Below, one piece after another: positions 1-64,000 of a stretch of 64,000 nt of DNA. The notes under the pieces are model-generated. The model had not been told where the DNA came from and searched no databases. It was given only the letters and a program-made list of their open reading frames with translations. Origin of the DNA: Massilia violaceinigra (GTDB lineage: Bacteria; Pseudomonadota; Gammaproteobacteria; Burkholderiales; Burkholderiaceae_D); NCBI RefSeq assembly GCF_002752675.1, contig NZ_CP024608.1:2356001-2420000 (forward strand), written 5' to 3'. Made by a program: the position numbers and the translations under genes. The number at the start of each line of letters is the position of its first letter. The first letter of the stretch is position 1.

Positions 1-186
1 GCCATATAAAAACGGCATCAAGAACACTGGTCAAAGCGTAAACAAAACGTAAACAGCGCCTCGGCGTGCCGGGCGCCAGTGGTTTTTTACGCTGCGTTTA
101 CAGCCGGCGGGGAACTTTTTAGAACATCTTTACTGCTTGCTTGATACGCTGCTTGCAGTCAATCACGTATCACTGGCGGAGGCACC

Positions 187-498
187 ATGAACTCGTTTGC
201 AACCCTGTATCCCTCATCCCGGCGCATCCCTGTCCGATCGGCGACGGACATGCACACCTGCACCATCCGTATGTCGGTGGACGCGGAATCGGTCACGACC
301 TTGCGTCAGCTGGCGATGCGGCTGTGCGGCGAAGCGCTGGAATTCATGCGAATCGCCATGTGCGCCGGCGGCGCCCGGATCGAAGTCTGGCTGTGCGTGC
401 GACAGTCCTGTGTGGAGGCGCTCAGCGAAGCCATTGCGCGCCAGTTGCCCGGCGCCCGGTTCAGGGAAGCGCCGTATCAGGCGGGAGCGGTGGCATGA
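187..498 (+). CDS. small ACT-like hypothetical protein
   Basis: A 103-residue protein of unknown function. A GGAGG ribosome site lies a few bases before this ATG and supports the start. From about residue 25 the alternation of short strands and helices (TIRMSVDAESVTTLRQLAMR, then KVWLCVR-like IEVWLCVR, ending LPGARF) looks like a single ACT-like beta-alpha-beta-beta-alpha-beta domain; this is a fold guess, not a database result. Its stop overlaps the ATG of the ParA-like gene (ATGA), so the two are probably translationally coupled and act together. No catalytic motif is visible. It could be a regulatory partner of the next protein. Confidence 0.6.
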   Translation: MNSFATLYPSSRRIPVRSATDMHTCTIRMSVDAESVTTLRQLAMRLCGEALEFMRIAMCAGGARIEVWLCVRQSCVEALSEAIARQLPGARFREAPYQAGAVA

Positions 499-1133
499 TC
501 GTCGCCATCGCGAGTATCCAGGGGAAACCCCTCAAGACCCCGCTGGCGGCGAATTTGGCGCTGTTGCGAGCCCGTAGCGGGCGCACGATCTGCCTGATCG
601 ATGTCGATCCGCGCCGCAGCGCCTATAGCTGCAGTTGCGCGCGCAGCGCAGCCGGCCAGAGTCCATCCGTGCCCACCCGCACGCTCGATGCGCGCTCGCT
701 GGCGCGCGAGATTGAAGAGTTGACCCCCGGCTTCAGCGACCTGCTGATCAATACAGGCGAGGTGGAAACCCAGGAAGCCCGTCCGGCGCTCATCGCCGCG
801 CGCGTCGTGCTCGTGCCGGTGCAGGTCGGGAACGTCGATCTCGAATCCCAGTACCCGCTCATTGCGCGGCTCAATTCGGCCCGCATGTTCAATCCGTCCT
901 TGAAGGTGCTGTTCGTGATCGTTTCGGACGGGTCGACACCGTCGCCGGAGCAGCTGGCGGCGGTGCGGCTATATGTCGCTCATGTCATGTCGGCCACCCT
1001 GGTCGCGACGGTGCTGCATGCACCGTGCAGCCATGACGACGGCCAGGGGCGCTGCGCAAGCGACGCGCAAACGTGCGATCCGGACGCCGCCGCCGAACTG
1101 CATGCCTTGTATCGCGAAATCTACACGCACTGA
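495..1133 (+). CDS. ParA-like protein with degenerate ATPase motifs
   Basis: A 212-residue protein with the general architecture of ParA/MinD P-loop ATPases: an N-terminal MIVAIAS strand, a P-loop position followed by LAANLALL, then LIDVDPRRSA and later VVLVPVQVG. An in-frame reading starts further upstream (141), but the ATG overlapping the preceding stop is the natural start. The deviant Walker A motif (KGGxGKT in the family) reads QGKPLKT here, so the signature lysine and two glycines are gone. The usual Asp of the 'IDxGG' strand is Asn (LLINTGE). By family knowledge this argues against normal ATP hydrolysis. It may be a non-catalytic relative; partition of a replicon is not supported by the context. 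Confidence 0.65.
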   Translation: MIVAIASIQGKPLKTPLAANLALLRARSGRTICLIDVDPRRSAYSCSCARSAAGQSPSVPTRTLDARSLAREIEELTPGFSDLLINTGEVETQEARPALIAARVVLVPVQVGNVDLESQYPLIARLNSARMFNPSLKVLFVIVSDGSTPSPEQLAAVRLYVAHVMSATLVATVLHAPCSHDDGQGRCASDAQTCDPDAAAELHALYREIYTH

Positions 1134-1296
1134 GCGCGCGTTGGCGCGCCTCTTTTATTCCCATCGCTTGCACCCGATTATGACTTTTTCCACTAACGCC
1201 TTGGCCGAGAACAATCACCCCGCTTGCCGTTGTGGCCGTCGAACTGCCCGAAGGATTGCTCGTGGCAAGAGGCCGCCGGCAGACCAGCACGGGCAT

Positions 1297-1392
1297 ATGA
1301 GGTATTCGCTTTTCTGGATCACGCTCATTGCCTCGATCGCTGTGCTGGTGTTTTATATCGTGCGCACCATCATGGCCGAAGGTGTTGCATGA
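1297..1392 (+). CDS. 31-residue single-pass membrane peptide
   Basis: A very short reading frame of 31 codons whose product is almost entirely one transmembrane helix (core FWITLIASIAVLVFYIV) with a short basic N-terminus. Its TGA stop overlaps the ATG of the following acetyltransferase (ATGA), the same arrangement as the gene pair upstream. The ribosome site before the ATG is weak. An alternative in-frame ATG at 1180 would add a cysteine- and arginine-rich cytoplasmic segment of about 39 residues. Function is unknown. The tight overlap is the main argument that it is translated. Confidence 0.4.
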   Translation: MRYSLFWITLIASIAVLVFYIVRTIMAEGVA

Positions 1393-2006
1393 ATGGTGGC
1401 AAGGGCAAGCCGGCTGTGCTCATCGGCAAGCGGGTCAGGCTACGCTTGATCGAAGAGCGCGATGCGTCCGGGTTGTTCGAGCTTTACTCGGATCAGGACG
1501 TCATGCGCTATTGGAACCACGCGCCATGGACAAGGCCGGAGCAGGCCGACAGGGCGGTTGAAGAAGCCCGCTCCGAGCACGCGAGCGGCATCAGCCTGCA
1601 TTATGTCATCGAGCATTTGTCCACAAAAAAGCTCATCGGCAGCTGCGCCCTGTACGCAGTCGACCAGGAAAACCGCTGTGCGGCGCTCGGCTACCTGCTG
1701 GCCAAGTCGTGCTGGGGCCAAGGCTACCTGTCGGAAGCAATGCAGCGCTTTCTTGGTTACGCATTCATGCAACTGACACTCGACAGTATCCATGCCGATA
1801 TCCATCCCGGCAATGCCGCCTCTGCCAAGGCGTTGACCAGGCTCGGATTTCGGCAAGACCGGGACAGGCGCGCAAGCTGGCTCGTCGGCGGCGCACAATG
1901 CGCGACCGCGTCGTATCGCCTCACGCGGCGCGACTGGCTAGAGAGTGCAGTCCATGCCAACGTGCTCACAGCCGCGCTGCTTGATCAAAGCCAGGCACAA
2001 CGATAG
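1389..2006 (+). CDS. GNAT family N-acetyltransferase (RimJ/RimL-like)
   Basis: A 205-residue acetyltransferase of the RimJ/RimL branch of the GNAT superfamily, which transfers acetyl from acetyl-CoA to an amine. Visible are the typical start VRLRLIEERDASGLFEL, the DQDVMRYW segment, the beta-4/beta-5 region LGYLLAKSCWGQGYLSEAMQ where the Q/RxxGxG/A-like acetyl-CoA turn sits, and HPGNAASAKALTRLGF near the C-terminus, all in family order. The chosen ATG overlaps the stop of the membrane micro-gene. The substrate cannot be told from sequence. Confidence 0.85.
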   Translation: MNGGKGKPAVLIGKRVRLRLIEERDASGLFELYSDQDVMRYWNHAPWTRPEQADRAVEEARSEHASGISLHYVIEHLSTKKLIGSCALYAVDQENRCAALGYLLAKSCWGQGYLSEAMQRFLGYAFMQLTLDSIHADIHPGNAASAKALTRLGFRQDRDRRASWLVGGAQCATASYRLTRRDWLESAVHANVLTAALLDQSQAQR

Positions 2007-2117
2007 GTTTTGCCGCTACTCGCCGCAGCAGGGACGCCATGACCCGCCATGGAGCCGGAGCGATTGCGTGTAAACTGCGCGCAATCGTTAGAATATGCCT
2101 CCACCAGGGAAAGATCC

Positions 2118-3083
2118 ATGCTCATCAGTTGCGTTGCCTACCAGGACGGTAAAAAGCTCGCCGATATCCCTGTCGCTGACATCAGCGAATTCATCGTTCT
2201 GCCGGACGCATTCGTGTGGGTTGCGCTGAAAGATGCCGCGCAGGCTGAACTTGCGGAGATGCAGGACGAGTTCGGTTTGCACGAACTGGCCGTCGAGGAT
2301 GCACGGGTCGGCCATCAGCGTCCTAAGATCGAAGAGTACGGGGACTCCTTATTCGTCGTTCTCCATGCCGTCGAGCTGATCGACGGCGAACTGCATATCG
2401 GTGAGGTTGATGTGTTTGTCGGCGCCACGTATGTTCTGTCTAACCGCACTCGCTACCGCCAAGGATTTGGCGATGTACGGGTCCGCTGCGAGCGCGAGAC
2501 GCATCACCTGAAGCAAGGCACGGCGTTCATTCTGTATGCCTTGATGGATGAGATTGTCGATCGGTATTTTCCGGTGGTCGACGCCCTCGAAGCGGCGCTC
2601 TGGAAAATCGAGGAACGCATATTTGCCTCGCCCGCCCATCGCTCCACGCTGGAGCAGTTGTACCAGCTCAAGCGCAAAGTCGTGCTGTTCAAGCATGCGG
2701 TCGCGCCGTTGATGGAGGCGGTAGGGAAACTGGACGGAGGACGAGTGCCGCATATTGTGGCGAACAGCACCGACTATTTTCGCGATGTCCACGACCACCT
2801 TCACCGCATCAACACCGCCATCGATTCCATTCGCGATACGATCAGCACGGCCATTCAAGTCAATCTGTCGATGATCAGCCTGGAAGACAACAACGTCAAC
2901 AAACGCCTCGCCGCTTGGGCCGCGATCTTTGCCGTTGCCACCGGGCTCGTGGGAGTGTGGGGCATGAACTTTGAACACATGCCCGAACTCAAATGGAAAT
3001 TTGGCTACCCGCTGGCACTGTCCATCGTCGTGTCCACCTGCGGCTATCTGTATTATCGTTTCAGGAAATCCGGTTGGCTGTGA
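2118..3083 (+). CDS. corA: CorA-family Mg2+/Co2+ transporter
   Basis: A 321-residue protein matching the CorA metal-ion channel family of the inner membrane. It has a large acidic cytoplasmic N-terminal domain (about residues 1-255, including the AVEDARVGHQRPKIEEY segment) and a long helical stalk. Two C-terminal transmembrane helices flank the signature GMN motif (near residue 282, in WGMNFEHMPEL); the protein ends with a basic tail YYRFRKSGWL. A longer in-frame start exists, but this ATG follows a purine-rich AGGGAAAG ribosome site and gives the usual family length. It is a single transcription unit with no obvious partner. Confidence 0.9.
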   Translation: MLISCVAYQDGKKLADIPVADISEFIVLPDAFVWVALKDAAQAELAEMQDEFGLHELAVEDARVGHQRPKIEEYGDSLFVVLHAVELIDGELHIGEVDVFVGATYVLSNRTRYRQGFGDVRVRCERETHHLKQGTAFILYALMDEIVDRYFPVVDALEAALWKIEERIFASPAHRSTLEQLYQLKRKVVLFKHAVAPLMEAVGKLDGGRVPHIVANSTDYFRDVHDHLHRINTAIDSIRDTISTAIQVNLSMISLEDNNVNKRLAAWAAIFAVATGLVGVWGMNFEHMPELKWKFGYPLALSIVVSTCGYLYYRFRKSGWL

Positions 3084-3110
3084 ATCTGGCTGGCGACGCA
3101 CCCGGCCCGC

Positions 3111-3845
3111 TTACCGCGAAAAATTGGTGAACAATACCAGCCCCAGTGTGACGAAACGACCGCTGCTGGCATTGTCGGGATGCCCCCCGTACGTGGCATC
3201 GAGTTGCACCCGATCTTTGACCAGCCAGTGCTTTATTCCTAACTGAACCAACGGCTTTGCACCCTGTTGTCCGGACGTTTCTGCCGTCAATGCCGACCTT
3301 TCCGTCAGCGCGGCTTCCACACCAATGCCCCACGTCGCCTGCAGATCGCGCGTCGCTTTCGAGCGCAACAATCCGGCGTTGGTATGCACGAGCAGCGCGC
3401 CCGAGAGCGTGGAAACGCTGAGCGGCACGGCAGCGAATACATCGCCAATGCCGCCGTGATCGGGCAAACTCTGCGTTCCGACGACCAAGCCGCCACCCCA
3501 ACCATGACGGTCGAGCGGCTTGAACACCGTCTTTACCTGGAGTACGGCCAGATTGGCGTTGTTGCCGCCCCCGACAATGCGCGCGCCGCCCAGGGCAACT
3601 TCCAGCTTGCCGCCGACATTGCAGGCCGGTACCGCCCAATACTCGGTTCCGATCGAGCGTTTGTAGACCCAGCTCTCCAGCTGGCAATGGTTGGGCTCGA
3701 CGATGGCGGCATCATCTACCATCATGGGCCGTCCGGCGTGCGCCGGCATCATGGTACACGCCAGGATCAGGGCGGCGATGGCAGCACATGTGGTCGAACC
3801 GGGCGTCGTGTTGTACTTCCCGTGTGCGAGCAAGGCTATTCCCAT
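3111..3845 (-). CDS. exported hypothetical protein
   Basis: A 244-residue protein with a likely N-terminal signal sequence (hydrophobic AAIAALILACTMMPAHA, cleavage probably after AHA). The remainder is rich in alternating hydrophobic/glycine strands (LEVALGGARIVGGG, GWGGGLVVGTQSL, FVTLGLVLFTNF with terminal aromatic), a pattern seen in outer-membrane or periplasmic beta proteins. The C-terminus ending in an aromatic-rich strand would suit a barrel. No enzyme motif is visible and I do not recognise the family. It sits 20 bp downstream of mntP on the same strand and may be co-transcribed with it. Confidence 0.6.
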   Translation of the reverse strand: MGIALLAHGKYNTTPGSTTCAAIAALILACTMMPAHAGRPMMVDDAAIVEPNHCQLESWVYKRSIGTEYWAVPACNVGGKLEVALGGARIVGGGNNANLAVLQVKTVFKPLDRHGWGGGLVVGTQSLPDHGGIGDVFAAVPLSVSTLSGALLVHTNAGLLRSKATRDLQATWGIGVEAALTERSALTAETSGQQGAKPLVQLGIKHWLVKDRVQLDATYGGHPDNASSGRFVTLGLVLFTNFSR

Positions 3846-3865
3846 CCGTATATCAAGGTCGTCAT

Positions 3866-4435
3866 TTATAGGCCTGGCCGCGTATGTTCGTACAGGATAA
3901 GGCAGCCGATGCTAATTAACACCAGCCCGCCAATGAGTTCCGCGCGCTTACCGGCAATGGCGCCCAAAAGCCGGCCCATCATCACGCCGGCAGTGACCAT
4001 GATGAAAGTGGAAAATCCGATCGCGGCTGCGGTAATGAGAATATCGGCTCCGAGTAGCGCCAGACCGATGCCGACCACCATCGCGTCAATGCTTGTGGCA
4101 AATCCGGTAAGGGCAAGCATCCAGAAAGTGTGGCTTGCCGGCTTTTCCGGCGCCTCACTCTGTCCGGAGAAGGACGACTTGATCATCATCAGGCCGATGC
4201 CGCACAAAAGCACGAATGCGATCCAGTGGTCCCAGGCCGCGACATACGGTGCGGCTACCCGGCCCAGCGCCCAGCCGGCCACCGGTGTCAGCCCCTCGAT
4301 GACACCGAAGATCAAACCGGTTTTCAATGCTTCCCGCAGACTCGGCTTGTGCAGCGCCGCACCTTTACCAATTGCGGCTGCGAACGCGTCTGTGGACATG
4401 GCAAGCGATAACGCCGCGGTAGATGCAAAATTCAT
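3866..4435 (-). CDS. mntP: manganese efflux pump MntP
   Basis: A 189-residue, six-helix inner-membrane protein of the MntP (YebN) family, which exports Mn2+ to protect from manganese excess. The internal duplication typical of the family is visible: LAMSTDAFAAAIGKG in the first half and GFATSIDAMVVGIGLA in the second, each with the conserved metal-site aspartate. The reading frame is open much further upstream, but this start (MNFASTAALS) gives the family length and removes an unrelated basic extension. A TATAAT box lies about 230 bp upstream, leaving a long leader. Confidence 0.92.
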   Translation of the reverse strand: MNFASTAALSLAMSTDAFAAAIGKGAALHKPSLREALKTGLIFGVIEGLTPVAGWALGRVAAPYVAAWDHWIAFVLLCGIGLMMIKSSFSGQSEAPEKPASHTFWMLALTGFATSIDAMVVGIGLALLGADILITAAAIGFSTFIMVTAGVMMGRLLGAIAGKRAELIGGLVLISIGCLILYEHTRPGL

Positions 4436-5018
4436 CGATACTTTCAGTGGCGGCCACGCTGTGCACGACTCAGTCTGGAGGTGCGAACCGCCTGCATGAC
4501 AGCGACGGAATTGACCGGCGTGGGTAAGGCGAGAGAGCGGCGTTTGCGAGCACAGCGTCACAGCAGTAGCCCGACGTCTTTGCATCGCCCGCGCGACGGC
4601 AGGCGCGTGCGCTGCGGGCACGAACACATGTCATGTCGGGATCGAACACGGCAGTGGAAACATTATAACCGGCTCCCGTCGCGCCCGCCATCCGACCGCC
4701 GGGTGTGCTGTCCAAGCAGAACGGCCCTCCCAAGGCGGCCAGGAGGCCAACCCAGCTTGCCGCGCATGCTGTCGAAGGTCAGGACGTTGCGCACGATGGT
4801 TGGCGGCCCCGGAAAAATTGTGCTGCGCGACTCTACCGCTTCTCGGAAGTTGCGATGCCATAGCAAGATCGGCTTGCCCCCCGTCATCAATGGTAAAAGT
4901 TCGAGGATTTCGCTTCCTCATATGTGGTTGAGGCCAGCTTGAAATGCTCGTTGCGATACCTCCGCCCAACATCAATAGCGCGAGGACATTTACGGCCCGA
5001 GATTTCCTTTAGGCACCC
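4436..5018. other. long mntP leader and upstream non-coding stretch
   Basis: Nearly 600 bp between mntP and the IS66 element without a convincing gene. On the minus strand a perfect TATAAT box stands at 4662-4667, with no good -35 at the right distance; transcription from it would give mntP a leader of roughly 220 nt. A minus-strand reading frame at 4663-4890 has a protein-like stretch (ILLWHRNFREAVESR, then PPTIVRNVLTFDSMRGKLG) that I do not recognise; it may be a gene remnant. I could not fit the leader to the manganese riboswitch consensus by eye. Confidence 0.35.
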
Positions 5019-5026
5019 CTTTAACC
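5019..5026. repeat. target-site duplication of outer IS66 element, left copy
   Basis: The 8-bp sequence CTTTAACC directly abuts the left terminal repeat of the outer IS66 element and is repeated exactly at 9854-9861, directly after its right terminal repeat. Eight-bp duplications are standard for the IS66 family. Confidence 0.9.
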
Positions 5027-5060
5027 GTAAGCAGCCAGCGGCCCCACCTTCCATAAGCGC

Positions 5061-6581
5061 TTAGGCCTGTGTAGAGTTTGCGAACGGTAGCAGCGAGTCG
5101 ATCCTGCTGTTCGGGCAGGTTGGAAGTTTTTCAAGTGTGTCGGCTAGCCAGCGCGCAGGATCGAGTCCATTCAGTTTGGCGGTCGCGAACAGGCTTTGGA
5201 TGGCAGCGGCGCGGCGGCCGGCCCGTTCCGACCCGGCAAACAGCCAGTTCTTCTTGCCGATAGCGATCGGCCGTATCGCGTTCTCGACCGGGTTGTTATC
5301 GATGGGCAGGCTGCCCGAACTGGCGTAGCGCTGCAGCGCTGGCCAGCGTTTGAGGGCATGTTCAATGGCCTTGGCAGTGCCGCTGCCGGCGGCGACGCTG
5401 CGCTGCGTAGTCAGTAACCAGGTATGCATCTCGGCCAAGGCCGGGATGGCATGCTGCTCGCGCAAGGCGAGGCGCTGCGACGACGTCATGCCTTTTGTCT
5501 GCTGCTCGATGGCGTACAGCTGGGCGATACGGCGCAACGCTTCCTCAGCCACCGGACTGCCGCTGGCGGCGTGCACGTCGAAGAACTTGCGGCGGATGTG
5601 GGCCAGGCATGCGAGTTCGGTCGGACCCGTGGCAAACATTGCCTTGTAGCCGGCGTAGTCGTCGACCATCAGGTGACCGCGCCAGTCCTGCAGGAAGGCG
5701 CGCGCATGCGCGCCAGCACGACTCGTCCGGTAGTCAAACACGACCACTGACGGCCCGTCGTCGAGCGCGTTCGAACGGTAGGCCCACAGATAGGCGTGCT
5801 TGGTCTTGCCGCTGCCGGGATCAAGCTGGCGTACTGGTGTTTCGTCAGCATGCAGGCAACTTCGCTCCCTGAGCAGTTCGGCCAGCCGGTCGGCCAGCGG
5901 CTGCAGGGCCACGCCGATGCGGCCGATCCATTCGCCCAGCGTAGAGCGTGCCAGCGGCACGCCCTGGCGCGCGGCGATCTGTTCGATCCGGTATAGCGGC
6001 AGATGGTCCAAGTACTTGCAGACGGCGATCCACGCCAGCAGACCGACTGCAGCCAGGCCGCCGTCGATGACGGCCGATGGGATTGGCGCTGCCGTCACCG
6101 TTTCGCAAGGCCTGCAGGCGTACTGCGGCCTGATATGGCGATGCACGAAGAAGCGCGCCGGTTCCACGTCCAGCTGTTCGCTGACGTCCTCGCCGATCTT
6201 GACCAGGCCTGCGCCGCATTGCCCGCACTGGCACGATTCCGGCTCATGGCGGTGCTCGATGCGCGGCAGTTCCGGCGGCAGCGGCTGACGTCCGGCACGC
6301 TTGCGCGCTTGCTTGGTCGGCGCCTGACTGTGGAGTTCCTCGTCGATGGCGGCGAGGTCCATATCGACTGTCTCGTCAAATAGCATGCGCTGTTCGCCGA
6401 CCAGCGCTTCGCTGGCCTTGCCGAAGCGGACCCGTTTGTAATAGGCCAGCTCGAACGTCAGCGCCTTGATCTTAAAGTCGTTCTCGGCCAGCTTCGCCCG
6501 CTGCTGTTCGAACAAGGCCCGCACCTGCGCCAGCATAGCTGGGTCGATGTTAGTGAGGGCAAGTTCGTTAAGCAGATCCAT
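5061..6581 (-). CDS. tnpC: IS66 transposase TnpC (outer element)
   Basis: A 506-residue DDE transposase of the IS66 family. Order of parts: N-terminal coiled coil (about 10-50), a basic KQARKRAGRQPLPPELPRIE linker, a zinc-finger-like CQCGQCGAG segment, a CACRPCET-like second cysteine pair (YACRPCETV), then the catalytic core with LHADETPVRQLDPG, VDDYAGYKAMF and the helix-rich insertion. The IDNNPVENAIRPIAIGKKNWLFAG region carries the final acidic residue. The start MDLLNELAL was preferred over a longer frame because it starts at the coiled coil and leaves a 55-bp gap to tnpB. It appears intact. Confidence 0.93.
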   Translation of the reverse strand: MDLLNELALTNIDPAMLAQVRALFEQQRAKLAENDFKIKALTFELAYYKRVRFGKASEALVGEQRMLFDETVDMDLAAIDEELHSQAPTKQARKRAGRQPLPPELPRIEHRHEPESCQCGQCGAGLVKIGEDVSEQLDVEPARFFVHRHIRPQYACRPCETVTAAPIPSAVIDGGLAAVGLLAWIAVCKYLDHLPLYRIEQIAARQGVPLARSTLGEWIGRIGVALQPLADRLAELLRERSCLHADETPVRQLDPGSGKTKHAYLWAYRSNALDDGPSVVVFDYRTSRAGAHARAFLQDWRGHLMVDDYAGYKAMFATGPTELACLAHIRRKFFDVHAASGSPVAEEALRRIAQLYAIEQQTKGMTSSQRLALREQHAIPALAEMHTWLLTTQRSVAAGSGTAKAIEHALKRWPALQRYASSGSLPIDNNPVENAIRPIAIGKKNWLFAGSERAGRRAAAIQSLFATAKLNGLDPARWLADTLEKLPTCPNSRIDSLLPFANSTQA

Positions 6582-6636
6582 GGCTCGGTAGTTTACCGAG
6601 CATGGATAATGGTTACAAGCGAAACAGTTTACGTCC

Positions 6637-6978
6637 TCACAGGCGCCACTGCACCGGCGCTGTGGCCGACAAGCGCTGCCAGTCCACACCGGCCACCAAC
6701 CACTGCCATTGCTCGGCACTCATCTGCCAACTTGCCTCGTCTGCCTGCGGCCAGACGAACTGGCCACGGTGCAGCCGGCGCAAGCACATCCAGACGCCGG
6801 TGCCGTCCCAGCACACCAGCTTCATGCGCGTCCGGCGGCGATTGGCAAACACGTAGGCCGTGCCGTCGCACGGCGCTCGCCCTAACGCCTGCTGCACGTG
6901 CAGGGAGAGTCCGTCGATGCCCGTGCGCATGTCCACCGCCGCCGTCGCCAGCCAGATCGTATCGGCCGACAGCTGCAT
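6637..6978 (-). CDS. tnpB: IS66 accessory protein TnpB (outer element)
   Basis: A 113-residue IS66 TnpB ('Orf2') protein, needed with TnpC for transposition in this family. Characteristic segments are present: DTIWLATAAVDMRTGIDGLS, AYVFANRRRTRMKLVCWDG, and LHRGQFVWPQ. The ATG start overlaps the stop of the tnpA fragment by one base (TGATG), as expected for the original coupled tnpA-tnpB order. Confidence 0.92.
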   Translation of the reverse strand: MQLSADTIWLATAAVDMRTGIDGLSLHVQQALGRAPCDGTAYVFANRRRTRMKLVCWDGTGVWMCLRRLHRGQFVWPQADEASWQMSAEQWQWLVAGVDWQRLSATAPVQWRL

Positions 6979-7089
6979 CACAACGCACGCATCAATTCCG
7001 CCAGCCAACTGGCCGGCATATCGGTCGGCAAGCTCAAGGTCCAACCGTGCTCGTTGCGCAAGCTGATCGCAACCGCCACCGGACCCGCC
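6978..7089 (-). pseudogene. tnpA: 3' fragment of outer-element tnpA
   Basis: The C-terminal part of the outer element's tnpA, translated on the minus strand as PVAVAISLRNEHGWTLSLP, then MPASWLAELMRAL and stop, directly before tnpB. It begins exactly at the inner IS66 left end. Joining it to the 5' fragment at 9586-9781, with one copy of the GACCCGCC duplication, restores one continuous frame of about 100 residues (VRVAQAG-PVAVAIS), so the gene was broken only by the inner insertion. Confidence 0.85.
7082..7089. repeat. target-site duplication of inner IS66 element, left copy
   Basis: GACCCGCC directly abuts the inner element's left end and recurs exactly at 9586-9593 after its right end. It is the 8-bp duplication typical of IS66 and marks the insertion point inside the outer tnpA. 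Confidence 0.9.
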
Positions 7090-7171
7090 GTAAGCGTCGG
7101 CCCAGCGCCGTCTTGAGCCAGCTGTCGAATTGCTTGATGATAGCGTCACACCGCTGGGAAGCGGCGTGTTG

Positions 7172-8737
7172 TTAGGCAGGTGCCAACTGCCCGGCGCAAT
7201 GCCAGGGCAGAAACTCGTCAACACGGTTGACGGGATGATCGGCGATGTGGGCTAGCACATGGCGCAACCAGGCTTCGGGGTCGACACCGTTGAGCTTGGC
7301 CGTCCCGATCAGCGAGTAGATGGCGGCAGCGCGTTCGCCGCCCGTGTCGGCGCCGGCAAACAGATAGTTACGGCGACCGATGGCAACCCCGCGCAGAGCG
7401 CGTTCTGCGGCGGAGTTGTCGATCTCGATCAGGCCGTCATCGCAATAGCGCGCCAGCGCCGGCCACAGATTGAGGGCGTACAGAATCGCCGCCGACGTAT
7501 CGGACTTGCGTGAGAGTTTTTCAAGCATGCCTCGCAACCATCGCTCCAGATCGTCAATCAGCGGTTTGGCCTTGGCTTGTCGTGCCTGGCGTCGCTCGTT
7601 CGGGGGCTTGCCGCGGATCTTCGCTTCGATCGCGTACAGCTCACCGATGCGGCCCAAGGCTTCGCTCGTCAGTGCAGAGGGTCTGGCTTCATGTAAGTCG
7701 TAGAATTTGCGGCGCGCATGCGCCCAGCAGGCTGCCTCCTGGATCGTGCCGTCCTCGTAAAGCGCGTTGAAGCCTGTGTAGGCATCGGCCTGGAGCACGC
7801 CCTTATAGCTGGCAAGGTGGGTTTGCGGATGGATGCCTTTGCGGTCGGGCGTATAGGCAAACCACACGGCCGGTGGCGTGGTGTCGCCGCTCGGCCTGTC
7901 GTCACGCACGTAGGTCCACAGACGCGCCGTCTTTGTCTTCCCATTGCCTGGTGCCAGCACCGGAATCGGGGTGTCGTCCGCGTGCAGCTTGGCACCGGCG
8001 AGCACATGGCGCCGGATCGCGTCGACCAAGGGGCGCAACAGCGCGCTGGCAGCACCGACCCAGCTGGCGAGCAAAGCGCGATCCAGATCGACACCGTCGC
8101 GTGCATACATGACTGCCTGCCGGTACAGCGGCAGATGGTCGGCGAACTTGGCCACCAGCACGTGCGCCAGCAAGCCCGGCCCGGCAATGCCCCGCTCGAT
8201 CGGCCGGCTCGGCGCCGGCGCCTGCACGATGGCGTCGCAGCAGCTGCATGCCAGCTTTGGACGCACATGGCGGATCACGCGCAAGCTCGCCGGCACATAT
8301 TCCAGTTGTTCAGCCACGTCTTCGCCCAGGTGGCGCAAGCCACCTCCGCAGGCCGGGCACGCGTTGGCGCCGGGCGGATAGACCTTTTCATCGCGCGGCA
8401 GGTGCTCGGGCAGCGGCCTGCGCACCGATTTCCTGCGCGGCGCCCGATCCGCTTCGGGCATTTGCCGCTCTGCTTCGGCCTCGTCTGCCTGCAGGTCTTC
8501 CAGTTGCAATTCGAGCTGCTCAATCTGGCGGTCGAGCTTTTCCGACTTGCGGCCGAACTGCATGCGCCGCAGTTTGGCAATCATCAGTTTCAGATGTTCG
8601 ATCTCTGCGGCCCGCGTGTTCAGCTGCGCTTCCAGGCCCAGGATCTGCTCATCGCGGGCCAACAGCAATTCATCGCGTGCCAACAGCAAAGCCTTCAAGG
8701 CTTCGATGTCGTTGGGCAGGTCGGCGGTGTTGAGCAT
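7172..8737 (-). CDS. tnpC: IS66 transposase TnpC (inner element)
   Basis: A 521-residue IS66 DDE transposase. It begins with a leucine-rich coiled coil containing a tandem [14 protein letters not shown] repeat (encoded near 8645-8690). A zinc-finger-like CPACGGGL motif (about residue 130) and CSCCDAIV follow, then the catalytic core with [41 protein letters not shown] and [19 protein letters not shown]. It ends [12 protein letters not shown]. Length and motifs are complete, so the protein is probably active. The stop lies 82 bp inside the element's left end. Confidence 0.94.
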
Positions 8738-8766
8738 GTGCCGAGTTTACGCGACCCGTTTCATGT

Positions 8767-9114
8767 TTACAAGGCCAACGTTGGCTGCCACGTCCGTTCC
8801 GGGCGCCGCCAGTCAATTCCCTCCAGCAGCATCGACAGCTGCGCCTGGCTTAGCGTGACGCTGCCACTGCTCGCTTGCGGCCAGACGAAACGGCCTTTCT
8901 CAAGCCGCTTGGCCAGCAGGCACAGGCCATCGCCGGTCCACCACAGCACTTTGATCATGTCGCCGCGCCGGCCACGGAACACGAACACGTGGCCGCTGTA
9001 CGGATTCTCCTTAAGCGCACTGTCCACCTTTGCCGCCAGGCCGTTCATACCGGCGCGCATGTCGGTGATGCCGGCTGCAAGCCAGATGCGCGTGCCTGCG
9101 GGCAGCCCGATCAT
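8767..9114 (-). CDS. tnpB: IS66 accessory protein TnpB (inner element)
   Basis: A 115-residue IS66 TnpB protein. Typical blocks are GTRIWLAAGITDMRAGMNGL, HVFVFRGRRGDMIKVLWW and LEKGRFVWPQA. Its ATG overlaps the tnpA stop by 4 bp, showing the coupled tnpA-tnpB arrangement, and tnpC follows after a short gap. Confidence 0.93.
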   Translation of the reverse strand: MIGLPAGTRIWLAAGITDMRAGMNGLAAKVDSALKENPYSGHVFVFRGRRGDMIKVLWWTGDGLCLLAKRLEKGRFVWPQASSGSVTLSQAQLSMLLEGIDWRRPERTWQPTLAL

Positions 9115-9491
9115 GGCAGCAGGCGCGCCAGCACTTGGGCCAGCGCCACCGCATCAACGCCACCTTCGAGCCGCAGCTGCGCACGGCCCACCGTCAGCAG
9201 CATGACGCCCGAAGCCGGTAGTGCAGGCTTGGCAGCCACGTCTGGCGAATCCAGAACGGTGACCGGCATCAGCGCGGCCGGTGCCGCGTTCACCGCGCCG
9301 TGCAGGTCGGCGAATTGTCTGCGCCAGGTGAAGACCTGGTTGGCATTGATGTTGAACTCTCGAGCCAGGCGCGACACCGACGTGCCCGCGACAAGAGATC
9401 TGGCGACGACTTCTCGCTTGAATTCCGTGCTGTGCTGTCTGTAGGGACCGCGCTTGCGAGGTGTGGTGAGTGATTGAATTTTTGTGTCCAT
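9111..9491 (-). CDS. tnpA: IS66 accessory protein TnpA (inner element)
   Basis: A 126-residue TnpA of the IS66 family with an N-terminal helix-turn-helix of the transposase-8/InsE type: RKRGPYRQHSTEFKREVV, LVAGTSVSRLAREFNINANQ and VFTWRRQF. The C-terminal part (LTVGRAQLRLEGGVDAVALA) is the usual second half. ATG at 9491 was chosen; an in-frame GTG at 9509 would add six residues. It overlaps tnpB by 4 bp. Confidence 0.9.
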   Translation of the reverse strand: MDTKIQSLTTPRKRGPYRQHSTEFKREVVARSLVAGTSVSRLAREFNINANQVFTWRRQFADLHGAVNAAPAALMPVTVLDSPDVAAKPALPASGVMLLTVGRAQLRLEGGVDAVALAQVLARLLP

Positions 9492-9585
9492 AATCGAAAT
9501 TGTGGGCACAATTGAATTTGTACCCCGCCTTCAATCATGGCGCTGACGGATCAGGCGGTAAAGACGTCAGTGGGAAGACGCTTAC

Positions 9586-9781
9586 GACCCGCCTGTGCCA
9601 CCCGCACCGGGAGCAGTGTAGGCATCGCTTCCCGCTTGGTCAAACGCCGTACCCAGTAACCAACCTGGCGTACCGGAAAGCCTTGCTCGATTGCGTAGGC
9701 CCGCTGCGAAAGGCCGCTGGCCTGCCACTGCGCGACGCGCTCTTCCCATACCTTCTCACGTTCCGAATTTGACACTATCAC
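9586..9781 (-). pseudogene. tnpA: 5' fragment of outer-element tnpA
   Basis: N-terminal part of the outer IS66 tnpA: NSEREKVWEERVAQWQASGL, SQRAYAIEQGFPVRQVGYWV, then VRVAQAG up to the inner element's right end. It resembles the short HTH-bearing TnpA type of IS66 elements. The frame runs on for 11 residues into the inner element before a stop (9551), so the fragment is not a real 76-residue gene. Its 3' remainder lies at 6978-7089. Confidence 0.85.
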
Positions 9782-9853
9782 CTCCTGAAAGAATGAGCGG
9801 ATAGTTTGGCTTGGGCGATCAGGAATTCATAGGTGGAGGGGCCGGACGCTTAC

Positions 9854-9861
9854 CTTTAACC
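9854..9861. repeat. target-site duplication of outer IS66 element, right copy
   Basis: CTTTAACC, identical to 5019-5026, directly after the right terminal repeat of the outer element. The roughly 150 bp from here to the kup stop holds no recognisable gene. Confidence 0.9.
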
Positions 9862-10009
9862 GGCATGAAGATGCGGATTCGAGCAGCCTCAATCGAACGC
9901 CGAACTCAACTGCCTCAATTCGAGCGTCGATCATCATGAGAGGCGAGAATGGTGCGCACGAGATCAGGTGTAATCAACACAGCGTTACCGCGCCGCCGCT
10001 CCGGAAAGT

Positions 10010-11890
10010 TCAAATCTCGACCTGTGTGCCGAGCTCAATAACGCGATTAGAAGGCAATTGAAAATAGTCGGCCGCGTCGCGCGCATTTTTCGCCATTGTT
10101 GAATATAGACTTTCCCGCCACATCGCCATACCAGCTCCAGGTGTAGCAATCACCGTCTGGCGAGTGATGAAATAAGACGTTTCCATTGGCTCGAAATTCA
10201 AGCCCAACGCCGCACAATTTGCAAGATCAGCAGGTACGTTACGCAGATCGATGAAACCATAGGAAAGGTCGACTTGATAGCAATTGTGACCCAATTCAGT
10301 CACTTTCAGCCGCTGCGTTGCGCTGACTGTTGGAATGTCCGTCGAAATCACGGTCAAAAACACGACTCTCTCATGCAGAACTTTGTTGTGCAGGAGATTG
10401 TGAAGTAGCGCATGTGGTACACCGTCGCCCTCTGGCCGGAAGAACACTGCGGTGCCGGGTACACGAAGCGGTGGCTCAGCAAAGAGACTTTCTAGGAAGC
10501 CAGGCACTGGTAGCAAATGTGCTTTCAAATTTTCGAAAACGAGCTCTCGTCCTTTCCTCCATGTCAGCATGATCGTGACCATCACCACGCTGATAAGCAG
10601 GGTAAACCAGCCACCGCTTACGATCTTGAGACTGGTTGACGCGAACAGCGTAATATCGAATACCAAAAAAAACAGCGTTGCTGAAAATGCAACGACTCCA
10701 GAATAGCGCCAACCGTAGCGAACGACGAAGAATGTCAAAAGCGTCGTGGTGAGCATTGTCGCGGTCGCGGCAATGCCGTAAGCGGAGGCAAGATTAGTGG
10801 ACGACCCAAATGCCACGACTGCGAAGACGACAGCACTGAACTGCAGCCAGTTCACCAAGGGTATGTAAATCTGCCCCTTTTCCTGATTTGAAGTATGCAC
10901 AATTCGCATTCTTGGCAAAAAACCTAGCGAGATCGCCTGCTGCGCCACTGAGAAGGCGCCAGAGATGGTTGCTTGGGACGCCACTACCGCCGCTACAGTC
11001 GACAAGGCTACCAGCGGATAAATGCTCCATGCACCAAGCTGATTAAAGAACGGGTTGGATATAGCGGCAGGATTGTTGAGAAGTACGGCGCCCTGCCCGA
11101 GATAATTTAGCGCTAGCGCAGGAAACACGACTGTGAACCAAGCCAGACGGACAGGCGTCCGCCCAAAATGGCCCATATCGGCGTATAGCGCCTCGGCCCC
11201 GGTCAACGCCAAGACGACTGCGCCCAATGCGACGAACGCGATCCATCCGTTCGCGAGAAGGAAGCGCGCCGCATGCCCCGGGTTCAGTGCTGCCAAGATC
11301 TGAGGATGATCGATGATGTTTGCAACGCCCATCACCGCTAAGGTAGTGAACCATACCAAAACGATTGGACCGAACCATTTCCCGATACCACCCGTCCCCC
11401 GATGTTGAGCCCAATACAATACCGCTAGCACGCTTAGCGTTAAAGGAATGACATAAGGTTTAAAGGCCGGCGTCGCCACTTCAAGGCCTTCAATGGACGA
11501 CAAAACGGTGATTGCTGGGGTAATGATGCCGTCGCCAAAAAACAGTCCAGCTCCAACCATGCCGAGTAACATCACCGGGTAATAAAAGCGGGAGCTCTGG
11601 GTAACAGACTTCAGGGCAAGAGCGGTTAGTGCCATAATGCCGCCTTCGCCATGATTGTCAGCTCTCAACACCAAGATCACATATTTCAGCGAAATTATGA
11701 TAATGAGGCACCACAGTATCAGCGAAATAACGCCGATGATGTTGGAGGGGGAAGCGGCAACGCCGTGGGCGGGTGCAAAAACTTCTTTCAGGGTGTACAG
11801 CGGGCTGGTACCGATGTCCCCGTACACAACACCGATCGCGCCGAGCGTCAGTGCAGCGACCCGATTTTTTTGCGGTAATTCAGTTGTCAT
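10010..11890 (-). CDS. kup: low-affinity potassium transporter Kup
   Basis: A 626-residue protein of the KUP/HAK/KT family, a K+/H+ symporter of the inner membrane. The N-terminal signature GAIGVVYGDIGTSPLYTLKE is present, followed by about 12 hydrophobic helices and a cytoplasmic C-terminal domain of about 170 residues (from VPGTAVFFRPEGDGVP on), giving the usual family length. The chosen start MTTELPQK trims an upstream in-frame extension. The ribosome site is weak. Base composition is clearly lower in GC than flanking genes (a 60-nt sample at 10081-10140 has 30 G+C). Together with the adjacent IS66 pair this suggests a separate origin. Confidence 0.93.
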   Translation of the reverse strand: MTTELPQKNRVAALTLGAIGVVYGDIGTSPLYTLKEVFAPAHGVAASPSNIIGVISLILWCLIIIISLKYVILVLRADNHGEGGIMALTALALKSVTQSSRFYYPVMLLGMVGAGLFFGDGIITPAITVLSSIEGLEVATPAFKPYVIPLTLSVLAVLYWAQHRGTGGIGKWFGPIVLVWFTTLAVMGVANIIDHPQILAALNPGHAARFLLANGWIAFVALGAVVLALTGAEALYADMGHFGRTPVRLAWFTVVFPALALNYLGQGAVLLNNPAAISNPFFNQLGAWSIYPLVALSTVAAVVASQATISGAFSVAQQAISLGFLPRMRIVHTSNQEKGQIYIPLVNWLQFSAVVFAVVAFGSSTNLASAYGIAATATMLTTTLLTFFVVRYGWRYSGVVAFSATLFFLVFDITLFASTSLKIVSGGWFTLLISVVMVTIMLTWRKGRELVFENLKAHLLPVPGFLESLFAEPPLRVPGTAVFFRPEGDGVPHALLHNLLHNKVLHERVVFLTVISTDIPTVSATQRLKVTELGHNCYQVDLSYGFIDLRNVPADLANCAALGLNFEPMETSYFITRQTVIATPGAGMAMWRESLYSTMAKNARDAADYFQLPSNRVIELGTQVEI

Positions 11891-12310
11891 TGTTTTGCTC
11901 AGTTTTGTCGTATCAACATTGTAACGAAGTTTGTCCCGGTAAGCGCTTGGCAAAGACGCTGCGCGGCCCCACCCTGATGTGATTGAGCCGCAAGTGTGCA
12001 AGCGCGATACAGTTGCAGTGCACTGTCGTTGACCGATTGGCTCGACCTGGATGCCAAGTGTTGCTTGGCCAGCAGCCGACTAGGCACGATATGCGCAGTG
12101 GTTGCGCCAAGGCGTGCCTGGCTGCAAGAGGGGGCCGGGCTGAGTATGCAGTAGAGCGAAAAGTGGTCGGCAAACTTCGGCAATGACCACATTTCTGACA
12201 TTTTTTAACGAAAATTTTGAACTGGGTTGGCTGGGGTGAACACCGATTTTTGCAGCGGAGCAAGCGGGCTCGGCTGGTTCAAGTTTTTCTCCTTTTGACT
12301 GTGGCGTTCA

Positions 12311-12344
12311 TTTCAGATTCTATTGTTCTGTTTCAGATTCTATT
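12311..12344 (+). repeat. two 14-bp direct repeats upstream of tetR promoter
   Basis: TTTCAGATTCTATT occurs at 12311-12324 and again at 12331-12344, exactly 20 bp apart (about two helical turns), 25 bp before the -35 box of the tetR promoter. Same-face spacing suggests a binding site for a dimeric or cooperative regulator; that is inference. Confidence 0.5.
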
Positions 12345-12368
12345 CAGGCGCAACGTATGCATGCAAAC

Positions 12369-12397
12369 TTGACGGGTTGAAACCATCGGTCTATATT
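12369..12397 (+). promoter_or_regulatory. sigma-70 promoter of tetR
   Basis: TTGACG at 12369-12374, a 17-bp spacer, and TATATT at 12392-12397. Transcription would start about 25-30 bp before the chosen tetR ATG. Confidence 0.65.
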
Positions 12398-12430
12398 AAT
12401 GACTCGCAAGTAAGTTACGGAATAGACCCC

Positions 12431-13093
12431 ATGCAATGTCCCCTTGAGATGAAGCCGCGCTGGGAGCGCCGTAAAGACGCGCGACCCCAGGAATTGCTCG
12501 CCGCCGCCCTCGACCTGTTCGTCGAGCGCGGTTTCGCCTCCACGCGGCTGGAAGACGTGGCCAAGCGCGCCGGCGTCTCGAAGGGCACCCTGTACCTGTA
12601 TTTCACCAACAAGGAAGAGCTGTTCAAGGCCGTCGTGCGCGACACCATCGTGCCGGCCCTGGGCGCGGCCGAGGACATGATCGCCAGTTTCGAGGGCCAT
12701 AGCGCCGACCTGCTGCGCGCCGTCATGATGGCATGGTGGGAAAACGCCGGTGCCACCAAGTCCTCCGGCATGATCAAGCTGGTCATGGCCGAATCGAACA
12801 ACTTCCCCGATATTGCTGTCTTCTACCGCGAAGAAGTCATCCAGCGCGGCAGTATCATGATCAGCGGCATGCTCGAGCGCGCCGTCGAACGCGGCCACTT
12901 CCGCCCCCTCGACGTCTTCCTCACCACCCAGATCCTGATCGCGCCCATGCTCATGCTGATGCTGTGGAAGCATTCGGTCGGCCCCTGCGACATGGCCGAG
13001 CTCGACCCCGTGGCCTTCATCGATTCCTTCCTCACCATGACCCTCACTGGCTTGCTGCCGCGTGCGCCGGACCTGGGCGCGGCCGCGCCGTGA
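12431..13093 (+). CDS. TetR/AcrR family transcriptional regulator
   Basis: A 220-residue TetR-family repressor. The N-terminal DNA-binding helix-turn-helix is clear: LLAAALDLFVERGFASTRL, DVAKRAGVSKGTLYLYFTNK, EELFKAVV. The ligand-binding C-terminal domain resembles the AcrR-type C-terminal fold of regulators of efflux or stress genes (DIAVFYREEVIQRG, then helices to DPVAFIDSFLTMTLTGLL). A sigma-70 promoter sits just upstream. ATG at 12431 was used; ATG at 12449 is an alternative. The downstream pcm-rhodanese-tolC cluster is a plausible target, since such regulators often control TolC-dependent efflux, but this is inference. Confidence 0.88.
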   Translation: MQCPLEMKPRWERRKDARPQELLAAALDLFVERGFASTRLEDVAKRAGVSKGTLYLYFTNKEELFKAVVRDTIVPALGAAEDMIASFEGHSADLLRAVMMAWWENAGATKSSGMIKLVMAESNNFPDIAVFYREEVIQRGSIMISGMLERAVERGHFRPLDVFLTTQILIAPMLMLMLWKHSVGPCDMAELDPVAFIDSFLTMTLTGLLPRAPDLGAAAP

Positions 13094-13255
13094 CTTGTCA
13101 AAAGCGCCAGAGCGGCGTTTTGGGGCGTTCATTCCCTCTAAACTGCAGACTGTCGCAATTTATCGCGATCCGGGGCCTCAGATCGTTAAGATGTGCGTTC
13201 TGAGGCCGTTCAACGATAAAATATCGGATTATTATTTTTCCTCACCGAGCACAAG

Positions 13256-13909
13256 ATGAATATCGAACAAGCCCGTTTTAACATGATTGAACAGCAGATC
13301 CGTCCCTGGAACGTGCTGGACCAGGACGTGCTCGATCTGCTGGTAGTGGTCAAGCGGGAAGATTTCGTGCCCGCCGCCTACAAGACGCTGGCCTTTGTCG
13401 ATACCGAAATCCCGCTGCCAGGCGGCGAAGCGATGTTCACGCCGAAGATCGAAGCACGCATCTTGCAAGAGGTAGCCGTCAAGAAGCACGAAAATGTGCT
13501 GGAAATCGGCGCCGGATCGGGTTACATGGCAGCGCTGCTGGCGCACAAGGCGCGCCACGTCACCACCGTCGAGATCAATCCGGAACTGAAGGACCTGGCC
13601 GCGAAGAACCTGGCCAACGCCGGCGTGAGCAACGTCACCGTCGAACTGGGCAATGGCGCCGAAGGCTGGGAAAAGGGCGCACCGTTCGACGTCATCGTCA
13701 TCTCGGGTGGCCTGGAAACCCTGCCGGAAGTGTTTCTGAAGCAGGTCAAGGTCGGCGGGCGCATCGCCGCCATCCTCGGCCAGGCGCCGGTCATGACGGC
13801 GCACGTGATCACGCGCGTGTCCGAGACCGCGTACGACACGGTCAAGGTGTTCGAAACCAACGTCAAGCAGCTGTCGACGTCGGTCAAGACCTCGCATTTC
13901 ACCTTTTAA
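13256..13909 (+). CDS. pcm: protein-L-isoaspartate O-methyltransferase family protein
   Basis: A 217-residue protein of the Pcm family, S-adenosylmethionine-dependent repair methyltransferases acting on damaged L-isoaspartyl residues in the cytoplasm. It begins ARFNMIEQQIRPWNVLD, a variant of the family's N-terminal region. The SAM-binding motif I VLEIGAGSGYMAALLA is near residue 82, followed by VEINPEL and GAPFDVIVISGG. In this lineage the protein lies before a rhodanese and tolC. This branch diverges from classic Pcm, so true isoaspartate repair is not certain. Confidence 0.85.
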   Translation: MNIEQARFNMIEQQIRPWNVLDQDVLDLLVVVKREDFVPAAYKTLAFVDTEIPLPGGEAMFTPKIEARILQEVAVKKHENVLEIGAGSGYMAALLAHKARHVTTVEINPELKDLAAKNLANAGVSNVTVELGNGAEGWEKGAPFDVIVISGGLETLPEVFLKQVKVGGRIAAILGQAPVMTAHVITRVSETAYDTVKVFETNVKQLSTSVKTSHFTF

Positions 13910-13922
13910 AGCGGGGGACGGC

Positions 13923-14246
13923 ATGCAACACGTCACCGCCCCCGAGTTGGCAGCTTGGCTGGCCGACCCGTCGCGTCCGCGCCCGCTATTGCTGGATGTG
14001 CGCGAAAACTGGGAGTTTGAAACCTGCAAGATCGAGGGATCGACCCAGATTCCGATGAACACGATTCCGGCGCGCATCGAGGAGCTCGACGAGGAAGCCG
14101 AGATCGTGTGCATCTGCCACCACGGCGCGCGCAGCATGCAGGTTGCGGCCTTTTTGGAGCGCAACGGTTTTACGAACATGACCAATCTGACCGGCGGCAT
14201 CCACGCTTGGGCGGTGCAGGTCGACGGCAGCATGCCGAAGTACTGA
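13923..14246 (+). CDS. rhodanese-like domain protein
   Basis: A single-domain rhodanese homologue of 107 residues, 13 bp after pcm and likely in the same operon. Typical blocks are PLLLDVRENWEFETCKIEGS, then the active-site loop VCICHHGARSMQVAAFL with the catalytic cysteine (CHHGARS), and GFTNMTNLTGGIHAWAVQVD at the C-terminus. Such proteins move sulfane sulfur from thiosulfate or persulfides to acceptors. The physiological partner is not evident. Confidence 0.9.
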   Translation: MQHVTAPELAAWLADPSRPRPLLLDVRENWEFETCKIEGSTQIPMNTIPARIEELDEEAEIVCICHHGARSMQVAAFLERNGFTNMTNLTGGIHAWAVQVDGSMPKY

Positions 14247-14339
14247 TTCCACGTAATAGATACACGCGCGGCGGCGGTGTCGGCCACCACCGGGCTGCAG
14301 GTTTTTTTAACTTTTTTGATGACTCCAATGGAGAATGCA

Positions 14340-15698
14340 ATGCAGAAACCCCTCATGGCCGTGCTGATTGCCAGCGCATTTTTTTCCTTGAATGCACAGG
14401 CGGCGGACCTGATCCAGGTCTACCAGCAAGCGCTGGCCAATGACGCCGCGTTTGCCAGCGCGCGCGCGGCCCTGGCCGCCGGCATGGAGCGGGTTCCGCA
14501 AGGCCGCTCGCAGCTCTTGCCGACCGTGGGCTTGAACGGCAGCATCGTCAAGAACGATGGCGAATCGACGCCATGGAATATCGGCCAAACCGTGACCCTG
14601 CCCAACGGCAGCCAGGTCCCGGTCACCACCGGCGGCGCCAACGAGCGCACCACCACGCACACCCTGTCGCTGACCCAGCCGCTGTTTCGCTGGGCTAACT
14701 GGCAATCGTACGAACAGAGCAAGCTGCAGCAAGCCCAGGCCGAAGCGCAGTTCGCCCAGGCCCAGCAAGACCTGATCACGCGCGTGGCGCAAGCCTACTT
14801 CGATGTGCTGGCCGCGCAGGACACCCTGGAACTGAGCCGCGCCCAGAAAACCGCCACCACCGAGCAACTCGCCTCGGCCAAGCGCAACTTTGAAGTCGGC
14901 ACCCAGACCATCACCGACACCCACGAAGCCCAGGCCGCCTACGACCTGGTGGTGGCGCAGGAGTTTGCCGCCATCAACGACCTGGAAAACAAGCGCAGCG
15001 CGCTGCAAGCCATCATCGGCACCGCGCCGGCCGGCCTGGCCACGCTGAAACCGGGCGTACTGCTCGCGTCCCCCGAGCCGGCCGTAATCGACCCGTGGGT
15101 CTCGTCCGCGGAAAGCCAGAACTACGGCGTCGTCGGCGCCCAGCTGAACTACGAACTGTCCAAGCGCGAAATCCAGAAAAGCCGCGCCGGCCATTATCCG
15201 ACCCTGGACCTGACCGCCAACATCCGCCGCCAGAGCATGACTGGCCAGACCCAGCAGTCGGGCAGGTCGACCGACAAGGGCATCGGCATCGCCTACAACG
15301 TGCCGATTTTCAACGGCTTTGCCGTCACCAGCCGCGTGCGCGAAACCATCGCGCTCGAAGACAAGGCCCGCAACGACCTCGAAGCGACGCGCCGCAACGC
15401 GGCCAACACGGCGCGCCAGGCCTTCCTGGGCGTCAACAGCGGGCTGGCGCAGGTCAGGGCGCTGCAGGCGGCGGAAGTGTCGGGCAATTCGGCACTGGAA
15501 TCGAACAAGCTCGGCTACCAGGTGGGCGTGCGCATCAATATCGACGTGCTCAATGCGCAGCGCCAGCTGTATTCGACCCGCCGCGACCTGTCGCGCGCGC
15601 GTTACGACACCATCCTCAACGGCCTGCGCCTGAAATCGGCAGCCGGTTCGCTGCGCGAAGCCGACCTGGCGCCGGTCAACGATTTGCTGGTCAAGTAA
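14340..15698 (+). CDS. tolC: TolC family outer-membrane efflux protein
   Basis: A 452-residue TolC-type outer-membrane channel for type I secretion and tripartite efflux. A signal peptide (MAVLIASAFFSLNAQA, cleaved before ADLIQ) is followed by two homologous OEP repeats of long coiled-coil helices; QVYQQALANDAAFASARAAL and KRNFEVGTQTITDTHEAQAA are family signatures, with beta segments such as LSLTQPLFRW in between. ATG at 14340 was chosen over a frame opening at 14277 because GGAGA precedes it and it starts the signal peptide. It lies about 90 bp after the rhodanese gene. Confidence 0.93.
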   Translation: MQKPLMAVLIASAFFSLNAQAADLIQVYQQALANDAAFASARAALAAGMERVPQGRSQLLPTVGLNGSIVKNDGESTPWNIGQTVTLPNGSQVPVTTGGANERTTTHTLSLTQPLFRWANWQSYEQSKLQQAQAEAQFAQAQQDLITRVAQAYFDVLAAQDTLELSRAQKTATTEQLASAKRNFEVGTQTITDTHEAQAAYDLVVAQEFAAINDLENKRSALQAIIGTAPAGLATLKPGVLLASPEPAVIDPWVSSAESQNYGVVGAQLNYELSKREIQKSRAGHYPTLDLTANIRRQSMTGQTQQSGRSTDKGIGIAYNVPIFNGFAVTSRVRETIALEDKARNDLEATRRNAANTARQAFLGVNSGLAQVRALQAAEVSGNSALESNKLGYQVGVRINIDVLNAQRQLYSTRRDLSRARYDTILNGLRLKSAAGSLREADLAPVNDLLVK

Positions 15699-15769
15699 GC
15701 TGGACGCACAGATGGGCGGGAGCGCCGGCATGCACGCCCGCCCACGCCTGCCCATCGCACAGCAATTGC

Positions 15770-16310
15770 ATGGCCGCGGATAACGTTCATGCGATGCGCC
15801 ACGCCGACGGCAATGGCGCGCTGGTCCGGAGCATCAACGCGCGTTTCAACTTCCAGGCCGGCCCGGTCTTCCGGACCGATGCCAGTGGCCTGTACGACAT
15901 TTATCTCGCCTCCTTTACCGATCCCGACATTCGCCGGCAGCACAGCTGCGCCTGCTGCCGCACCTTCATCGAGCGCTTCGGCGGCCTGGCCACGGTCGGC
16001 GATGACGGCGTACTGGTGTCAGCCATCTGAGATCCCGATGCGGCGCCGGCGCCTTACCGCGCAGTGGTCGATACGCTGGGGCGCCGGGTGAGCCAGGCCC
16101 GCATTGCCATGCTGTTCCTGTCGAGCGAGACCCGCTACGGCAAGCCGGCCAGCGGCCCATGGCAGCACCTGGCCAGGCGAATTTACTGGCAGGTTTCGGG
16201 GAGGACAACGTGGCAGGCCTGACGCTGACCAGGGCCACCCGTGTGACGTCCGCCTGCGCGTGACATCGAACGGCCAGGCCAGTGAATATCAGCTTCATCG
16301 CTGGGACTGA
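15770..16310 (+). pseudogene. decayed hypothetical gene (nonsense plus frameshifts)
   Basis: From ATG 15770 the frame encodes 86 residues (NARFNFQAGPVFRTDASGLY, CACCRTFIERFGGLATVGDD) and stops at TGA 16028-16030. The same frame then continues with protein-like sequence (DPDAAPAPYRAVVDTLGRRV, SETRYGKPASGPWQHLA), so the TGA probably replaced a TGG Trp codon. After about 16175 sense-like sequence continues in a second frame (NLLAGFGEDNVAGLTL) and then a third (DVRLRVTSNGQASEYQLHRW, stop 16308). I infer one nonsense mutation and two frameshifts. A CxxC-containing N-terminal part is visible; function unknown. Confidence 0.6.
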
Positions 16311-16534
16311 GCTTTTCCGAACGGGCGTGGCTGTGCGGTTCTTGCTGTGAGTGCCGTTGCGCGTTTTCCGCTTGTTTCTTGGAAGTACGGCCATATCCGA
16401 ACAGGCGTAGACTGTAGTGGCCTGGATCAGGACTCTCCTGGTGCACCGGTATCGCCTTGCTGTACTTTCTCTCAAGATTGGTCGCGCAGCAATCGTTGTT
16501 CAAGAATTCATTTTTTCGCACTCATCAGGACGTC

Positions 16535-17680
16535 ATGCGCCTTTCTAAATTTATCAGCGAAAATATCGAAGTGATCTTGCAGGAGTGGGAAGACTTCGCC
16601 GGCACGCTGCATCCGCTTAACTCCGCCACCAAAGCACAGCTGCGGGACCACGCGAAAGCCATCCTCGGTGTGATTTGCCTCGACCTCGATGCCGACCAGA
16701 GCGTCGAGGCAGGCATCGAAAAATCGAAGGGAAATGCCCCTGACGCGGGGGACGCAACGGCGTCCGAAGCCCATGCCGTCGATCGGCTGCAGGCCGGTTT
16801 TACTGTCGAGGAATTGATGGCGGAATTCCGCGCCTTGCGCGCCAGCGTGCTCAGGCTCTGGCAAGCCCGGGTCAAACAAGCCGACGAATCCGACCTGCAA
16901 GACATGCTGCGCTTCAACGAGGCGATCGATCAGTCGCTGACGGAATCGTTGTCCCACTTTTCCGCCATGCTGCGCGATTCCCAGAATGTCTTTCTCGCCA
17001 TTCTCGGCCATGACGTGCGCAATCCGCTGGGGGCGATCAGCATGGGAACCCAGATGATCCTGCAGGACACCACATTGCCGCCCAGGCACCTGAAGGTGGC
17101 CGCGCAGCTCCTGCGCAGCACGCAAAGGGTCACCGAGATCGTCTCCGACCTGCTGGACTATTCCACCAGCCACCTGGGGGGAGGCATTCCGGTCACGTTG
17201 GCGGGCTACGATTTATCGATGGAGTGCCGGTCGGTTGCCCAGGAAATGAAACTGTTTCATCCGGAACGCACGTTCAAGGTCGACGTGGAAGACGGCATCA
17301 CGGTGGTATGGGACCGCGCCCGCATGAGCCAGGCCCTGTCGAACCTGATGGCGAACGCGGTACAGCACGGCGCAGCCGGCAGTCCGGTCTGGGTGACGGT
17401 CAGCCGCCTGGGGGCCGATGTGGTGATGGTGGTCCAGAACGAAGGCGGGATTATTTCTCCGGACCGGCTCAGGGTCATGTTCGATCCCGGCAAGAGCTTC
17501 GTCATGAAGAGCACCAGCGAGCGCAGCGCCAGCCAGACCAGCAATCTCGGCCTCGGCCTCTATATAACCCACGAGATCGTTATCGCCCATGGCGGAAAAA
17601 TCTGGGTGACCTCGACCGAATTGGAAGGCACCACCGTCAAGGTGCAGATTCCCATGGTCGCGTCGGGACCCGCCGAATGA
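16535..17680 (+). CDS. cytoplasmic sensor histidine kinase
   Basis: A 381-residue histidine kinase without transmembrane helices. The N-terminal 140 residues (SKFISENIEVILQEWEDFAG onward) resemble the RsbRD/RsbR-type helical sensor domain. Then come the dimerisation H-box ILGHDVRNPLGAISMG (phospho-His near residue 158), the N-box ALSNLMANAVQHG, a modified G1 region and the G2 box SNLGLGLYITHEIVIAHGGK. ATG at 16535 was chosen because it follows an AGGA ribosome site; a longer frame opens at 16457. No response regulator is adjacent, so it is an orphan kinase. Confidence 0.88.
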   Translation: MRLSKFISENIEVILQEWEDFAGTLHPLNSATKAQLRDHAKAILGVICLDLDADQSVEAGIEKSKGNAPDAGDATASEAHAVDRLQAGFTVEELMAEFRALRASVLRLWQARVKQADESDLQDMLRFNEAIDQSLTESLSHFSAMLRDSQNVFLAILGHDVRNPLGAISMGTQMILQDTTLPPRHLKVAAQLLRSTQRVTEIVSDLLDYSTSHLGGGIPVTLAGYDLSMECRSVAQEMKLFHPERTFKVDVEDGITVVWDRARMSQALSNLMANAVQHGAAGSPVWVTVSRLGADVVMVVQNEGGIISPDRLRVMFDPGKSFVMKSTSERSASQTSNLGLGLYITHEIVIAHGGKIWVTSTELEGTTVKVQIPMVASGPAE

Positions 17681-17698
17681 GCTGGTGCACCAACGAAA

Positions 17699-17724
17699 AA
17701 ACGCCTCTTGCGAGGCGTTTTTCG
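17699..17724. terminator. bidirectional intrinsic terminator
   Basis: Hairpin ACGCCTC-TTGC-GAGGCGT with an A-run before and a T-run after (AAAAAACGCCTC...GAGGCGTTTTTCG). It can end transcription from the kinase on the plus strand and from gloA on the minus strand, which converge here. Confidence 0.85.
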
Positions 17725-17749
17725 TGAACCTCGGCGGCTGGCGGCGGCC

Positions 17750-18163
17750 TTACTCGTTCAAGCCGTTCGCGCGCACGCCATCCTTGCGCTCGATCAGTTC
17801 GATCTTGTAGCCGTCCGGATCGGTCACGAACGCAATGACGGTGCTGCCGCCCTTGACCGGGCCCGGCTCGCGCGTGACGTTGCCGCCATTGGCGCGCGCC
17901 GCATCGCACGCGGCCACGATGTCGTCGGCCGAGATGGCAAGATGCCCGTAGGCGCTGCCCAGCTCGTACTTGTCGACGCCCCAGTTGTAGGTCAGTTCCA
18001 ATTCCGCATGCTCGGGATTGCTGCCGTAGCCGACGAACGCCAGGGTGTACTTGTACTCCGCGTTGTCGCTGGTGCGCAGCAGCGTCATGCCCAGCACCTT
18101 GGTATAGAAATCGATCGAGCGCTGCAGGTCTCCGACCCGTAACATGGTGTGCAAAATCCGCAT
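17750..18163 (-). CDS. gloA: lactoylglutathione lyase (glyoxalase I)
   Basis: A 137-residue glyoxalase I, which isomerises the glutathione hemithioacetal of methylglyoxal to S-lactoylglutathione in the cytoplasm. The four metal ligands are in the expected places: His in MRILHTM, Glu in [10 protein letters not shown], His in [10 protein letters not shown] and Glu in [26 protein letters not shown] is the family N-terminal signature. Length matches the short Ni2+-type bacterial enzyme. Confidence 0.95.
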
Positions 18164-18262
18164 CGTAGTCCTTGGTAATCAGATCAAGCCACGATTTTAA
18201 GCGCTCCACCGATTCTCTGCCGGCCGCGCCCGCGTGCGGCGGGCGCGGCCGGCTGATGACGC

Positions 18263-20962
18263 TCAGGAACCGAAGTGGTAGTTGAGCTCCAGCCAGATCT
18301 GGCGTCCGACCGGGCTGTAGTTGCCGACCGGGTAGTTCGGCCAGCCGCCGGTGGTGTCGCGCTTGATGCGGTTGTTGACGTTATTGACCGCCACCGACAC
18401 CGTGGCGCGCTCGTTGACCTTGTACACGCTCGACAGATTGACCAGGGTGGTCGGCGACAGGAAGGCTGTCTGCCCGGAATTGGGCACCTTGCCGTAGCGC
18501 TGCGCGAACACGGTATTGGACCAGTTGCCCACGTTCCAGTTCAGGCTGGCGTTGAGCTTGTCGCGCCAGTCCTGGTTGGACAGGTCGTCCAGTTCATCCT
18601 TGAGCACGTCGCCGGCGAACTGGCGCGAATTCTTGCTGAACGACTTGGAGTAATTGCCCTTGAGCGTGAATTTGCCCCAGTCGGCCGTACGCAATGCGTA
18701 GCGTGCGCTCAGGTCGATCCCGTCGGCATCCTGGTAGGCGGCGTTGATCGGATTGACCCGGATTTCGCGGATCTCGCCCGGCTTGTTCAGCGCCGTCAGC
18801 GGATAGCGCTGGATGCGGCCGATGGTATCGAGGCAGGTCGGCGACGTCAGGTCGCCCTTGACTCGGCAGGCCGCTTCGTCGCGCAGCAAGGTATCGGCGC
18901 TCAGGTTGGTGACCAGATCATCGATCTTGATGTTCCAGTAATCGACCGAGACGTCGAAGTCCGCGCTCGGCGACCACACCGCGCCCAGCCCGTACGACTT
19001 GCCTTTTTCCGAGCGCAAGTCCTTGCTGCCGGTCTGGATATAGTCGCTGCCCGGCGACACGTTGGCGAACTCGCAGGTTTCGATGCTCTTGCCGGCCTGG
19101 GCGCAGCGGTAGTAATCGGTGCTCGACGCGTAGTAGCCGGTGCCGCGCGCCTTGAAGATGTAGTTCATGTCCGGGGCGCGGAAGCTGGTGGCGTAGTTGC
19201 CGCGCACCAGCAGCGGCTTGACGGGACGCCATTCGATGCCGGCGTTGTAGGTCAGCTTGCCTTCATTGCGGCCGGCAAAGTTGTAGCGATCGTAGCGGCC
19301 GGCCAGGGTCGAGTTCAGGTCCTTGAGCAGCGGCACGCTCGCTTCCACGCCCAGCGCGTAGCGGCGGCGCGAGCCTTCCGTGATATCGCTTTTCGCCAGC
19401 GTATTGAACACGCCCTGGTTGATGCGCGGGTCGGGTTTGTTGGCGAAGCGCTGGTGGCCGGCTTCGGCAATCGTCGCCAGCTTGACCGGGCCGGCCGGCA
19501 GTGCGAACAGTTCGCCCGTGGCGACCAGGCTCAGGGTCTGGTTGCGCGAGGTATCGTCGCTGTCGGCCTGGCCGGTGATGCTGTTGAATTCCTCGGGCGT
19601 GAGGCGCTGGGCCAGGCGCGCCTGATTCGGCGCGTAGATCGCGATGCCGTCCTTGTCGACGCCCAGTTTCGGCCCCAGGAAAAAGCTGTCGATATTGGCC
19701 AGCGCGCGCTGCACATGGCCTTCGCTCTTGTAGAACGAGGCACTGTAGCCGGCTTCATAGCGCCAGCCGGTGCCCGGAATGTCGCCCTTGGCGCCCAGCG
19801 AGACCGAGCTGGCCTGGTCATCCCAGGTGCGGTTGTAGCGCTTCACGCCGCCCATTTCCTCGGGCGAGATGTACTTGGTCCAGGCTTCGTACACGCCGCT
19901 GTTCTTGTTGAAGAAATAGCTGTTATCGGCCGAGGACGAGGTCCACGTCGGGCCGCGCGTGTTGTTGGCCGTCTTGTTTTGGCCGAGCAGGAATTCGGCG
20001 AACAGGTCGGTCGATGGCGAGAGCGCATAGTTGGCGCTGCCGAACAGATTGGTGCTGCGGTTCTTGGTCTGGGTGGTCCAGTAAGTCGGGCTGACCTTGT
20101 TGCTGGCGCAGTAGCTGCCTTTTTTGACGGTATGCTTGAACTGGCTGCCGCCGAACAGGTCGCCAAGCGCATTGCAGGCGTCGCCCAGGTCATGGAAGTT
20201 GCCGGTGTTGACGTTCTTGCGCGACAGGGTATTGGTCGGCGTGCCCTCGCGCACGGCCATGAAGTCGCGCTGGTTGCTCCACAGCGGCTCGCGGTCGAGC
20301 AATTCCAGGCTGAACACGGTGTTGAGTTTGTCGAAGCTGCGTCCGCCGCTGATCTGCAGGCGGCGGTCGCCCCCGCCGCCGCGCGAGGTGGTGCCGGCCT
20401 TGAGGTTGACGTCGACGCCGTCGGCCTTCTTCTTGAGGATGATGTTCACCACGCCGGCGATGGCGTCCGAGCCGTACACGGCGGAGGCGCCGCCGCTGAG
20501 GATTTCCACGCGTTCGACGATGCTCGACGGGATGTTGGCCAGGTTGGTGAAGTTGATCGCGCCTTCATAGGCAGTCGGGAAGTCGGCCAGGCGGCGCCCG
20601 TTCAGCAGGATCAGCGTGTGGTTCGGCCCCAGGCCGCGCAGGCTGATGGTGTTGGCCGATGGGGTGTGGGTATTGCCGAAATCGGCGCCGGTGGTAAAGC
20701 CGCTGTTCTGCGCCTGGTTGTTGAGGGCATCGAACAGGTTCTTGTAACCTTGCTTGGTGATTTCCTCGCCGGTGATGACGACCACCGCGGACGGGCCTTC
20801 GACGCTGGCGCGCGCGATGCGCGAACCGGTCACGACGACAGAGGTCGGGGTGGCTTGTTCGCCGGCGCTGGCGGTTTGCGCCTGCGCCTGCTGTGCCGAG
20901 CCGCAGAGCAAGGTGATTGCCGCTGCCGCCAGCGGCGTCAATTTCAAATTTGTGATTTTCAT
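18263..20962 (-). CDS. TonB-dependent outer-membrane receptor
   Basis: An 899-residue TonB-dependent receptor. A signal peptide (LAAAAITLLCGSAQQAQAQ) leads to a TonB-box/plug region (TSVVVTGSRIARASVEGPSA, VVVITGEEITKQGYKNLFDA, YGSDAIAGVVNIILKKKADG). A long beta-barrel follows, with RGNYATSFRAPDMNYIF and the C-terminal strand GRQIWLELNYHFGS ending without the usual terminal aromatic. The start MKITNLKL was used rather than the longer frame, because it begins the signal peptide. The plug resembles receptors of the large Xanthomonas/Massilia type, often for oligosaccharides or peptides; the ligand is unknown and no TonB partner lies next to it. Confidence 0.92.
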   Translation of the reverse strand: MKITNLKLTPLAAAAITLLCGSAQQAQAQTASAGEQATPTSVVVTGSRIARASVEGPSAVVVITGEEITKQGYKNLFDALNNQAQNSGFTTGADFGNTHTPSANTISLRGLGPNHTLILLNGRRLADFPTAYEGAINFTNLANIPSSIVERVEILSGGASAVYGSDAIAGVVNIILKKKADGVDVNLKAGTTSRGGGGDRRLQISGGRSFDKLNTVFSLELLDREPLWSNQRDFMAVREGTPTNTLSRKNVNTGNFHDLGDACNALGDLFGGSQFKHTVKKGSYCASNKVSPTYWTTQTKNRSTNLFGSANYALSPSTDLFAEFLLGQNKTANNTRGPTWTSSSADNSYFFNKNSGVYEAWTKYISPEEMGGVKRYNRTWDDQASSVSLGAKGDIPGTGWRYEAGYSASFYKSEGHVQRALANIDSFFLGPKLGVDKDGIAIYAPNQARLAQRLTPEEFNSITGQADSDDTSRNQTLSLVATGELFALPAGPVKLATIAEAGHQRFANKPDPRINQGVFNTLAKSDITEGSRRRYALGVEASVPLLKDLNSTLAGRYDRYNFAGRNEGKLTYNAGIEWRPVKPLLVRGNYATSFRAPDMNYIFKARGTGYYASSTDYYRCAQAGKSIETCEFANVSPGSDYIQTGSKDLRSEKGKSYGLGAVWSPSADFDVSVDYWNIKIDDLVTNLSADTLLRDEAACRVKGDLTSPTCLDTIGRIQRYPLTALNKPGEIREIRVNPINAAYQDADGIDLSARYALRTADWGKFTLKGNYSKSFSKNSRQFAGDVLKDELDDLSNQDWRDKLNASLNWNVGNWSNTVFAQRYGKVPNSGQTAFLSPTTLVNLSSVYKVNERATVSVAVNNVNNRIKRDTTGGWPNYPVGNYSPVGRQIWLELNYHFGS

Positions 20963-21124
20963 TGAGGTGCTTTTGGTAGTCAAAAACCAATGATACCAAC
21001 CAAGAATCACCTGCTGAACGATTGTTTTTGCGTTTATATATGCGAAATTGCACAACCGTGGTGCAAGGCTGTGCCAAGCGGGAGAAAGCCGGTTGCGCCC
21101 ATGGCGGGACCGGCCTGCCGGCTG

Positions 21125-21553
21125 TTACTCTTCCAGACGCGCGTCGAGCGTAATCGCCGCATTCAGCAGCTTCGAGACCGGGCAATTGTTTTTTGCACGC
21201 AGTACCGCCGCTTCGAACGCTTCCTGGTTCGCGCCGGGAATCGTCGCCACCAGGTTCAGATGCACGGCCGAAATCGTGAAGCCATCATCGGTCTTGTCCA
21301 ACGAGACGGTCGCGGTGGTCGTCAGCTTTTGCGCGGTCATGCCGGCTTCGCCCAACTGCCCCGACAAGGCCATCGTGAAGCAGCCGGCGTGCGCTGCGCC
21401 GATCAGCTCTTCAGGATTGGTCCCGGGACCGTTTTCGAAACGGGTGTTGAAACCGTACTGGGTATTGTCCAGCGCGCCGCTCTGGGTCGAAATGCTGCCT
21501 TTGCCATCCTTGATGCCGCCGCTCCAGACAGCACTTCCTGAACGTTTGATCAT
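21125..21553 (-). CDS. osmC: OsmC family peroxiredoxin
   Basis: A 142-residue OsmC-type peroxidase that reduces organic hydroperoxides. The two redox cysteines are in ELIGAAHAGCFTMALS and in RAKNNCPVSKLLNA, the positions of the OsmC subfamily rather than Ohr. The start MIKRSGSAVWSGG matches the family N-terminus and length. It is probably monocistronic, and stress-induced in known relatives. Confidence 0.93.
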   Translation of the reverse strand: MIKRSGSAVWSGGIKDGKGSISTQSGALDNTQYGFNTRFENGPGTNPEELIGAAHAGCFTMALSGQLGEAGMTAQKLTTTATVSLDKTDDGFTISAVHLNLVATIPGANQEAFEAAVLRAKNNCPVSKLLNAAITLDARLEE

Positions 21554-21661
21554 GGTGTTTCTCCTAAAATTTATTTAAGTTCAATTAAGCCATCATGCGC
21601 TGCGGCCACCGGTCCATCTGTTCGCCAGCGCACCATGAGCTGTAGCAATGCTGCGGTGCAG

Positions 21662-22963
21662 CTATTTTCCTGTGGGCGTGATGCGCCAGACCGTATTGCC
21701 GACGTCGTCGGCGACCAGAATGCCGCCGCCCTGATCCACCGCCACGCCGGCCGGCCGTCCGAACGCTTGCCCCTCGGCACTGAGAAATCCGGTCAGCACG
21801 TCTTGCGGCGGACCGTTCGGCTTGCCGTCCGTGAACGGCACGTAGATCACCTTGTAGCCCGAATACGGCTTGCGGTTCCACGATCCGTGCTGGCCGATCA
21901 GCGCGCCATTCTTAAATGCCGGCATCAGGTCGGCGTTATAGAACGCCAGCCCGAGCGACGCGGTATGCGCGCCGAGCGCGTAATCGGGCGTGAGCGCCTT
22001 GGCTACCAGATCGGGACGCGCCGGTTCGACCCGCGCATCGACATGCTGGCCGAAGTAGCTGTAAGGCCAGCCGTAGAAGCCGCCATCCTTCACCGAAGTC
22101 ATGTAGTCGGGCACGAGGTCGTTGCCCAGCTCGTCGCGTTCGTTCACGCTGGTCCACAGCGCCCCGCTTTGCGGCTGGAAACCCATGCCGACGGGATTGC
22201 GCAAGCCCGTGGCAAACAGGCGCGACTTGCCGTCGGCCGGGTTGAATTCCCAGATCGCGGCGCGGCCTTCTTCCTTGTCCAGGCCGTTTTCGCCGACGTT
22301 GCTGTTCGAGCCGACCGAGATATACAGGCGCGTGCCGTCGGGACTGGCCACCACGTTCTTGGTCCAGTGGTGATTGATCCCGGCCGGCAGGTCCATCACC
22401 TTGACGCCCTTGGCGGTGATTCTGGTCTGGCCTTCCTGGTACGGAAAGCGCAGCAGCGCGTCGGCATTGGCCACGTACAGGTCGTTGCCCACCAGCGCCA
22501 TGCCGAACGGCGAGAACAGGCCGTCGAGGAACACCGAGCGGTTGGCCGCTTCGCCATTCGGACCAGCCCCGCGCAGCAGGGTGATGCGGTTGGCGGACGG
22601 CACGGCCGCGCCGGCCTTTTTCATTGCAAGTTTCATCACCATGCCGCGCAGGCTGAAGCCTTCATCGGGCTTGGGCGGCTTGTTGGATTCGGCCACCAGC
22701 ACGTCGCCGTTGGGCAGCACGTACAGCCAGCGCGGATGCTCCAGCCCGCCGGCATAGGCCGCCACCGCCAGGCCCTGCGCCACCGCCGGCTTGGTGCCCT
22801 TGGGCCAGGGATCGGCCGGGGCGATGTTCATGGTCGGCAGCAGCGAGCGCGATGGCGCCGGCAGCGCCGGATTCGGGCCGAAGCCGGGCGGCATGGTCTG
22901 TGCGTGCGGGCTCAGCGCGGCCGCGGCCAGGCCGAGCGCCAGCACCAGGCGCGAACGCCTCAT
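21662..22963 (-). CDS. sorbosone dehydrogenase-like PQQ sugar dehydrogenase
   Basis: A 433-residue exported protein with a signal peptide (LVLALGLAAAALSPHAQ) and a six-bladed beta-propeller of the L-sorbosone/soluble aldose dehydrogenase type. Visible propeller blocks are GLEHPRWLYVLPNGDVLVAE, GPNGEAANRSVF, LFSPFGMALVGNDLYVAN, GINHHWTKNVVASPDGTRLY, GLRNPVGMGFQPQSGALW and SVNERDELGNDLVPDYM. Relatives use PQQ to oxidise sugars in the periplasm. Its ATG overlaps the stop of the small upstream gene by 4 bp. The substrate is unknown. Confidence 0.88.
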   Translation of the reverse strand: MRRSRLVLALGLAAAALSPHAQTMPPGFGPNPALPAPSRSLLPTMNIAPADPWPKGTKPAVAQGLAVAAYAGGLEHPRWLYVLPNGDVLVAESNKPPKPDEGFSLRGMVMKLAMKKAGAAVPSANRITLLRGAGPNGEAANRSVFLDGLFSPFGMALVGNDLYVANADALLRFPYQEGQTRITAKGVKVMDLPAGINHHWTKNVVASPDGTRLYISVGSNSNVGENGLDKEEGRAAIWEFNPADGKSRLFATGLRNPVGMGFQPQSGALWTSVNERDELGNDLVPDYMTSVKDGGFYGWPYSYFGQHVDARVEPARPDLVAKALTPDYALGAHTASLGLAFYNADLMPAFKNGALIGQHGSWNRKPYSGYKVIYVPFTDGKPNGPPQDVLTGFLSAEGQAFGRPAGVAVDQGGGILVADDVGNTVWRITPTGK

Positions 22964-23268
22964 GCTTCGTCCTTGCCCTTGGTCAGGTCGGACGGTTCGT
23001 GATGGCGCATGCCGCTGCCGGCGTCCGCCTTGGGCCGGGCCTGGCCCGATCCGGCGGTGGGCGCGACTTCCTCGACGCCGCGCATGCCGTGCATGTCGGT
23101 ATCGACCAGGCCCTGGGCCAGGTCGTCGGCGGCCTGCTTCATGACGCCGCGCGGTTCCTTGTCGTGCCCGTCCGGCGACTCGTCGCGCTCGTGCGGCAGG
23201 CGCTTGACGTCGTCGTCATGGATCTTGGCGTCGGTGTTGATTTTACGGTCTTGTGTTTCGGCTACCAT
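22960..23268 (-). CDS. small hydrophilic hypothetical protein
   Basis: A 102-residue, highly charged protein (KINTDAKIHDDDVKRLPHER, GVMKQAADDLAQGLVDTDMH) with no hydrophobic segment and low complexity, of the kind often disordered. The start MVAETQDR follows GGGAGCAGCACC, a good ribosome site; the frame is open upstream but without a comparable signal. Its stop overlaps the start of the sorbosone dehydrogenase-like gene, so the two are coupled. I do not recognise the family; similar proteins are often annotated as stress-related, which is only suggestive. Confidence 0.7.
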   Translation of the reverse strand: MVAETQDRKINTDAKIHDDDVKRLPHERDESPDGHDKEPRGVMKQAADDLAQGLVDTDMHGMRGVEEVAPTAGSGQARPKADAGSGMRHHEPSDLTKGKDEA

Positions 23269-23520
23269 GGTGCTGCTCCCTGTGGGTGAACTCATTGTGC
23301 AAATGGTATCGCTTCGTTGGGAAGGTGGCCGTTCAATTGACACGCCTGCGCACGGCGCCGATGCGCATTGCATGCACGCGCGGCTTGCCCGCGCGCGCCG
23401 CCGCACTTATACTGCGCCACTGTGGATGCATACAGTATTGCCGCCGACAGCGGCCGTATGGCAGAAGCAGGCATTATGGAGTAATCTCCTGCGTGTCGCC
23501 CCTCAACCGCCGAGAAGTCC

Positions 23521-24423
23521 ATGCCAGCTACGCAAGAATCGCCAAAAACCATCGCGCTCGTCGTGCGGCATAACACGGCCGGCATCGGCGAGCCGGTCGG
23601 CCGCCTGCTCGCCTTTCTGCAGGAGGCCGGCTACCGGGTGGTGTTCGAGAGCGAAACCGCGGCCCACCTCGGCCTGCCCGGGATCGAGGCGATGAGCGTG
23701 AGCGGCATCGGCGCGGTGGCCTGCGCCGTCATCGTCATGGGCGGCGACGGCACCATGCTCGGCATCGCGCGCCAGCTCGCGCCCTTCGATGTGCCGCTGA
23801 TCGGCATCAACCTGGGGCGCCTGGGCTTCATGACCGATATTCCCGTCGAACGCATGATCCCGGTCGTCGGCGACATCCTCGGCGGCAAGGCGCGCGCGGA
23901 AAAGCGCACCCTGCTCGAAGGACGCGTGCTGCGCGGCGGCGCCATGATCGCCTGCGGGCTGGCGGTCAACGATGTGGTGGTCGCGCGCGGCGCCGGGGCC
24001 GGCATGGTCGAGCTGAAAGTGGCCGTGGACGGCAACTTCATGTACAACCAGCGCTCCGACGGCCTGATCATCTCGACCCCGACCGGCTCGACCGCCTATG
24101 CGCTCTCGGCCGGCGGCCCGCTGCTCCATCCCAGCCTGGGCGGCATCGTGCTGGTGCCGATCGCCCCGCACGCGCTGTCGAACCGGCCGATCGTGGTGCC
24201 CGACAGCAGCGAAATCGTGATCGAGATCGTCAGCGGGCGCGACACCAGCGTCAATTTCGACATGCAGACCTTCGCCAGCCTCGCGCATGGCGACCAGATC
24301 GTGATTTCGCGCTCGCCGAACCACATCACCTTCCTGCATCCGGAAGGCTGGAGCTATTACGACACCCTGCGCGAAAAATTGCACTGGAACGAATATCCGT
24401 CGGGCGAGGGCAAGCTGCGCTAA
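23521..24423 (+). CDS. nadK: NAD kinase
   Basis: A 300-residue NAD kinase that makes NADP+ from NAD+ and ATP in the cytoplasm. The catalytic [11 protein letters not shown] motif is present, with [10 protein letters not shown] following and the substrate-binding block [20 protein letters not shown]. It heads the row nadK-recN-hemH-grpE-dnaK-dnaJ common in Burkholderiales, although the repressor gene hrcA, which often lies upstream, is not in view. Confidence 0.96.
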
Positions 24424-24476
24424 CCGCGCTGTCCCGCACGCCATTCCCCATTCGAATACTGGACTGACACACCTTC

Positions 24477-26147
24477 ATGCTGCGTACCCTTACCATCCGT
24501 GATTTCGTCATTGTCGATACCATCGAGCTTGAATTTTCCAGCGGTTTTTCCGTCTTTACCGGCGAGACCGGGGCCGGCAAGTCGATCCTGATCGATGCGC
24601 TGCAGCTGGCGCTGGGCGGGCGCGGCGACGCCAGCGTGGTGCGCGAGGGTGCGGCCAAGGCCGACATCACGGCCGATTTTTCGGTCGCCGCCTCCGCCCC
24701 GGCCCGTGAGTGGCTGGAACAGAACGAATTCGCCGTCGAGGAGGGCGGCGCCCTGCTGCGCCGCGTGATCGACAACGCCGGGCGCTCCAAGGCGTTCATC
24801 AACGGCGTCGCCGCCACCGCCGCCCAGCTGCGCGACCTGGGCGACATGCTGGTCGATATCCACGGCCAGCATGCGCACCAGTCGCTGCTCAAAAGCGACG
24901 CCCAGCGCGCGCTGCTCGACAACCAGGCCGCCTTCAAGGATGCCGGGGCCGGCGCCGATGCCCAGACCGTGGCCGCCACTCACAAGGCATGGCGCGCCCT
25001 GGCCCGCCAGCGCGAGGAATTCGAAACCAATGCCAAGAATGTGCTGATCGAGCGCGAGCGCCTCGAATGGCAGGTGGCCGAGCTGCAGAAGCTGGCCGTG
25101 AAACCGGGTGAATGGAGCGAGATCACAAACGAGCACAGCCGCCTGTCGCACGCCGCCAGCCTGCTCGAAGGCGCGCAGGAAGCGCTGGCCGCGATTTCCG
25201 AATCGGACCATCCGATCCTGTCGCAGCTATCCTCGCTCAACCAGAAGCTGGGCAAGCTGGTGGCCGTGGACGCGCAATTGCAGACCGTGCTCGATTGCAT
25301 GGAACCGGCCCGCATCCAGTTGCAGGAAGCGGTATATGCGCTGAATAATTACCTGGACCGGGTCGACCTCGATCCCGAGCGCCTGCGCCAGGTCGACGCG
25401 CGCATGGAAGCCATCCATACGACGGCGCGCAAGTTCCGCGTCACGCCTGACGAGTTGCCGGACGAATTCGCGAGCCTGTCGGAGCGCCTCCAGCAACTGG
25501 CCGACGCCAGCGACCTGGATGGCCTGCGCGAGCAGGAAGAGAAAATCAAGGCCAGCTACATGACGGCCGCGGCGCGCCTGTCGGCCACGCGCGCGGTGGC
25601 GGCCAAGCTGCTGGGCACGCAGGTGACGGCGGCCATGCAGGAGCTGAATATGACGGGCGGCAGTTTCGTGGTCGGGCTCAATGCCTGCGAGCCGACCAGC
25701 AATGGCGTCGAGCAGGTGGAGTTTCTGGTGGCGGGCCATGCCGGCGTGGCGCCGCGTCCGCTGGCCAAGGTGGCCTCGGGCGGCGAGCTGGCGCGGATTG
25801 CGCTGGCCATTTCCGTGATCACCTCGAATGCGACCACCACGCCAACCCTGATTTTCGATGAGGTCGACAGCGGCATCGGCGGCGCCGTGGCGGAAGTGGT
25901 GGGGCGCCTGCTCAAGCGCCTGGGCCAGGAGCGCCAGGTGCTGTGCGTGACGCACTTGCCGCAGGTGGCCAGCCAGGCCAATCAGCATTTCCAGGTGGCC
26001 AAGGGAACGACGGGGGAGGGCAAGACCGTCTCGCACATCGACGTGCTCGATAACAAGGCGCGGGTGGAGGAGGTGGCGCGCATGCTGGGTGGGGTGGAGA
26101 TTACCGCGACCACGCGCAAGCATGCGCGGGAGTTGCTGGCGCTGTAA
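24477..26147 (+). CDS. recN: DNA repair protein RecN
   Basis: A 556-residue SMC-like ATPase of double-strand-break repair. The N-terminal Walker A GETGAGKSILIDALQLALGG, a long central coiled coil (about residues 155-370), then the ABC signature LAKVASGGELARIALAI and Walker B PTLIFDEVDSGIGGAVAEVV are all present, with the H-loop CVTHLPQVAS. It lies about 50 bp after nadK and is probably co-transcribed. No LexA box was identified by eye. Confidence 0.96.
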   Translation: MLRTLTIRDFVIVDTIELEFSSGFSVFTGETGAGKSILIDALQLALGGRGDASVVREGAAKADITADFSVAASAPAREWLEQNEFAVEEGGALLRRVIDNAGRSKAFINGVAATAAQLRDLGDMLVDIHGQHAHQSLLKSDAQRALLDNQAAFKDAGAGADAQTVAATHKAWRALARQREEFETNAKNVLIERERLEWQVAELQKLAVKPGEWSEITNEHSRLSHAASLLEGAQEALAAISESDHPILSQLSSLNQKLGKLVAVDAQLQTVLDCMEPARIQLQEAVYALNNYLDRVDLDPERLRQVDARMEAIHTTARKFRVTPDELPDEFASLSERLQQLADASDLDGLREQEEKIKASYMTAAARLSATRAVAAKLLGTQVTAAMQELNMTGGSFVVGLNACEPTSNGVEQVEFLVAGHAGVAPRPLAKVASGGELARIALAISVITSNATTTPTLIFDEVDSGIGGAVAEVVGRLLKRLGQERQVLCVTHLPQVASQANQHFQVAKGTTGEGKTVSHIDVLDNKARVEEVARMLGGVEITATTRKHARELLAL

Positions 26148-26204
26148 GTCCCACCTGCATCGTTCCCGCTGCCCTCCAATCGGTCGTCCCCGCTACCCTT
26201 CGAT

Positions 26205-26297
26205 CCGTCGTTCCCGCGAAGGCGGGAACCCAAGTTCGTGCCGGAGCCGTTATCTGTACGCGACGAACTTGGGTTCCCGCCTTCGCGGGAACGACGG
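26205..26297. repeat. palindromic repeat pair, copy 1
   Basis: A 35-nt arm (26205-26239) and its exact reverse complement (26263-26297) around a 23-bp spacer. Each arm contains the small palindrome GTTCCCGCGAAGGCGGGAAC. Related units lie at 35661-37220 and 53911-53997. This is a REP/BIME-like intergenic element between recN and hemH. As a large hairpin it may also act on the recN transcript end. Confidence 0.85.
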
Positions 26298-26395
26298 GGC
26301 TTAGTTCGGCGGTCGGTGATTGTCGTGCCACCGGGTCACACCTCCTAAAACCGGTTCAACACGCCTAAAGTATGCTCGGCTTTAACCCGGAACCC

Positions 26396-26401
26396 TATAA
26401 T
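26396..26401 (+). promoter_or_regulatory. -10 box upstream of hemH
   Basis: A perfect TATAAT about 30 bp before the hemH ATG. No good -35 box stands 16-18 bp before it, so activation or an extended element would be needed. Assignment rests on the -10 alone. Confidence 0.4.
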
Positions 26402-26432
26402 ATCGGCTCTCCTTCTCACGATCGCCGCTCCC

Positions 26433-27545
26433 ATGTCCTTCCGCAAAGAACCCCCCTTCACCCACGGCACGCCGACCCGCAACGCCGTGGTGCTGGTCAA
26501 CCTGGGCACGCCCGACGCGCCGACCACGCCGGCGGTACGGCGCTACCTGAAGGAATTCCTGTCGGACCCGCGCGTGGTGGAAATTCCGCGCGCCATCTGG
26601 TGGCTGATCCTGCACCTGATCATTCTGCCGTTCCGGTCCAACAAATCGGCCGCCAAGTACGCGACGATCTGGACCAAGGAAGGCTCCCCCCTCAAGGTGC
26701 ACACCCAGAAACAGGCGATCCTGCTGCGCGGCCTGCTGGGCCAGCGCGGCCATGATTCGGTGAACGTGGTGATGGCCATGCGCTACGGCTCGCCATCGCT
26801 GCCGGAAGTGCTGGACCAGCTCAAGGCCGAGAACTGCGACCGCATCGCGATTTTGCCGGCCTACCCGCAGTATTCGGGCACCACCACCGGCTCCATCAGC
26901 GACGCCGTGTTCGCCCACTACGCCGGGGTGCGCAACGTGCCCGAACTGCGCATGATCAAGCACTACCACGACCACGACGGCTACATCGACGCCCTGCGCG
27001 ATACCGTGCTGGCGCACTGGAAAATCAACGGCCGCGGCGACAAGCTGGTGATGAGTTTCCACGGCGTGCCGAAGCGCACCCTGATGCTGGGCGATCCGTA
27101 CCACTGCGAGTGCCACAAGACCGCGCGCCTGCTGGCGGCCAAGCTGGGCCTCTCAAGCGAACAATACCTGGTGACCTTCCAGTCGCGCTTCGGCAAGGCC
27201 GAGTGGCTGCAGCCGTACACCGCGCCGACCCTGGTGCAGATGGCCAAGGATGGCTTGAAACGCGTCGACCTGATCTGCCCCGGGTTTACCAGCGACTGCC
27301 TGGAAACGCTGGAAGAGATTGCGATGGAAGCGAAGCACGATTTCGAGGCGGCCGGCGGGCGCGAGTTCCATTACATTCCGTGCCTGAACGAATCGCCCAC
27401 CTGGATCGCTGGCCTGGCCGACATCACCGAGCAGCACCTGCTGGGCTGGGACACCAAAGCCACGCCCGCGCAGCGCGCAGCGCAGCCGCGCTCGGCGCAA
27501 GCTGAGGCCAGCACGCCTCGCGGGCGCGAAATTGACAGGCTCTAA
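26433..27545 (+). CDS. hemH: ferrochelatase
   Basis: A 370-residue ferrochelatase, the last enzyme of protohaem synthesis, inserting Fe2+ into protoporphyrin IX. Family blocks include [37 protein letters not shown], the active-site histidine in [20 protein letters not shown], and [20 protein letters not shown] with the catalytic glutamate. The C-terminal 30 residues ([20 protein letters not shown]) are a low-complexity tail beyond the usual fold. Confidence 0.95.
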
Positions 27546-27555
27546 TTGCCGCCTG

Positions 27556-27657
27556 TTAAAATAGCGACCCGTGCCCACTCAGACCGGCGTAGCAGATCAT
27601 GACCAGCGCAAGCACGGTGTAGGCAACAACGCTGGCGGCAATCAACGGCAACTTCAT
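27556..27657 (-). CDS. 33-residue membrane peptide
   Basis: A short minus-strand gene starting ATG at 27657 after a strong CAGGGAG ribosome site with 6-nt spacing. The product has one transmembrane helix (LPLIAASVVAYTVLALVMIC) and a glycine-rich tail GLSGHGSLF. It ends 10 bp from the convergent hemH stop. The strong ribosome site and helix make it a plausible real small membrane protein; I know no function for it. Confidence 0.5.
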   Translation of the reverse strand: MKLPLIAASVVAYTVLALVMICYAGLSGHGSLF

Positions 27658-27803
27658 GTCGAACTCCCTGAAACAGCTTCGCGCGAGCGGGATTCGCGCG
27701 TGCAAGCTGGATAACTTCATGGTAGTCCGGGCCGTCCTGAAATGAATCTCCTTATTGGTAAGATTTGTAACATTGGATGAAAAAGCAACGCCGCAGGATT
27801 CCC

Positions 27804-27831
27804 CTTGAAAATGTAGGTTATAGCCCCATCT
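27804..27831 (+). promoter_or_regulatory. sigma-32 heat-shock promoter of grpE
   Basis: CTTGAAA (27804-27810), 13-bp spacer, CCCCATCT (27824-27831): an essentially consensus RpoH promoter (CTTGAAA-N11-16-CCCCATNT), about 70 bp before the grpE ATG. Confidence 0.88.
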
Positions 27832-27899
27832 GGGTGGCTGTGTGGTTAGCACGACACGTCAAACAAATCGCTAAGTCATTGATTCCAGGAGTTTTTCCG

Positions 27900-28436
27900 A
27901 TGCAAGACCAAGAAAATCAGGAAGTGCAACAACCATCCGACGACGCCGTGCAGGCGGCAACTCCGGTCAACGGCGAGCCGAGCCTCGAAGAGCAGTTGAG
28001 CGCCACCGAAGCCAAACTGGCTGAAATGCACGACGCCTTCATGCGCGCCAAGGCCGAAGGCGAGAACATCCGCCGCCGCGCCCAGGAAGACGTCAACAAG
28101 GCGCACAAATTCGCCATCGAGAGTTTCGCCGAGGCCATGGTGCCCGTGCGTGACAGCCTCGAAATGGCGCTCAAGGTCGAAACCCCATCGGTCGAGTCGC
28201 TGAAGGAAGGCGTCGAAATGACCCTCAAGCAACTGACTTCCGCGTTCGAGAAGAACAAGCTGGTCGAAGTGCTGCCGGCCCAGGGCGACAAGCTCGATCC
28301 GATGAAGCACCAGGCCGTTGCCGTGGTTCCGGCCGATCAGGAAGCCAATACCGTAGTCACCGTGCTGCAAAAAGGCTATATGATCGCCGACCGCTTATTG
28401 CGCCCTGCCATCGTTACCGCAGCGCAAGCAAAATAA
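27900..28436 (+). CDS. grpE: nucleotide exchange factor GrpE
   Basis: A 178-residue cochaperone that releases ADP from DnaK. An acidic disordered N-terminus is followed by a coiled coil ([20 protein letters not shown], then [20 protein letters not shown]) and the C-terminal beta-domain with [30 protein letters not shown] and [22 protein letters not shown] at 27900 follows CCAGGAG; the frame is open further upstream over the heat-shock promoter, so the longer version is excluded. Confidence 0.95.
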
Positions 28437-28460
28437 ATACAGCGTGCTCTCTTGCAAGGT

Positions 28461-28488
28461 CTTGAAAGCACGCAGTTTTTCCACATAT
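28461..28488 (+). promoter_or_regulatory. sigma-32 type promoter of dnaK
   Basis: CTTGAAA (28461-28467), 13-bp spacer, CCACATAT (28481-28488), close to the RpoH consensus with the same spacing as the grpE promoter. It lies in the grpE-dnaK gap, so dnaK should receive its own heat-shock transcription. Confidence 0.7.
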
Positions 28489-28527
28489 TCAAGTCATCTG
28501 AAACTAAGTAATTAAAAGGAAAACATC

Positions 28528-30468
28528 ATGGGCAGAATTATCGGTATTGACCTGGGCACGACGAACTCTTGCGTGGCCATCATGGAAAACGGTCAGCCAA
28601 AGGTAATCGAGAACGCAGAAGGCGCGCGTACGACGCCTTCCATTATTGCTTACCAAGAAGATGGCGAGATCCTCGTTGGCGCGCCGGCCAAGCGCCAGGC
28701 GGTCACCAACCCGAAGAACACCCTGTTCGCGGTCAAGCGCCTGATCGGCCGTAAGTTCGACGAAAAAGAAGTCCAGAAAGATATCGGCCTGATGCCGTAT
28801 TCGATCATCAAAGCCGACAATGGCGATGCATGGATCGGCGTGCGCGACAAGAAACTGGCCGCACAGCAAATTTCCGCCGAAGTCCTGCGCAAGATGAAGA
28901 AAACCGCCGAAGACTACCTCGGCGAAGAAGTGACCGAAGCGGTCATTACCGTGCCTGCGTACTTCAACGATTCGCAGCGCCAAGCCACCAAGGACGCCGG
29001 CCGTATCGCCGGTCTGGACGTCAAGCGCATCATCAACGAGCCGACCGCGGCCGCGCTGGCATTCGGCCTGGACAAGACCGACAAGGGCGACCGCAAGATC
29101 GCCGTGTATGACCTGGGCGGCGGCACGTTCGACGTCTCGATCATCGAAATCGCCGACGTCGATGGCGAAAAGCAGTTTGAAGTGCTCTCGACCAACGGCG
29201 ACACCTTCCTCGGCGGCGAAGACTTCGACCAGCGCATCATCGATTACATCATCGACGAGTTCAAGAAGATCAACGGCCTGGACCTGAAAAAGGATCCGAT
29301 CGCCCTGCAGCGCATCAAGGCCTCGGCCGAGCGCGCGAAGATCGAACTGTCGTCCTCGCAGCAAACCGAAATCAACGAGCCATACATCGCCATGGCGAAC
29401 GGCGCGCCGGTCCACCTGAACCTGAAAATGACCCGCGCCAAGCTCGAGTCGCTGGTTGAGGAACTGATCGCGGCCACCATCGAGCCATGCAAGATGGCGA
29501 TCAAGGATGCCGGCGTGAAGGTTTCCGACATCGACGACATCATCCTGGTCGGCGGTATGACCCGTATGCCGAAGGTGCAGGAAAAGGTCAAGGAATTCTT
29601 CGGCAAGGATCCGCGCAAGGATGTGAACCCGGATGAAGCCGTCGCTGTCGGCGCCGCCATCCAGGGCGCCGTGCTGTCGGGCGAGCGCAAGGACTTGCTG
29701 CTGCTGGACGTGACCCCGCTGTCGCTGGGTATCGAAACCATGGGCGGCGTGATGACCAAGATGATTCACAAGAACACGACCATCCCGACCAAGTTCAGCC
29801 AGGTGTTCTCGACCGCCGAAGACAACCAGCCAGCGGTGACGATCAAGGTATTCCAGGGCGAGCGTGAAATCGCGTCGGGCAACAAGGGCCTGGGCGAATT
29901 CAATCTGGAAGGCATCCCGCCTGCATCGCGCGGCACGCCACAGATCGAAGTGACCTTCGACATCGACGCCAATGGTATTCTGCACGTCGGCGCGAAAGAC
30001 AAGGCCACCGGCAAAGAGAACAAGATCACGATCAAGGCCAACTCCGGCCTGACCGAAGCGGAAATCCAGAAGATGGTGAAAGACGCCGAAGTCAACGCCG
30101 AAGAAGACAAGAAGGTCAAGGAACTGGCCGAATCGCGCAACCAGGCCGATGGCCTGGTGCACTCGACCCGCAAGTCGCTGACCGAATACGGCGACAAGCT
30201 CGAAGCGGGCGAGAAGGAAGCCATCGAAGCGGCCATCGCTGAAGTGGAAGCCTCGATCAAGGCTGGCGACAAGGCCGAGATCGATGCCAAGATCGAAACG
30301 CTGTCGACCGTCTCGCAGAAGCTGGGCGAGAAGATGTATGCAGACATGCAAGCCAAGCAAGCCGCTGGCGGCGCCGAAGGCGGCCAGCAGTCGGGCGGCA
30401 ATGAAGGCAAGCCAGCGCAGGATGACGTCATCGATGCCGACTTCAAGGAAGTCAAAGACGCCAAGTAA
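28528..30468 (+). CDS. dnaK: chaperone protein DnaK (Hsp70)
   Basis: A 646-residue Hsp70. The nucleotide-binding domain shows [20 protein letters not shown], the phosphate-2 block [20 protein letters not shown] and [15 protein letters not shown]. The linker [19 protein letters not shown], substrate-binding beta domain and helical lid follow, ending with the acidic [15 protein letters not shown] tail. A purine-rich AAAAGGAAAA ribosome site precedes the ATG. The gene is flanked by its own heat-shock promoter and an intrinsic terminator before dnaJ. Confidence 0.98.
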
Positions 30469-30536
30469 TGCCGGAGCCGGGTGCGGGCCGCTGCAGTTAA
30501 GCGGACCGCACCGGATCGAGCAAAGGCCACGACAAG

Positions 30537-30563
30537 CCGAGCCCCCAGCGGCTCGGTTTTTTT
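30537..30563 (+). terminator. intrinsic terminator between dnaK and dnaJ
   Basis: Perfect 7-bp stem CCGAGCC / GGCTCGG with a CCCAGC loop, directly followed by seven T. Only about 43 bp remain to the dnaJ start, so dnaJ depends on readthrough or a promoter within or next to this site. An additional inverted repeat (GTGCGG...CCGCAC, 30481-30511) lies just before it. Confidence 0.85.
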
Positions 30564-30606
30564 GCATAAACAGTAGCGTAGTAGCTAGACAGCAAGGTGC
30601 CGACAA

Positions 30607-31740
30607 ATGGCAAAGCGTGATTTTTACCAGATCCTCGGGGTCGCCAAGAATGCTTCTGAAGAAGAGATCAAGAAGTCGTATCGCAAGCTTGCGATGAAAT
30701 ACCATCCGGACCGCAATCCGGACAGTAAAGAATCGGAAGACAAGTTCAAGGAAGTCAAAGAAGCGTACGAAATGCTGACCAATCCGGAAAAGCGCGAAGC
30801 GTACGACCGTTACGGTCACGCGGGCGTCGATCCGAACATGGGTGGCGGCGGTGGCTTCGGCGGCGCCGGTGCGGGCGGCTTCGCGGACAGTTTCGGCGAT
30901 ATTTTCGGCGACATTTTCGGCGGCGGCGCGCGCGGACGCAGTTCCGGTCCGCAGGTGTACCGCGGCACCGACTTGCGCTTCAACCTTGAGATCACGCTCG
31001 AGCAGGCGGCGCACGGGCATACACAAGACATCCGCGTGCCGAGCTGGGAAAAGTGCGACACCTGCCACGGCAGCGGCGCCAAGCCCGGCACCTCGCCGGT
31101 GACCTGCACCACCTGCGGCGGCAACGGCCAGGTGCGCATGCAGCAAGGCTTTTTCAGCATCCAGCAGACGTGCCCGAAGTGCCATGGCAACGGCAAGATC
31201 ATCGCTGATCCATGCGCTCCGTGCGGCGGCGAAGGCCGAATCAAGCGCAGCAAGACGCTGGAAGTGAATATTCCGGCCGGTATCGACAACGGCATGCGCA
31301 TCCGTTTCACGGGCAGCGGCGAGCCGGGCACCAACGGCGGGCCTCCGGGCGATTTGTATGTGGAAGTGCACATCAAGCCGCACGCGGTATTCCAGCGCGA
31401 AGGCGACGACTTGCATTGCGAAATGCCTATCTCGTTCGTCAAGGCCACCCTGGGCGGCGAAATCGAAGTGCCGACCCTGTCCGGCAAGGTCTCGTTCACG
31501 ATTCCTGAAGGCACGCAATCGGGCAAGACGTTCCGCCTGAAAGCGAAGGGCATCAAGGGCATGCGCTCCGGTTACGCGGGCGACCTGTTCTGCCACGTGG
31601 CGGTCGAAACCCCGGTCAAGCTGACCGACAAGCAAAAAGACCTGCTGCGCGAATTCGAGCGCCTGACGGTCGAAGGCGGCGGCAAGCACAGCCCGCAGAG
31701 CAAGGGCTGGATGGACAAGGTGAAAGATTTTTTCGAATAA
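30607..31740 (+). CDS. dnaJ: chaperone protein DnaJ (Hsp40)
   Basis: A 377-residue class I J-protein and cochaperone of DnaK. The J domain has YHPDRNPD (the HPD motif). A Gly/Phe-rich region ([20 protein letters not shown]) follows, then four zinc-binding repeats: [24 protein letters not shown] and CAPCGGEG. The C-terminal substrate domains come last. A purine-poor site precedes the ATG. It is separated from dnaK by a terminator. Confidence 0.97.
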
Positions 31741-31770
31741 GGCGGGCTTAAGCACGCCTTTTCATCCGAA

Positions 31771-31810
31771 CCGCTGAATTCGGCCCTTGGGCCTATCAGC
31801 GGTTTTTTTT
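31771..31810 (+). terminator. intrinsic terminator after dnaJ
   Basis: CCGCTGA ... TCAGCGG outer stem with an inner GGCCC-TT-GGGCC stem, followed by eight T. It closes the heat-shock operon. The next gene starts 19 bp later, so its promoter must overlap or readthrough occurs. Confidence 0.85.
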
Positions 31811-31828
31811 GAGCAAACAGGACATAAC

Positions 31829-32488
31829 ATGACTCAAGCACAACAAGAAATGGACGCGCTATTCAAACGCAATCGCGACTGGGCGGCGGCGATGGTGGCC
31901 AAGGATGAAAACTTCTTCAAGGCGCTGACTGCCCAGCAGTCGCCGCAGTATCTGTGGATTGGCTGTTCCGACAGCCGCGTGCCGGCCAATGAGTTGTTGG
32001 GGCTGGCGCCGGGCGAACTGTTTGTTCATCGCAACATCGCCAACGTGGTCGTGCATTCCGACCTGAACTGCCTGACGGTGCTGCAGTTCGCCATCGACGT
32101 GCTGAAGGTCAAGCATGTGATCATTTGCGGCCATTACGGCTGCTCGGGCGTGCATGCCGCGATGATCAACAAGCGCGTGGGCCTGGCCGACAACTGGCTG
32201 CGCCATGTGCAGGATGTGCAGCAAAAGCACGACAAATACCTGGGCGATGCCTTGCCGTCGCGCGCACGCGCGGACCGTTTGTGCGAGCTGAATGTGACGG
32301 AACAGGTGGTCAACACCGCGCAGACGACGGTGGTGCAGGATGCGTGGGAACGCGGACAGCCGCTGACCGTGCACGGCTGGGTGTACGGCTTGCATGACGG
32401 CTTGCTGCGCGACTTGGGTATGAGCGTGAGCGGGGCCGATGAGCTGGCGCCGAAGCTCGCGTCGCGCTTGCTGGAGTATCAGGAATAA
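31829..32488 (+). CDS. can: beta-class carbonic anhydrase
   Basis: A 219-residue beta-carbonic anhydrase, interconverting CO2 and bicarbonate in the cytoplasm with Zn2+. The ligands are the Cys and Asp of WIGCSDSRVPA and the His/Cys pair of ICGHYGCSGVHA. ATG at 31829 follows CAGGACATAAC. It begins directly after the dnaJ terminator. The unrelated alpha-class enzyme lies convergently next to it. Confidence 0.95.
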   Translation: MTQAQQEMDALFKRNRDWAAAMVAKDENFFKALTAQQSPQYLWIGCSDSRVPANELLGLAPGELFVHRNIANVVVHSDLNCLTVLQFAIDVLKVKHVIICGHYGCSGVHAAMINKRVGLADNWLRHVQDVQQKHDKYLGDALPSRARADRLCELNVTEQVVNTAQTTVVQDAWERGQPLTVHGWVYGLHDGLLRDLGMSVSGADELAPKLASRLLEYQE

Positions 32489-32542
32489 AGCCGGGTCGTC
32501 TTTCCTAACCCCCACGGTTGCGCGTCATAATAGCGCTAAGGC

Positions 32543-32576
32543 TAAAATCGTCGCCCCCGTCTGCGCGGGGGCGACG
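32543..32576 (-). terminator. terminator of the alpha-carbonic anhydrase gene
   Basis: A long GC-rich stem, CGTCGCCCCC (32549-32558) with GGGGGCGACG (32567-32576). Read on the minus strand it is followed by ATTTTAG, a short T-run. It fits the end of the alpha-type gene better than that of the plus-strand beta-type gene. Confidence 0.65.
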
Positions 32577-32594
32577 GCGTCGAGATGCAGCTGA

Positions 32595-33398
32595 TTATTT
32601 GCTTTCTTTTACCACGCGTCCGTTCAGATGCTGCACCGGACGCGCATTGTGCTTGTACAGCTTGTGAAACTGCGCCAGCTGCGCCTTCGACATTTCCACC
32701 GGCGTCTTGAGCACGAACCAGTTCGCTTCTTCGCTGCATGGCGGCGTGGTCAGCGATCCCGGGAAATTGTAATACCCCTGGGTCGGCGGCAGAATCTGCA
32801 TCATGTCGATCGTCACGCCCTCGACAGCCTGCTCGACTTCGGCTTCCTTGGGGAGGTTGTTGAAGATATTCGTCAGCGCCGGGTTTTCCTTGCCCAGCTT
32901 GAACAGCACCGCGACCACGGCCAGCTTGTTGTCCGCATTCTTGTGCACCAGGTGTAATCCCAGCGGATACTGCTTGCCATTGATGCGCTCTTCGCTTGGC
33001 GTATGGAAGTGGAACTGCAGCAATTCATGACGCACGCCACCGATCGCGATCCCGCTGCCGGGCGCATAATTGACTTGTACCGTGTGCCCGTTGTCGATAA
33101 TTTTCAGAGGCGATGGCTGGTACTCGAACACGATCGGATCGAGGTCGGCCTTGGTGGTCGCATTGGTGTGGATATCGATCGGCGACTGCTGGTGGCCCGT
33201 CTTGCAGGTCACATAATCGGACTTGATGCCGCCCCATTTCGCCGGTCCCGTAACGCCTGCGTAAGTCCATTCATGCGCGGCATGCTGGCCATGTTGGGCA
33301 TGTTGGGCATGTTGTGCAGGTTGGGCATGTTGTGCCTGGGCCGACAGCGGCAGGAGGGCGGCCAGCGCCAGCGAAACGACGGTCATGCGTGAAATCAT
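32595..33398 (-). CDS. periplasmic alpha-class carbonic anhydrase
   Basis: A 267-residue exported alpha-carbonic anhydrase. The signal peptide (VVSLALAALLPLSAQAQ) is followed by a His/Ala/Gln repeat of about 20 residues (HAQPAQHAQHAQHGQHAAH). The enzyme fold then runs WTYAGVTGPAKWGG, TGHQQSPIDIHT, the zinc ligands in LLQFHFHTPSEE and GLHLVHKN, and the substrate-pocket loop SLTTPPCSEEANWFVL. It would hydrate CO2 in the periplasm. The histidine-rich linker may bind metal, perhaps helping zinc supply; that is inference. Confidence 0.93.
   Translation of the reverse strand: MISRMTVVSLALAALLPLSAQAQHAQPAQHAQHAQHGQHAAHEWTYAGVTGPAKWGGIKSDYVTCKTGHQQSPIDIHTNATTKADLDPIVFEYQPSPLKIIDNGHTVQVNYAPGSGIAIGGVRHELLQFHFHTPSEERINGKQYPLGLHLVHKNADNKLAVVAVLFKLGKENPALTNIFNNLPKEAEVEQAVEGVTIDMMQILPPTQGYYNFPGSLTTPPCSEEANWFVLKTPVEMSKAQLAQFHKLYKHNARPVQHLNGRVVKESK
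33279..33335 (-). repeat. tandem repeat coding for HAQ units
   Basis: Imperfect 9-bp tandem units (CATGCCCAA-like on the minus strand) inside the alpha-carbonic anhydrase gene. Being in-frame, copy number can change without breaking the gene. Confidence 0.7.
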
Positions 33399-33582
33399 GT
33401 TCTTTCCTTGTAGTCGAATGGGATACCGTAACGGAGTGGCCTCGTTGCGCGCTCTGTCTGGTCATAATATCTTTCCTTGCAACAAGTAAATACAAAAGAA
33501 CTACACCTGCTGCAATAAAGCAACAAGATGCTGTCTTCTTCCTTCCTAGCCAAGTGTGGAAAATACTTAATGGAGATGAAAT

Positions 33583-33951
33583 TTGAATCACGGAAATAAC
33601 CACCTGCACGAGATCCGCGCCCTGGCGCGCACCTTTGTCGCCGAGCGCGACTGGGGACAGTTCCACACACCGAAGAACCTGTCGTCGGCACTATCGGTGG
33701 AAGCGGCCGAACTCCTCGAACATTTCCAGTGGCTCAAGACGGGCACGCAGGAAGAGCTCGGCGCAGACAAGCTGACGCAAGTGCGCCATGAAATGGCCGA
33801 TGTGCTGGTCTACCTGGTGCTGCTGGCGGACCAGCTCGATGTCGACCTGGGCGCGGCGGTGGAAGAAAAGATGGCGCTCAACCGGGCCAAGTACCCGGCC
33901 GACAAGGTGCGCGGCGATGCGCGCAAATACCACGAATACCCGCCGGACTGA
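33583..33951 (+). CDS. MazG-like nucleotide pyrophosphohydrolase
   Basis: A 122-residue all-alpha NTP pyrophosphohydrolase of the MazG/dCTPase type (RS21-C6-like), which cleaves non-canonical or excess dNTPs. The magnesium-binding helices carry LSSALSVEAAELLEHFQW (ExxE) and VRHEMADVLVYLVLLADQLD (ExxD). The start is TTG at 33583: TGGAGATGAAA sits just upstream, and the ATG within it (33571) runs into a stop after nine codons. The C-terminus KYHEYPPD is typical. Confidence 0.88.
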   Translation: MNHGNNHLHEIRALARTFVAERDWGQFHTPKNLSSALSVEAAELLEHFQWLKTGTQEELGADKLTQVRHEMADVLVYLVLLADQLDVDLGAAVEEKMALNRAKYPADKVRGDARKYHEYPPD

Positions 33952-33960
33952 GCCGGCGGG
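33939..33960. terminator. possible hairpin between converging genes
   Basis: CCCGCCGG-ACTGAG-CCGGCGGG, a perfect 8-bp stem that includes the stop codon of the pyrophosphohydrolase and stands 18 bp from the end of the converging gabD. There is no T-run, so intrinsic termination is uncertain. Confidence 0.4.
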
Positions 33961-33977
33961 GGACTTTCAGGAAACGC

Positions 33978-35432
33978 TTACAGTCCGGCCATGCAGATAT
34001 ACTTGATCACCAGATAGTCATCGATGCCATAGCGCGAGCCTTCGCGGCCCAGTCCCGACTGCTTGACGCCGCCGAACGGCGCCACCTCGGTCGAAATGAG
34101 GCCCGTATTGACCCCGACCATGCCGGACTCGAGCGCATCGGCCACGCGCCACACGCGCCCGATGTCGCGCGAGTAGAAGTACGCCGCCAGCCCGAATTCG
34201 GTGTCGTTGGCCATGGCGATGACATCGTCCTCGGTATCGAAGCGGAACAGCGGCGCCAGCGGGCCGAAGGTTTCCTCGGTCGCCACCTGCATGGCGGACG
34301 TCACGTCGGCGATCACGGTCGGCTCGAAAAAGCTGTGTCCCAGCGTATGGCGCTTGCCGCCGGTCAGCAGGCGCCCCCCTTTCGAGAGCGCATCGGCGAT
34401 ATGCTGCTCGACCTTGAGCACGGCCTTTTCCTCGATCAGCGGGCCTTGCGTCACGCCCATATCCTGGCCGTTGCCGACCTTCAGTTTCTGCACCGCCGCC
34501 ACCAGTTTCTCGGCGAAGCGCTCGTACACCCCATCCTGCACGTACAGACGGTTGGCGCACACGCAGGTCTGGCCGGCGTTGCGGTACTTCGACGCGATGG
34601 CGCCTTCGACCGCCGCATCGAGGTCGGCATCGTCGAACACGATGAAGGGCGCATTGCCGCCCAGTTCCAGCGACAGCTTCTTGATGGTCGGGGCGCACTG
34701 TTCCATCAGTACCCGGCCGACCTGGGTCGACCCCGTGAAGCTCAGTTTGCGCACCAGCGGATTGCCGGTCATTTCGCCGCCAATCGCCTTCGAATCCCCC
34801 GTGACGACGCTGAACACGCCCTTGGGCATGCCGGCGCGCTCGGCCAGTTCCGCTAGCGCCAGGGCCGAGAACGGGGTCAGCTCGGCCGGCTTGACCACCA
34901 TCGGGCAGCCGGCCGCCAGTGCGGGGCCGGCCTTGCGCGTGATCATCGCCGCCGGAAAATTCCACGGGGTAATCGCCGCGCAGACGCCGATCGGCTCCTT
35001 GGTCACCACCAGGCGGCGGTCGGCCCAGGGCGACTGCAGGGTGTCGCCTTCGATGCGCTTGCCTTCCTCGGCGAACCATTCGATAAAGGAGGCGGCGTAA
35101 GCGATCTCGCCCTTCGATTCGAGCAAGGGTTTGCCCTGTTCGGCGGTCATGATCACGGCCAGGTCGTCGGCGTTCTCGATGATCAGATCGTTCCATTCGC
35201 GCAGGATGACGCTGCGTTCGCGCGCGCTCTTCTTGCGCCAGGCCGGCCAGGCCGCGTTGGCCGCCGCGATGGCGCGCGCCGTTTCCGCGGCGCCCATGCG
35301 TGGCACCGTGCCCAGCGTCTCGCCGGTGGCCGGATTGGTGACCGTGATGGTGGCCGCATTGTCCGCATCGCACCATTCGCCGTCGATAAAACATTGCTGC
35401 CGCAGCAGCGCAGGGTCTTTCAGATTCAACAT
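33978..35432 (-). CDS. gabD: NAD(P)-dependent succinate-semialdehyde dehydrogenase
   Basis: A 484-residue aldehyde dehydrogenase of the GabD type, oxidising succinate semialdehyde to succinate, the last step of GABA and putrescine breakdown. Visible are ITPWNFPAAMITRKAGPALA, the catalytic glutamate in LSLELGGNAPFIVFDDADLD, the catalytic cysteine in RNAGQTCVCANRLY, and the C-terminal block PFGGVKQSGLGREGSRYGID. ATG at 35432 (MLNLKDPAL) was preferred over the frame opening at 35579, which would add a non-family basic extension. Its position next to the polyamine locus fits that pathway. Confidence 0.93.
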   Translation of the reverse strand: MLNLKDPALLRQQCFIDGEWCDADNAATITVTNPATGETLGTVPRMGAAETARAIAAANAAWPAWRKKSARERSVILREWNDLIIENADDLAVIMTAEQGKPLLESKGEIAYAASFIEWFAEEGKRIEGDTLQSPWADRRLVVTKEPIGVCAAITPWNFPAAMITRKAGPALAAGCPMVVKPAELTPFSALALAELAERAGMPKGVFSVVTGDSKAIGGEMTGNPLVRKLSFTGSTQVGRVLMEQCAPTIKKLSLELGGNAPFIVFDDADLDAAVEGAIASKYRNAGQTCVCANRLYVQDGVYERFAEKLVAAVQKLKVGNGQDMGVTQGPLIEEKAVLKVEQHIADALSKGGRLLTGGKRHTLGHSFFEPTVIADVTSAMQVATEETFGPLAPLFRFDTEDDVIAMANDTEFGLAAYFYSRDIGRVWRVADALESGMVGVNTGLISTEVAPFGGVKQSGLGREGSRYGIDDYLVIKYICMAGL

Positions 35433-35464
35433 AGGGGTGCTTTCGTCAAGAGCTTGGCGTGAAG

Positions 35465-35507
35465 GCCGGGCAACCATCTTAGCGTTTTTCCTTATCGATT
35501 GCCCGGC
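35465..35507 (-). promoter_or_regulatory. inverted repeat upstream of gabD
   Basis: GCCGGGCAA (35465-35473) and TTGCCCGGC (35499-35507), perfect 9-bp arms 25 bp apart, about 30-75 bp before the gabD ATG. It could be an operator or a leader hairpin. It is not part of the nearby repeat family. Confidence 0.4.
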
Positions 35508-35788
35508 AGCGCGCGCGCCGCCGCAGCAGCACCTTTTGTGACCGCACAAGCGTGGCCGCGCTGCCAAGACCATGCTCAACGGTGACGGCGCCGCGTCCGG
35601 CGTTGTCGCCGCTAATGCTTTCCTAACCGGGGTCAGACCTTAATGCCGCTAACTTAAGCTCCGTCCTTCCCGCGCAGGCGGGAATCCAATTCCGCAGCGC
35701 AGTCACAGGCGGCTCCACGAACTTGGATTCCCGCCTGTGAACTGACCCAAAAAAGTTGGACACCGTTTCTACTTTTTGGGGGAAGTCG

Positions 35789-36325
35789 ATGACGAAGCAT
35801 ACGACGGCATTCAAGCTAAAAATCGCTAAGCAATATGTACGTGGCTTGATGGGCTATAAGGAAGTAGGCCGCATCAACAACGTTAGCTACGGCCAAGTAC
35901 GCCGTTGGGTACTGTTCCACCGCTATCACGGCAAAGCTGGCCTTGAACCGAGGAAGTCTGTTCAGTACAGCGCCGATGAGAAGCTTGAGGTTTTGCGGTA
36001 CATGTGGGCGAACAAATTATCGTATGTGGAAACGGCGGCCAGGTTCAATATTCGCGCGCAGGGCTACGTCGGGGTTTGGGAGCGCGATTTTCGTGATGGC
36101 GGTATAGTGCCACTGATCCGCAAACCCAGAGGAAGACCCAAGCGCATGGCTGATTTACCCAAGCAAGTTGCACCTGCCAGCGTGCATAGTGATGCCACAC
36201 GTAGCCGTGAAGAGTTGCTGGTGGAACTGAACCAGTTACGGATGGAGGTCGCCGTTCTAAAAAAGCGGAGAGCCTTAGCTCAAGCGGCCGAACAGGCTGC
36301 GGCAATGCGCAAAAAGCGCACATAG
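35789..36325 (+). CDS. IS3-family OrfA (helix-turn-helix protein)
   Basis: A 178-residue OrfA with two helix-turn-helix segments (TAFKLKIAKQYVRGLMGYKE, VGRINNVSYGQVRRWVLF; then LSYVETAARFNIRAQGYVGV) and a C-terminal leucine-rich coil (REELLVELNQLRMEVAVLKK) for multimerisation, as in IS150. ATG at 35789 follows a GGGGGA ribosome site. Near its end are two A-runs followed by G (AAAAAAG at 36259-36265 and AAAAAG near 36310) that can support -1 frameshifting into orfB; the second gives the more natural fusion (MRKK-AHIVHELRLQF). Confidence 0.92.
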   Translation: MTKHTTAFKLKIAKQYVRGLMGYKEVGRINNVSYGQVRRWVLFHRYHGKAGLEPRKSVQYSADEKLEVLRYMWANKLSYVETAARFNIRAQGYVGVWERDFRDGGIVPLIRKPRGRPKRMADLPKQVAPASVHSDATRSREELLVELNQLRMEVAVLKKRRALAQAAEQAAAMRKKRT

Positions 36326-36360
36326 TCCACGAGTTAAGGCTGCAATTTCCCATTGCGCAG

Positions 36361-37158
36361 TTGCTTGCGCTTACCGGTCTGAAACGTAGTACGTTTTACT
36401 ATCAAAAGAAGGTTGCGCAAGACGGCGACAAGCATGCGCACTTGAAGCAGGGTATCGAGACGACCTATCAGGCACACAAGGGGCGTATGGGCTATCGGCG
36501 TATCGCTGACGTGCTGCGCAAGGCAGGCCATCGCGCATGCGCCAATACCGTCCAGCGCTGCATGCAGGCAATGAAGCTGACATCGCTGGTACGCATCAAG
36601 AAATACAAGTCGTACAAGGGGGAAGTGGGCAAGACTGCGCCGAACATCTTGCTGCGCGATTTCAACGCAGAGGGGGTGAATCAGAAGTGGGCAACCGACG
36701 TCACCGAGATGAAAGTCGCTGGTCAGAAAGTGTATCTATCACCCGTGATGGACCTGTTCAACGGGGAAATTGTAGCGTATGAAATGGACACGCGTCCGGT
36801 ACTCGGACTGGTGACAGGCATGCTCAAAAAAGCCTTCCGGAAGTTGCGTGCCGACGATAAACCGATCGTCCATTCAGATCAGGGATGGCAGTATCGCATG
36901 CCGGCCTACCAGCACATGCTGGCGCAGAAAGGCATCGTGCAGAGCATGTCTCGCAAAGGCAACTGCCTCGACAACGCAGCCATGGAGAGCTTCTTCGCAG
37001 TGCTGAAGACGGAGTATTACCACCTGAACAAATTTAGTAGCGTCGACGAGTTGAAAAAAGGTCTGGCCGAGTACATTGACTACTATAATCACTGCCGTAT
37101 CAAGATGAAGCTGAACGGACTGAGCCCGGTGCAATACCGAACCCAGCATTCGCTTTGA
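36361..37158 (+). CDS. IS3-family OrfB (DDE transposase)
   Basis: The catalytic half of the transposase, in frame -1 to OrfA. The frame is already open from 36265, and the functional protein is most likely an OrfA-OrfB fusion made by frameshifting; the coordinates give the stand-alone frame. DDE residues: QKWATDVTEM (D1), DKPIVHSDQGWQYRM (D2) and NAAMESFFAVLKTEYYHL (E). An HTH_21-like segment YQAHKGRMGYRRIADVLRK precedes the core. The C-terminal YNHCRIKMKLNGLSPVQYR is the IS150-group signature. Confidence 0.93.
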   Translation: MLALTGLKRSTFYYQKKVAQDGDKHAHLKQGIETTYQAHKGRMGYRRIADVLRKAGHRACANTVQRCMQAMKLTSLVRIKKYKSYKGEVGKTAPNILLRDFNAEGVNQKWATDVTEMKVAGQKVYLSPVMDLFNGEIVAYEMDTRPVLGLVTGMLKKAFRKLRADDKPIVHSDQGWQYRMPAYQHMLAQKGIVQSMSRKGNCLDNAAMESFFAVLKTEYYHLNKFSSVDELKKGLAEYIDYYNHCRIKMKLNGLSPVQYRTQHSL

Positions 37159-37527
37159 TTTAATCAAAACACCGTCCAACTTTCTTGGGTCACTTCACTG
37201 CGCGGGAAAGACGGTTTTGCAGTTTGTGGTCAGAAAACGGCTTAACTTAGCGGCATTAGGGTCAGACCTCCGAATCGAAACACTTTTATTTCTAATCGGA
37301 GGTCTGACCCCGGTTAGGAAACTAGTTGCTGTGGTGGAAGATGAAGCTCCCCGGCGGTTCGTGTTGGCATGTTTGACAACTTGCCGGTAAGCTCTAACAG
37401 TGGTTCGATGCATTGACCTGCGTCAAGCCTAGGTCGTCCATTTGAGATGGATCAAGCAGCACTCGCCATCAGGCCGATTAGCCATTATGATGAAACGAGT
37501 GCGTCATTCGTTCCTATACCGACAATC

Positions 37528-38292
37528 ATGCGCCGCCCTATTGTCCTCGTTCCAGCCTGCACGCGCCAGATCGGACCTCATCCGTATCACGCCGCGCAGC
37601 TTAAATATGTCGACGCCGTCGTCCTCGGCGCCGACTGTGCCCCCATGATCCTGCCCGCGCTCGGCGCCGCGCTTGACCTCGAGGCGTCCCTGTCCGTGTG
37701 CGACGGCATCATGCTCACCGGCTCGGCCTCGAACGTGCACCCGAGCTACTACGACCAGGACGTCCTCGACCCAAGCCTGCCGCAGGACCCGGCGCGCGAT
37801 GCCACCACCTTGCCGCTGATCCGCGCCGCCCTCGAACGCGGCATCCCCCTGATCGCGGTCTGCCGCGGTTTCCAGGAGATGAACGTGGCCCTCGGCGGCA
37901 GCCTGTTTCAGGCGGTGCAGGAAGTCGAAGGCAAGATGGATCACCGCGAAGACCCCGATGCGTCCATCGACGACCAGTACGGCCCGGCCCACGACGTCAT
38001 CCTCACCCCCGGCGGCGCCTTCCAGCGCATGCTCGGCGGCGCCCAGCGCATCGCCGTCAATTCGCTGCACGGGCAGGGCGTGGACCGGCTCGCACCCGGC
38101 ATCGCCATCGAAGCGGTGTCGCACGACGGCCTGGTGGAAGCGTTTTCGGTGCCGTCCGCGCCCGGCTTTACGCTGGCCGTGCAGTGGCATCCCGAGTGGC
38201 AGATCCTCGACAACCCCGCCTCGATGAACATGTTCGGCGCCTTCGGCCAGGCCTGCCGCGCTTTCCAGGCCAGGCGCGAGGGGCGCGCATGA
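37528..38292 (+). CDS. puuD: gamma-glutamyl-GABA hydrolase (PuuD/SpuA)
   Basis: A 254-residue class I glutamine-amidotransferase-like hydrolase that releases GABA from gamma-glutamyl-GABA. The nucleophile cysteine is in IPLIAVCRGFQEMNVALGGS (near residue 111), and the His-Glu pair is in LAVQWHPEWQI. HREDPDASIDDQYGPAHDV and VNSLHGQGVDRLAPG are PuuD-specific. ATG at 37528 gives the same length as the E. coli protein; the frame opens earlier (37447). It is the first gene of the polyamine operon and corresponds to spuA in Pseudomonas. Confidence 0.93.
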   Translation: MRRPIVLVPACTRQIGPHPYHAAQLKYVDAVVLGADCAPMILPALGAALDLEASLSVCDGIMLTGSASNVHPSYYDQDVLDPSLPQDPARDATTLPLIRAALERGIPLIAVCRGFQEMNVALGGSLFQAVQEVEGKMDHREDPDASIDDQYGPAHDVILTPGGAFQRMLGGAQRIAVNSLHGQGVDRLAPGIAIEAVSHDGLVEAFSVPSAPGFTLAVQWHPEWQILDNPASMNMFGAFGQACRAFQARREGRA

Positions 38293-38425
38293 ATACGCAC
38301 GCCACCAGTCATTACGAAAAGTGGGCCCTGCGCTGCGTGCCGTAGCGCCGCTTGCCATCCTCGGTTCCACCGCACGCCCGCGGCATCTGCCCGCGCGCGT
38401 TTGAATAAACTATAGAGAGAACATC

Positions 38426-39796
38426 ATGGCAATTCGCGAAAACTTTACCTATACCGACATGGACCTGTGGCTCAACGAGAAACGGGTCACCGAAATCGAA
38501 TGCCTCATCCCCGATTTGACCGGCGTCGCCCGCGGCAAGATCCTCCCGCGCGGTAAATTCACGCAGGAGCGCGGCATGCGCATTCCCGAGGCGGTGCTGG
38601 GCATGACCGTGACCGGCAACTATCCGATCGACGACGAGGCCTACGACCGCGCCATCTCGGCCACCGACCGCGACATGATCCTCAAGGCCGATCCGACCAC
38701 CATCACCATGGTGCCGTGGGCGGTCGACCCGACCGCGCAGGTAATCCACGACTGCTATTTCGCCGACGGCAAACTGGTCGACTTCGCCCCGCGCACGGTG
38801 CTGCGCCGCGTGCTGAAACTGTACGCCGACAAGGGCTGGAAGCCGGTCGTCGCGCCCGAACTCGAGTTCTACCTGACCGCCAAGAACATCGATCCGGACC
38901 TGCCGCTCAAACCGCCGATCGGCCGCAGCGGCCGCGCCGAAACCAGCCGCCAGGTCTACAGCATCGACGCCGTCAACGAATTCGATCCGCTGTTCGAGGA
39001 TATCTACGATTACTGCGACCTGATGAACCTCGACGTCGACACCCTGATCCACGAAATCGGTGCCGGCCAGATGGAAATCAACTTCCTGCATGGCGATCCG
39101 CTCGGCCTAGCCGACAAGGTGTTCTTCTTCAAGCGCACCTTGCGCGAGGCGGCCCTCAAGCACGACATGTACGCTACCTTCATGGCCAAGCCGATGGCGG
39201 GCGAACCCGGATCGGCCATGCACGTGCACCAGAGCGTGGTCGATACCAAGACCGGCCTGAATATCTTCAGCAGCGAGGACGGTTCGGCTTCGCCCCTGTT
39301 CAAGCAGTACATCGGCGGCCTGCAGCGCTACATGCCGTCGGCCATGGCGATCGTCGCGCCGTACGTCAATTCGTACCGCCGCATCGTGCGCCACACGGCC
39401 GCGCCGATCAATATCCAGTGGGGCCTGGATAACCGCACGGTGGGCTTCCGCGTGCCCGAATCGGGCGTGCAGGACCGCCGCGTGGAAAACCGCATCATCG
39501 GCGCCGACGCCAATCCCTACCTGGCATTGGCCGTGACGCTGGCCTGCGGCTACCTCGGCATGACCGAGCAGCTCGAACCGACCCCGATGATGAACGGCAG
39601 CGCCTACGAAATGCCGTTCGAGCTGCCCCAGGGCCTGCCCGAAGCGCTGCACCTGCTGCGCGCCGAGGACAAGCTGCGCACGGTGCTGGGCGAGCGCTTC
39701 ATCGACGTGTATGCGGCCATCAAGGACCTCGAACACCAGGAATTCATGACCGTCATCAGCCCGTGGGAACGCGAGCACCTGCTGCTGCACGTTTGA
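38426..39796 (+). CDS. puuA: gamma-glutamylpolyamine synthetase (PuuA/SpuB)
   Basis: A 456-residue glutamine-synthetase-like ligase that joins glutamate to putrescine or another polyamine with ATP. GS blocks are present: VVAPELEFYLTAKN, ETSRQVYSID, GAGQMEINFLHGDPLGLADK, the ATP-binding TFMAKPMAGEPGSAMHVHQS and NRTVGFRVPESGVQDRRVEN. These variants and the position after puuD mark it as PuuA/SpuB, not nitrogen-assimilating GlnA, and the GlnA adenylylation loop is absent. The start follows AGAGAACATC. Confidence 0.93.
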   Translation: MAIRENFTYTDMDLWLNEKRVTEIECLIPDLTGVARGKILPRGKFTQERGMRIPEAVLGMTVTGNYPIDDEAYDRAISATDRDMILKADPTTITMVPWAVDPTAQVIHDCYFADGKLVDFAPRTVLRRVLKLYADKGWKPVVAPELEFYLTAKNIDPDLPLKPPIGRSGRAETSRQVYSIDAVNEFDPLFEDIYDYCDLMNLDVDTLIHEIGAGQMEINFLHGDPLGLADKVFFFKRTLREAALKHDMYATFMAKPMAGEPGSAMHVHQSVVDTKTGLNIFSSEDGSASPLFKQYIGGLQRYMPSAMAIVAPYVNSYRRIVRHTAAPINIQWGLDNRTVGFRVPESGVQDRRVENRIIGADANPYLALAVTLACGYLGMTEQLEPTPMMNGSAYEMPFELPQGLPEALHLLRAEDKLRTVLGERFIDVYAAIKDLEHQEFMTVISPWEREHLLLHV

Positions 39797-39836
39797 TCAC
39801 GCAACACTACCGATAATAATTAGAACGAGGTTCATC

Positions 39837-41285
39837 ATGACAGCCAATCCCATGGTCCCGAGCGCCGCGCTGGTCGCGTCGGTCAAGGCCGCCACCCACG
39901 ACGTCTACGACACCGCCGAAATCCAGCGCCAGGATGCGGCGCACTACATGCATCCCTTCACCGACCACAAGGCGCTGGGCGAGCGTGGCGTGCGCGTGAT
40001 GGTGCGCGGCGACGGCATCTATCTGTGGGATTCGGAGGGCAACAAGATCCTCGACGGGATGTCCGGCCTGTGGTGCGTCAATGTCGGCTACGGGCGCACC
40101 AGCATCTCGGATGCGGTGTACCGCCAGATGCAGACGCTGTCGTTCTATAACAGCTTCTTCAACACCACCAATGTGCCGGCCACGCGCCTGGCCGCGCTGC
40201 TGGTGGAGATATCGCCGCCCCAGTTCAACCACGTGTTCTTCACCGGCTCCGGCTCGGAAGCGAACGACACCAACCTGCGCATGGTGCGCCGCTACTGGGA
40301 CCTGAAAGGCTTCCCGAACCGCCACACCATCATCAGCCGCTATAACGCCTACCACGGCAGCACCGTGGCCGGCGCGGCGCTGGGCGGCATGGCGGGCATG
40401 CACGAGCAGGGCGGCATGATTCCCGGGATCGAGCATATCGGCCAGCCGAATTACCTGGAAAACGGCAGCGGCATGAGCGCCGACGAATTCGGCATCGTGG
40501 CCGCCGGCTGGCTGGAGACCAAAATCCTCGAGGTCGGCGCCGACAAGGTGGCCGCCTTCATCGGCGAACCGGTGCAGGGCGCCGGCGGCGTGATCATTCC
40601 GCCGGCCACCTACTGGCCCGAGATCGAGCGCATCTGCGACAAGTACGACGTGCTGTTGATCGCCGACGAAGTCATTTGCGGCTTTGGCCGTCTTGGTACA
40701 TGGTTTGGCTCCGAGTTGATGCAGATCAAACCGGACTTGATTACGTTCGCGAAGGGGGTGACCTCGGGCTATGTTCCTCTGGGTGGCGTGCTGGTCGGCG
40801 ACCGCGTGGCGGACGTGCTGATCGAGGAGGGCGGCGACTTCAATCACGGTTTCACGTATTCGGGCCACCCGGTGGCCTGTGCGGCGGCGCTGGAAAACAT
40901 CCGCATCCTGATCGACGAGCGTCTGGTGCAGCAGGTGGCGCAAGATACCGGCCCGTACCTGAAGGAGAAGTTCGAAGCGCTGATGGACCATCCGCTGGTG
41001 GGCTATGCCGACACTTGCGGTTTCGTGGCGGGGCTGAACCTGGTGCGCAAGAAGGCCGAAGCGGTGCACGATTGCGAGTTCTTCGAACCGGACCATGGCG
41101 TGGGCATGCTGTGCCGCGGCTATATGTTCGCCAACGGGATCATCATGCGCGCCGTAGGCGACCGCATGATCATCGCGCCGCCGCTGGTGATGACGCGCGC
41201 GCAGATCGACGAAATGATTTTCAAGATCAGGTACTGCCTCGAGGCCACCCTGATCGACTTGCAGCAGCGGGGCTGGGTAGTTTGA
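39837..41285 (+). CDS. spuC: polyamine:pyruvate aminotransferase (SpuC-like)
   Basis: A 482-residue class III PLP aminotransferase. GSGSEANDTNLRMVRRYWDL, the ISRYNAYHGSTVAGAALGGM block, the PLP-contacting LIADEVICGFGRLGTWF and the Schiff-base lysine in LITFAKGVTSGYVPLGGVLV (near residue 305) are all visible. Its place after the PuuA/SpuB gene matches spuC of Pseudomonas, where the enzyme passes the putrescine amino group to pyruvate. It could also accept cadaverine or diaminopropane. Confidence 0.93.
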   Translation: MTANPMVPSAALVASVKAATHDVYDTAEIQRQDAAHYMHPFTDHKALGERGVRVMVRGDGIYLWDSEGNKILDGMSGLWCVNVGYGRTSISDAVYRQMQTLSFYNSFFNTTNVPATRLAALLVEISPPQFNHVFFTGSGSEANDTNLRMVRRYWDLKGFPNRHTIISRYNAYHGSTVAGAALGGMAGMHEQGGMIPGIEHIGQPNYLENGSGMSADEFGIVAAGWLETKILEVGADKVAAFIGEPVQGAGGVIIPPATYWPEIERICDKYDVLLIADEVICGFGRLGTWFGSELMQIKPDLITFAKGVTSGYVPLGGVLVGDRVADVLIEEGGDFNHGFTYSGHPVACAAALENIRILIDERLVQQVAQDTGPYLKEKFEALMDHPLVGYADTCGFVAGLNLVRKKAEAVHDCEFFEPDHGVGMLCRGYMFANGIIMRAVGDRMIIAPPLVMTRAQIDEMIFKIRYCLEATLIDLQQRGWVV

Positions 41286-41308
41286 ACCGACGTTGAACGG
41301 GAGGCAGG

Positions 41309-42427
41309 ATGAAGACCATACGCCGCATCGCACAGTGCTTCATCCTCGGCCTCGCGGCCGCTGCCAGTATCACTGGTCCGGCGCGTGCCGCCCCGCCGGA
41401 AGAAAAAATCCTCAACATCTACAACTGGTCCGACTACATCGCCGAGGACACGGTCCGCAACTTTGAAAAAGAAACCGGCATCAAGGTCCGCTACGATCTG
41501 TTCGACAGCAACGAGGTCCTGCACGCCAAGCTCAGCGCCGGCAAAACCGGCTACGACATCGTGGTCCCCACGGCCCACTGGGCGCGCCTGCAGATCGACG
41601 GCGGCCTGCTGCGCCCCCTCGACAAGGCGAGCCTGCCCAACCTGGCCAATCTCGATCCGGCGCTGCAAACCCTCATTGGCCGGCTCGACCCGGACAACAA
41701 GCACCTGGTGGTCTGGCTGTGGGGCTACACCACGCTCGGCATCAACGTCGACAAGGTCAAGGCGGCCCTGGGCAGCTTGCCGATGCCCGACAATGTGTGG
41801 GACCTGGTGTTCGATGCGCGCTACGCCAGCAAGCTCAAATCGTGCGGCATCTCCTTTCTCGATTCCCCGTCCGAGGTGCTGCCCGCCGCGCTGCTCTACA
41901 TCGGCAAGCCGGCCTACTCGAAAAACAGCGCCGACTACCAGGATGCCGCCCGCATGCTGCAGGCGATCCGGCCATCGGTGACCCTGTTCAGTTCCGCCGG
42001 CTACATCAACGACCTGGCCAACGGCGCCCTGTGCGTCTCGCTCGGCTGGTCGGGCGACATCAACATCGCGCGCCAGCGCGCCATCGACAGCAAGAACGGC
42101 CAGAACATCGTGGCGCTGGTGCCGAAGGCCGCCGCCCTGATGTTCGACACCATGGCCATTCCGGCCGACGCCCCGCATCCGGGCAACGCCCACCTGTGGA
42201 TCAACTACATCCTGCGCCCCGACGTGCACGCGAGCCTGACCAACAAGGTCTTTTACGCCAATCCGAATGCGGCCGCCACGCGCCTGGTGCGGCCCGACAT
42301 TGCCGGCAACCGCACGGTCTATCTGCCCGACGCCGACAAGCAGCGCATGGTGGTGCCCGAGCCCCTGAGCGCCGACGTGCGCCGCACCATGACGCGCGTG
42401 TTTACACGTTTTAAGACCGGGATGTAA
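41309..42427 (+). CDS. potF: putrescine/spermidine-binding periplasmic protein
   Basis: A 372-residue solute-binding protein with signal peptide (CFILGLAAAASITGPARA). The PotD/PotF-type lobes show ILNIYNWSDYIAEDTVRNFE, KVRYDLFDSNEVLHAKLSAG, YDIVVPTAHWARLQIDGGLL, GYTTLGINVDKVKAALG and CVSLGWSGDINIARQRA. It delivers polyamine to the PotGHI transporter encoded next. Aligned to P. aeruginosa it stands in the place of spuD/spuE, but only one binding-protein gene is present. Confidence 0.92.
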   Translation: MKTIRRIAQCFILGLAAAASITGPARAAPPEEKILNIYNWSDYIAEDTVRNFEKETGIKVRYDLFDSNEVLHAKLSAGKTGYDIVVPTAHWARLQIDGGLLRPLDKASLPNLANLDPALQTLIGRLDPDNKHLVVWLWGYTTLGINVDKVKAALGSLPMPDNVWDLVFDARYASKLKSCGISFLDSPSEVLPAALLYIGKPAYSKNSADYQDAARMLQAIRPSVTLFSSAGYINDLANGALCVSLGWSGDINIARQRAIDSKNGQNIVALVPKAAALMFDTMAIPADAPHPGNAHLWINYILRPDVHASLTNKVFYANPNAAATRLVRPDIAGNRTVYLPDADKQRMVVPEPLSADVRRTMTRVFTRFKTGM

Positions 42428-42494
42428 TCATTTTGCCTGCATACCGGCGTATGTCCGATAAAATTGCGGTTTTGCCTATTCTTTCATCATTCAT

Positions 42495-43628
42495 ATGACG
42501 ATTGCACAACCCGCAAGCCCGCAGCCTTTTCTCCTGATCCGCAACCTCGTCAAGGACTTCGACGGCGTGCGCGCCGTGAACGACATTTCGCTCGCCATCA
42601 ACAAGGGCGAGATCTTCGCGCTGCTGGGCAGCTCCGGCTGCGGCAAATCGACCTTGCTGCGCATGCTGGCCGGCTTCGAGATCCCGACCGAGGGCGCGAT
42701 CGAACTGGCCGGCCAGGACCTGGTCGGCGTGCCGCCCTACGAGCGCCCGGTCAACATGATGTTCCAGTCGTACGCGCTGTTCCCGCACCTGACGGTGTGG
42801 GACAACGTCGCCTTCGGCCTGCGCCGCGACGGGCTGCCCAAGGCCGCCATCGCCGAACGGGTCGACCAGATGCTGGCGCTGGTGCAGCTGGGCGCCTACG
42901 CCAGGCGCAAGCCGCACCAGCTCTCGGGCGGGCAGCAGCAGCGCGTGGCGCTGGCGCGCAGCCTGGCCAAGCGCCCCCAGTTGCTGCTGCTCGACGAGCC
43001 GCTCGGCGCGCTCGATAAAAAACTGCGCGAACAGACCCAGATGGAACTGGTCAATATCATCGAGCAGGTCGGCGTGACCTGCGTGATGGTCACCCACGAC
43101 CAGGATGAGGCGATGAGCATGGCCACCCGCATCGCCGTCATGAGCGAAGGGCGCATACTGCAGGTGGGCGCGCCGGGCGACATTTACGAAACGCCGAATT
43201 GCCGCTTCGTGGCCGATTTCATCGGCAGCGTCAACATGTTCCACGGCCACGTGCGGGTCGACCAGCCCGACCACGTCATCGTCGAGACGCCCGAATGCCG
43301 CCATTACGTCAGCCACGGCATCAGCGGCACCAACAACATGCCGGTCAGCGTGGCGGTGCGGCCCGAAAAAATCGCCCTGCAGCGCGACATGCCGGGCGTG
43401 GAGCAGCGCGCCTCGGCCGCCGAAGACGGCTACAACTGCGTGGCCGGCGAGATCGTCAACGTCTCCTACTTCGGCAACGAGACCCACTACCAGGTGCGCC
43501 TGGCACAGGGCGGCATCCTCAAGGTGGCGCGCACCAACGCCGCGCGCCATGAAGAGGCCCGTCTCGAACGCGGCCAGCACGTGGTTGCGTGGTGGGACGG
43601 CAGCGACATCGTGGTCCTGACCAATTGA
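42495..43628 (+). CDS. potG: polyamine ABC transporter ATP-binding protein
   Basis: A 377-residue ATPase of the PotA/PotG group. Walker A LLGSSGCGKSTLLRMLAGFE, Q-loop MMFQSYALFPHLTVWDNVAF, signature HQLSGGQQQRVALARSLAKR, Walker B LLLLDEPLGALDKKL and H-loop VTHDQDEAMSMATR are all intact. The C-terminal TOBE-type domain (VAVRPEKIALQRDMPG) is normal for polyamine importers. Confidence 0.95.
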   Translation: MTIAQPASPQPFLLIRNLVKDFDGVRAVNDISLAINKGEIFALLGSSGCGKSTLLRMLAGFEIPTEGAIELAGQDLVGVPPYERPVNMMFQSYALFPHLTVWDNVAFGLRRDGLPKAAIAERVDQMLALVQLGAYARRKPHQLSGGQQQRVALARSLAKRPQLLLLDEPLGALDKKLREQTQMELVNIIEQVGVTCVMVTHDQDEAMSMATRIAVMSEGRILQVGAPGDIYETPNCRFVADFIGSVNMFHGHVRVDQPDHVIVETPECRHYVSHGISGTNNMPVSVAVRPEKIALQRDMPGVEQRASAAEDGYNCVAGEIVNVSYFGNETHYQVRLAQGGILKVARTNAARHEEARLERGQHVVAWWDGSDIVVLTN

Positions 43629-43635
43629 GGCGGCC

Positions 43636-44541
43636 ATGAGTACAATCCTGCGCCCCCCGGCGGCCGGCCGCCGCTTCGTCATCGGCCTGCCCTTCGTCTG
43701 GCTGACGATCGCCTTCCTGATCCCGTTCCTGATCGTGCTGCGCATGAGTTTTGCGGAACTCGACGACACTGGCAGCCCGTTCGGCCCTTTGCTCACCTTC
43801 AGCGATGGGGTCATCAGCATCAAGGCCAAGATCGTCAACTACGTGGCCCTCACCGAGGACGACAACTACCTGTGGACCTTCCTGCGTTCGCTCGCCTACG
43901 CCGGCCTGACCATGGTCCTGTGCCTGGTGACCGGCTACCCCTTCGCCTACTTCATGGCGCGCGCCAAACCGGCGTATCGTCCGGTGCTGCTGATGATGGT
44001 GATGCTGCCGTTCTGGACCTCCTTCCTGCTGCGCATCTACGCCTGGAAGGGCATCCTGGCCAACCAGGGACTGCTCAACAACCTGCTGCTGTGGCTCGGC
44101 GTGATTACCGAACCGCTGAAAATGATGAACACCCCGTTCGCGCTGGTGCTGGGGATGTTCTATGCCTACCTGCCGTTCATGATTCTGCCGCTGTACGCCA
44201 ACCTGGTGAAGATGGACGTGCGCTTCCTCGAAGCGGCGGCCGACCTGGGCGCCACCCCGTGGCAAGCCTTCTGGCGCATCACCGTGCCGCTCTCGAAATC
44301 GGGCATCATCGCCGGCGCCATGCTGGTGTTCATTCCGGCGGTGGGAGAGTTCGTCATTCCCGAGCTGCTCGGCGGCCCCGAGACGCTGATGATCGGGCGC
44401 CTGCTGTGGGACGAATTTTTCGTCAACACCGACTGGCCGCGTGCCTCGGCGCTGGCGGTGGTGGCGATCATGCTGATCCTGGTGCCGATGGCGGTCTTCA
44501 ATAAATACAAAGCCGAACAGGAAGCGGAGGACCGCGCATGA
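43636..44541 (+). CDS. potH: polyamine ABC transporter permease PotH
   Basis: A 301-residue inner-membrane permease with six hydrophobic helices. The EAA loop in the cytoplasmic segment (RFLEAAADLGATPWQAFWRI) contacts the ATPase. It lies 7 bp after potG, and its stop overlaps the potI ATG by 4 bp, showing tight operon coupling. Confidence 0.94.
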   Translation: MSTILRPPAAGRRFVIGLPFVWLTIAFLIPFLIVLRMSFAELDDTGSPFGPLLTFSDGVISIKAKIVNYVALTEDDNYLWTFLRSLAYAGLTMVLCLVTGYPFAYFMARAKPAYRPVLLMMVMLPFWTSFLLRIYAWKGILANQGLLNNLLLWLGVITEPLKMMNTPFALVLGMFYAYLPFMILPLYANLVKMDVRFLEAAADLGATPWQAFWRITVPLSKSGIIAGAMLVFIPAVGEFVIPELLGGPETLMIGRLLWDEFFVNTDWPRASALAVVAIMLILVPMAVFNKYKAEQEAEDRA

Positions 44542-45389
44542 GCAAGCAAGTAAACAAAATGACGCTGGCCCGCTGGTTCGGCCGCGGATGGCTCTCGCTG
44601 GGCTACCTGTTCCTGTACCTGCCGCTGGTGGTGCTGGTCGTGTTTTCGTTTAACAGCTCGCGCCAGGACATGGTGTGGAGCGGCTTTTCCACCCAGTGGT
44701 ACCCGGAGCTGTTCAACGATGCGGAACTGGTCAGCGGCTTCGTGCTGTCGCTGAAAATCGCCTTGATGAGCGCCACATCGGCCGTGGTGCTGGGGACCTT
44801 TGCCGCCTTTGCCCTGAACCGCTACAAGCGCTTTCCCGGCCGCCTGCTGTTTTCCGGGATGGTCAGCGCGCCGCTGGTCATGCCCGAGGTGATCATCGGC
44901 CTGTCGCTGCTGCTGATGCTCGTATCCGTGCAGAAGATGTTCGGCTTTCCCGAGCGCGGCGCCTTCACCATCTGGATCGGCCACACGCTGCTCGGCATGG
45001 CGTATGCGGCCGTGGTGGTGCAGTCGCGCCTGCGCGAAATGAACCGCTCGCTCGAAGAAGCGGCCATGGACCTCGGCTGCCGTCCGCACCAGGTGTTCTT
45101 TCTGGTGACGCTGCCGAACATCACGCAGTCGCTGGCTTCGGCCTGGCTGCTCACGTTTACGCTCTCGCTCGACGATGTGGTGCTGTCGAACTTCCTGTCC
45201 GGTCCGGGCGCGACGACCATGCCGCTGGTGATCATGTCACGCGCGCGCCTGGGCCTGGACCCGCGCGTGAACGCGGTGGCGGCATTGACAATTCTGGTGG
45301 TGTCGACCGGCGTGATCGTCGCCGCCATCATGATGGCGCGCGCCGAGCGGCAGCGCCAGAAGCAGGTGGCGGCCGCAGTCAAGTCATAG
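44538..45389 (+). CDS. potI: polyamine ABC transporter permease PotI
   Basis: A 283-residue permease, second membrane subunit of the polyamine importer. Six helices, with the EAA loop RSLEEAAMDLGCRPHQVFFL and the downstream LTFTLSLDDVVLSNFLSGPG typical of PotI/PotC. It is translated by overlap with potH. Confidence 0.94.
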   Translation: MSKQVNKMTLARWFGRGWLSLGYLFLYLPLVVLVVFSFNSSRQDMVWSGFSTQWYPELFNDAELVSGFVLSLKIALMSATSAVVLGTFAAFALNRYKRFPGRLLFSGMVSAPLVMPEVIIGLSLLLMLVSVQKMFGFPERGAFTIWIGHTLLGMAYAAVVVQSRLREMNRSLEEAAMDLGCRPHQVFFLVTLPNITQSLASAWLLTFTLSLDDVVLSNFLSGPGATTMPLVIMSRARLGLDPRVNAVAALTILVVSTGVIVAAIMMARAERQRQKQVAAAVKS

Positions 45390-45465
45390 CACGCTCTTCG
45401 GCCGCTGTTTACGGTGGTGGGCACGGCGTGCCCGCCACCCTCACCGTTGGCCCGAGGAGTGATCC

Positions 45466-46836
45466 ATGCACGTCTACCGCAACGCCGTCATCGCCATCGC
45501 CGCAGCTTGTCCCGTCATCGCGCAAGCCCAGACCACCCAGGAACTCAAGGCCGAACTCGACGCCCTCAAGGCGCACGTGCACAAGCTCGAAGCGATGATC
45601 GAAAGGTCCGAGCGGTCCAAATCGGACGACGCGGCCGAACTGGCGCGCCTGCGCGTCAAGAGCGACGCCGCCGACGATGCCGCCGAGACCAGCGGCTTGA
45701 AGGGCCTGAAGATCTCCGGCTATATCGATCCGACCTATATCCGCAACCGCAACGCCAGCACGTCGAGCTTCGTCTTCCTGAACAATAACAGCTCGGTCAA
45801 CGGTTCCGGCGAGAGCTTCGGGTATGACAATACCTACTTCGGCAGCGCCATGCTCAATGTCGACAAGGAGCTCGAAGGCGGCACCAGGCTGAAAATCTCC
45901 CTCATGCCGAGCAAGGGCACGGCGGCCGGCTACAACTTCGGCAACATGGTGCACGAAGCGTCGGTCTCGATTCCGCTGGGCGGCCTGTCGACGCGCGTGT
46001 TCGCCGGCCAGATTCCCGACTGGAGCGGCTACGAGTACATTGCCTCGACCCAGAACAAGCTCATTACCCACAACCTGTTGTTCGATTTTTCGGCCGCGAA
46101 CTTCTATACCGGGGCCGGCCTGCAGTTCGTGCGCGGCAAATGGGATAGCAAAATCATGGCCGGCAATATGAACAGCGCCCGCATCGACCACGCGCGCGAG
46201 AAAACCCCGGGCTTGTTCTACCGCGTCGATTACGCCAAAAGCGAGTTCGCCGGCCTGGGCATGTCGGGCACCCATTCGGGCTTCGACGACGACAGCGCGT
46301 TTGGGCGCCTCGACCTGCTGGAAGTGGACGGCTACCACACGCGTGGCGACTGGAATTTCCAGGGTCAGTTAAGCTATGGGCGCCAGCAGGCCACCGCCGC
46401 CAATCGCTACAACGTGGCGCGCCAGCGCTGGTATGGCCTGTCGTCGCTGATGTCGTACAAGGTCATGCCGCGCCTCGAAGCCATCGCCCGGCTCGACTAC
46501 ATCCACAACAGCAGGGGCGGAGGCGGCGTGTTCGGCTCGACCCTGGGCAGCGGCTGCAAGGACCTGGACGGTCTGGAAGCGAACTGCCCGGACGGGCGCA
46601 ACGGCTTTGGCGCCGGCATGGTCTGGAGCGGCGACGACTGGGTGGTGCTCGACCCCACCCGCGGCGCCAACCGCGCGGCGCTCTCGCTGGGCACGCAGTA
46701 CCTGCTCATGCCGGGCGTGAGCGTGAAGGGCGAATACCGCTACGACCGCGCCAACGCCAGGGTATTCAAGACATCGGACGACCAGTACCGCCGCGACAAT
46801 CATGTTATCGGCGTATCGACAGTAGTGAGTTTTTAG
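45466..46836 (+). CDS. outer-membrane beta-barrel protein (DUF3138-like)
   Basis: A 456-residue protein with signal peptide (IAIAAACPVIAQAQ), an N-terminal coiled coil (ELKAELDALKAHVHKLEAMI) like that of trimeric porins, and a barrel-like remainder (GLKISGYIDPTYIRNRNAST, EGGTRLKISLMPSKGTAAGY, VKGEYRYDRANARVF) ending in VSTVVSF with a terminal Phe, the outer-membrane assembly signal. I think it resembles the DUF3138 family, from memory only. Its place inside the polyamine operon, 10 bp before puuC, suggests a role in polyamine entry through the outer membrane. Confidence 0.75.
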   Translation: MHVYRNAVIAIAAACPVIAQAQTTQELKAELDALKAHVHKLEAMIERSERSKSDDAAELARLRVKSDAADDAAETSGLKGLKISGYIDPTYIRNRNASTSSFVFLNNNSSVNGSGESFGYDNTYFGSAMLNVDKELEGGTRLKISLMPSKGTAAGYNFGNMVHEASVSIPLGGLSTRVFAGQIPDWSGYEYIASTQNKLITHNLLFDFSAANFYTGAGLQFVRGKWDSKIMAGNMNSARIDHAREKTPGLFYRVDYAKSEFAGLGMSGTHSGFDDDSAFGRLDLLEVDGYHTRGDWNFQGQLSYGRQQATAANRYNVARQRWYGLSSLMSYKVMPRLEAIARLDYIHNSRGGGGVFGSTLGSGCKDLDGLEANCPDGRNGFGAGMVWSGDDWVVLDPTRGANRAALSLGTQYLLMPGVSVKGEYRYDRANARVFKTSDDQYRRDNHVIGVSTVVSF

Positions 46837-46846
46837 GGAGCACAGC

Positions 46847-48346
46847 ATGGCAACGACGCAAGCGAACAAGCAATGGCACGAACGGGCGGCAGCCCTCAGC
46901 ATCGACGGGCGCGCATTCATCGGCGGCGAGCGCGTCTGGGCCAGATCGGAGCAACGGTTCGATAATCTCTCGCCCATCGATGGCCGCCAGCTGGGCCTTG
47001 TCGCGCGTTGCGACGGCCTCGATGTCGACGCGGCCGTGGCGGCGGCGCGCGCGGCGTTCGAGGACCGGCGCTGGGCCGGCCAGGCGCCGGCGGCGAGAAA
47101 GCGCGTCATGATTAAATTCGCGGACCTGATCCTGGCGCACGCCGGGGAACTGGCCTTGCTGGAGACGCTCGACATGGGCAAACCGATCAAGTACAGCCAG
47201 AGCGTGGACGTGCCGGCGGCGGCCAACTGCATCCGCTGGTACGGCGAGGCGATCGACAAGATTTACGACGAAATCGCGCCCACGGGCGACAACAGCCTGG
47301 CGCTGATCACGCGCGAGCCGGTCGGCGTGGTGGCGGCCATTGTGCCGTGGAATTACCCGATGATCATGGCGGCCTGGAAGATCGCTCCGGCGCTTGCCGC
47401 CGGCAACAGCGTGATCCTCAAGCCGTCCGAAAAGTCGCCCCTGACGGCGCTGCGCCTGGCCGAAATCGCGCTCGAAGCCGGGCTGCCGGCGGGCGTGTTC
47501 AACGTCATCCCCGGCTATGGCCACGAAGCCGGGGCGGCGCTGGCGCTGCACATGGATGTGGACTGCATCGGCTTTACGGGCTCCACCAAGGTCGGCAAGC
47601 AGATCTTGCAGATGGCCGGGCAATCGAACCTCAAGCGCGCCTGGACCGAATTGGGCGGCAAATCGGCCAACATCGTCTGCGCCGACTGTCCCGATCTCGA
47701 TGCGGCGGTGAGCGCGGCCATTGGCTCGATCTATTTTAACCAGGGCGAAAGCTGCAATGCGCCTTCGCGCCTGTTCGTCGAGGCCTCGATCAGGGACGCG
47801 TTTCTGGAAAAGGCGCTGGCGCTGGTTCCGGATTTTGCGCCGGGCGACCCGCTCGACGAGGGTACCATCATGGGCGCCATCGTCGATGCGGCCCAGATGA
47901 AGACCGTGATGGGCTACATCGAGCAGGGCAAGCAGGCCGGCGCCAAGCTGCTGGCCGGCGGGGAGGCCGCACGTACCGACAGCGGCGGCTTTTACGTGGC
48001 GCCGACCCTGTTCGACCAGGTGGACGGCAGCATGAGCATTGCGCGCGAAGAGATCTTCGGACCGGTGCTGTCGGTGCTCAGTTTCACCGACATCGACGAC
48101 GCCGTGCGCCAGGCCAATTCGACCCAGTACGGTTTGCAGGCGGCGGTGTGGACGGCCGATTTGAGCCGCGCGATCAAGACCGCGCGCGCCCTGCGCGCCG
48201 GGACCGTGCACGTGAACCAGTACGATGGCGACGACATCACGGTGCCGTTCGGCGGCGTCAAGCAGTCGGGCAACGGGCGCGATAAATCGCTGCACGCCTT
48301 CGACAAGTACACGGAACTGAAAACCACATGGATCCAGATTGGATGA
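46847..48346 (+). CDS. puuC: gamma-glutamyl-aminobutyraldehyde dehydrogenase (PuuC-like)
   Basis: A 499-residue aldehyde dehydrogenase. VAAIVPWNYPMIMAAWKIAP, FTGSTKVGKQILQMAGQSNL, the general-base glutamate in WTELGGKSANIVCADCPDLD, the catalytic cysteine in NQGESCNAPSRLFVE (near residue 302) and PFGGVKQSGNGRDKSLHAFD are as in PuuC/KauB enzymes. It would oxidise the aldehyde made by the aminotransferase or an oxidase, giving gamma-glutamyl-GABA or GABA. The stop overlaps the next gene's TTG start. Confidence 0.92.
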   Translation: MATTQANKQWHERAAALSIDGRAFIGGERVWARSEQRFDNLSPIDGRQLGLVARCDGLDVDAAVAAARAAFEDRRWAGQAPAARKRVMIKFADLILAHAGELALLETLDMGKPIKYSQSVDVPAAANCIRWYGEAIDKIYDEIAPTGDNSLALITREPVGVVAAIVPWNYPMIMAAWKIAPALAAGNSVILKPSEKSPLTALRLAEIALEAGLPAGVFNVIPGYGHEAGAALALHMDVDCIGFTGSTKVGKQILQMAGQSNLKRAWTELGGKSANIVCADCPDLDAAVSAAIGSIYFNQGESCNAPSRLFVEASIRDAFLEKALALVPDFAPGDPLDEGTIMGAIVDAAQMKTVMGYIEQGKQAGAKLLAGGEAARTDSGGFYVAPTLFDQVDGSMSIAREEIFGPVLSVLSFTDIDDAVRQANSTQYGLQAAVWTADLSRAIKTARALRAGTVHVNQYDGDDITVPFGGVKQSGNGRDKSLHAFDKYTELKTTWIQIG

Positions 48347-49136
48347 GCGCGCAGCAGCGCCGCGCCTGAAGTACCGGCTGGTCATTTTTGACTTCGACGG
48401 TACCCTGGCCGACTCGTTCTCTTTCTTCCAGAGCGTGTACAACGGCCTGGCGGACAAGCATGGCCTCAGGCGCATCGAGGGCGACCAGGTCGGGCATTTG
48501 CGCGCCATGGGCACGCGCGAGATCATGCGCTACATCGGCATGCCTGCCTGGAAGATGCCGGTGGTGTCGAAAAGCTTCATCGCGATGATGAGCGAGAATG
48601 CGGCCAGCATTGCCCTGTTCGACGGCGTGGCCGACGCCTTGCGCGCCCTTGCCGATGCGGGCGTGATGCTGGCGGTGGTGTCGTCCAACTCGGAGCAGAA
48701 TGTGCGCCGCGTGCTGGGGCCGGGGTTAAGTGGGCTGTTCAGCCATTTCGAGTGCGGCATGTCGGTCTTCGGCAAAGCCTCGCGCATCCGCAAAGTGGTC
48801 AGGCAAAGCCAGGTTGGCGCGGGCGACGCGCTGTACGTCGGCGACCAGGGTACCGATGCCGAGGCATCGGCCAAGGCGGGCGTGGCGTTCGGCGCAGTGG
48901 CGTGGGGATATGCGCCGCCCGAGGTATTGCGCGCGCATGGCCCGGCCGAAGAGTTTGAATCGGTATCGGCGATGCTGGCGATATGTTTAGCCGCCGGCGC
49001 GACGCTCAATACACCCGCGTCGGCCGCAGTCCGCGCGCCGCGAAGTGCGGGTCGAGCCGGCGCGACAGGCGCCGCAGATTCATCGTCGGCACTTGCGGAT
49101 ACAGGTGATGCTCGAGATGGTAAGTCAGGTTCATGA
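48339..49136 (+). CDS. HAD-family phosphatase
   Basis: A 265-residue HAD hydrolase of the phosphoglycolate-phosphatase-like subfamily. Motif I VIFDFDGTLADSF, motif II AVVSSNSEQN, and motif IV YVGDQGTDAEASAKAGVAF are complete. The start is a TTG overlapping the puuC stop, with no obvious ribosome site, so translation is probably coupled. The last ~48 residues (from about LAAGATLNTPASAAV) are an Ala-rich tail encoded antisense to the desaturase gene and are not typical of the fold. The normal stop may have been lost. Confidence 0.8.
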   Translation: MDERAAAPRLKYRLVIFDFDGTLADSFSFFQSVYNGLADKHGLRRIEGDQVGHLRAMGTREIMRYIGMPAWKMPVVSKSFIAMMSENAASIALFDGVADALRALADAGVMLAVVSSNSEQNVRRVLGPGLSGLFSHFECGMSVFGKASRIRKVVRQSQVGAGDALYVGDQGTDAEASAKAGVAFGAVAWGYAPPEVLRAHGPAEEFESVSAMLAICLAAGATLNTPASAAVRAPRSAGRAGATGAADSSSALADTGDARDGKSGS

Positions 49137-49860
49137 ACAACGCCGGCACGATGGCGCCGCGCATGGTGCGCGCCTGTTCGAGCGGCTTGCTGCCCGGTTT
49201 GTAGTGCGGCAGATACGCCGTCGCCAGCGGATAGAACCAGCCGCCGATCCAGGCCATGGCGACGTAGACCAGCGGCCCGGTGCTCCAGCGTGTCAGCCAC
49301 AGGGCCAGCAGCGCCAGCGTCAACGCGGTGGCCAGTTCGGCGACCATCCAGCGCCGCTCGCGCGCCGGACGGATCTTGCGCAACGATTCGCGCCACAGGC
49401 GGGGCAGGTACAGCGGTCCGCACAGCAGCGCGCCGAGCAGGCCGCCGCGTGCCGGTGCGCCTTCCAGGTCGTCATCTTCCAGGCAGTGGGCATGGTGGTG
49501 CAGGTGCGTGTAGCGGAATGCATGCCCGCTTTGCAGCACCAGTACACTGACGATGAACAGCGCCCAGTGCGTGGCGCGCGCATCGAGGCCCGCCGAGCCG
49601 TGCGCCACGTCGTGCAGATAAGCCACCGTGACCACGAAGTGCATCAGCATCACCATCGGCAGCGCCAGATAAGCACCGTACGCGTAGAGCGCCGCGAACG
49701 CGGTCAGCGTCAGCGCGGGCAGGGCGGCGAGGGCGATGCGCTGCCACGTGGCGACCGTCAGCAGGTCGCCGTCGAGCGTGCCCAGTTGCGGCATGCCGGC
49801 ATTGCGCCTTGTCAGGGACGGGAAAACGAAGTGATGTGGTGCTGCGGTAAAGGCAAACAT
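49006..49860 (-). CDS. membrane fatty-acid desaturase family protein
   Basis: A 284-residue di-iron membrane desaturase/hydroxylase. The three histidine boxes are HDVAHGS, HLHHHAH and YHLEHHLYP, between four to six hydrophobic segments (LAALPALTLTAFAALYAYGA, LALPMVMLMHFVVTVAYL and others). Substrate may be an acyl chain or a carotenoid; sequence alone does not decide. It overlaps the converging HAD gene by 131 bp and lies 8 bp downstream of a membrane protein gene on the same strand. Confidence 0.86.
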   Translation of the reverse strand: MFAFTAAPHHFVFPSLTRRNAGMPQLGTLDGDLLTVATWQRIALAALPALTLTAFAALYAYGAYLALPMVMLMHFVVTVAYLHDVAHGSAGLDARATHWALFIVSVLVLQSGHAFRYTHLHHHAHCLEDDDLEGAPARGGLLGALLCGPLYLPRLWRESLRKIRPARERRWMVAELATALTLALLALWLTRWSTGPLVYVAMAWIGGWFYPLATAYLPHYKPGSKPLEQARTMRGAIVPALFMNLTYHLEHHLYPQVPTMNLRRLSRRLDPHFAARGLRPTRVY

Positions 49861-49868
49861 GATGGCGA

Positions 49869-50468
49869 CTACCTGATCAGGTTAATGTACGACGACAGGA
49901 AAAAGAAGATGACGATCGAGACCGCCACGCCGCCCGCGTTCTTGCGCATGCCCCAGCGCCGCAACGCCTGGACGATGGACGGATCGAGGTGTTGAAACAG
50001 CGTCACTGGCATGCGCAGGAGCGGCCAGAGCACGATCAGGGACGATGGAACGGCAATAATCCAGAGCACGCCCAGATAGGCGAGGTAGTTGGAAAAGGGG
50101 ATGAGGCGCAGCGCCGCGATCAGCGTCGGCACCAGCAACAAAAACAGCAGCGTCAATCCGACCCGGTACCCGCTCAACAGAAACCGGTTGCGCGGACTCA
50201 GGTCTGGCGGCTGCCGGCCGAAGACATGCATTGCCGCGCTGAAGCGGCGCGCCGGCGCTTTGGGCACGCCGAACAAAGCAAGCGACATCGCCGCATGCGC
50301 CACCAGAATCACCAGGTCGAGCGCCAGCCCGCGCATGAACGCGGTTCCGAGCGCCCACTGCGCCAGGGGCGAGACGATCAGGGCCCAAGCCAGCACGCGG
50401 TTGACCCGCATCCAGATGATTTTGGGTGGCATCAGTGCGTCGATGCCGGGGAAATGCAGTGTTTTCAT
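49869..50468 (-). CDS. hypothetical membrane protein, desaturase partner
   Basis: A 199-residue protein with four to five predicted hydrophobic helices (WALIVSPLAQWALGTAFMRG, LVILVAHAAMSLALFGV, YRVGLTLLFLLLVPTLIAAL, LGVLWIIAVPSSLIVLWPLL, VAVSIVIFFFLSSYINLI). ATG at 50468 (MKTLHFPG) was chosen; the frame opens a little earlier. I do not recognise the family. The 8-bp spacing to the desaturase points to a common transcript and perhaps a shared membrane pathway. Confidence 0.65.
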   Translation of the reverse strand: MKTLHFPGIDALMPPKIIWMRVNRVLAWALIVSPLAQWALGTAFMRGLALDLVILVAHAAMSLALFGVPKAPARRFSAAMHVFGRQPPDLSPRNRFLLSGYRVGLTLLFLLLVPTLIAALRLIPFSNYLAYLGVLWIIAVPSSLIVLWPLLRMPVTLFQHLDPSIVQALRRWGMRKNAGGVAVSIVIFFFLSSYINLIR

Positions 50469-50663
50469 GATGCTTCGATGCCTTTGCTGAGTCGCTCCGG
50501 CCTGCGCCGTCTTACTCTTCAATACGCAAGCCGCATACCACCCGCACCGCGATCCTAAGCTGCTGTTTTTAAAGCGAAAATTACCAGGCGATACGCACGG
50601 GCTGTCAACTTGCTATATAGTTAGTCCGTTGCAACTATCAAGCTGCCTTACACTTGGGCCCGC

Positions 50664-52529
50664 ATGGACATCTATCGCGTTTACTATTTCTCCCTGGTGT
50701 TCCAAAGTTGCATCAGCCTGGGACTGGCGGCCTGGCTGTGGGCCAAGGCGCCACACCAGAGCGGCATCAAGCCGCTGGCGCTGTTTTGCGTCGGCATCGG
50801 CTGCTGGGCGCTGGGGCAGCTGGGCATGCACCTGGGCGACGACAGCGTGGCCGCGCTGGGCAAACGGCTGGTCAACTGCGGCCCGATCAATGCGGTGTTC
50901 TTCCTGCACTTCGTGTTCCGCTTCCTGCAGCGCGACCGCCCGCGCCAACTGCTGGCCGTCTACCTGCTCGGCATCGCGACCCTCGTGCTGATCCAGCTAC
51001 TCGACATGGGAACGCTGGCGCCTTGGCTGGGCTTCCGGCGCTACTACTTTTTCCCTGTGTGGGGCTGGATACCCGGCATTGTCGTCAGCTCGATCAGCGT
51101 CTGGGCTTACCTGCTGCTGCTGGCGGCGTGGCCGGCGGCGGCGCCCAAACAGCGCGGCAAGATCCTGGCGATCTGGTTTGCGGGCGTGTGGGGATCGGGC
51201 GCCTCGCTCATGTTCCTCAACGCCTCGCTCGGGATCGACATCTTCCCCTACAGCGTGATCCTGCTGCCGGGCTACGCGCTGCTGCTGGTGTTCGGCATCC
51301 TGCGCTACGACCTGATGGTGGTGAACCTGTGGGCCAACCGCCTGCTGGCCTGGCTTGTGCTGATGGCTATCACGGTGGCCCTGGCCAGCCTGCTGCTCAG
51401 CGTGGCCGCGCGCACCGGTTTTGCGCCGCTGGCCGCCATGCCCCTGTGGCAGCTATGGCTTCTCGGCACCGCGATGCTGGGCGTGATGCTGGTGCTGGAA
51501 GGCCCGTCGCGCCGCGCCATGGAGCGCCTGGTCTTCCCCGGCGCGCATCTGGAAGCGGGCGTGCTGGCCGACTGGCGCCTGCGGCTCGACGCCGCCAGCA
51601 GCTGGCAGGAGCTCGAGCGCATCGCCGCTTCCACCCTCGGTGCGCACCTGCGCCAGCCGATGCGGGTGGTGCTGGGCGACGCCACGCCGGCCGGCGACGC
51701 TGCGGGCAAACCGGGCGTGCACTGCTATCTCGCCGCCGGCAAGGAAGGCGAGGCGCCGCACTGGCGCAGTGACCTGATGGAGTGGGAAGGCGCGACCCCG
51801 AGCGTGACCCGCGTGGGCGAAGTGTTCGGCGCCCTGCTGGCGGCCGCCGCCGCGCGGCTGGACCAGTTGCTGCGCTATGCGGAGCACGAAAAGGAGCGCC
51901 TGCAACAGGCCCACCTGCTGGAGCTGGGCGGCCTGGCGGCGACGGTGGCGCACGAACTGCGCAACCCGCTCAACATCATCAGCATGGCCGCTGTGATGGC
52001 GCCGCCGGAGGTGCGCGCCGAAATCCGCGCCCAGATCGAACGCGCCGACCATCTGATCCAGGACTTGCTCAGTTATTCGGGCGAAGTGCGCCTGAACCGC
52101 CAGCGCGTGCCGGTGGCGGAACTGGTGCAGCGGGTCGCCGCCGGCCATCCCTCGCAAGCCATCGCGCTCGAGGTGGACGAGGCCCTGTGCCTGCACATCG
52201 ACCCGATGCGCGGCGAACAAATCCTCGGCAATTTGATTGGCAACGCCATGGCCATGCTGCGCGGACGCCCGGACCCGCGCATTCTTGTCGCCGCCGAAGC
52301 GCAACCCGATGGCTGGGTACTGCTGCGCGTGTGCGACAACGGCCCGGGCGTGCCCGCCGATCTGGCCGCCGACCTGTTCCAGCCCTTCACCACGCGCCGT
52401 CCCGGCGGCACCGGCCTTGGCCTGGCGATCGTCAGGCGCCTGGTCGAGGCCCACGGCGGCAGCGTCAAGCTGGGCGAACGGGCTGGCTGGAACTGCTGCT
52501 TTGAACTTCTTTTACCAGGCTCGCCATGA
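50664..52529 (+). CDS. membrane sensor histidine kinase (NtrB-like)
   Basis: A 621-residue kinase. About eight transmembrane helices fill residues 5-290 (SLVFQSCISLGLAAWLWAKA through WLLGTAMLGVMLVLEGPS). A GAF-like stretch follows, then the dimerisation domain with LGGLAATVAHELRNPLNIIS (phospho-His near residue 430) and the ATPase domain with QILGNLIGNAMAM (N box), VCDNGPGVPADLA (G1) and TGLGLAIVRRLVEAHGGS (G2). The stop overlaps the response-regulator start by 4 bp. It probably phosphorylates that regulator; the signal is unknown. Confidence 0.92.
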   Translation: MDIYRVYYFSLVFQSCISLGLAAWLWAKAPHQSGIKPLALFCVGIGCWALGQLGMHLGDDSVAALGKRLVNCGPINAVFFLHFVFRFLQRDRPRQLLAVYLLGIATLVLIQLLDMGTLAPWLGFRRYYFFPVWGWIPGIVVSSISVWAYLLLLAAWPAAAPKQRGKILAIWFAGVWGSGASLMFLNASLGIDIFPYSVILLPGYALLLVFGILRYDLMVVNLWANRLLAWLVLMAITVALASLLLSVAARTGFAPLAAMPLWQLWLLGTAMLGVMLVLEGPSRRAMERLVFPGAHLEAGVLADWRLRLDAASSWQELERIAASTLGAHLRQPMRVVLGDATPAGDAAGKPGVHCYLAAGKEGEAPHWRSDLMEWEGATPSVTRVGEVFGALLAAAAARLDQLLRYAEHEKERLQQAHLLELGGLAATVAHELRNPLNIISMAAVMAPPEVRAEIRAQIERADHLIQDLLSYSGEVRLNRQRVPVAELVQRVAAGHPSQAIALEVDEALCLHIDPMRGEQILGNLIGNAMAMLRGRPDPRILVAAEAQPDGWVLLRVCDNGPGVPADLAADLFQPFTTRRPGGTGLGLAIVRRLVEAHGGSVKLGERAGWNCCFELLLPGSP

Positions 52530-53869
52530 CTACCGAACGCATTCTTCTCGTCGACGACGAACCCGCCTTCCAGCGCCTGTGCGGCAACTGGCTGGCCAGC
52601 CTTGGCTACGACGTCAAGGTCGCGGCATCGGCCGAACAGGTGCTGGCCTTGTCGGCTGATCACACCTTCGACCTGGTGCTGCTCGACCTGGCGCTGCCGC
52701 CATCGTTCCGCCCCGATGAAGGGCTGGCGCTGCTGCCCCGCCTGGCCTCGGCGCCTGTAGTGGTGATGACCGGCCACGCCGACCGCGAACTGGCCCTGCG
52801 CGCGATGGCCGCCGGTGCCTGGGACTTTTTACCCAAGCCGCTCGACCCGGACCTGCTGCGGGTGGTGGTTGAGCGCGCGCTGACCAAGCGCCGCCTGGAG
52901 CGCGAGCTGGCCGAGTGGCGCGCGCGCGCCGGGCCGGACGACGCCACCATGGGCCTGATCGGCATCAGCACCGACTTGAGCGACCTGCGCGCGCTGATCC
53001 GGCGCATCGGCCCGACCGAGGTGCCGGTGATGATCACGGGGCCGAGCGGCACCGGCAAGGAACTGGTGGCACGCGCGCTGCACGCCAACGGCAAGCGCAG
53101 CGCCAAGCCGTTCGTGGCGGTGCACTGCGGTGCGATTCCGGCGGAGCTGTTCGAGAGCGAGTTGTTCGGACACTGCAAGGGCAGCTTCACGGGGGCGGAC
53201 CGCGACCGCATCGGCTTGATCGCGGCGGCCAACGGCGGCACCCTGTTCCTCGACGAAATCGGCGACATGCCGCTGGCAATGCAGGTCAAGCTGCTGCGCT
53301 TTTTGCAGGCCGGGAGTTTTTTCGCGGTCGGCGCGCGCAGCGAAACACGGGTCGATGTGCGCGTGGTGGCGGCCACCAACCGCGACCTGGCGGCGATGGT
53401 CGAGGAAAAATCGTTTCGCGATGATTTGTTTTATCGGCTCAAAGGCATTCAGGTCAGGACCACGGCGCTGGCCGAGCGGGCAGAGGATGTGGCGCTGATT
53501 GTGCAGGCGGTGGCGGCCAGGCTGTCCCCGCCCAAGCGGCTGGCGCCGGACGCGCTGGAATGGGTGGTGTCGAGGAACTGGCCGGGCAATGTGCGTGAGC
53601 TGCAGCATTCGGTGTCGACGGCGGCGGCGCTGGCGGGCAATGCCGATGTAATCACGGTCGACGACCTGGCGCTGGCCTGCGGGGAAGCGGCCGCGCCGGC
53701 GGCGGTGGAGGGGGATGGTTTGCTCGATGCGCAGGTAGCGGCGCTGGAAAAGCGCCTGATCGTCGCCGCGCTTGATGAGACGGCGCACAATCACACGCAT
53801 GCGGCCAAGCAGTTGGGGATTTCGCGGGTGGGGCTGTTAAATAAAATGAAGCGGTACGGGTTACGCTAA
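52526..53869 (+). CDS. sigma-54-dependent response regulator (NtrC-like)
   Basis: A 447-residue NtrC-type activator. The receiver domain has [17 protein letters not shown] and the phospho-acceptor Asp in [10 protein letters not shown] (near residue 53). The AAA+ domain carries Walker [21 protein letters not shown], Walker [21 protein letters not shown] and the sigma-54 contact loop, here GSFTGA in [14 protein letters not shown] instead of GAFTGA. A Fis-type helix-turn-helix ([20 protein letters not shown]) ends the protein. Target genes are unknown. Confidence 0.93.
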
Positions 53870-53910
53870 TCGTTTAAAGCCGCCAGTTGCATCATTTGCC
53901 GCGTTACCTT

Positions 53911-53997
53911 CGTCGTTCCCGCGCAGGCGGGAACCCAATTTGGTACCGTAACCAGTGGCGCCACAAACTTGGGTTCCCGCCTGCGCGGGAACGACGG
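53911..53997. repeat. palindromic repeat pair, copy 3
   Basis: Left arm CGTCGTTCCCGCGCAGGCGG (from 53911) continuing GAACCCAATTT, and the inverse arm AAACTTGGGTTCCCGCCTGC (from 53965) continuing GCGGGAACGACGG. Same family as 26205-26297 and the unit split by the IS3 element. It lies between the response regulator and panB, which converge here. Confidence 0.85.
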
Positions 53998-54042
53998 TCT
54001 TTGGGCTAGCGGGGTAATGCGGCAATCGCGTCTGGAGACGGA

Positions 54043-54903
54043 TCAGAAACAGTGCTCCACCGCCGGAAAACTGCCATCCTTGACCGCGCTCACATACGCG
54101 CTCACGGCGGCATCGATGCTGGTTTGCCCGTCCATGAAGTTCTTCACGAAGCGCGCTTTGCGCCCCGGGAAAACGCCCAGGATATCGTGCATTACCAGCA
54201 CCTGGCCCGAGCAGTCCGGCCCGGCGCCGATGCCGATCGTCGGCACTTTCAGCGCCTCGGTCAACTCCTTGCCCAAGGCACTAGGAATCGCCTCGAACAG
54301 CACAATGGCCGCACCGGCCGCTTCCAGCACCAACGAATCGGCCTTGAGCTGGGCCGCGCTTTCGATGCTCTTGCCCTGCACCTTGTAGCCGCCCAGCTGG
54401 TGCACCGACTGCGGTGTGAGCCCCAGGTGCGCGCACACCGGCACCGCGCGGTCGGTCAGGAAGCGGATCGTCTCGGCCAGCCACGCGCCGCCCTCGAGCT
54501 TGACCATGTGCGCGCCAGCCTGCATCAGCTGCACCGCGTTGTTGAACGCCGCTTCCGGCGTGCCGTAGCTGCCAAAAGGCATATCGGCCAGCACCATCGC
54601 GCTCTTGTTGCCGCGGGCGACAGCGGCGGTGTGGTACGCGATCTCGGCCACCGTCACCGGCAAGGTCGATTGATGTCCATTGCAGACCATGCCCAGCGAA
54701 TCGCCGATCAGCAGCACTTCCACGCCGCAGCGGTCCATCAAGGTCGCAAAGCTGGCGTCGTAGCAGGTCAGCATCGTGATCTTGGCGCCCGAAGCACGCA
54801 TCGCGTTCAGCGAAGGAATCGTCACCGCCTTCGTCACCACCGGTTTGACAGGCGCCGGAGTGTCGCCGCCCGCCATGTCCTTACCCTGCAGATAACCGCT
54901 CAT
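54043..54903 (-). CDS. panB: 3-methyl-2-oxobutanoate hydroxymethyltransferase
   Basis: A 286-residue PanB, first committed enzyme of pantothenate synthesis, making ketopantoate from alpha-ketoisovalerate and methylene-THF. Family blocks: [80 protein letters not shown] and the catalytic glutamate in [12 protein letters not shown]. The N-terminus is about 20 residues longer than in E. coli ([20 protein letters not shown]). panC is not in the window. Confidence 0.96.
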
Positions 54904-55209
54904 AATAGTCCTTTGATATCAAAATGGTCGCAACGGCGCATAGTGTAATCTCAACCGCCGTAATGTGCTTGGATCGGCTGGGGGAGATGAGGTCGAGCGC
55001 GCCTGGCACGCGCAGGCCGGCCTTGGGGATTGGTGCGGCGCGGTAAACCATGGGCGTTGACCGTGTCGGATGAAATAGATATCATCAAGGGCAAGCAGGA
55101 ACAGGCGCGCCGAATACAATGGGCGCCAAGGTGGATCCAACAAACTTCAAAGGATTTTTGACGTGCTCAAGGCAATTGCAAAAGGCGCTCTTCATTAGGT
55201 AATTAACTA
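54904..55209. other. intergenic region, nothing identifiable
   Basis: About 300 bp upstream of panB, with lower GC towards the right end. No frame with a credible start, no hairpin-T-run and no known motif seen on either strand. Confidence 0.4.
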
Positions 55210-55440
55210 ATGGAGAGTACAGTGAAACGACATGCACGCTTGATAGAGGCTTACGGGTACAACGAATACGGCTTGGTGGATTTTCCCCGAAAAATATCCG
55301 GAACAAGTGTCTCTCGGGTAATGATTAGGAACGACAACGGTTGTTCTCGTTGTTTTCCACACGGGTACGAGACCGTCAATAGCCACCTTCACAACCGACA
55401 ACGCTGCTGGAAGCGTCAGCGCAAGACGCAGTGGAAATGA
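55210..55440 (+). CDS. small basic hypothetical protein
   Basis: A 76-residue basic protein (YGYNEYGLVDFPRKISGTSV, RCFPHGYETVNSHLHNRQR, CWKRQRKTQWK at the end). Start at ATG 55210 or, better supported, GTG at 55222, preceded by GGAG eight bases upstream. The C-terminal WKRxRKTQW pattern recalls small uncharacterised proteins seen in several proteobacteria and mobile regions; I have no function. GC is lower than in neighbours, suggesting acquisition. Confidence 0.5.
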   Translation: MESTVKRHARLIEAYGYNEYGLVDFPRKISGTSVSRVMIRNDNGCSRCFPHGYETVNSHLHNRQRCWKRQRKTQWK

Positions 55441-55640
55441 TGCGGCGTTCCCTCTCGCCGACGCATTGCATGCAGGGGCGCGCGCGATCGATTCAAGATT
55501 GTTGATGACAGGCGGACAGAGGCTGACCGGATTGTACGGAAGGCCGATGTCTGTCCCGCTTCCCGCAAAATCGGTCCGGCGTATCGATTTTTATCTGCCT
55601 GCGCGCCGCATCGTTACAGCCAAGCGCAGGCATGTGCCGG
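55441..55640. other. intergenic, nothing identifiable
   Basis: Two hundred bp between the small basic gene and the convergent DUF486 gene. Short frames only, without ribosome sites or recognisable products. Confidence 0.35.
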
Positions 55641-55970
55641 TCAGCTGCGGAAGATGAAGTAGACGGCGCCGACCAGGCATAGCCCGGCCCACGCGTAATC
55701 GAGCTTGAACGGTTCGCCCATGTAGAACATCGCGAACGGGACGAACACCGTCAGGGTGATGGCTTCCTGCAGGATCTTGAGCTGCGCCAGGCTGTATTGC
55801 GTATGGCCGATGCGGTTGGCCGGCACCTGCAGCAGGTATTCGAACAGGGCGATGGCCCAACTGACCAGCGCCGCATACCACCACGCCTTGCTCGACATGT
55901 TCTTCAGGTGGCCATACCAGGCAACCGTCATAAAGATGTTCGACAGGACCAGCAGGCCCGCGGTCTGCAC
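55641..55970 (-). CDS. DUF486 family membrane protein, possible 5' frameshift
   Basis: A 109-residue, four-helix inner-membrane protein of the DUF486 (small DMT-like) family: LLVLSNIFMTVAWYGHLKNM, WWYAALVSWAIALFEYLLQV, PANRIGHTQYSLAQLKILQE, AWAGLCLVGAVYFIFRS. In this frame only a GTG (55970) with no ribosome site is available. An ATG at 55989, one base after the folK stop, encodes MQIPIF and leads into the right frame (VQTAGLLVLS) if the TTTTTT run had five T. So the natural start is probably 55989 with a +1 T frameshift, or a sequencing error. Confidence 0.75.
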   Translation of the reverse strand: MQTAGLLVLSNIFMTVAWYGHLKNMSSKAWWYAALVSWAIALFEYLLQVPANRIGHTQYSLAQLKILQEAITLTVFVPFAMFYMGEPFKLDYAWAGLCLVGAVYFIFRS

Positions 55971-55990
55971 AAAAAATCGGAATCTGCATA

Positions 55991-56464
55991 TCAGTTCAGC
56001 CGTTCGATGGCCTGGCCGGCGACGGCGGGAAGAAATTGACGTGCCGGCCCATGCCCCGGTACTTCGATGTCCGGTGCGATCTCCAGCAGCGGCACCAGCA
56101 CGAACGCGCGCTCGGTCATGCGCGGATGCGGCACCTGCAGGCTGGCCGTGTCGATCCGTTCGTCGTTATACAGCAGGATGTCGAGGTCGAGGGTGCGCGG
56201 GGCGTTACGGTAGGGCCGTTCGCGCCCGTGCGCCAGTTCGATCGCCTGCAGCGCGGCCAGCAGCGCTTGTGCGCTCAGATCCGTGTCGATGCAGGCGACC
56301 GCGTTGATGTAGTCGTCGCCCGAGGAGTCGATCGGCGCGGTGCGCCAGGCCGACGATTGCGCCAGCAGGCGGCTGCCGTCCAGCGCGGCCAGGCGCGCCA
56401 GGGCGTCGGCCACGTTGGCGCGCGCGTCGCCCAGGTTGGCGCCGATGCCGACGTACGCGATCAT
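55991..56464 (-). CDS. folK: 6-hydroxymethyl-7,8-dihydropterin pyrophosphokinase
   Basis: A 157-residue FolK (HPPK) of folate synthesis, transferring pyrophosphate from ATP to hydroxymethyl-dihydropterin. Blocks IAYVGIGANLGDARANVADA, WRTAPIDSSGDDYINAVACI, the signature GRERPYRNAPRTLDLDILLY and LQVPHPRMTERAFVLVPLLE are as in the family. The start overlaps the pcnB stop by 4 bp, a common pcnB-folK arrangement. Confidence 0.96.
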   Translation of the reverse strand: MIAYVGIGANLGDARANVADALARLAALDGSRLLAQSSAWRTAPIDSSGDDYINAVACIDTDLSAQALLAALQAIELAHGRERPYRNAPRTLDLDILLYNDERIDTASLQVPHPRMTERAFVLVPLLEIAPDIEVPGHGPARQFLPAVAGQAIERLN

Positions 56465-57861
56465 TCGTCGCCGCTGGTGCTGCCGGTGGTGCTGGTGGTG
56501 GTGGCGGTGTCGCCGCCTTCGCCACTGGCGCGGTTGCGTGGTGCGCGGCGCGGCGGGCGCTTGCGCTTGGCGCCGGCCGGTGCGGCCACGGCGGTGGTGA
56601 GCAGGGTTTCGCGTTCGACGGCGTCGCCTTCATAAAAGGCGGTCCACCATTCGCCGATTTCCATTTCGATCTCGCCCGACTCGCAGCGCAGCAGCAGGAA
56701 GTCGTAGCCGGCGCGGAAGCGCGGGTGTTCCAGCAGCTTGTACGGGGCCTTGCCGTTGCGCCGCTCGAAGCGCGGCTGCATCGACCAGATGTCGCGCATG
56801 TCCGAGCCGATCTTGCGCTGCAGGGCCAGTTTTTCGGTTTGCGAATCGAGTACGTCGTCGGCCGCCAGGTGCAGCGCCGGAATCGGCGACTCGCCCGCCG
56901 CGCGGTAGGCGGTCCATTTCTCGACCACCTGGTGCCACAGCAGCGACGCAAACAGGAAGCCGGGCGAGACGCCCTTGCCGGCCTTGACGCGGTTGTCGGT
57001 GGACTCCAGCGCCAGGGTGACGAACTTCATGCCGATCGGCTGCTCCAGCACCACGTCGAGCAGCGGCAGCAGGCCGTGGTGCAGGCCCTCCTTGCGCAGC
57101 TGCTGCAGGCAGGCCAGTGCGTGGCCGCTCATGAGCAGCTTGAGCATTTCGTCGAACACGCGCGCGGCCGGCACGTTGTTGATCAGCGGGGCCATGACGG
57201 GGATCGGTTCGCGCGTGTGCGGTTCGATGGTAAAGCCCAGGCGCGCGGCGAAGCGCACCACGCGCAACAGGCGTACCGGATCTTCGCGGTAGCGCGCTTC
57301 GGGCTGGCCGATGATGCGCAGGGTCTTGTCGCGGATGTCGGCAATGCCGCCGTGGTAGTCCAGCACCACCTGCGTGGCCGGGTCGTAGTACATGGCGTTG
57401 ATCGTGAAGTCGCGCCGCATGGCGTCTTCGTGCTGGGGACCGAAGTTATTGTCGCGCAGGACCCGTCCGTGTTCGTCCTTGGGCGCGCTGGACTCGCCGG
57501 CGCCGCGGAAGGTGGTTACCTCCAGCAGGTCGGAACCGAACATCACGTGCACGATCTGGAAGCGCTTGCCGATGATGAAGGCGCGCCGGAACAGGCGCTT
57601 GACCTGTTCGGGCGTGGCATCGGTGGCGATGTCGAAGTCCTTCGGTTTGACCGACAGCAGCAGGTCGCGCACGGCGCCGCCCACCACGAACGCCTTGAAG
57701 CCCGCCTCCTGCAATGTCTGGGTCACGCGGATCGCGTTCGACGACAGCAGCTTGGAATCGATCCCGTGCTCCGCCGCGCCCAGGATGATGGGTTCGGTCA
57801 GGTCGCGCACTGGCTGCTTCTCTTTGACGCCGAGCATTTTGCGGATGAATTTTTTAATCAT
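56461..57861 (-). CDS. pcnB: poly(A) polymerase I
   Basis: A 466-residue class II nucleotidyltransferase that adds poly(A) tails to RNA and promotes decay. The start MIKKFIRKML was chosen; the longer frame adds unrelated sequence. Catalytic block AFVVGGAVRDLLLSVKPKDF (with the DxD motif DFDIATDATPEQVKRLFRRA), RRDFTINAMYYDPATQVVLD and RYREDPVRLLRVVRFAARLG are diagnostic; the REDPVR pattern separates it from CCA-adding enzymes. The C-terminus is basic (GAKRKRPPRRAPRNR) and ends Gly/Thr/Ser-rich. Confidence 0.95.
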   Translation of the reverse strand: MIKKFIRKMLGVKEKQPVRDLTEPIILGAAEHGIDSKLLSSNAIRVTQTLQEAGFKAFVVGGAVRDLLLSVKPKDFDIATDATPEQVKRLFRRAFIIGKRFQIVHVMFGSDLLEVTTFRGAGESSAPKDEHGRVLRDNNFGPQHEDAMRRDFTINAMYYDPATQVVLDYHGGIADIRDKTLRIIGQPEARYREDPVRLLRVVRFAARLGFTIEPHTREPIPVMAPLINNVPAARVFDEMLKLLMSGHALACLQQLRKEGLHHGLLPLLDVVLEQPIGMKFVTLALESTDNRVKAGKGVSPGFLFASLLWHQVVEKWTAYRAAGESPIPALHLAADDVLDSQTEKLALQRKIGSDMRDIWSMQPRFERRNGKAPYKLLEHPRFRAGYDFLLLRCESGEIEMEIGEWWTAFYEGDAVERETLLTTAVAAPAGAKRKRPPRRAPRNRASGEGGDTATTTSTTGSTSGDE

Positions 57862-58528
57862 TGAATAGATGGAGTAAAGGCCAGCCAAGGCGTGTGGCGT
57901 GGGTCGCCAGCACGGCGTTCGGGTTGGTCGCGACAGGATGGGTGACGACGGACAGTAGGGGGATATCGTTGTGGGAATCGCTGTAGAAGTGGCTGCGCCC
58001 GAAGCCATCCAACGGCGTGCCCACCTGCGCCAGCCAGGCGTGGGTGTGGGTGACCTTGCCGGCGCCCGATGTCGGCACGCCCACCAGTTTGCCGGTCAGG
58101 TTGCCGTCGGCGTCTTCTTCGGGCACCGCGGCGATCAGGTGCTCCACGCCCAGCGCCCTGGCGATCGGCGCGGTGACGAAGCGGTTGGTGGCGGTGATGA
58201 TGGCCACCAGGTCGCCGGCATCGAGGTGCTGCCGGAGCAGCTCACGCGCGCGCGGCAGGATGGCAGGTTCGATCACTTCGGCCATGAACTGCGCGTGCAT
58301 GGCGTCGAGTTCCTTGCGCGGAAAGCGCGCCAGGGTGCCGAGCGCGAATTCGAGGTATTCGACCGGGTCGAGCGTGCCGGCCTGGTACTGGGCATAAAAT
58401 TCGTCGTTGCGGCGCTTGAATTCGACGGGATCGACGGCGCCGGTGCGGACTAAAAATTCGCCCCATTCGTGGTCCGAATCGATCGGCAGCAGGGTATGGT
58501 CCAGGTCAAACAGCGCCAGGTTCTTCAT
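57854..58528 (-). CDS. HAD-IB family hydrolase (SerB-like)
   Basis: A 224-residue HAD hydrolase of the IB type. Motif I LALFDLDHTLLPIDSDHEWG, motif II AIITATNRFVTAPIARALGV and motif III/IV SHFYSDSHNDIPLLSVVTHP are clear. The family includes phosphoserine phosphatases and related small-molecule phosphatases; the exact substrate is unknown. Starts at MKNLALFD, overlapping the hda stop by 4 bp, and its stop overlaps the pcnB start by 8 bp, so hda-HAD-pcnB-folK form one operon. Confidence 0.9.
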   Translation of the reverse strand: MKNLALFDLDHTLLPIDSDHEWGEFLVRTGAVDPVEFKRRNDEFYAQYQAGTLDPVEYLEFALGTLARFPRKELDAMHAQFMAEVIEPAILPRARELLRQHLDAGDLVAIITATNRFVTAPIARALGVEHLIAAVPEEDADGNLTGKLVGVPTSGAGKVTHTHAWLAQVGTPLDGFGRSHFYSDSHNDIPLLSVVTHPVATNPNAVLATHATRLGWPLLHLFND

Positions 58529-59208
58529 TCTTTGGTGTCCGCTTGCGGGTTGGCTTGTAATAGTAAATCGCGCAGCAACGGCAGGGTGACCGGTCGCTGG
58601 GTTTCGAGGGAATACTGATCGAGTGCGTCTAGCATCGTCGACAGGGAGCGCATGTCGCGCTTGAAATGGGACAGCAGATAGGGTAACACGCTGGCCGACA
58701 AGGTCAAACCGCGCGCTTCGGCGGCATGCGTGAGCGCGGCGATCTTCTGTTCGTCGGCCAGGCCGTGGATCTGGTAGATCAGGCCCCATCCCATGCGCGT
58801 GCGCAGGTCTTCGCGTACCGGCAGCACCACCGGCGGCACCGGCCCGGTGCTGACCATGTAGGCGCCGTGTTCGCGGATCTGGTTGAACAGGGCAAAAGCG
58901 TCGATCTGGGCCTGCGGCGAGAGCTTCTCGCAGTCGTCGAGCAGGTACAGGGTGGTCTCGGGCGCGTACGTGAATTCGGATTCGGGGGCGTCGCAGGCGA
59001 TGTAGCGCGAGCGCGGCGTGGCGGCCAAGGCTTGGAGCAGGTGGGTCTTGCCGGCGCCGGTTTCGCCCCACAGGTAGGCGAAATGTTCGCGCGAACGACG
59101 CTCCGCGAACTGGTGCATCAGATGCGCCAGTTCGGCATTTTGCCCTACCTCGAAGGTATCGAGGCTGTGCGCCTGCTCTGCGCCCAAATCGAGTACCAGC
59201 TGTTTCAT
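58525..59208 (-). CDS. hda: DnaA regulatory inactivator Hda
   Basis: A 227-residue AAA+ protein homologous to the DnaA ATPase domain. It starts with the clamp-binding QLVLDLG motif, which recruits it to the beta clamp so that it can trigger hydrolysis of DnaA-ATP after replication begins. Walker A LWGETGAGKTHLLQALAATP, Walker B-like TLYLLDDCEKLSPQAQIDAF and sensor regions follow. It heads the minus-strand operon. Confidence 0.92.
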   Translation of the reverse strand: MKQLVLDLGAEQAHSLDTFEVGQNAELAHLMHQFAERRSREHFAYLWGETGAGKTHLLQALAATPRSRYIACDAPESEFTYAPETTLYLLDDCEKLSPQAQIDAFALFNQIREHGAYMVSTGPVPPVVLPVREDLRTRMGWGLIYQIHGLADEQKIAALTHAAEARGLTLSASVLPYLLSHFKRDMRSLSTMLDALDQYSLETQRPVTLPLLRDLLLQANPQADTKE

Positions 59209-59471
59209 GAGTTCATTCTTGCGCCGTCGTATACATCAGGCATTATAGAAGCTGCCACGCACATCGTGGTGGTGGTGATGGTGCTGGCAGGGTGCCGACG
59301 CTGTGCTGGAGTGCCGTGACTGTGAAAAAAAGCATCTTATTGTTGTAATGTGGGTTAAATCGGCTCAGGACGGGGCATTTTGATAAAATAGCGGATTGAC
59401 CAGTTTTGGCCGCCCGCGGCTCGAATCGGTTCGCCGCCTTCTATTTTACCGCCTCCGCTGCCAAATACACC

Positions 59472-60515
59472 ATGAGCCAACTTTCTAATGTTTCCCTCTC
59501 CTACCGCGACGCCGGTGTCGATATCGATGCCGGAGACGCCCTGGTCGAAGCGATCAAGCCGTTTGCCAAGAAAACCATGCGCGAAGGCGTCATGGGCGGC
59601 ATCGGCGGTTTCGGCGCGCTGTTCGAGATCAGCAAGAAGTTCAAGGAGCCGGTACTGGTGTCCGGCACCGACGGCGTGGGCACCAAACTCAGGCTCGCGT
59701 TCGAACTGAACCGCCATGACACGGTCGGCATCGACCTGGTCGCCATGAGCGTCAACGATATCCTGGTGCAGGGCGCCGAGCCGCTGTTCTTCCTCGATTA
59801 CTTCGCATGCGGCAAGCTCGACGTGCCGACCGCCACCGCCGTCGTCAAGGGCATCGCCCAGGGCTGCGAGCAGGCCGGTTGCGCGCTGATCGGCGGCGAA
59901 ACGGCGGAAATGCCGAGCATGTACCCGGCCGGCGAGTACGACCTGGCCGGTTTCGCGGTCGGCGCGGTGGAAAAATCGAAAATCATCGACGGCACCAAGA
60001 TCACCCCGGGCGACGTGGTGCTGGGCCTGGCATCGTCGGGCGTGCACTCGAACGGTTATTCGCTGGTGCGCAAGATCATTGAAGTGGCCAAGCCGGACCT
60101 GAACGCCGACTTCCACGGCCGCCCGCTGGCCGACGTGCTGATGGAGCCGACCCGTATTTACGTCAAGCCGCTGCTGGCGCTGATGGAATCGATGGAAGTC
60201 AAAGGCATGGTGCACATCACCGGCGGCGGTCTGGTTGAAAACGTGCCGCGCGTATTGCAGCCAGGGCTGACGGCGGTGCTCGATTCGAAGGCATGGACCA
60301 TGCCGCCGCTGTTCCAGTGGCTGCAGCAGCACGGCGGCGTGGCCGACGCTGAAATGCACCGCGTCTTCAACTGCGGCATCGGCATGATCGTGATCGTGTC
60401 GAAAGAAAATGCCGATGCGGCGTTTGCACAGTTGCAGGCCGCCGGCGAGAGCGTCTCGCGCATCGGCGTCATCCGCGCGCGCGAAGGTGACGAGCACCAG
60501 ACGATCGTCAGCTGA
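59472..60515 (+). CDS. purM: phosphoribosylformylglycinamidine cyclo-ligase
   Basis: A 347-residue PurM (AIR synthetase) of purine synthesis. Family blocks [80 protein letters not shown] and [20 protein letters not shown] are complete. The start [10 protein letters not shown] was chosen; an in-frame start at 59406 would add 22 non-family residues. It is divergent from hda, as in many betaproteobacteria. Confidence 0.96.
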
Positions 60516-60532
60516 CCCGTTTGCGGTCACTC

Positions 60533-60572
60533 AAAAAACGGACGGCGCCTTCGGGTCCCGTCCGTTTTTTTT
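60533..60572 (+). terminator. intrinsic terminator after purM
   Basis: AAAAAACGGACGG ... CCGTCCGTTTTTTTT: a strong stem with an 11-12 nt loop, a T-run after it and an A-run before it, so it can work in both directions. It separates purM from the small module downstream. Confidence 0.88.
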
Positions 60573-60671
60573 GATCTTTCTCATGTTGAATCGACCATGC
60601 CCGATGCCACCATCGAAGGCTTGATCCTGACGTACGCCAAATGCAGGGCGTTCGCAGCGAATCAAGTGCTG

Positions 60672-60709
60672 GTTGTCGCTTGACAACCGGATTTTTGGTG
60701 ACGACAATA
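60672..60709 (+). promoter_or_regulatory. operator-promoter of the small two-gene module
   Basis: A perfect inverted repeat GGTTGTC-GCTT-GACAACC (60672-60689) overlaps a consensus -35 box TTGACA (60681-60686). After a 17-bp spacer stands GACAAT (60704-60709), a 4-of-6 -10 box. Ten bases later the first gene starts after GGAGA. An operator over the -35 box is the layout of self-repressing modules such as toxin-antitoxin pairs. Confidence 0.7.
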
Positions 60710-60719
60710 GGAGAGACAG

Positions 60720-60989
60720 ATGGCACGCACATCCCACCCCAAAAAGGAGATTGAGCAGGCCCTGAAACACGCTGAAGCAAACGGCTGGCGCATTAAAGTC
60801 GGTGCCAGCCACGCGTGGGGAAAGATGTACTGTCCCGACGACGCGGGATGCCGAGGCGGCAGATATTGCATCACTTCGGTGTGGAGCACCCCGAAGAATG
60901 CTGGCCAACATGCAGGGACATTGAAGCGCGCTGTCGATAATTGCACCGCCTACAAGCATCACGACGATGATGGTTCTTCGAAGGAGTAG
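60720..60989 (+). CDS. small protein, candidate toxin of a TA-like pair (HicA-like?)
   Basis: An 89-residue protein: KKEIEQALKHAEANGWRIKV, GASHAWGKMYCPDDAGC, RGGRYCITSVWSTPKNAGQH, TLKRAVDNC. The helix, then GWxVxxGxxHxWG, then a strand and a final helix resemble HicA/dsRBD-like toxins, with four cysteines (YCPDDAGC, YCITS, NC) as an added feature that could bind metal or form a cluster. This is shape-based inference. A good GGAGA ribosome site precedes the ATG. It lies 2 bp before the next gene and under an operator-promoter. Confidence 0.65.
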   Translation: MARTSHPKKEIEQALKHAEANGWRIKVGASHAWGKMYCPDDAGCRGGRYCITSVWSTPKNAGQHAGTLKRAVDNCTAYKHHDDDGSSKE

Positions 60990-60991
60990 CT

Positions 60992-61516
60992 ATGTATTTC
61001 ATCTTTGAGCTGACTTATCAATTGTCCAGCGACGATAACAATCATGATGAGATTGTTGGTCGTCTGGGCGGAGAGGGCTGTACCGATGCCTTGGTCGGTA
61101 TCGGCCACCCAGGACGTATCGCGCTCGATTTTAGCCGTGAGGCTGACAATGCTTTTGCCGCCATGACCAGTGCAATTGCCGATGTGAAGCGTGCCATTCC
61201 TACAGCAGAGCTTATTGAAGTACGTCCCGATCTGGTGGGACTTACTGACATTGCGGAGTTTGCCGAAGTAAGCCGCCAAAACATGCGCAAGCTGTCACAT
61301 AACTACCCCGAAACCTTTCCCGTGCCAGTGCATGCGGGAAGTACGACCTTGTGGCACCTCGATGATGTTCTTCGCTGGATGATGCCGCGCGGGACTTACC
61401 CGATCGAGCCGGGTACGCTTGAGGTGGCGTCGATCGCCAAACAGCTTAATTTCGCCATCCAGGCCCGGCAAATCGAGCCTGAATTATTCCGTCAAGTACA
61501 GGCGTTGCTGGCCTGA
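60992..61516 (+). CDS. HTH protein, candidate antitoxin/autoregulator
   Basis: A 174-residue protein with two parts. Residues 1-75 (YFIFELTYQLSSDDNNHDEI, VGIGHPGRIALDFSREADNA, FAAMTSAIADVKRAIPTAEL) look like a small alpha-beta domain. From about residue 80 a helix-turn-helix of the MerR/AlpA kind follows: LVGLTDIAEFAEVSRQNMRK, then FPVPVHAGSTTLWHLDDVLR, WMMPRGTYP. AGGAG lies before the ATG inside the first gene's end. Size, DNA-binding part and coupling fit an antitoxin that binds the upstream operator; the family is not one I can name. Confidence 0.7.
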   Translation: MYFIFELTYQLSSDDNNHDEIVGRLGGEGCTDALVGIGHPGRIALDFSREADNAFAAMTSAIADVKRAIPTAELIEVRPDLVGLTDIAEFAEVSRQNMRKLSHNYPETFPVPVHAGSTTLWHLDDVLRWMMPRGTYPIEPGTLEVASIAKQLNFAIQARQIEPELFRQVQALLA

Positions 61517-61564
61517 TACCTGACTGACGAAAACGCAGGCGGCGCTATTGCCACCTGCGTCCGC

Positions 61565-62395
61565 CTACAGCTTGCGCACAAAGTCGCAGTACACCGGACT
61601 CACGTCGGGATGCGCCAGAATGCCGTTATGGCTCGCTCCCCTGGCCACATGCCACTGCTTGTTCTCGCCCGGGATCGCGTCGTACACCTTGCGCGACATC
61701 GCCACCGGGATCAGTTGGTCCTTCTCGCCCGACAGCACCAGGCTGGGACCATCCCAGGTCCTGACGAGCGCCTGGTTATCCACGCCGCGCAGCGTGTCGG
61801 CCACGTCCACTTTCAAAAACAGCTTCAGATACCAGGGCACGTTAGCGTCGGTCCATTCCTGCACGGTGGTGGCGGTCGCTTCGAGCACCATGCCCCTGGC
61901 AAGCGGCCGCTGGCTCGCCACGTAGGCCGCCATGAAGCTGCCCAGCGACTGGCCATGCACGGCCACCTTGCCCGGATTGATGGCATTGACATGGTCGAAC
62001 ACGCGCAGCGCGTCGGCCCGCATGTTTTCCACCGTCGGCACGCCGCTGCTGCGGCCGTAGCCGCGGTAGTCGAACACGGCCACATTGCTGCCGCAGGCGG
62101 CCAGCAGCGGCAGCACGTCGCGCGCATGCTGGTCGAGGTGGAAGGCGTTGCCGCCGAAGTAGAGCACGGTGATGGCCGCGCCGGCACGCGCCAGATACAC
62201 CCCGCGCAGGGTGGCGCCGTCCGGCGTGGCGACCGTTTCCCCGGTCACGCTGTAGGCGGGCAGCAGTGCCGCGACATCGACCCGCGCCAGCGCGGGCGCG
62301 TCCTTGCCGTCGGGATGGATGAAATTTTTCTCTTCGATTTGCATGGTGCCGCATCCGGCCAGGCCGATGGCGAGCAATAAAGCAGGAAAACGCAT
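61565..62395 (-). CDS. alpha/beta-hydrolase lipoprotein
   Basis: A 276-residue secreted alpha/beta-hydrolase. A lipoprotein signal (LLLAIGLAGCGTMQ, lipobox LAGC) anchors it to a membrane. Fold markers are VLYFGGNAFHLDQHARDVLP, VAVFDYRGYGRSSGVPTVEN, the nucleophile elbow VHGQSLGSFMAAYVASQ, the acid in LSGEKDQLIPVA and the histidine in ASHNGIL. It resembles BAAT/DLH-like or serine aminopeptidase-type hydrolases (YfhR/Bem46 kind). Substrate unknown. Confidence 0.88.
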   Translation of the reverse strand: MRFPALLLAIGLAGCGTMQIEEKNFIHPDGKDAPALARVDVAALLPAYSVTGETVATPDGATLRGVYLARAGAAITVLYFGGNAFHLDQHARDVLPLLAACGSNVAVFDYRGYGRSSGVPTVENMRADALRVFDHVNAINPGKVAVHGQSLGSFMAAYVASQRPLARGMVLEATATTVQEWTDANVPWYLKLFLKVDVADTLRGVDNQALVRTWDGPSLVLSGEKDQLIPVAMSRKVYDAIPGENKQWHVARGASHNGILAHPDVSPVYCDFVRKL

Positions 62396-62547
62396 GGGGT
62401 TTCTCGGTGAGGGATGGGAACAGGGACATACCCGTCAGGGACGTACCCGTCAGGGGCGCGCGCCGGTAGCGCGCACAAGGCGCGCCCGGGCATTATCGGC
62501 GATTCTGATTGGGGCCGCGAACGGGCGGCCCCGGTACGCTGGGGAGA

Positions 62548-62808
62548 CTACTTCTGGTTGCTGGCAAGTTCCTTGCGCCGCGCCGCGATGGCTTGTTTGA
62601 CGGTCATCTTGTAATCGATGTCCTGCGCCATCGTGTGCTGTGCGACGTAGGAAACAAGCAGCTCGGCTTCTTCAGGCGACAAGGCTTCTTTTACTGCCTT
62701 GCCCTTGACCGGGTCGCCGCTCTCGGCCAGCGTGACGTCGAGCGGTCCGTTGCAGGCGGCTAGCAGCAGAGGGAAACACACACACGCCAAGAACAGGTTT
62801 TTCATCAT
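62548..62808 (-). CDS. small lipoprotein
   Basis: An 86-residue predicted lipoprotein: signal NLFLACVCFPLLLAACNGPL with lipobox LAAC. The mature part is helical and charged (EEAELLVSYVAQHTMAQDID, YKMTVKQAIAARRKELASNQ). The start is at the first of two consecutive ATG codons; the frame is open slightly upstream. I do not recognise the family. Confidence 0.7.
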   Translation of the reverse strand: MMKNLFLACVCFPLLLAACNGPLDVTLAESGDPVKGKAVKEALSPEEAELLVSYVAQHTMAQDIDYKMTVKQAIAARRKELASNQK

Positions 62809-62912
62809 CGTTTCACTCCAATGAAAGTAACCATAACTTAACATAGTCCTATCAAAAATGCCTTTTTAAAAACATTTAATTTTTGTTAAGCAACGTGTGT
62901 GTTGTTTGTGCG

Positions 62913-64000
62913 TTACTGCTTTGCTTTGCCCTTGTGGCTGATGGCAATACGCTTGTACGCCGGATCGGCCGCGATCTGCGTTTCCGTAAAGGGCAGGGTG
63001 GGCCAGGTTTTACGCGAATACAGCTCGGTCTGGTCGGCGTAGTGGGGCGAGGCCGGGTCGACCGACTGGCCATACGCGAGCACGGCTTGCGCCTGCGGGC
63101 CGTTGCGGTCGAACATCACGGTCTGCACGTAGCTGCTGCCTTCGGTCGCCTCGCGTCCCCCGCCGGCCAGCGCTTCGCTGACGATCACGTTGTAGATGCC
63201 GTACTGGTAGCGCCCGCCGTGGATCGGAATGCGTTTGCCGCCGCGCTCGCTCTGCTGCACCTGGCCCCAGGTGGTATCGAGCCCCCAGCCGTTCGCTTCC
63301 ATCTCGAGCACTGCGGTCGCCAGGGCCGTGCGCAGGGTGGTCATGCTGGCCGCGTCGTCCAGGCGCAGGCCGCGCGGCGTGTTGACCGGATCGGCCGGGT
63401 TGAAGGGCACGGCCCAGAACAGGGGCGTGCCGTACAGCTGGTCCCACATGCTGGAGAAGTAGCCGAAGCCGATATTGGCGTCCAGGTTGGCCGTGTGGTC
63501 CCAGGTGCGCAACCTGGCGCAGGGCAGCGTCAGGTCGACCATCGTGCCGTCGGCCGCCGCCAGGCGGGCCCCGTCGCAGGCGCGCAGCATGTCGGCCATG
63601 GTCTGGCTGGCGTAGTAGGCGCGGTTGCTGAACAACAGCGCTTGCAGCTGGCTTACCGACATGCGCCGTCCGGCCAGGCCGTCCGTGCCCGCCAGGCGCG
63701 CCTGCAACTGGGAAATGCCGATCCGCGTGCGCCCGCTTTGTTCCTGCGCGTCGACACTGACGATCGCGGGGAAGCCGGTCAGCGGCGCCGCCGGATTGCT
63801 CAGCCAGGCGCTGTCGTTCGAGTTCTGGACGTAATCGTCGCGTTCCAGGCGCGGCAGGCTGGCCCCGGCGAAAATGCCGCTCTGGGGCGCGGCCGGGTCA
63901 GTGCCGGGATTGCAGGCGCTGGTCGAGGCGTCGAGCACCAGCACGCCGCCGGCCGCCAGCTCCCTGAACGCGGCCGGCACGCAGGCTTTTTCCTTGGCCA
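62913..64000 (-). CDS. penicillin/AHL acylase family protein, C-terminal part (partial)
   Basis: The 3' end (about 362 codons) of a gene that continues beyond the window's right edge. The segment fits the beta-subunit C-terminal half of Ntn-hydrolase acylases of the PvdQ/QuiP and penicillin acylase family: LERDDYVQNSNDSAWLSNPA, YYASQTMADMLRACDGARL, RTWDHTANLDANIGFGYFSS, GKRIPIHGGRYQYGIYNVIV and YVQTVMFDRNGPQAQAVLAY. Such enzymes are exported and cleave amide bonds of acyl-homoserine lactones or beta-lactams. The N-terminal nucleophile serine lies outside the window, so activity cannot be judged. Confidence 0.85.
   Translation of the reverse strand, partial: AKEKACVPAAFRELAAGGVLVLDASTSACNPGTDPAAPQSGIFAGASLPRLERDDYVQNSNDSAWLSNPAAPLTGFPAIVSVDAQEQSGRTRIGISQLQARLAGTDGLAGRRMSVSQLQALLFSNRAYYASQTMADMLRACDGARLAAADGTMVDLTLPCARLRTWDHTANLDANIGFGYFSSMWDQLYGTPLFWAVPFNPADPVNTPRGLRLDDAASMTTLRTALATAVLEMEANGWGLDTTWGQVQQSERGGKRIPIHGGRYQYGIYNVIVSEALAGGGREATEGSSYVQTVMFDRNGPQAQAVLAYGQSVDPASPHYADQTELYSRKTWPTLPFTETQIAADPAYKRIAISHKGKAKQ

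Follow-up and report, generated by a model that had tools for sequence, protein, structure and literature searches.

The stretch of DNA analysed here, referred to as the window, comprises 64,000 nucleotides of Massilia violaceinigra and contains an insertion sequence (IS) of the IS3 family lodged in one member of a pair of repetitive extragenic palindromes (REPs). The features of the locus are collected in Table 1. The IS ends read TGAACTGACCCAA.. and ..TTGGGTCACTTCA, with CTG flanking the element on both sides. OrfB matches the integrase core family PF00665 of Pfam (1.1e-23) and the NF033516 transpos_IS3 model (8e-98, 328 bits against a cut-off of 160). The rve core, the overlapping frames with an A6G motif, the TG..CA inverted repeats and a duplication within the 3-5 bp range all place the element in the IS3 family, and they bear out the initial annotation, which had described a 1460-bp IS3/IS150-group element flanked by a 3-bp CTG duplication. 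The span of 35655-37220 given there covers the IS together with the greater part of the REP pair interrupted by it. OrfA begins with a TTG at 35756 in the list of open reading frames, and the ATG given in Table 1 was preferred. Three more A6G motifs are present in the IS, all at places other than the frame overlap. A sequence search with OrfB for solved structures at E 0.001 returned no match.

Table 1. Positions of the insertion sequence, its reading frames and the REP sequences in the window
Feature	Position	Strand	Remarks
IS3-family element, IS150-like	35738..37197	+	1460 bp; inverted terminal repeats of ~30 bp; eight copies in the genome
OrfA	35789..36325	+	HTH_Tnp_1 and HTH_28 domains (two helix-turn-helix); ATG at 35789 chosen by eye
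A6G motif	36259..36265	+	Within the OrfA/OrfB frame overlap; presumed -1 frameshift site
OrfB open frame	36211..37158	+	Integrase core (rve); DD(35)E triad identified by eye
CTG target duplication, left copy	35735..35737	+	Loop bases
CTG target duplication, right copy	37198..37200	+	
Split palindrome, left half	35728..35737	+	TTCCCGC + CTG
Split palindrome, right half	37198..37208	+	CTG + CGCGGGAA
Intact partner REP of the split REP	35667..35684	.	
Intact REP pair elsewhere in the window	26203..26297	.	
Intact REP pair elsewhere in the window	53908..53997	.	

Removal of the IS and of one CTG leaves GGATTCCCGCCTGCGCGGGAAAGACGG, in which the emptied site reads TTCCCGC-CTGC-GCGGGAA, a member of a palindrome family arranged in inverted pairs. 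The restored palindrome is indeed intact in two other repeats of the window, as had been claimed, namely the paired REPs at 26.2 and 53.9 kb. A search of the window for TTCCCGC-NNNN-GCGGGAA that tolerated two mismatches found five intact copies with zero mismatches (26211, 26274, 35667, 53916 and 53974), where 100 shuffles gave a mean of 0.61 and at most 3. The genome as a whole contains 176 exact intact copies, and the reversed-pattern control has none. Since the CTG duplication takes up three of the four loop bases, the insertion point is displaced from the exact axis by roughly half a base. The palindrome agrees with the CGTC-1 class of REPs, which in the excerpted text of PMC3733652 is characterized by a CGTC tag, an 8-bp stem, a 4-nt loop and a CCA tail, and to which dRS3 of Neisseria is assigned in the same text. 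A perfect ATTCCCGC/GCGGGAAT stem, or a near variant with a GTC tag, is found at four of the eight sites occupied by the element in its own genome; at the window site, AAAG replaces AATG on one side.

Elsewhere in the genome, copies of the REP pair run unbroken across the insertion point (for example at 95% identity over query positions 104-237), and matches to the stretch containing the REP pair occur in 15 of the 17 genomes that represent the genus. In one congener (G111:C23:222963-224047), seven matches to the REP pair with a spacing of 163-167 bases constitute a tandem array. The REP pair of the window itself sits within larger nested inverted repeats (35619-35659 and 37240-37321; 22 nt at 100% and 29 nt at 90%), and GGTCAGACC motifs occur at 35631, 37260 and 37301, so that the IS splits what looks like a MITE-like composite. 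RAYT genes were considered as makers of the REPs and rejected: the genome encodes three RAYT-type Y1_Tnp genes (L173-L175), and the REP pattern is absent from the 3.3 kb around each.

Eight copies of the IS are present in the genome; seven of them, including the one in the window, are identical, and the eighth (L002) differs at six bases. Every one of the eight is flanked by the palindrome halves, and the loop bases have become a 3-bp duplication (CTG at five sites, CAG at two and CCG at one), including at one site (L006) where the loop region is shortened. CTG and CAG are the same base pairs on opposite strands, and thus the IS inserts in both orientations, always at the same fixed position. 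The claim that the insertion point is the palindrome loop therefore holds for all eight copies and for both orientations; copies at unrelated sequences with no palindrome would have spoken against it, and none of the eight is of that kind. At the rate observed in flanking DNA (0.81%), the chance of eight out of eight is ~2e-17, and loop-directed insertion is well supported. The window and the flanks of loci L001-L015 together contain 47 perfect GC-rich hairpins of at least 7 bp, eight of them REP-like, in a rough count that includes the flanks of L003 twice because they fall inside the window. If any such hairpin sufficed as a target, eight of eight insertions in REPs would have a chance of ~7e-7, which indicates that the element prefers REPs.

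Relatives of OrfB were collected at three taxonomic ranks: in the family, matches at E 1e-60 came from 32 of 392 genomes; in the order, those at 1e-50 came from 14 of 399; and in the class, those at 1e-70 came from 6 of 369, the genome of the window being included in each count. Named genomes (26 loci), plasmids and E. coli supplied further relatives. The 12 plasmid relatives were chosen by hand for diversity among the matches listed (40 of 4536). The closest match to OrfB in these collections, outside the genome of the window, is 68-69% identical, and some of the collections may omit near relatives of this genome. Ends of the elements were assigned by script, and 127 loci gave 97 distinct sites with confident ends after removal of 30 (9 with no ends, 4 at contig edges, 7 repeat sites, 7 with uncertain ends and 3 RAYT loci). 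Among those with uncertain ends, L141 and L160 show strong palindromes and L056, L098, L124, L149 and L169 do not. A further 32 loci, comprising distant IS3 groups, fragments and poorly resolved loci, were set apart by hand as far; some of these have high identity over a short stretch, and none has confident ends (two lie at contig edges and one gave no hit). Distant IS3 groups are represented solely by a second IS3 element of the same genome, which served as a control.

Minimum-free-energy folding was discarded as a hairpin test as it was too permissive, a mean of 28% of flank positions reaching seven pairs; its place was taken by two tests with empirical nulls, one of them an ungapped palindrome score and the other a stem test. 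A site was called palindrome-centred at a score of at least 7, which 1451 of 178,044 flank positions attain, and passed the stem test with a stem of at least 8, as do 1.2% of 68,235 flank positions; the score thresholds and the set of far loci were decided after the first results were known. Palindromes are centred on 69 of the 97 sites of relatives, and 76 of 97 pass one test or the other, each of which is met by ~1% of flank positions. Duplications of 3-5 bp are visible at 73 of 97.

Both tests were failed by 21 of the 97 sites (L021, L022, L024, L029, L037, L038, L040, L049, L051, L076, L084, L085, L086, L093, L118, L133, L145, L158, L159, L164 and L168). Several of these (among them L022, L024, L040, L076 and L084) are by eye hairpins with mismatches or shifted loops, and were kept as misses; in L038 and L049 the halves look CGTC-like, yet both sites fail both tests. 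L145 is the sole site taken for ISPsy9. One of three sites passes in the α-proteobacterium Rhizobium tropici, and two of four in Bacillota (L052 and L146 pass, L158 and L159 fail). The flanks of L158 and L159, from Cytobacillus and Lysinibacillus plasmids, are alike in opposite orientation and have an imperfect hairpin in common. Two other misses (L085 and L086), which lie ~0.68 Mb apart in opposite orientation in genome G219, have weak palindromes and no duplications. Joining the left half of each copy to the right half of its counterpart yields two terminator-like palindromes with 4-bp duplications and scores of 12 and 10; the swapped half-terminators are probably the result of recombination between the IS copies, with inversion of the ~0.68 Mb between them.

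The control element of the same genome (L009-L015, seven copies, OrfB ~38% identical) scores 0 of 7 by both the palindrome and the stem tests. For IS150 of E. coli, sampled as eight entries among the 30 matches listed together with the K-12 context, none of the eight sites passes the palindrome test and two pass the stem test (L179 and L182, which are one hokE locus in two strains). IS150 adjoins an annotated hok or mok gene at seven of the eight sites (L150, L176-L179, L181 and L182, and not L180), and the left flanks of L177, L179 and L182 have ATATTTCTATCAAC in common.

The 76 passing sites were sorted into classes by script. Terminator-like sites make up 56 of them, 44 with both an A-run and a T-run and 12 with one run; DUS palindromes account for 10, from two genomes; CGTC REPs for four, all in genome G018; E. 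coli palindromic units for three; and other targets for the last three, among which L036 looks by eye like a CGTC REP. By their sequence form, a GC-rich stem with a T-run, the 56 look like putative intrinsic terminators. The initial annotation had proposed REP-targeted transposition, and this stands for the element itself, with eight of eight copies in a REP-type palindrome; it does not carry over to the relatives, for which REPs are a minority and most resolved sites are terminator-like. One such site can be followed as an empty target: with its two halves joined, the ISEcB1 site between yfbM and nuoN has matches in 5354 of 5426 E. coli genomes. In 4160 of these the match covers at least 80% of the 116 nt, and the five matches listed are identical at 116 of 116 positions.

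Pairing between the arms was analysed at the 77 sites of relatives outside the REP, DUS and palindromic-unit sets, with the arms taken at the duplication edges in a fixed register and a 3-bp duplication assumed where none is visible. Positions 2-8 pair at a frequency of 0.545 versus 0.315 when right arms are shuffled among the sites, and the values become 0.602 and 0.327 when each genome contributes a single site that bears a duplication (n=37). For neither set did any of 2000 shuffles reach the observed value, and all four pair types are present at every position of the 77 sites. At the 60 duplication-bearing sites, the stem columns hold no more than ~0.5 bit out to position 8, and 0.4-0.8 bit is reached by A between -9 and -12 and by T between +9 and +12. 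Pairing in the fixed register does not rise above shuffles for IS150 (0.179) or for the control IS3 (0.286). The Massilia element itself reaches 0.429, less than its shuffles give, since the duplication is displaced from the axis of the 4-nt loop; the palindrome appears once the axis may shift. An A- or T-run stands beside 53 of 64 perfect-stem IS sites, a set unfiltered for GC content or REPs, versus 20 of 120 GC-rich non-REP hairpins in the flanks. This excess indicates that a typical target resembles a bidirectional terminator in form and is not just any hairpin.

Target specificity appears to go with the element. Genomes G354 and G334 contain 62+72 and 86+88 matches to the CGTC pattern, and the four and two copies of the group sampled from them are in terminator-like hairpins; in genome G018, with 209+209 CGTC matches, four resolved copies are in REPs and a fifth (L098) has uncertain ends. 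The comparison is consistent with the transposase setting the target. In a quick tree of 84 entries, in which long branches leave several placements unsure, the palindromic-unit, DUS and IS150 entries each form one starred group of near-copies and terminator use is spread. The five users of CGTC REPs need three changes on this tree, and a tree that unites them in one clade is not rejected (p-AU 0.76). The IS150 entries join two terminator users (95, starred), and since IS150 shows no palindrome targeting here, its nested position indicates that the loop rule is not clade-wide.

We consider it probable that the Massilia element is an IS3 element with IS150 and IS1397 among its relatives, that its target is the apical loop of a CGTC-1 REP, and that it belongs to a group ruled by insertion into the loops of short hairpins. 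The group rule is seen as a pattern of sites that are mostly terminator-like and otherwise DUS palindromes, E. coli palindromic units or CGTC REPs; the E. coli genomes in which the ISEcB1 palindrome stands without an IS and the swapped half-terminators of G219 count in its favour. As to mechanism, a -1 frameshift would produce the OrfAB transposase. IS3 elements move via a circle, in which the two ends meet as an inverted repeat around a short spacer. A hairpin with a loop of 3-5 nt would mirror the geometry of that junction, with two symmetric arms and a short gap. To integrate the excised circle, a transposase with two-fold symmetry would engage the symmetric target arms, whether these are extruded into a hairpin or cruciform or are simply symmetric. 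The two active sites would be placed at the edges of the gap and would join the IS ends to the edges of the loop, which becomes the duplication. Users of REPs and palindromic units would be specialized forms of this loop rule.

A bolder reading, which we judge slightly less likely than not, is that a large group of IS3 elements recognizes hairpin or cruciform form and not sequence; intrinsic terminators would be the general target, and the preferences for REPs, palindromic units, DUS palindromes and, in IS150, hok loci would be later refinements. Examples come from β- and γ-proteobacteria and from Bacillota, and the one of three α-proteobacterial and two of four Bacillota sites that pass lower our confidence in this reading slightly. 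Somewhat unlikely, in our judgement, is recognition of sequence, whereby each transposase dimer would recognize a palindromic consensus particular to it in ordinary duplex DNA and the capacity to form a hairpin would be incidental. Such recognition would suit the Massilia element, which uses one near-constant sequence at one fixed place, as well as the single unit common to the IS1397 sites and the single motif of the DUS users; the copies in terminator-like hairpins of G354 and G334, genomes rich in CGTC REPs, also imply that the elements discriminate. It is the terminator users that fit it poorly, given stems of so little information whose arms nevertheless pair far beyond shuffles with all four pair types.

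Coupling to transcription, with the site exposed or recruited through pausing of RNA polymerase or through the terminator hairpin in the RNA, seems to us improbable. The excess of A- and T-runs would be expected from it, but the run on the opposite side is as strong as the T-run (both at 44 of 76 sites), for which symmetry or easy melting would serve equally, and the REPs of the Massilia genome and the E. coli palindromic units are targets too. It is very improbable that insertion is random and that only copies in neutral intergenic palindromes persist: REPs and terminators are as a rule intergenic, but neutrality cannot position an insertion to about one base of a loop, and by palindrome the control IS3 of the same genome scores 0 of 7 and IS150 0 of 8. 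That the palindrome halves are part of the IS and travel with it, as the halves beside every copy might suggest, can be dismissed given the intact palindromes without an IS, the position of the halves outside the duplication, outer flanks that differ among the eight copies and the unrelated stems of the relatives.

Insertion into hairpin loops would turn scattered reports of REP-loving insertion sequences into a testable rule for one transposase group, a group of jumping genes that may find its targets by hairpin form. If the rule is structural, it would provide a DDE transposase that chooses targets by the form of DNA, with a bearing on the accumulation of insertion sequences in REPs and terminators and on the design of landing sites. 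Each insertion splits a terminator or a REP and may alter read-through between genes. The swapped half-terminators of G219 offer a directly readable record of recombination between IS copies.

Among known elements, IS150 has an OrfB 51% identical to that of the Massilia element and a similar general layout, and differs in having none of its eight sites centred on a palindrome. IS1272 of Staphylococcus, like the Massilia element, targets inverted repeats, and is described as replacing the inverted repeat. Group IIC introns also take inverted repeats or terminators as targets, and move by reverse splicing. ISEcB1, an IS3-family element of E. coli with an OrfB 55% identical, has one distinct site, a palindrome with an A-run, which is terminator-like and not a REP. 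No description of IS3 elements in terminator loops was recognized in titles and the beginnings of abstracts of the open-licence literature, and the use of terminator-like loops across many relatives may be new. Targeting of REPs by IS3-family elements has already been published, the excerpted text of PMC1525189 describing IS1397 of E. coli and ISKpn1 of Klebsiella, which like the Massilia element insert into palindromic units and whose transposase itself is reported to set the target, as well as ISPsy8. IS1397, cited as the precedent in the initial annotation, proves to be a relative, with an OrfB 52% identical, a place on the same tree and three palindrome-centred sites; its target is the E. 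coli palindromic unit rather than the CGTC-1 REP, and its duplication measures 3-4 bp at the three sites. ISKpn1 is likened to the Massilia element by its published description (PMC1525189, excerpted text), and so is ISPsy8 of Pseudomonas syringae, also of the IS3 family, with five of five copies in REPs of another type at the symmetry axis of the hairpin and a 3-bp duplication (PMC1525189, excerpted text). The Massilia element is a new case of REP targeting by an IS3 element, with a CGTC-1 REP as its target.
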